From Candidatus Nanohaloarchaea archaeon (lineage in GTDB: Archaea > Nanohalarchaeota > Nanosalinia > Nanosalinales > JAHENU01), in assembly GCA_018609855.1 (NCBI GenBank), contig JAHENU010000053.1:1-12184 (forward strand): a stretch of 12,184 nucleotides of DNA. Reading direction: 5' to 3'. Made by a program: the position numbers and the translations under genes. Numbering within the stretch: the first letter of the stretch is position 1; every line of letters starts with the position of its first letter. Positions 1 to 12,184 of this stretch are shown here, in pieces. The notes beneath the pieces are model-generated. The model was not told the origin of the DNA, searched no databases, and was given only the letters and a program-made list of their open reading frames with translations.

Positions 1-331
1 ATCCGGCTTAGCCCGACAAGTGACCATGTCAACAGGGGACGCGGTCATTCGACGTCGCGCGTCTGACCGTTGGCATCCGGATTCGTCCACATACGCATAG
101 CCGAGGGGACAGCGGCGGGGATGGTCGCGAGCGTTGAGATGGCGTATCCTCGCATTGGCAGGGAGGAATGAGGGCCAGGGCCAACGCGATCACCCTCTCA
201 CCATGGCAGGGCCTGGCCCTGTTCTTCCTTTCTCGTGACCTACCGTAACATGCTTCTGCCGTTCTGTCGGAATGTTTGCCGAACGGGGTCATGGCTCGGG
301 CGTCCCCGAGCTGTCGTTGTAGACTGTCCGC
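1..331. other. GC-rich flank without a recognisable gene
   Basis: I see no convincing coding region here; every frame is interrupted or lacks recognisable protein content. The stretch is visibly richer in G and C than the operon that begins near position 566. It holds a perfect odd-length palindrome at 207-221 (CAGGGCC, T, GGCCCTG) whose right half also pairs with an arm at 171-179. It probably belongs to the chromosomal flank rather than to the signalling cluster. Confidence 0.5.
171..221. repeat. Inverted repeat and palindrome in GC-rich flank
   Basis: The arm AGGGCCAGG (171-179) is the exact reverse complement of CCTGGCCCT (212-220). The second arm lies inside a perfect palindrome, CAGGGCC-T-GGCCCTG (207-221). 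Read on the plus strand it is followed by a pyrimidine-rich stretch (GTTCTTCCTTTCT), so a weak transcription terminator is possible, but there is no clean T-run. It could equally be a chance GC-rich repeat. Confidence 0.35.
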
Positions 332-565
332 GTGCCCAAGCTGATCAAGCTCTACCGCAACTTCGAGATCAAGTGGGACAAGGACCGCCAGTACGTGGTG
401 ATTGGGCCGCTCGGCAAGTTGGTCCAAGAGCACCTCAAGACGGTCGCCGGCGCTGAGCGGTATGTCGACAACATGGTTGGCCCATCTGCGCAGTCAGCAC
501 AACCCGCTCCACAACCCCAGCCGAATGTCAGCGGCGGTTGTAAATTGGTTCTCCCGCACTTTTGA
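332..565 (+). CDS. Small hypothetical protein in GC-rich flank
   Basis: This 77-codon ORF starts with GTG at 332, directly after an in-frame TAG at 320-322, and has no clear Shine-Dalgarno sequence. Its first 50 residues look like a compact folded unit: basic N-terminus, an EIKWDKDRQYVVIGPLG segment likely to form beta strands, then a helix-like segment to about residue 50. A Pro/Gln/Ala-rich tail follows. Third codon positions are dominated by G and C up to about position 535, quite unlike the operon, which supports real coding by the flanking replicon. The last codons (about 540-565) fall where base composition changes, so the natural C-terminus may have been replaced when the neighbouring island arrived. 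I do not recognise the family. It points away from the minus-strand operon, tail to tail with it. Confidence 0.5.
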   Translation: MPKLIKLYRNFEIKWDKDRQYVVIGPLGKLVQEHLKTVAGAERYVDNMVGPSAQSAQPAPQPQPNVSGGCKLVLPHF

Positions 566-581
566 TGAGTAAATACCAATT
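543..581. repeat. Inverted repeat at the composition boundary
   Basis: AATTGGT (543-549) and ACCAATT (575-581) form a perfect 7-base inverted repeat with a 25-base spacer. It lies between the tail-to-tail ends of the plus-strand small ORF and the minus-strand cluster, where GC-rich sequence gives way to AT-richer sequence. It could be a weak bidirectional terminator, although no U-run follows, or a relic of an insertion junction. No matching copy was seen at the other end of the island. Confidence 0.35.
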
Positions 582-596
582 CGCTAAAGTGGATTT

Positions 597-767
597 TCAG
601 TCAATTTCTCCAGCGCCATCGCAATTAGGACAGCTATATTCACCTGGACCGTTGCATTTAGGGCAGTCCTGTAGTCCAGTGAGTAGGTCGCTTATCTGGC
701 CGTGTCCGTTACATTTATCACATCGAACAGTACCCTTCCCTTTGCACCGAGGGCATTTCTTCGCCAT
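597..767 (-). CDS. Small DnaJ-type zinc-finger protein (four CxxCxGxG repeats)
   Basis: This 56-residue protein consists almost entirely of four knuckles of the DnaJ central zinc-finger type: CPRCKGKG (residues 5-12), CDKCNGHG (16-23), CPKCNGPG (35-42) and CPNCDGAG (46-53). Eight cysteines in this order fit the two-zinc cysteine-rich domain of DnaJ/Hsp40 proteins. There is no J domain or substrate-binding domain, so it is a stand-alone module. The ATG at 765-767 is preceded by a strong GGAGGTG ribosome-binding site. It lies 205 bases downstream of the last large operon gene on the same strand, so it may be co-transcribed. In DnaJ this domain aids unfolded-protein binding and disulfide chemistry; similar isolated modules occur in small bacterial proteins of unknown function. 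By inference it may be an adaptor, matching the zinc-ribbon habit of the cluster. The open frame and motif spacing are clear; the role is not known. Confidence 0.8.
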   Translation of the reverse strand: MAKKCPRCKGKGTVRCDKCNGHGQISDLLTGLQDCPKCNGPGEYSCPNCDGAGEID

Positions 768-972
768 TCAGCTTCACCTCCATTTCTCTGCCAGAGCGTA
801 TATCTCATCGAATATGGCCGGCCTGGGCAAGCCTTTATCTTGACTCACGTCTTCGCACCGAGTACGTTCTCAAAGAGAGCACGTCCAAACGGGGATATCC
901 TTCGTCCATGAAATTTTGCTCGAAGTCGCCTGCTTTTCCTTCAGCCACAAACAAACGTCACACTCCCAGCTA
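768..972 (-). other. Gap between operon end and zinc-finger gene
   Basis: No confident gene lies in this 205-base stretch. On the minus strand there are only short open segments; the last one, 25 codons including the stop (774-848, GTG start), overlaps the ribosome-binding site of the zinc-finger gene. I see no hairpin followed by a T-run, so transcription may well continue from the operon into the zinc-finger gene. Confidence 0.4.
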
Positions 973-2346
973 CTAGCTTTGGAATTCCACTTCCAGACTT
1001 TGGATCCAATAATGGGTACAGAGGTCACCAGCTGTAATTCGGATCACGGTTCTCTCACCGATTCTCCCAGAGACATCCCAACTGTCGGTCGTGAAATCGC
1101 GAGCAGGCGGTGCGTAATTCCTAACGACCGTCGAATTACCTGCACTGGACTGTATCTCAATCGTCACGGGGGAATAGCCACCATTAGGGCAATCCGAGTA
1201 ATGCGATGACAGATGCTGTATGCGAAGTATAGCGTTGGCAGGTGTCCTGTCAAAGCTGATCGTGACCTTCAACATCGCTCCAGGAGCGAGTAATCGCAGA
1301 CTACTTTCATAAGGAGGGTTCCGATCCCAATTACCCTCAGCAGACCAACTCACTATGTTGCGCTCGATCGCTGCACCCTCTGGGAATGGCGAAAAGTCGA
1401 CCGAGGCGGAGTCTGCCCCTGCAGTTGCCGATGCAGTATTTGCTGAACCGAAAGGCAGGATGATCAACACAATACTTACCGCGAATGGTGTAAGACTGAG
1501 TTTTAGTAAAGTACTTACTCTTGTTTGCACGTTGATTCCCTGTTTGGTCAAATAATCGACAATATGGCCTTGGAGTAGGCGTGCTGCAATGTTTGTAACC
1601 ACCACCATCAATCCACATAGCATAAATATCGTACCTAATGCATCTGCTGTATAATTGTCGATGGATTCTATGATTGCTAAAATAATACTAACTCCTGCTG
1701 TCAGTACGAAACCGAAGACTATATTCTGCCAAGATATCTCATAGCCCCTATCCCATGGCAACGTATCGAAAGCAGTCAGCATCAACGCCAGTGTAGGACA
1801 CGTGAATAACACAATAAGAAACTCTGTTGCAATTCGGCCGCTCACTAGCCAAGAAGCAACGAATCCTATCGTCAGGGCTACGACCTCGGCTATTTTCGCC
1901 ATTTTACCAAAATCCTCCACTACCAACTCATTTTGATGAGTCTGAACTTTGACCGGTATTACAATCTCCTGGGTTAATGACGGCATATCTAGCCTTATAT
2001 TTGTATCATAGGCGGTCCCCCACTGTAAGCCATTGGTATTGAGCGAAATAGACAGGTAGCTTACGTTTTCGTTGATGTAAGCAGGAGTTACTGTCAACAA
2101 ACTTGGATTATCAATTGACAGACTGCCTTCTAATCCTCCTGGACCGTTGTTTTGGATCACCATTTCTTGAGTAACTGAGCCACTGTTCGGTGTGACATTA
2201 TGGAATTGTGGCTGTGGATCCCATTCTATTCGCGAGGGAATAATTGAGGATGAAGCCTTACTTTGATCAAGTATCTGGCCATCAGACCAGCAGTAACGGG
2301 CATTATCGGGGTTTGCAGAGCCACAACTCGAGCAATATTGAGCCAT
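973..2346 (-). CDS. Zinc-ribbon / beta-sandwich polytopic membrane protein
   Basis: This protein of about 457 residues carries an N-terminal degenerate zinc ribbon (CSSCG, NPDNARYC, then W-S-D-G, so the fourth ligand is Asp rather than Cys). Next comes a beta-rich segment at about residues 40-135 that resembles the Ig-like sandwich of BACON/ASH-type domains. About five membrane segments follow between residues 150 and 300. A C-terminal domain (about 325-457) is rich in short strands and resembles a jelly-roll or carbohydrate-binding fold; it has two cysteines that could form a disulfide. With the ribbon in the cytosol, an odd number of helices puts the C-terminal domain outside. The ATG at 2346 is preferred over an in-frame TTG two codons earlier, although the Shine-Dalgarno match is weak; with the kinase stop only 18 bases upstream, coupling is likely. 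It shares the NPDNAR-aromatic-C ribbon and the sandwich with the protein at 5744-6604. It may be a membrane sensor or anchor; the function is not recognised. Confidence 0.85.
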   Translation of the reverse strand: MAQYCSSCGSANPDNARYCWSDGQILDQSKASSSIIPSRIEWDPQPQFHNVTPNSGSVTQEMVIQNNGPGGLEGSLSIDNPSLLTVTPAYINENVSYLSISLNTNGLQWGTAYDTNIRLDMPSLTQEIVIPVKVQTHQNELVVEDFGKMAKIAEVVALTIGFVASWLVSGRIATEFLIVLFTCPTLALMLTAFDTLPWDRGYEISWQNIVFGFVLTAGVSIILAIIESIDNYTADALGTIFMLCGLMVVVTNIAARLLQGHIVDYLTKQGINVQTRVSTLLKLSLTPFAVSIVLIILPFGSANTASATAGADSASVDFSPFPEGAAIERNIVSWSAEGNWDRNPPYESSLRLLAPGAMLKVTISFDRTPANAILRIQHLSSHYSDCPNGGYSPVTIEIQSSAGNSTVVRNYAPPARDFTTDSWDVSGRIGERTVIRITAGDLCTHYWIQSLEVEFQS

Positions 2347-2364
2347 AAACAACCATTACATTAT

Positions 2365-3498
2365 CTACTGTTTGAGCAACTGCCCACATTGAATACAATA
2401 TTGCGCAGTGATAGGCATATAGTTTTGGCAAGTAGGATTTGGACATGTAACCGCTGAGGAAACCAGTGGAGCCCCACATTTTTCACAATATGGAATACCG
2501 TATTGATTATTATGTCCGCATTTTGGGTTAAGACACATTAGTTCCTTCGTTACTTGTCTATTTTCTAGATCTTCCTTCATTTCAGCTGCGGAGGTATAAC
2601 GATCATCAGGGTCTTCAGAAAGATTTATGCGTATGATTTCTTCCAACCATTGTGGAATGGCATGATTAAGACTACGTACAGGCGGGGATTCAGAGCCTTT
2701 AGGCGGTGTATGGGTTAGTAGGTAAAACATTGTGGCCGCTAGCGAGAAGAGATCTGAGCGCGGTTCAGATTTACCCTGTCGTTGCTCAGGAGCGGCATAT
2801 CCGCTCGTGCCAAGCCCTGTATCGCGTTCCCCCGTTGCTAAAGGGTCAACTTCACGCACACCACCGAAGTCGACCATCACCAAACGTGAACCTGAAAGTA
2901 TCAGATTTTCTGCTTTTAGGTCACGGTGTATAATAGGAGGGTTACTCAAGTGAAGATAGTTCAGAACTTCACAAATTTGAATTGCCCATTCTATAACGTT
3001 GTTATACTGCAATGGTTGACCATCGTGTACAACCTTATCATGCAGAGTTTTACCTTTTATGTATTCTAAGGCAATATGGTATGAACCATTTTCCACAAAA
3101 TACTCATAGTACTTAGGCACAATACGTAGATGTTGCAACGCATTGAGCGTCTCCGCTTCCCTTTCAAAGAGTTCTACGCGTTTTTCAAATCGATCGGACG
3201 TTGGGAGTAGCCGTTTTATAGCAACGGATCTGTTTTCGTTAAGATTGGTGGCTTGATAGACGGCAGCAAACCCTCCAGTAGCTATGTGGGCCTCTATTTG
3301 GTATTGCCCTTTCAGTAAGGGAGGAAGGGGTAGACAACAAGACTTGCAGAAGGTGCTTCCTGCAGGACTTGCTCGCTGGCATATCGGGCAGATTTCAACA
3401 TTACCAGTCCTGCGTTTCACCTGTTGTATTAGAACACCACACTCACCGCAGTGGGAAGCATTACGCGCTAAGCTAGAACCACATTCAGGACACCGCAT
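2365..3498 (-). CDS. Soluble Ser/Thr protein kinase flanked by zinc ribbons
   Basis: This is a Hanks-type Ser/Thr kinase of about 377 residues. Two CxxC-pair zinc ribbons come first (Cys 3, 6, 17, 20 and 37, 40, 51, 54), then the kinase domain (about 65-310), then two C-terminal ribbons (Cys 322, 327, 338, 341 and 352, 357, 368, 371). All catalytic elements are present: glycine loop ATGGFAAVY, VAIK lysine at about 95, HRDLKAEN with Asp 193, DFG at about 210, and APEQ. No membrane segment or PASTA domain is present, unlike PknB-type receptors. I chose the ATG at 3498 because GGGAGG sits just upstream, whereas a GTG 15 codons earlier has none and would add residues unrelated to the ribbon. It lies between the FHA protein and a membrane protein, and is the obvious writer of phospho-Thr for the FHA domains of the cluster (inference). 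The ribbons probably mediate protein contacts. Confidence 0.95.
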   Translation of the reverse strand: MRCPECGSSLARNASHCGECGVLIQQVKRRTGNVEICPICQRASPAGSTFCKSCCLPLPPLLKGQYQIEAHIATGGFAAVYQATNLNENRSVAIKRLLPTSDRFEKRVELFEREAETLNALQHLRIVPKYYEYFVENGSYHIALEYIKGKTLHDKVVHDGQPLQYNNVIEWAIQICEVLNYLHLSNPPIIHRDLKAENLILSGSRLVMVDFGGVREVDPLATGERDTGLGTSGYAAPEQRQGKSEPRSDLFSLAATMFYLLTHTPPKGSESPPVRSLNHAIPQWLEEIIRINLSEDPDDRYTSAAEMKEDLENRQVTKELMCLNPKCGHNNQYGIPYCEKCGAPLVSSAVTCPNPTCQNYMPITAQYCIQCGQLLKQ

Positions 3499-3567
3499 AA
3501 TGCCTCCCTGGCTTGAAACTGCATGTGCTTCTTGTTGGAGCACCCATGGTAGATCATACCCTGGAGA

Positions 3568-4116
3568 TCAAGCAGTTTCCCGGGTGAGCTTGAGGTAGAT
3601 ATTCGCTAGTGTAATTACGTCTCCTGCTGTAAGCGTACGCCATTCATCTTGCTCAAGAGGTCCTTCTCGATTGATGAAAGTGCCATTGGTACTACCAACA
3701 TCCATTACGGAGCAGACACCCTCCTCTACCTTAATATCGGCATGGCGTCGTGACACCTTGGGCTTATCGGGATCTTGCTCTTGATCGTTCAAGTCAATGT
3801 CAACAGGACCTCCTTTATCTGGATCTGGACGACCTATGGTTTGCACACCTTCGAATAAAGGGAACTCCTTACCAAGTTCTTTCCCTCTAGTGACGACTAA
3901 CTTAAGCGTTCCTTCATGAACAGGGGATGCCTCAGGAGCTTCTGGAGTCTCCGTTGCTTCCCCAGCCACTTCAGGTTCAGGTGGTTCTTCAGGTGTCATA
4001 GCAACTTGCTCCTCGCCTTCAGGTTCTGGCTCAGTGTCTTCAAGTAGATAGCCGCAATCGTTACACTGAAGCACCCCTGCCTCGTTATCGACTCCGCATT
4101 GGGGACATTTGATCAT
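3568..4116 (-). CDS. Zinc-ribbon FHA-domain protein
   Basis: This 182-residue protein has an N-terminal zinc ribbon (Cys 4, 7, 18, 21), an acidic Pro/Glu/Thr-rich linker (about 27-66) and a C-terminal FHA domain (about 70-180). The FHA pocket is canonical: GR at 95-96, SRRH at 122-125 and GSTNGTF from 141, the residues that bind phospho-Thr peptides. The ATG at 4116 is preferred over a GTG two codons earlier because AAGGAAGG is then spaced seven bases upstream. The layout, a flexible Thr-containing N-terminal arm before an FHA domain, recalls GarA/OdhI regulators, which a kinase phosphorylates on the arm so that it binds its own FHA domain; the ETP motif in the linker could serve that way, but this is inference. 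It sits between the VWA protein and the kinase, as expected for a phospho-reader in the same pathway. Confidence 0.93.
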   Translation of the reverse strand: MIKCPQCGVDNEAGVLQCNDCGYLLEDTEPEPEGEEQVAMTPEEPPEPEVAGEATETPEAPEASPVHEGTLKLVVTRGKELGKEFPLFEGVQTIGRPDPDKGGPVDIDLNDQEQDPDKPKVSRRHADIKVEEGVCSVMDVGSTNGTFINREGPLEQDEWRTLTAGDVITLANIYLKLTRETA

Positions 4117-4148
4117 TGTCACACCTTCCTTCAGAGAAACTTAACTAC

Positions 4149-5423
4149 TTACTCCTCCTCATCTGAGAGAAAGCCGGTTTGCCGTCCAACATCAGCTAAG
4201 GACAACTGTGTCTCTCTGGATACGTTCCCTAACTGAGTTTCTTTGATCGCTTGGTCAAGAGTCGTTTTCAGTTTTTCATCACCTAACTTTGTAGCGATTG
4301 CTTCAGCATTTTGAAGTAGTCTCGTAGCACGAGCCTTGTCTGGCTCGTGTTCAGCCTTTTTGACCACTTCATTCACCATCAACCGATCCACATATCGTGC
4401 AACTTCAGAATTGACGTAAGTTTGTGATTTATCATTCGTGTAATTCACAGATACATCGATGAGAGCGGTAGATTCTTCCTGTAGACCGGCCGATGGTACA
4501 TCATAAACCAGCTCTAGTTGTCCGATCAGGTAGTCTCCCGGAGATCGTGGCGGCAAACTGAGGTCTAATAGCACGTAGCGTGGGCTATCTTTTTCCATCG
4601 AACCTAGCGTGATTCGTGCGAGTCGATCTTCCGTTTCAAGCGCCAGTTCGGCGGCCTCGGGTTCTGCTTGCTGCGCCTTTTTGACCTTCACCCCTTTGAA
4701 TAAGTGCATCTTGAGAGTGACGTTGCTGTACGCTTTTGCCAATAACGTCCCGAATTCTTGTTCGAATATGGGCTGTGCACCTCCATCTGGATCCTGTGGA
4801 TCCTCCATGTAGTACCAGCTACCATGGCCATAGTTTTCAGCGATCGCAGTGAGTAACTCTTTATTCCACTCTATACCTACACCTATGCACGAAAAGCTCA
4901 TTCCTTCGGTACCATGATCACGGGCAATCTTTTTGCACTCATCTGGACTCCGTGTTTCTCCGTCAGTCAATAGAATACAGCGGTTTATTCGCTCTGTACT
5001 CATATGCTTGCGCAATTCAGCAATTCCTGTGTCCATACCCTTATACATCTGGGTACCACCGCCCAGATCATGCTTGTCTATGCTCTCAATTTCATTCATG
5101 ATAGCCTCTTTGTTTTGTGCAGCCTGCGCTTCACATATGACCCCTGCATCATCCGAGAACGCAATAATTGATATGATATCGTCAGCTTCAACCATACCAA
5201 TGGCATGTTTGGCTGCTTCCTGGATATACCGTATCTTCTCTGTGCCATCGACGAAGTCATACATTGAGCCGCTGACATCCATGACCAATGAGACATTTAG
5301 CGCCATCCGCTGGACAGCCGAGTCAGCTGGTATGACCTTCACCAATAAATAATTGGCATAATTCTCATTTGTGACTAGAACGTGGTCCCTCATCAACTGT
5401 GTTTCGACATTGATTTGACTCAT
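4149..5423 (-). CDS. Cytosolic VWA-domain protein, TerY-like
   Basis: This 424-residue protein has no signal peptide or membrane segment. A short beta-rich N-terminal part leads into a VWA domain (about 41-235) with a complete metal-ion-dependent adhesion site: DVSGSM (Asp 49, Ser 51, Ser 53), Thr 124 in GGGTQ and Asp 154 in LTDGET. A beta-rich region (about 240-345) and a helical C-terminal tail follow. The ATG at 5423 has a strong AAAGGAGG site. The motif E-T-Q-L occurs three times, at Thr 8, Thr 396 and Thr 405, the last two in the tail, which suggests phospho-Thr sites for the neighbouring kinase and FHA protein (inference). VWA proteins encoded next to a kinase and a PP2C phosphatase are known from the TerY-phosphorylation triad of stress-response loci, so a scaffold role binding metal and partners is likely. 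The exact family is uncertain. Confidence 0.9.
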   Translation of the reverse strand: MSQINVETQLMRDHVLVTNENYANYLLVKVIPADSAVQRMALNVSLVMDVSGSMYDFVDGTEKIRYIQEAAKHAIGMVEADDIISIIAFSDDAGVICEAQAAQNKEAIMNEIESIDKHDLGGGTQMYKGMDTGIAELRKHMSTERINRCILLTDGETRSPDECKKIARDHGTEGMSFSCIGVGIEWNKELLTAIAENYGHGSWYYMEDPQDPDGGAQPIFEQEFGTLLAKAYSNVTLKMHLFKGVKVKKAQQAEPEAAELALETEDRLARITLGSMEKDSPRYVLLDLSLPPRSPGDYLIGQLELVYDVPSAGLQEESTALIDVSVNYTNDKSQTYVNSEVARYVDRLMVNEVVKKAEHEPDKARATRLLQNAEAIATKLGDEKLKTTLDQAIKETQLGNVSRETQLSLADVGRQTGFLSDEEE

Positions 5424-5441
5424 TTTTGTTCCTCCTTTCAG

Positions 5442-5729
5442 TTACAACAAATCACCTAAGAACACAACGAATGCTATCCCTAGAACAGCCATCAGGCCCC
5501 AAAGCAGCCACCTTGCTTGCTCGTTGCGACCAATTCTCCTCAATCCAATTGATAGCCCAATTGACCCTCCTGTAACAGCTCCGAAGAAGAAATGTCCAAG
5601 TAGCGGGCTTCCTCCAATTGGAAGCATCATCCAATCAACAAACATAATGGGAAGAAGGGATATAAGAGCTGACAGAGTGACTGCAGCAGCTATTGCAAAT
5701 GCGAATAGAAATAGATATAAGATCCACAT
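5442..5729 (-). CDS. Small three-helix membrane protein
   Basis: This 95-residue protein is almost wholly hydrophobic, with three likely membrane segments (about 3-31, 43-62 and 73-93). A short basic loop (RRIGRNEQAR) lies between the last two. The second segment contains glycine-rich packing motifs (GAVTGGSIGLSIG) like those in the N-terminal part of the FHA/VWA membrane protein encoded upstream, which hints at helix packing between the two. The start ATG at 5729 follows a purine-rich GAGAGGG site 14 bases after the previous stop, so the gene is part of the operon. I do not recognise a family. It probably acts as a membrane partner in the complex; that is inference from context only. Confidence 0.8.
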   Translation of the reverse strand: MWILYLFLFAFAIAAAVTLSALISLLPIMFVDWMMLPIGGSPLLGHFFFGAVTGGSIGLSIGLRRIGRNEQARWLLWGLMAVLGIAFVVFLGDLL

Positions 5730-5743
5730 AACCCTCTCTCACC

Positions 5744-6604
5744 CTAATCGTTAAAGTACACATGATATATGTAGGCGCCACAGCCCGTTAACACGATTGA
5801 CACAGCTGCAAAATAAAGGGGGAGACCTGTATTGAAAACGAAGTCAAAGTCGCTTGACCTTACTAACCAGTTTCTAGATTCTGGCACCATCATCACGGGA
5901 ATTCCTCGAATTATGAGCATAAGCGTCGCTCCAAGGAGCGCGAACAAGGCAGTCGGCTCAAGTACTTGACCTATAGGTGCACTGACATAATAACTTAATG
6001 AAACCTTGCTGCCCCCACCATGCGATTGGATTGTCAGTTCCTCTCGATACTGCTTCTGGCCATGAAGGGCTTCAGTGTCTATCGTGACTGCAATCATTAT
6101 TGATTCACCACATTGAAGCCCGAACTCTCTAACGGATAGAGAAGCCCCCGGAGCCTTGCAGTTGATGGTGCCTTTAAGAAACCCTCGCGTAGCATTCTGA
6201 ACCTCAAAGCTCAACGTCAGACTTCGGCCTTGTTCAATTGAGCCGAAGTCCAGACTGGTTGCCGACACATAAGGCTCTGGCACTGGTGCTCCCAATGCTT
6301 CCGTAAAGTACTCGAGCCCTTCATCTTTATTGGATGTACTGTCTACTATGTCCTCTGCCTTTGCTGCTAGATCTAACCAGCCCATATTGCTGAGGGAAGT
6401 TATCAAGCGCTCCGAATAGAGATGCACTTTAGCCTCCTCCCAATTTTCGTCTATCAGATTTAGCAATTCCTGCTCGCTAGATGCTGATCCAGACCCCAGG
6501 CTAAGGGTCGTGGGGCGCGTTGATGAATCTAACGGTTCCCCATCGTTGTAGCAAAAGCGCGCATTATCCGGATTTATGGTTCCGCACTTGCACTTGACAC
6601 CCAT
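5744..6604 (-). CDS. Zinc-ribbon / helical / beta-sandwich membrane protein
   Basis: This 286-residue protein starts with a degenerate zinc ribbon (CKCG, NPDNARFC, Y-N-D-G; the fourth ligand is Asp). A helical segment follows at about 45-107 (NWEEAKVHLYSERLITSL to DEGLEYFTEAL), of a type seen in linkers of bacterial kinase-associated signalling proteins. Next is an Ig-like sandwich at about 113-210 (SLDFGSIEQGRSLTLSF onward), similar to ASH/BACON modules, and two C-terminal membrane helices (about 219-240 and 258-281). The ATG at 6604 lies two bases after the stop of the phosphatase gene, with AGGA upstream, so the two are probably translationally coupled. With both helices at the end, the ribbon, helical part and sandwich should all face the cytosol. 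It shares ribbon and sandwich with the protein at 973-2346 and may be a membrane anchor for the phosphatase or kinase; no named family is recognised. Confidence 0.85.
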   Translation of the reverse strand: MGVKCKCGTINPDNARFCYNDGEPLDSSTRPTTLSLGSGSASSEQELLNLIDENWEEAKVHLYSERLITSLSNMGWLDLAAKAEDIVDSTSNKDEGLEYFTEALGAPVPEPYVSATSLDFGSIEQGRSLTLSFEVQNATRGFLKGTINCKAPGASLSVREFGLQCGESIMIAVTIDTEALHGQKQYREELTIQSHGGGSKVSLSYYVSAPIGQVLEPTALFALLGATLMLIIRGIPVMMVPESRNWLVRSSDFDFVFNTGLPLYFAAVSIVLTGCGAYIYHVYFND

Positions 6605-6606
6605 TG

Positions 6607-8439
6607 TTAATTTCCTGCCTCTACGATGACTGCAGTTATGTTGTCGCCCCCGCCCCCCGCATTTGCTAAATTGACCAACGTATCACAGGCTTCCTGGGGG
6701 GGGGAGTTCTTCAAAACAACTCCCTCAATGGTTTCCATTTCTGCATAGTCTGTTAGACCATCTGAACAAAGCAGTAGCGTATCTCCCTTGTCAATTTGGA
6801 AAGAGAATATATCAGGTTCAACACTACGTTTTATCCCTATTGCTTTCTCTAGCATGTTAGTTGATTTTTTAACGTGGTCTTCTGTCTTTTGGTAGCATAC
6901 ACCTTCTGTAAAGAGGTATAAACGACTATCTCCAATGTGACCTACATACACGTCCCACCCGATCACTACAGCTACAGTGATAGTACAACCCATCTTTCCA
7001 ACTGGAAGCCCCAACGTGTGCTGCGCATGGGCGTTAACTTGCTCATTCGCTGTCTTGATGGCATTGCCGATCTCAGGAATAATATTGTCTTCATAGCTAT
7101 CTGAAACCACATTCTCGGTCAGTATTGGCGAGAGGGTGTTGCTGATTATTTGTACTGCAATTTGGCTTGCAATCTCGCCAGCCATAGCGCCCCCCACGCC
7201 ATCTGAAACAATGAAAATGCCATTGTTAGATTGGCCATCTTCATTCCCCGCTGAGGCAACTTGGATCCAATAACTATCTTCATTATTTTCTCTACTTGCT
7301 CCAACATTAGTTCTTCCACCAGCAATCAAGGTGGGAATCCTCAGTTCTTTCTTCAATTCTAGGATTTCCTCCTGTAATTCTTGAGAAGGAAGCTTCCCTT
7401 CATTCATGATTTCACCGGACTTAGCACACCTTTGCTCCATATCGCGATTAAAGACCTGTAGTAATATTCTGTTGATCTCCGGATGGAGATTAGGTTGTAT
7501 ATCGGTCGGAAGCTTAGGCAGGAAAGGACCTTCAAAATCTTCATCCTTGAGAGGCCTTTCAAGTAGGAGCGACAACCACGTCGCCCCCAGAGAATATAGA
7601 TCTGCCCTTATATCAGCCATGTCGGGAGTCAGAATGAGTTCAGGGGCAGTATAATAGTTATCTTCGGCTTCATAGTCCTCTGATAATGGCAGCTTCATTG
7701 CCCATCCGAACTCGCTCAAGGCCAAACGTTCATCTTCGGAGACAACTAACAGATCGGGATGAATCCCGTTGTAGAGTATTCCAGCAGTGTGAAGTTTGGA
7801 TAACGCCTGGCAGAGTTGGATCAGCCAATCGAACTGCTGTATCCGATCAGTTTCTTCCGCTTGCCAAGCTTCTCTTAGCGTCCAGCCATCGACATACTCT
7901 TCAACCAGGTAGCTTCGGTCTTCGACCACGAAACGATCCAAAGCGTTGATAATCGTCGGATACTGCACCTCTTCAAGAAGGAGATATTCTAGCTCTAATC
8001 GCGGATTAGGACGGTATACTTCAATATCCTGTTCAAAACCCTCTTCAAGAAGCTGGGTAGGACGCGCCGCAGAAAAATCAGTTTGTATTCCCTGCTTCTG
8101 ACGAAGTGAGCGCGATAAAGAGTCCTCGCGAAGCGAAGATATCCTGCCTTCAGAATCATGTACCGCTGGACCCTCTTTGATTACTACATTATGCTCCTCA
8201 TCCAGGTCAAAAGCTATGTATTTATTAATACTTGAATAGTTAGTCGATACTACTTGTCTGATTTCATATTTATCAGTTAAAAGCTTTCCTATTTCCAACG
8301 GTGGGAGTTGTGATTCTGTTATACCTGAACCTTGCCATCCACAATCAAAACAGATACCATTTTCAGTAAGCTGCCTATTACAATTGGGACATAGTATCGG
8401 GTAATAGTTTTCCTTTGCCGTATTATTTTCTCCAAACAT
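6607..8439 (-). CDS. Zinc-ribbon pseudokinase fused to PP2C phosphatase
   Basis: This 610-residue protein has three parts. A zinc ribbon comes first (Cys 17, 20, 30, 33). A kinase-like domain follows (about 52-345) that keeps the VVIK lysine (Lys 88), a TAPE motif and the overall fold, but where HRDxKxxN is expected it reads YNGIHPDLL (223-231) and DFG is EFG (243-245). The catalytic Asp is missing, so it is probably a pseudokinase. A PP2C Ser/Thr phosphatase domain (about 373-608) has all metal-binding motifs: RENNEDS (Asp 388), SDGVGG (Asp 413), GHIGDSR (Asp 504), LCSDGLTD (Asp 560) and GGGDNIT (Asp 599). No membrane segment is present. It should remove phosphate from targets of the kinase at 2365-3498, with the pseudokinase part perhaps recognising or sensing. 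The ATG at 8439 follows an AAGGG site. A run of nine C residues in the coding strand (6696-6704) lies before the last catalytic Asp and could slip. Confidence 0.95.
   Translation of the reverse strand: MFGENNTAKENYYPILCPNCNRQLTENGICFDCGWQGSGITESQLPPLEIGKLLTDKYEIRQVVSTNYSSINKYIAFDLDEEHNVVIKEGPAVHDSEGRISSLREDSLSRSLRQKQGIQTDFSAARPTQLLEEGFEQDIEVYRPNPRLELEYLLLEEVQYPTIINALDRFVVEDRSYLVEEYVDGWTLREAWQAEETDRIQQFDWLIQLCQALSKLHTAGILYNGIHPDLLVVSEDERLALSEFGWAMKLPLSEDYEAEDNYYTAPELILTPDMADIRADLYSLGATWLSLLLERPLKDEDFEGPFLPKLPTDIQPNLHPEINRILLQVFNRDMEQRCAKSGEIMNEGKLPSQELQEEILELKKELRIPTLIAGGRTNVGASRENNEDSYWIQVASAGNEDGQSNNGIFIVSDGVGGAMAGEIASQIAVQIISNTLSPILTENVVSDSYEDNIIPEIGNAIKTANEQVNAHAQHTLGLPVGKMGCTITVAVVIGWDVYVGHIGDSRLYLFTEGVCYQKTEDHVKKSTNMLEKAIGIKRSVEPDIFSFQIDKGDTLLLCSDGLTDYAEMETIEGVVLKNSPPQEACDTLVNLANAGGGGDNITAVIVEAGN
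6696..6704. repeat. Nine-base homopolymer in the PP2C coding region
   Basis: Nine consecutive G on the plus strand are C9 in the coding strand, covering Ser-Pro-Pro-Gln of the phosphatase domain. The reading frame is intact here. Gain or loss of a base would truncate the protein before GGGDNIT, removing the last metal-binding Asp. Such tracts are prone to replication slippage and to sequencing error. Confidence 0.6.
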
Positions 8440-8442
8440 TGG

Positions 8443-8517
8443 TTAACCCTTATTTACTTTCACAGACCAACACTCGCCTTCCAATTCATGGCCTGTAGGA
8501 TCGAATCGTTTACTCAG
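8443..8517 (-). other. Possible small ORF or C-terminal extension between FHA/VWA and phosphatase genes
   Basis: In a frame different from the FHA/VWA stop at 8514-8516, 24 sense codons run to a TAA at 8443-8445, three bases before the phosphatase ATG. The translation (ending ECWSVKVNKG) looks like an ordinary protein C-terminus, and the spacing fits the tight operon better than the otherwise 74-base gap. There is no ATG, GTG or ribosome-binding site at its head (CTG at 8517). It is either chance or the true C-terminus of the upstream gene after a second frameshift. Confidence 0.25.
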
Positions 8518-9323
8518 CGCTGCCTGTCTCTGAATTCTATGTGCTTCGAGTCACTGAGGTGGAATTTCACGTCTCCAAACCGCACAGTCGATCCAAGCTT
8601 AAGAGCATTCTTGCTGATTTTCCTTTCTTTCGCCGGCTCGCCGCTATAGCTTACAAATGTACCAGTCTCACTATCGAGATCCTCTACGATATATCTGCCT
8701 CTGTCCCACCATATGCGAGCATGCCTTCTAGCTATTGATGGCAGGTCAATGACGAGATCATTGTTAGGAGCAGCCCCTATGGTTAGCGTCCCTTCCGGAA
8801 GTCGCGCACGCTTGGGGGAAACGGAATTGCTCTCTGCTACCAAGTAATGGCGTTCAGCAAGCGGCCAGATGCTGCCCAATTGCTTCACGAGCGAACCGGC
8901 TTTGAATTTGATCTTCCAACCTGCTCGGTAGATATCTTGTTCACTTACGTCATATCGCTCAGCCAAGCGGGGCGCAGAAGCCAAGAAGGCCAATGGCACC
9001 AACAACAGCAAGAAAAGGCCAATATTAGAGGCCGGCACGAGGACACCTGGCACATAGTACGAATTGGCACCTGTCTTTTCCTCACTTGATCCTTCCACAC
9101 TCGCTACGACGCTGCGTGACGTTCCATCCATCACCTGATGAGGAGATCGGTAAATGAACTTATAGCTGGACTGCAGTCGAATCGATAGCTTCTTATACAA
9201 TGCGACTAACTGATCTGCAGAAGGAGCATAGAAGTAACTCCCACCTGATTTTTCTGCGATATGTGACAGTGCTTGTTCGTAAATACCACTTGCAGATGAT
9301 GTTTTTTGTGCTCTGTTGCCCAA
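8514..9323 (-). CDS. C-terminal half of split FHA/VWA membrane protein (rest of VWA, TM, FHA)
   Basis: This 269-codon open segment begins at a TTG with no ribosome-binding site. In the same frame, coding sense extends upstream to about 9349 (GIPIYSIGLG, the typical late VWA strand), so it is the continuation of the ORF at 9326-10864 after a one-base frameshift. It contains the last part of the VWA domain (to about residue 55), a linker, one membrane helix (about 97-117) and a C-terminal FHA-like domain (about 178-260). The FHA pocket is degenerate: the GR position reads GA, SRRH reads ARRH, and GSTNGT reads SETGT. If the TM order is right, the VWA part is outside the cell and this FHA part inside. 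It may be a true mutation, a sequencing error or regulated recoding. Confidence 0.8.
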   Translation of the reverse strand: MGNRAQKTSSASGIYEQALSHIAEKSGGSYFYAPSADQLVALYKKLSIRLQSSYKFIYRSPHQVMDGTSRSVVASVEGSSEEKTGANSYYVPGVLVPASNIGLFLLLLVPLAFLASAPRLAERYDVSEQDIYRAGWKIKFKAGSLVKQLGSIWPLAERHYLVAESNSVSPKRARLPEGTLTIGAAPNNDLVIDLPSIARRHARIWWDRGRYIVEDLDSETGTFVSYSGEPAKERKISKNALKLGSTVRFGDVKFHLSDSKHIEFRDRQR

Positions 9324-9325
9324 GC

Positions 9326-10864
9326 CTATCGAATATATCGGAATACCGATTTTTTAGAAAATGAAATTACATCATCTAAAGATTTCAAACTTTTATTGTC
9401 CATCCCATCTGTTAGAGCGATGACAGCTTTTCTCCCTTCAATAGATTTTAGCATCTCTAGAGCTTTATTGACAGCATCATAATACGCAGTCTTACCCCCC
9501 ACTTCGAGGGATTGGATTTCCTCGACAAGGATACCTTTATTAGCAGTAAAATCTTGTAAGATGCGAACTTGATCATCAAAAATAACAATTCCTGTTTTAT
9601 CCGTAGCCTTCGTTTGCCTTACAAATGCAATTGCAGCTTTCTTTAACCCGCTGATCTTCCCCGCTTTCCTCATGCTTCCACTCCGATCCAGGACCAACAC
9701 AGCGGTCATTGGTTGTGGGTCGCGAGGACCAACGAATTCAAGCACTTCTACTGAAGCACCGTTCTCGGTCAGTGTAAAATGGGATTGCGATAGAGTCTTG
9801 ACAGGCTGCTTCTGCGCATCCAGGACATCGATGTATGCGGTAATAGATGGAAAGTCTGATTTATCGACTTGGCTCACGTGGACCTCTGAAACAGACTGTC
9901 CAAAACCAGCCAAAGAGATACTGCAGAGGATTACCGTTAGCAAAAGTAGCTGTTTCCTGAATTGACCAATAAATTCTTTTAACTTTTTCGAAGAGTCTAT
10001 CCTATCCTTATTTGCTTGTGATGTTCTTTCCCTAAATAGCAACACTGTATCGCCTACTTGGATTCTGTCGTGATTATTGAGTACCTGAGCTCCGTTCACC
10101 GATGCGCCATTCACTAGAGTTGGAGCTTCCATCACCCGATTGTGCAGCACGTATTGCTGGCTCTTAGAATAGAGGTCAGCATGTTTTCTCGCTATCTTGT
10201 TATCTCCGAATAGTGCAATATCACACCGTTCATCTTTACCAACCACGCTAGAACTTTTCGAAAGCGTGAACTCCTTGCCCTCTTGCCGGCCACGGACCAC
10301 TTTGACCCACGCTTCGCGCAGCACTTCCTCAACAGTTCCGATGAGAGTCCCAATCGAAGCACCTAAAATGATGAGGCCAAGTGCTTGGCTGAAGGTATAG
10401 CTCCCAAAGACAAGCCTGAAGATTTCGAAAATTGCTCCCCCTAGGAAGCCGCCTATTGCGCCGCCGATCACGCCATATGTAATCTTTTTGGAAGCTTTAG
10501 TAGAAATGCCTTCGCTAACGCCGACCGCCAGTCCCAAAAACATCCATCCCAAAGCTCTGCCGAGAATTCCACCGCCAAAGCCCCATAAGACAAGCTCTCC
10601 AATAAGTAGCCCTAACGCTCCGCCTATAAAGCCGTACCCAGCCCCGTAAAGAGCACCTCTATACAGTCTTCGCATAGCTTGATCAAATACACCATCAATA
10701 GACCCGATCAAACTCCCAATAAATATACCAATAGTGGCTCCAGCAATGGCGTCTTGAACTATGATATTTCCTATAATGCCTATTTGACCAAGGACAAACC
10801 AGCCAATTAAGCCACCAGTTGCCCCGAATATAGCATTATAATAGATCCTCAGTCTTTGGCTCAT
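9326..10864 (-). CDS. N-terminal half of split membrane protein (glycine-rich TM, FHA, TM, VWA)
   Basis: The ATG at 10864 (512 codons to the stop) is preferred over a GTG two codons earlier because GGGAGG lies five bases upstream of the ATG. Residues about 8-180 form several glycine-rich membrane segments (IGGAIGGFLGG-like packing). An FHA-like domain follows (about 188-278), then a membrane helix (about 305-323), then a VWA domain with a complete metal site: DRSGSM (Asp 393), Thr 459 in GGKTAYYD and Asp 486 in LTDGMD. The frame closes at 9326 just after FSKK, at an A6 run (9350-9355 on the plus strand, as T6). One extra A there would continue as KIGIPIYSIGLG into the ORF at 8514-9323, giving about 783 residues. 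The FHA pocket is altered: GK for GR and ARKH for SRRH. The VWA domain probably faces outside, since the preceding helix resembles an uncleaved signal anchor. The gene starts 10 bases after the previous stop. Confidence 0.88.
   Translation of the reverse strand: MSQRLRIYYNAIFGATGGLIGWFVLGQIGIIGNIIVQDAIAGATIGIFIGSLIGSIDGVFDQAMRRLYRGALYGAGYGFIGGALGLLIGELVLWGFGGGILGRALGWMFLGLAVGVSEGISTKASKKITYGVIGGAIGGFLGGAIFEIFRLVFGSYTFSQALGLIILGASIGTLIGTVEEVLREAWVKVVRGRQEGKEFTLSKSSSVVGKDERCDIALFGDNKIARKHADLYSKSQQYVLHNRVMEAPTLVNGASVNGAQVLNNHDRIQVGDTVLLFRERTSQANKDRIDSSKKLKEFIGQFRKQLLLLTVILCSISLAGFGQSVSEVHVSQVDKSDFPSITAYIDVLDAQKQPVKTLSQSHFTLTENGASVEVLEFVGPRDPQPMTAVLVLDRSGSMRKAGKISGLKKAAIAFVRQTKATDKTGIVIFDDQVRILQDFTANKGILVEEIQSLEVGGKTAYYDAVNKALEMLKSIEGRKAVIALTDGMDNKSLKSLDDVISFSKKSVFRYIR
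9350..9355 (-). other. Apparent one-base frameshift at an A6 run
   Basis: The coding strand reads TCT AAA AAA TCG at the point where the VWA domain leaves one frame and continues in another. Adding one A, or a -1 ribosomal slip on AAA AAA, gives Ser-Lys-Lys-Ile-Gly-Ile-Pro-Ile-Tyr and restores one long protein. The heptamer T AAA AAA is not the best -1 slippery site, and the run is short for transcriptional slippage, so a real mutation or a sequence error is as likely. Confidence 0.75.
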
Positions 10865-10874
10865 GCCCACCTCC

Positions 10875-11288
10875 CTACGGAAGCGGTGTTTTCTTAAACA
10901 ATCTCAGGAGCCGTAACAATGCTTTAGCTGGCAACTTCAATATATCATAGAAAAAGTTCGAAATGACCCTCTGAAGAAATAGCGTGCCTTTGCCTGGCCC
11001 AAAGGTGAGTCGCATTAACCCTGTCATATAGAACAGCAGTATCATAATGAACAGGGGAAGTTGATAGAGTAGATCCGCCGACGGATTTTGAATCGAGTAA
11101 TTCAGATAATCCCAGACATGGATAAAAGCATACGCACCAACACCGAGAAACAGTATGAAAAGTACTGATTTTGAGACGAATTGTAAGGACCTGACTGGTC
11201 CAAAAATCATGACGCCAATCCCCAGAACAATAAACGCTAGCTGTAGCAGAAGTGATACTGATTCCTCCATGAATATCCCCCAGCTCAT
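10875..11288 (-). CDS. Three-helix membrane protein of unknown family
   Basis: This 137-residue protein has likely membrane segments at about 9-30, 37-58 and 74-96. A basic, amphipathic C-terminal tail follows (about 100-137, rich in Leu, Lys, Arg), which should lie in the cytosol or on the membrane surface. The ATG at 11288 has a modest AGGA site; a second in-frame ATG six codons later is preceded by GGGGGA and could also be used. It starts 60 bases after the stop of the RHH gene, and its own stop is 10 bases before the FHA/VWA gene, so it is part of the operon. No family is recognised; its position suggests a membrane partner of the FHA/VWA protein. Confidence 0.82.
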   Translation of the reverse strand: MSWGIFMEESVSLLLQLAFIVLGIGVMIFGPVRSLQFVSKSVLFILFLGVGAYAFIHVWDYLNYSIQNPSADLLYQLPLFIMILLFYMTGLMRLTFGPGKGTLFLQRVISNFFYDILKLPAKALLRLLRLFKKTPLP

Positions 11289-11348
11289 TCGTCCTGTACC
11301 CGTATTTATAACAGGTACCTCAAATATTCCTAGAATTGCCTTTGGAAA

Positions 11349-11549
11349 CTAACCTTCCTTCCTTTCCAAATATGCAGTGACAGCTATGTCGATCATTTCA
11401 GAGAGAGACTTCCCATGACCAAGCTCGATTAACTTCCTCAAGCGTTTCTTTCGCTCAGGACTACCAGCATACAGCGTTACTCTTCCATATCTGTCCAATT
11501 CCTTCGGGATTCTCTCTCTATTGTTGTTTGCAGCTTCTTCTTCGTGCAT
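11349..11549 (-). CDS. Ribbon-helix-helix type small protein, likely operon regulator
   Basis: This 66-residue protein has a charged N-terminal arm, a strand-like GRVTLYAG (about 22-29), a first helix PERKKRLRKLIELG (about 31-44) and a second helix SLSEMIDIAVTAYLERK (about 48-64). This is the order and length of a ribbon-helix-helix DNA-binding domain (CopG/Arc/MetJ class). Such proteins bind DNA as dimers through the paired strands, usually at short repeats near their own promoters. The ATG at 11549 has an excellent GAGGAGG site. It is the first gene of the minus-strand cluster, and inverted and direct repeats lie just upstream, so autoregulation of the operon is a reasonable inference. No toxin partner of the usual RHH-antitoxin kind is visible next to it. 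The strand assignment is by eye. Confidence 0.75.
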   Translation of the reverse strand: MHEEEAANNNRERIPKELDRYGRVTLYAGSPERKKRLRKLIELGHGKSLSEMIDIAVTAYLERKEG

Positions 11550-11561
11550 TATTTCCTCCTC

Positions 11562-11580
11562 ATGGTTGTTTATTAACCAT
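11562..11580. promoter_or_regulatory. Inverted repeat just upstream of the RHH gene
   Basis: ATGGTT (11562-11567) and AACCAT (11575-11580) are perfect inverted arms with a seven-base spacer, ending 13 bases before the RHH start codon. The position between promoter and ribosome-binding site suits an operator for the encoded RHH dimer, or a small leader hairpin. Confidence 0.4.
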
Positions 11581-11595
11581 CTGGTGACATGCTGA

Positions 11596-11619
11596 GTCTA
11601 GCATATCATATACGTCTAG
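11596..11619. promoter_or_regulatory. Paired GTCTAG repeats
   Basis: GTCTAG occurs at 11596-11601 and 11614-11619, 18 bases apart start to start, with a near-palindromic AT-rich core GCATATCATATAC between. Repeats of about two helical turns are typical of RHH operators. No experimental or comparative support is available here. Confidence 0.35.
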
Positions 11620-11650
11620 ACAAGTTCCAAAGTGCGTTTATGCAGCACGC

Positions 11651-11668
11651 ATACAAAACATATTGTAT
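11651..11668. promoter_or_regulatory. ATACAA inverted repeat overlapping a possible -10 box
   Basis: ATACAA (11651-11656) and TTGTAT (11663-11668) are perfect inverted arms with six bases between. On the minus strand the second arm overlaps TACAAT, a possible -10 hexamer, so a repressor bound here would block the promoter. This is inference from position. Confidence 0.35.
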
Positions 11669-11776
11669 TTCCAGCTTTTTACGCAACCGTGTGATTCAAC
11701 ATTATTAACGTCATCAAGCATATACACGTGTTACAGCGAAACTTCTATTCTTGAAGAACCACGCTAAGGAAGCACG

Positions 11777-12049
11777 GGCCTGCACCCTCAAAAGTGTACC
11801 ACATGAAAGTAGAGACTGTGCTTCCCTGGACCGCTCCCCAACGTTGGACCATCCATAAATGTAAGGCCTCGCTCGGCTGAGCGTGGACGTGCCCGTTTGT
11901 CCCGATCAGTGGCGCGATTTAAGCCCCAGGCGCAAGTCCTCCCAATCTTGAATGCGGTCTCGTTTGTTGTACTCCCGGCACCACAGCTCGAACAACAGCC
12001 GGGCCTGAGCCACGCTTTCAAACCAGTGCACGTTGAGGCATTCGTCGCG
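11777..12049 (-). mobile_element. Right-end remnant of an IS3-family insertion sequence
   Basis: This GC-rich segment contains the C-terminal transposase remnant (11919-12049) and about 140 bases of what would be its 3' untranslated end. The sequence near 11777-11805, read on the minus strand, ends GGTACACTTTTGAGGGTGCAGG, which is of the kind seen at IS3-family right ends; that assignment is tentative because the left end is not in the window. An inverted pair GGAAGCAC / GTGCTTCC (11767-11774 / 11818-11825) straddles the likely terminus. The remnant lies directly upstream of the operon leader and marks the edge of the island. Confidence 0.45.
11919..12049 (-). pseudogene. IS3-family transposase C-terminal fragment, frameshifted
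   Basis: The translation RDECLNVHWFES followed by FELWCREYN matches the hallmark end of IS3-family OrfB transposases (DDE integrase class). In intact members the text after YN reads xxRPHSxLGGLxP. Here that text (TRPHSRLGGLAPGA, then TAA at 11919-11921) appears in another frame, so one base has been lost near the ACAAAC stretch after EYN. Upstream of RDECLN the expected ESFNGR part of the catalytic domain is absent and unrelated sequence continues to the window edge, so the fragment is truncated at both levels and cannot be active. Confidence 0.7.
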
Positions 12050-12184
12050 CTGCGCTGGCTTCAAGCCGAGCAAGCCACCATCGGCCAACCTGATGCGAAC
12101 CTCCTTGCGGTCAGGGCAAGCGAGTCGGCAAGGCACACCAATTCCGGAACGACCCTCCACCTCCCAACGACAACGGCGAGTGCC
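12050..12184. other. GC-rich window edge, unassigned
   Basis: The minus-strand frame of the transposase fragment stays open to the window end, but its translation there (for example KEVRIRLADGGLLGLK) does not match the transposase region expected upstream of RDECLN. It may be the end of an unrelated gene fused to the remnant by rearrangement. Too little is present to assign. Confidence 0.3.

Follow-up and report, generated by a model that had tools for sequence, protein, structure and literature searches.

The operon on the minus strand at positions 973 to 11549 of the analyzed stretch (12,184 nucleotides in all; hereafter, the window) probably encodes an ArnA-ArnB-type phosphothreonine switch that is bacterial and coupled to the membrane. 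This reading is supported by the gene content, the recurrence of the core genes in other genomes, homology to ArnA and ArnB and a conserved threonine tail, as well as by the kinase and phosphatase motifs, the pseudokinase state of one protein and gene fusions in relatives. ArnA-ArnB is a studied archaeal switch acting in motility and the DNA-damage response, and its VWA partner has a Sec23/Sec24 core fold. In the archaellum regulatory network of Sulfolobus acidocaldarius, which comprises ArnA-ArnB, the kinases ArnC and ArnD and the phosphatase PP2A, a kinase phosphorylates C-terminal threonines of ArnB, and the FHA domain of ArnA binds them (PMC6509490, PMC12852372, PMC7472852). In Saccharolobus, the ArnA-ArnB switch represses DNA-damage genes, according to the available passage of PMC10470591. 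The open-licence literature that was searched, as titles, abstract openings and passages, yielded no description of the present operon as an ArnAB system.

The listing of open reading frames gave eleven frames in the region, which are summarized below in the order of their coordinates.

g1, 973..2352, minus strand: zinc ribbon followed by a beta-rich region, five predicted TM helices and a C-terminal domain predicted outside
g2, 2365..3543, minus strand: Ser/Thr kinase with zinc ribbons at the N- and C-terminus; predicted writer
g3, 3568..4122, minus strand: ArnA-type protein with zinc ribbon, flexible linker and FHA domain; predicted reader
g4, 4149..5423, minus strand: cytosolic ArnB-type protein with beta-sandwich, VWA domain with MIDAS and C-terminal helical bundle
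g4 C-terminal threonine tail, 4152..4232, minus strand: residues 398-424 approximately; predicted phosphorylation and FHA-docking site
g5, 5442..5729, minus strand: membrane protein of 95 aa with two predicted TM helices
g6, 5744..6604, minus strand: zinc ribbon followed by a helical region, an Ig domain of HYDIN type and two TM helices
g7, 6607..8439, minus strand: fusion of zinc ribbon, pseudokinase and PP2C; predicted eraser
g8, 8514..9323, minus strand: C-terminal part of a broken gene, with the VWA end, a TM helix and a second degenerate cytosolic FHA domain
g9, 9326..10870, minus strand: N-terminal part of the broken gene, with glycine-rich TM helices, FHA domain, TM helix and the start of the VWA domain
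g10, 10875..11288, minus strand: membrane protein of 137 aa with three predicted TM helices
g11, 11349..11549, minus strand: ribbon-helix-helix (CopG-like) protein of 66 aa, the first frame of the operon and a possible transcriptional regulator

Frames g9 (9326-10870) and g8 (8514-9323) are the two halves of a single TM/FHA/VWA/TM/FHA gene, since the VWA domain is cut midway and resumes in another frame, and the true number of genes is therefore probably ten. The coordinates and content of the original prediction, about ten adjacent minus-strand genes separated by 2-75 bases, were confirmed, with intervals of 2-74 bases. Its parts list also stood as regards the writer, the eraser, a reader, the VWA proteins and the presence of membrane proteins in a single unit, except that five membrane proteins, not four, were counted when g9/g8 was taken as one. 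The kinase, FHA, VWA and PP2C domains were all matched strongly in the Pfam search, in which the zinc ribbon of g2 scored above the cut-off and those of g1, g3 and g6 below theirs. The match of g11 to RHH_1 was weak (E 0.012, under the cut-off), and neither g10 nor g5 matched any Pfam family.

The ArnA-ArnB homology was found in both putative partners. Protein g4 has the split beta-sandwich, VWA domain and C-terminal helical bundle of the ArnB-type fold. With a profile built from the VWA proteins, ArnB came second among the PDB matches, in a nearly full-length alignment. In the Pfam search, no ArnB_C match to g4 appeared at E 0.1, in a library that may not contain that model. The threonine-rich C-terminus of g4 aligns with that of ArnB, and phosphorylation of the tail and its binding by the FHA domain are predicted. 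Such a threonine-rich C-terminal tail is present in 114 of the 120 nearest members of the bacterial VWA family; the tail comparison set nine cluster tails against three non-cluster controls. Protein g3 has an N-terminal zinc ribbon, a linker and an FHA domain, as does ArnA, and its FHA domain keeps the phosphothreonine-binding residues (GR, SxxH and NG); the arginine of GR, present in g3, is absent in four of seven cluster FHA proteins. Among cyanobacterial proteins, FraH is a zinc-finger FHA protein. A profile of the FHA proteins found archaeal ArnA as the best PDB match, with OdhI just below, and g3 as the sole query was nearest to OdhI/GarA. The latter result, together with a T-P pair in the linker that is invariant in seven of seven aligned cluster FHA proteins, would suit a metabolic switch of the GarA/OdhI type, in which the linker of g3 is phosphorylated, the FHA domain is turned to metabolic enzymes and the VWA protein is a mere scaffold. 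However, the linker is of low complexity, so that its invariant T-P pair may simply reflect the alignment, and the zinc ribbon and the adjoining VWA gene, found both in the window and in each of the seven plasmid clusters described below, suit ArnA-ArnB better; we regard the metabolic switch as very unlikely.

The enzymes of the operon are consistent with a dedicated kinase and phosphatase, as in the ArnA-ArnB switch. The active-site kinase motifs are present in g2, whose DZR zinc ribbon at residues 340-387 makes it a kinase with a C-terminal zinc ribbon beside PP2C and VWA genes. In g7, N-terminal CxxC pairs precede a kinase-like domain that lacks both HRD and DFG, and PP2C follows. Dual kinase/phosphatase activity of g7 was rejected because HRD and DFG are missing in all 14 proteins examined. 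The NF011149 / PRK14559 model, 'serine/threonine phosphatase', resembles g7 over both the kinase-like and PP2C parts (residues 146-607), with a score of 130 bits, far under the model cut-off of 374 bits. A defence system was likewise rejected, since the PADLOC matches of g2 and g7 (the best 25 of 34 each) are nearly all kinase models, including PD-T4-6, MAD6 and MkoA, and reflect the presence of a kinase domain.

A kinase with a C-terminal double zinc ribbon, a PP2C and a VWA protein are also the parts of the TerY-P triad, reportedly described by Anantharaman et al. in 2012, and zinc ribbons are numerous in the operon. The operon could thus be a metal- or phage-responsive stress module of this kind to which FHA and membrane proteins were added. 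The original prediction took the zinc ribbons of the kinase as a departure from that triad, but the TerY-P kinase is itself described as carrying a fused C-terminal zinc ribbon in the passage concerned of PMC11090510. What differs from TerY-P is the FHA reader, the pseudokinase on the PP2C, the membrane parts and g4, which is a full-length three-domain ArnB-type protein and not a bare VWA domain. Its match to the Pfam vWA-TerF-like model is beneath the cut-off, and among the matches listed, none of 120 g4 homologues is named TerY, most carrying no name. As had been claimed, Ter proteins are absent from the NCBIfam and PADLOC results, and no ter or restriction gene was recognized in the 12-kb window; for the seven plasmid stretches, this association was judged solely from incomplete annotation. 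We therefore consider a TerY-P-like module decidedly unlikely. Actinobacterial GAP1-N2 systems also combine a zinc-ribbon kinase, a PP2C and a standalone VWA protein (PMC7159879, in part), but they belong to GTPase-centred conflict systems, and the passages concerned do not name an FHA partner.

Fusions and membrane proteins may connect the ArnA-ArnB-type core with the envelope. In genomes of the Poribacteria group, a kinase is fused to a VWA domain (as in locus L055) and, elsewhere, to zinc-ribbon/Ig proteins, so that the module of g6 is joined to kinases in relatives. Three distant partial homologues of g1 were found among 7999 candidates scored, and by eye, all three share the C-terminal domain, which is predicted outside; g1 is a possible sensor. 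In g9, about five glycine-rich TM helices precede a degenerate cytosolic FHA domain, a TM helix and the beginning of a VWA domain predicted outside, in which a MIDAS-type DxSxS is visible. Membrane proteins of four cyanobacterial clusters matched g9 (E 9e-5 to 3e-17), and intact VWA-TM-FHA relatives of g9/g8 were found at L062:3782-5266 and L015:5293-7209. The membrane FHA domains had been proposed as readers; judging from the alignment, those of g9 and g8 probably do not read phosphothreonine, as they are without the binding residues kept by g3. These residues are likewise absent in four aligned cyanobacterial membrane FHA-like domains, but the loss is not general because the L062 and L015 proteins retain SxxH and NG.

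A membrane-associated kinase, a PP2C, an FHA protein and periplasmic input are likewise the logic of the PpkA-PppA-Fha threonine-phosphorylation pathway of type VI secretion (PMC10482370, in part), and the C-terminal VWA domain of PpkA, as given in an excerpt of PMC1262709, resembles the kinase-VWA fusion of L055. A pathway of this type, controlling envelope or secretion machinery whose genes lie elsewhere, is nevertheless unlikely. No T6SS or other secretion gene was recognized in the window, which ends at 12 kb, none is annotated in the seven plasmid stretches (annotation incomplete), and the structural matches of the VWA and FHA proteins, ArnB and ArnA, belong to other families.

The four-gene core (g2, g3, g4 and g7 types) occurs together in seven distinct plasmid clusters from Deinococcota and Cyanobacteriota, that is, in seven of ten plasmid regions compared. 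Among 11 plasmid records in which at least 80% of g4 was covered, ten have a g7-type PP2C homologue within about 6 kb (two placed by tblastn coordinates only), which argues against a chance grouping; three of the ten records resemble near-copies of others, leaving the seven clusters. No homologues of g2, g3 and g7 were found in the VWA regions of Cyanobacterium HL-69, Picosynechococcus 7002 and Deinococcus ficus, for the last (pDFI2), the one of the 11 records that lacks such a PP2C neighbour, within 8 kb on either side of the VWA gene. The proposed recurring unit was thus recovered in distant phyla as regards the core, whereas the complete ten-gene set was not found outside this contig. Similarly, the statement that the combination matches no named system is correct for the operon as a whole and not for the core, whose FHA protein matches ArnA and whose VWA protein matches ArnB. 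The longest contig is 10579 bases in both P0002 (g7, 58%) and P0122 (g4, 75%), so these two homologues probably share one contig. A scan of viral contigs with the VWA profile gave no relatives, and a second gave one distant locus among the matches listed. The D. radiodurans cluster (DRA0331-DRA0334) is up in an oxyR mutant, and that of D. wulumuqiensis adjoins pprA and lexA.

The contig, assigned to an archaeon, is very probably bacterial and misbinned. Archaeal origin was rejected, as g7 was found in none of 27 other genomes of the assigned group at 1e-40 and its nearest named relatives are from Poribacteria. One contig of the same bin encodes proteins that we take, by eye, to be archaeal (L7Ae, aIF5B and an archaeal pilin). 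In a tetranucleotide comparison of ten sampled contigs, the window was not cleanly separated.

For the ArnA-ArnB-type switch, we infer the direction of phosphorylation, the g3-g4 complex, recruitment to the membrane and sensing as follows. The zinc-ribbon/Ig/TM proteins g1 and g6 would hold the kinase g2 at the membrane, where it would phosphorylate threonines in the C-terminal tail of g4. Unphosphorylated g4 would bind g3 loosely, the phosphorylated tail would be bound tightly by the FHA domain of g3, and g7 would undo the phosphorylation. The broken g9/g8 protein, with its VWA domain predicted outside and its degenerate FHA domains predicted in the cytosol, may, together with the outer domain of g1, couple the switch to the envelope and to a signal from outside. 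In contrast to the Sulfolobus switch, no PP2A is present within the operon, whose phosphatase is PP2C fused to a pseudokinase; moreover, the four genes lie in one operon, the kinase carries zinc ribbons, membrane VWA/FHA and zinc-ribbon/Ig/TM proteins are added, and the bearer is bacterial and without an archaellum.

It seems to us an even chance that self-contained bacterial operons of the ArnA-ArnB type, each with a dedicated kinase and a PP2C guided by a pseudokinase, exist in at least Deinococcota, Cyanobacteriota and a relative of the Poribacteria group, and are wired in this contig to the envelope via zinc-ribbon/Ig/TM and membrane VWA proteins. A single bacterial operon holding both partners, the kinase and the phosphatase, as in D. 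radiodurans or on the Trichormus variabilis plasmid, would be a ready genetic system, would give a role to the pseudokinase-PP2C fusion, and would tie the oxyR-responsive cluster and the pprA- and lexA-adjoining one to the Saccharolobus switch of DNA-damage genes. It would also predict a particular phosphosite in a VWA family that is large but has been little studied: if the reading is true, many bacterial VWA proteins named 'YfbK/Ca-activated chloride channel' would be phospho-switches acting via the conserved threonine tail, contrary to the current statement that multiple phosphorylation is mostly not their control.

An operon of eleven reading frames on the minus strand occupies positions 973-11549, with intergenic gaps of 2-74 bases by ORF calling. 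Domains were assigned with Pfam and NCBIfam, and transmembrane (TM) segments were counted with a hydropathy script.

Reading frames of the operon in order of transcription
g11, first, minus strand: ribbon-helix-helix-like
g10, second, minus strand: 3 TM
g9 and g8, third and fourth, minus strand: two halves of a single gene
g7, fifth, 6607-8439, minus strand: zinc ribbon, pseudokinase, PP2C
g6, sixth, minus strand: zinc ribbon, Ig, 2 TM
g5, seventh, minus strand: 2 TM
g4, eighth, minus strand: VWA
g3, ninth, 3568-4122, minus strand: zinc ribbon, FHA
g2, tenth, minus strand: kinase with zinc ribbons
g1, eleventh, minus strand: zinc ribbon, beta-rich region, 5 TM, outside domain

The window contains neither a tRNA nor an Rfam match at the gathering score. 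The VWA domain of g9 ends mid-domain and resumes in g8 in a different frame (Pfam, NCBIfam), so one broken gene is included in the tally of about ten minus-strand genes in the original prediction. Within this gene (8514-10870), the frame changes directly after an A-run in the VWA domain, and intact relatives exist; the change may be an assembly error, a real mutation or recoding. Downstream of the operon, a 56-aa DnaJ-type CxxCxGxG zinc protein is encoded (597-767, minus strand; Pfam DUF5351 above the cut-off), before which no gene was recognised, and positions 1-1000 have a GC content of 55% versus 43-48% elsewhere. An integrase-core (rve_3) transposase fragment lies at the contig edge (11906-12184, minus strand; Pfam score slightly under the cut-off).

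The g7 gene had been described as a PP2C gene, and the PP2C domain is present, but the protein also has a kinase-like domain, in which HRD and DFG are missing. Both motifs are absent in all 14 g7-type proteins examined, which keep the searched PP2C patterns except for one pattern each in the proteins of loci L061 and L078 (the latter the Deinococcus radiodurans cluster). The AlphaFold2 model of g7 (pLDDT 87.7) matched PP2C structures first, with the kinase PknB lower down. In profile-profile comparison, the cyanobacterial and deinococcal PP2C partners aligned with g7 across both parts (probability 100, E 7e-51), and the N-terminal part of the partners' own profile matches kinases (E about 6e-7). 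In g7 and P0002, its closest relative, the PP2C domain is without a segment of about 18 residues found in P0003-P0005, which we take to be the flap region. In a Poribacteria contig, the gene at L014:4199-5320, adjacent to a g7 homologue, encodes a protein with an N-terminus matching g6 (E 6e-9) and an FGE-sulfatase domain. Bacterial PP2C proteins with zinc-ribbon and kinase domains have already been reported (PMC12088040).

The recurrence of the writer, eraser, reader and VWA genes as a unit was borne out in plasmids. Tblastn matches (the best 40 of 267 records for g7 and 29 of 29 for g4) led to ten annotated regions and an eleventh from Trichormus 0441. VWA, FHA, kinase and PP2C genes occur together in seven of the ten regions, namely those of Deinococcus wulumuqiensis, D. 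sp. QL22, D. radiodurans (where the annotation splits the FHA gene into two frames), Gloeothece verrucosa, Tolypothrix PCC 7712, Trichormus variabilis and Nostoc linckia. Cyanobacterium HL-69, Picosynechococcus 7002 and D. ficus have the VWA homologue, with no g2, g3 or g7 homologue in the fetched stretches. In phmmer searches with the window proteins, g4, g3 and g7 each had homologues in every one of the seven clusters, and g2 had them in six cluster stretches and in the record of Trichormus 0441; the four cyanobacterial clusters all encode g9-like membrane proteins as well (E 9e-5 to 3e-17). The Trichormus ATCC 29413 stretch ends at the record start without the kinase, which the plasmid of strain 0441, equal in length, does encode. 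The PP2C fusion lies within about 6 kb in 10 of the 11 plasmid records covering at least 80% of g4, the sole exception being D. ficus pDFI2, where it was not found nearby. Since their match scores are identical to, and their lengths similar to, those of other records, Trichormus 0441, Tolypothrix 7601 and Microchaete were taken as near-copies, the latter two being represented by tblastn coordinates only. In D. wulumuqiensis (L072), pprA and lexA are followed directly by the quartet and then by the gene of another kinase, which has a fused beta-helix domain. The cyanobacterial loci L073, L074, L075 and L077 have more genes upstream of the quartet, including those for ARC6-type IMS-domain proteins and for proteins that by eye resemble lipoproteins.

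Most of the g4-type VWA proteins listed carry a threonine-rich tail. Among the best 120 of 1122 g4-family members, the window protein included, the last 60 residues contain 725 threonines, 228 of them preceded by two basic residues, versus 4 of 2210 in the remainder of these proteins. At least one such site occurs in the tails of 114 of the 120 members (23 of 26 once redundancy was crudely filtered). The g4 tail itself has none, but has K/R-x-T sites, and pLDDT is below 50 for its final 11 residues in the model. A relaxed pattern, defined after inspecting the sequences, gave 3-5 tail hits in all nine cluster VWA proteins and 0 or 1 in all three non-cluster controls. The FHA domain of g3 retains GR, SxxH and NG, which are not retained in the FHA domains of g9 and g8. 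In the soluble FHA proteins of the four cyanobacterial clusters, SxxH and NG are conserved, but the Arg is not. A GPVDIDL-type stretch, possibly a mark of the subfamily, is common to all seven cluster FHA proteins and absent from OdhI. Of 10 kinases examined, all have HRD (YRD in L055) and DFG, and 9 show the lysine pattern searched for.

The bin containing the contig has a genome of 679 kb and is 61% complete. A second contig of the bin encodes proteins judged by eye to be archaeal, a search of 27 further genomes from the group at E 1e-40 found g7 in none, and its nearest named homologues are from Candidatus Poribacteria (39-45% identity); from these results, we infer that the window is bacterial and misbinned. 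In the Poribacteria-group genome G028, the gene directly after a zinc-ribbon/pseudokinase/PP2C gene encodes a zinc-ribbon kinase with a fused VWA domain that lacks the threonine tail (contig C893, L055). In G044 contig C418 (L090), a g4-type VWA gene (E 7e-68, tail present) precedes a single protein matching both g2 (E 4e-47) and g6 (E 2e-16), with four predicted TM segments. Two more kinase-g6 fusions (G028 C950, L058) have one and no predicted TM segment, respectively, and a g6-like zinc-ribbon/Ig/TM gene (E 2e-28) adjoins a VWA gene in G028 C934 (L094). These arrangements tie g2 to g4, g7 and g6. In this group, full-length members of the VWA family are rare, being found at E 1e-40 in 1 of 81 genomes, and g1 was matched in 1 of 81, via the zinc ribbon only. 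Genes for VWA-TM-FHA, kinase, PP2C and FHA proteins also form related yet distinct operons in a Poribacteria-group genome (L062) and a Desulfobacterales genome (L015).

A 160-residue domain of g1 is predicted outside; by eye, it alone is common to the three database relatives of g1, one of which has it beside a repeat of Pfam PF00066, presumably Notch-like. The VWA domain of g9/g8 is also predicted outside, flanked by degenerate cytosolic FHA domains. These membrane proteins would have sensing and anchoring roles.

DRA0331-DRA0334 of D. radiodurans were equated with the L078 genes by name and order. In PMC2225504, the 36 most induced genes of an oxyR mutant include DRA0331 (VWA; 3.97-fold), DRA0333 (zinc finger and FHA; 4.28-fold) and DRA0334 (PP2C; 3.67-fold), the kinase DRA0332 being absent from that table; DRA0334 rose 2.2-fold with H2O2 (p 0.06). 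A heavy-ion proteome study names DR_A0332 as a kinase exclusive to bacteria (PMC10572868).

The original prediction had matched the combination to no named system. The operon has parts in common with TerY-P (PMC11090510) and with a kinase/PP2C/VWA set of actinobacterial conflict systems (PMC7159879). In our reading, it would also be like the PpkA-PppA-Fha pathway in logic (PMC10482370, PMC3953482, PMC3224232). As described in PMC12852372, a zinc finger keeps unphosphorylated ArnAB together, and once ArnC has phosphorylated it, threonines become accessible to the FHA domain; the complex is dissociated by PP2A (PMC7472852). The operon falls short of full membership in the Arn system, as its phosphatase differs and no archaellum is apparent. 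It is probably a variant of the Arn-type switch and, in our reading by homology, would work like ArnA-ArnB.
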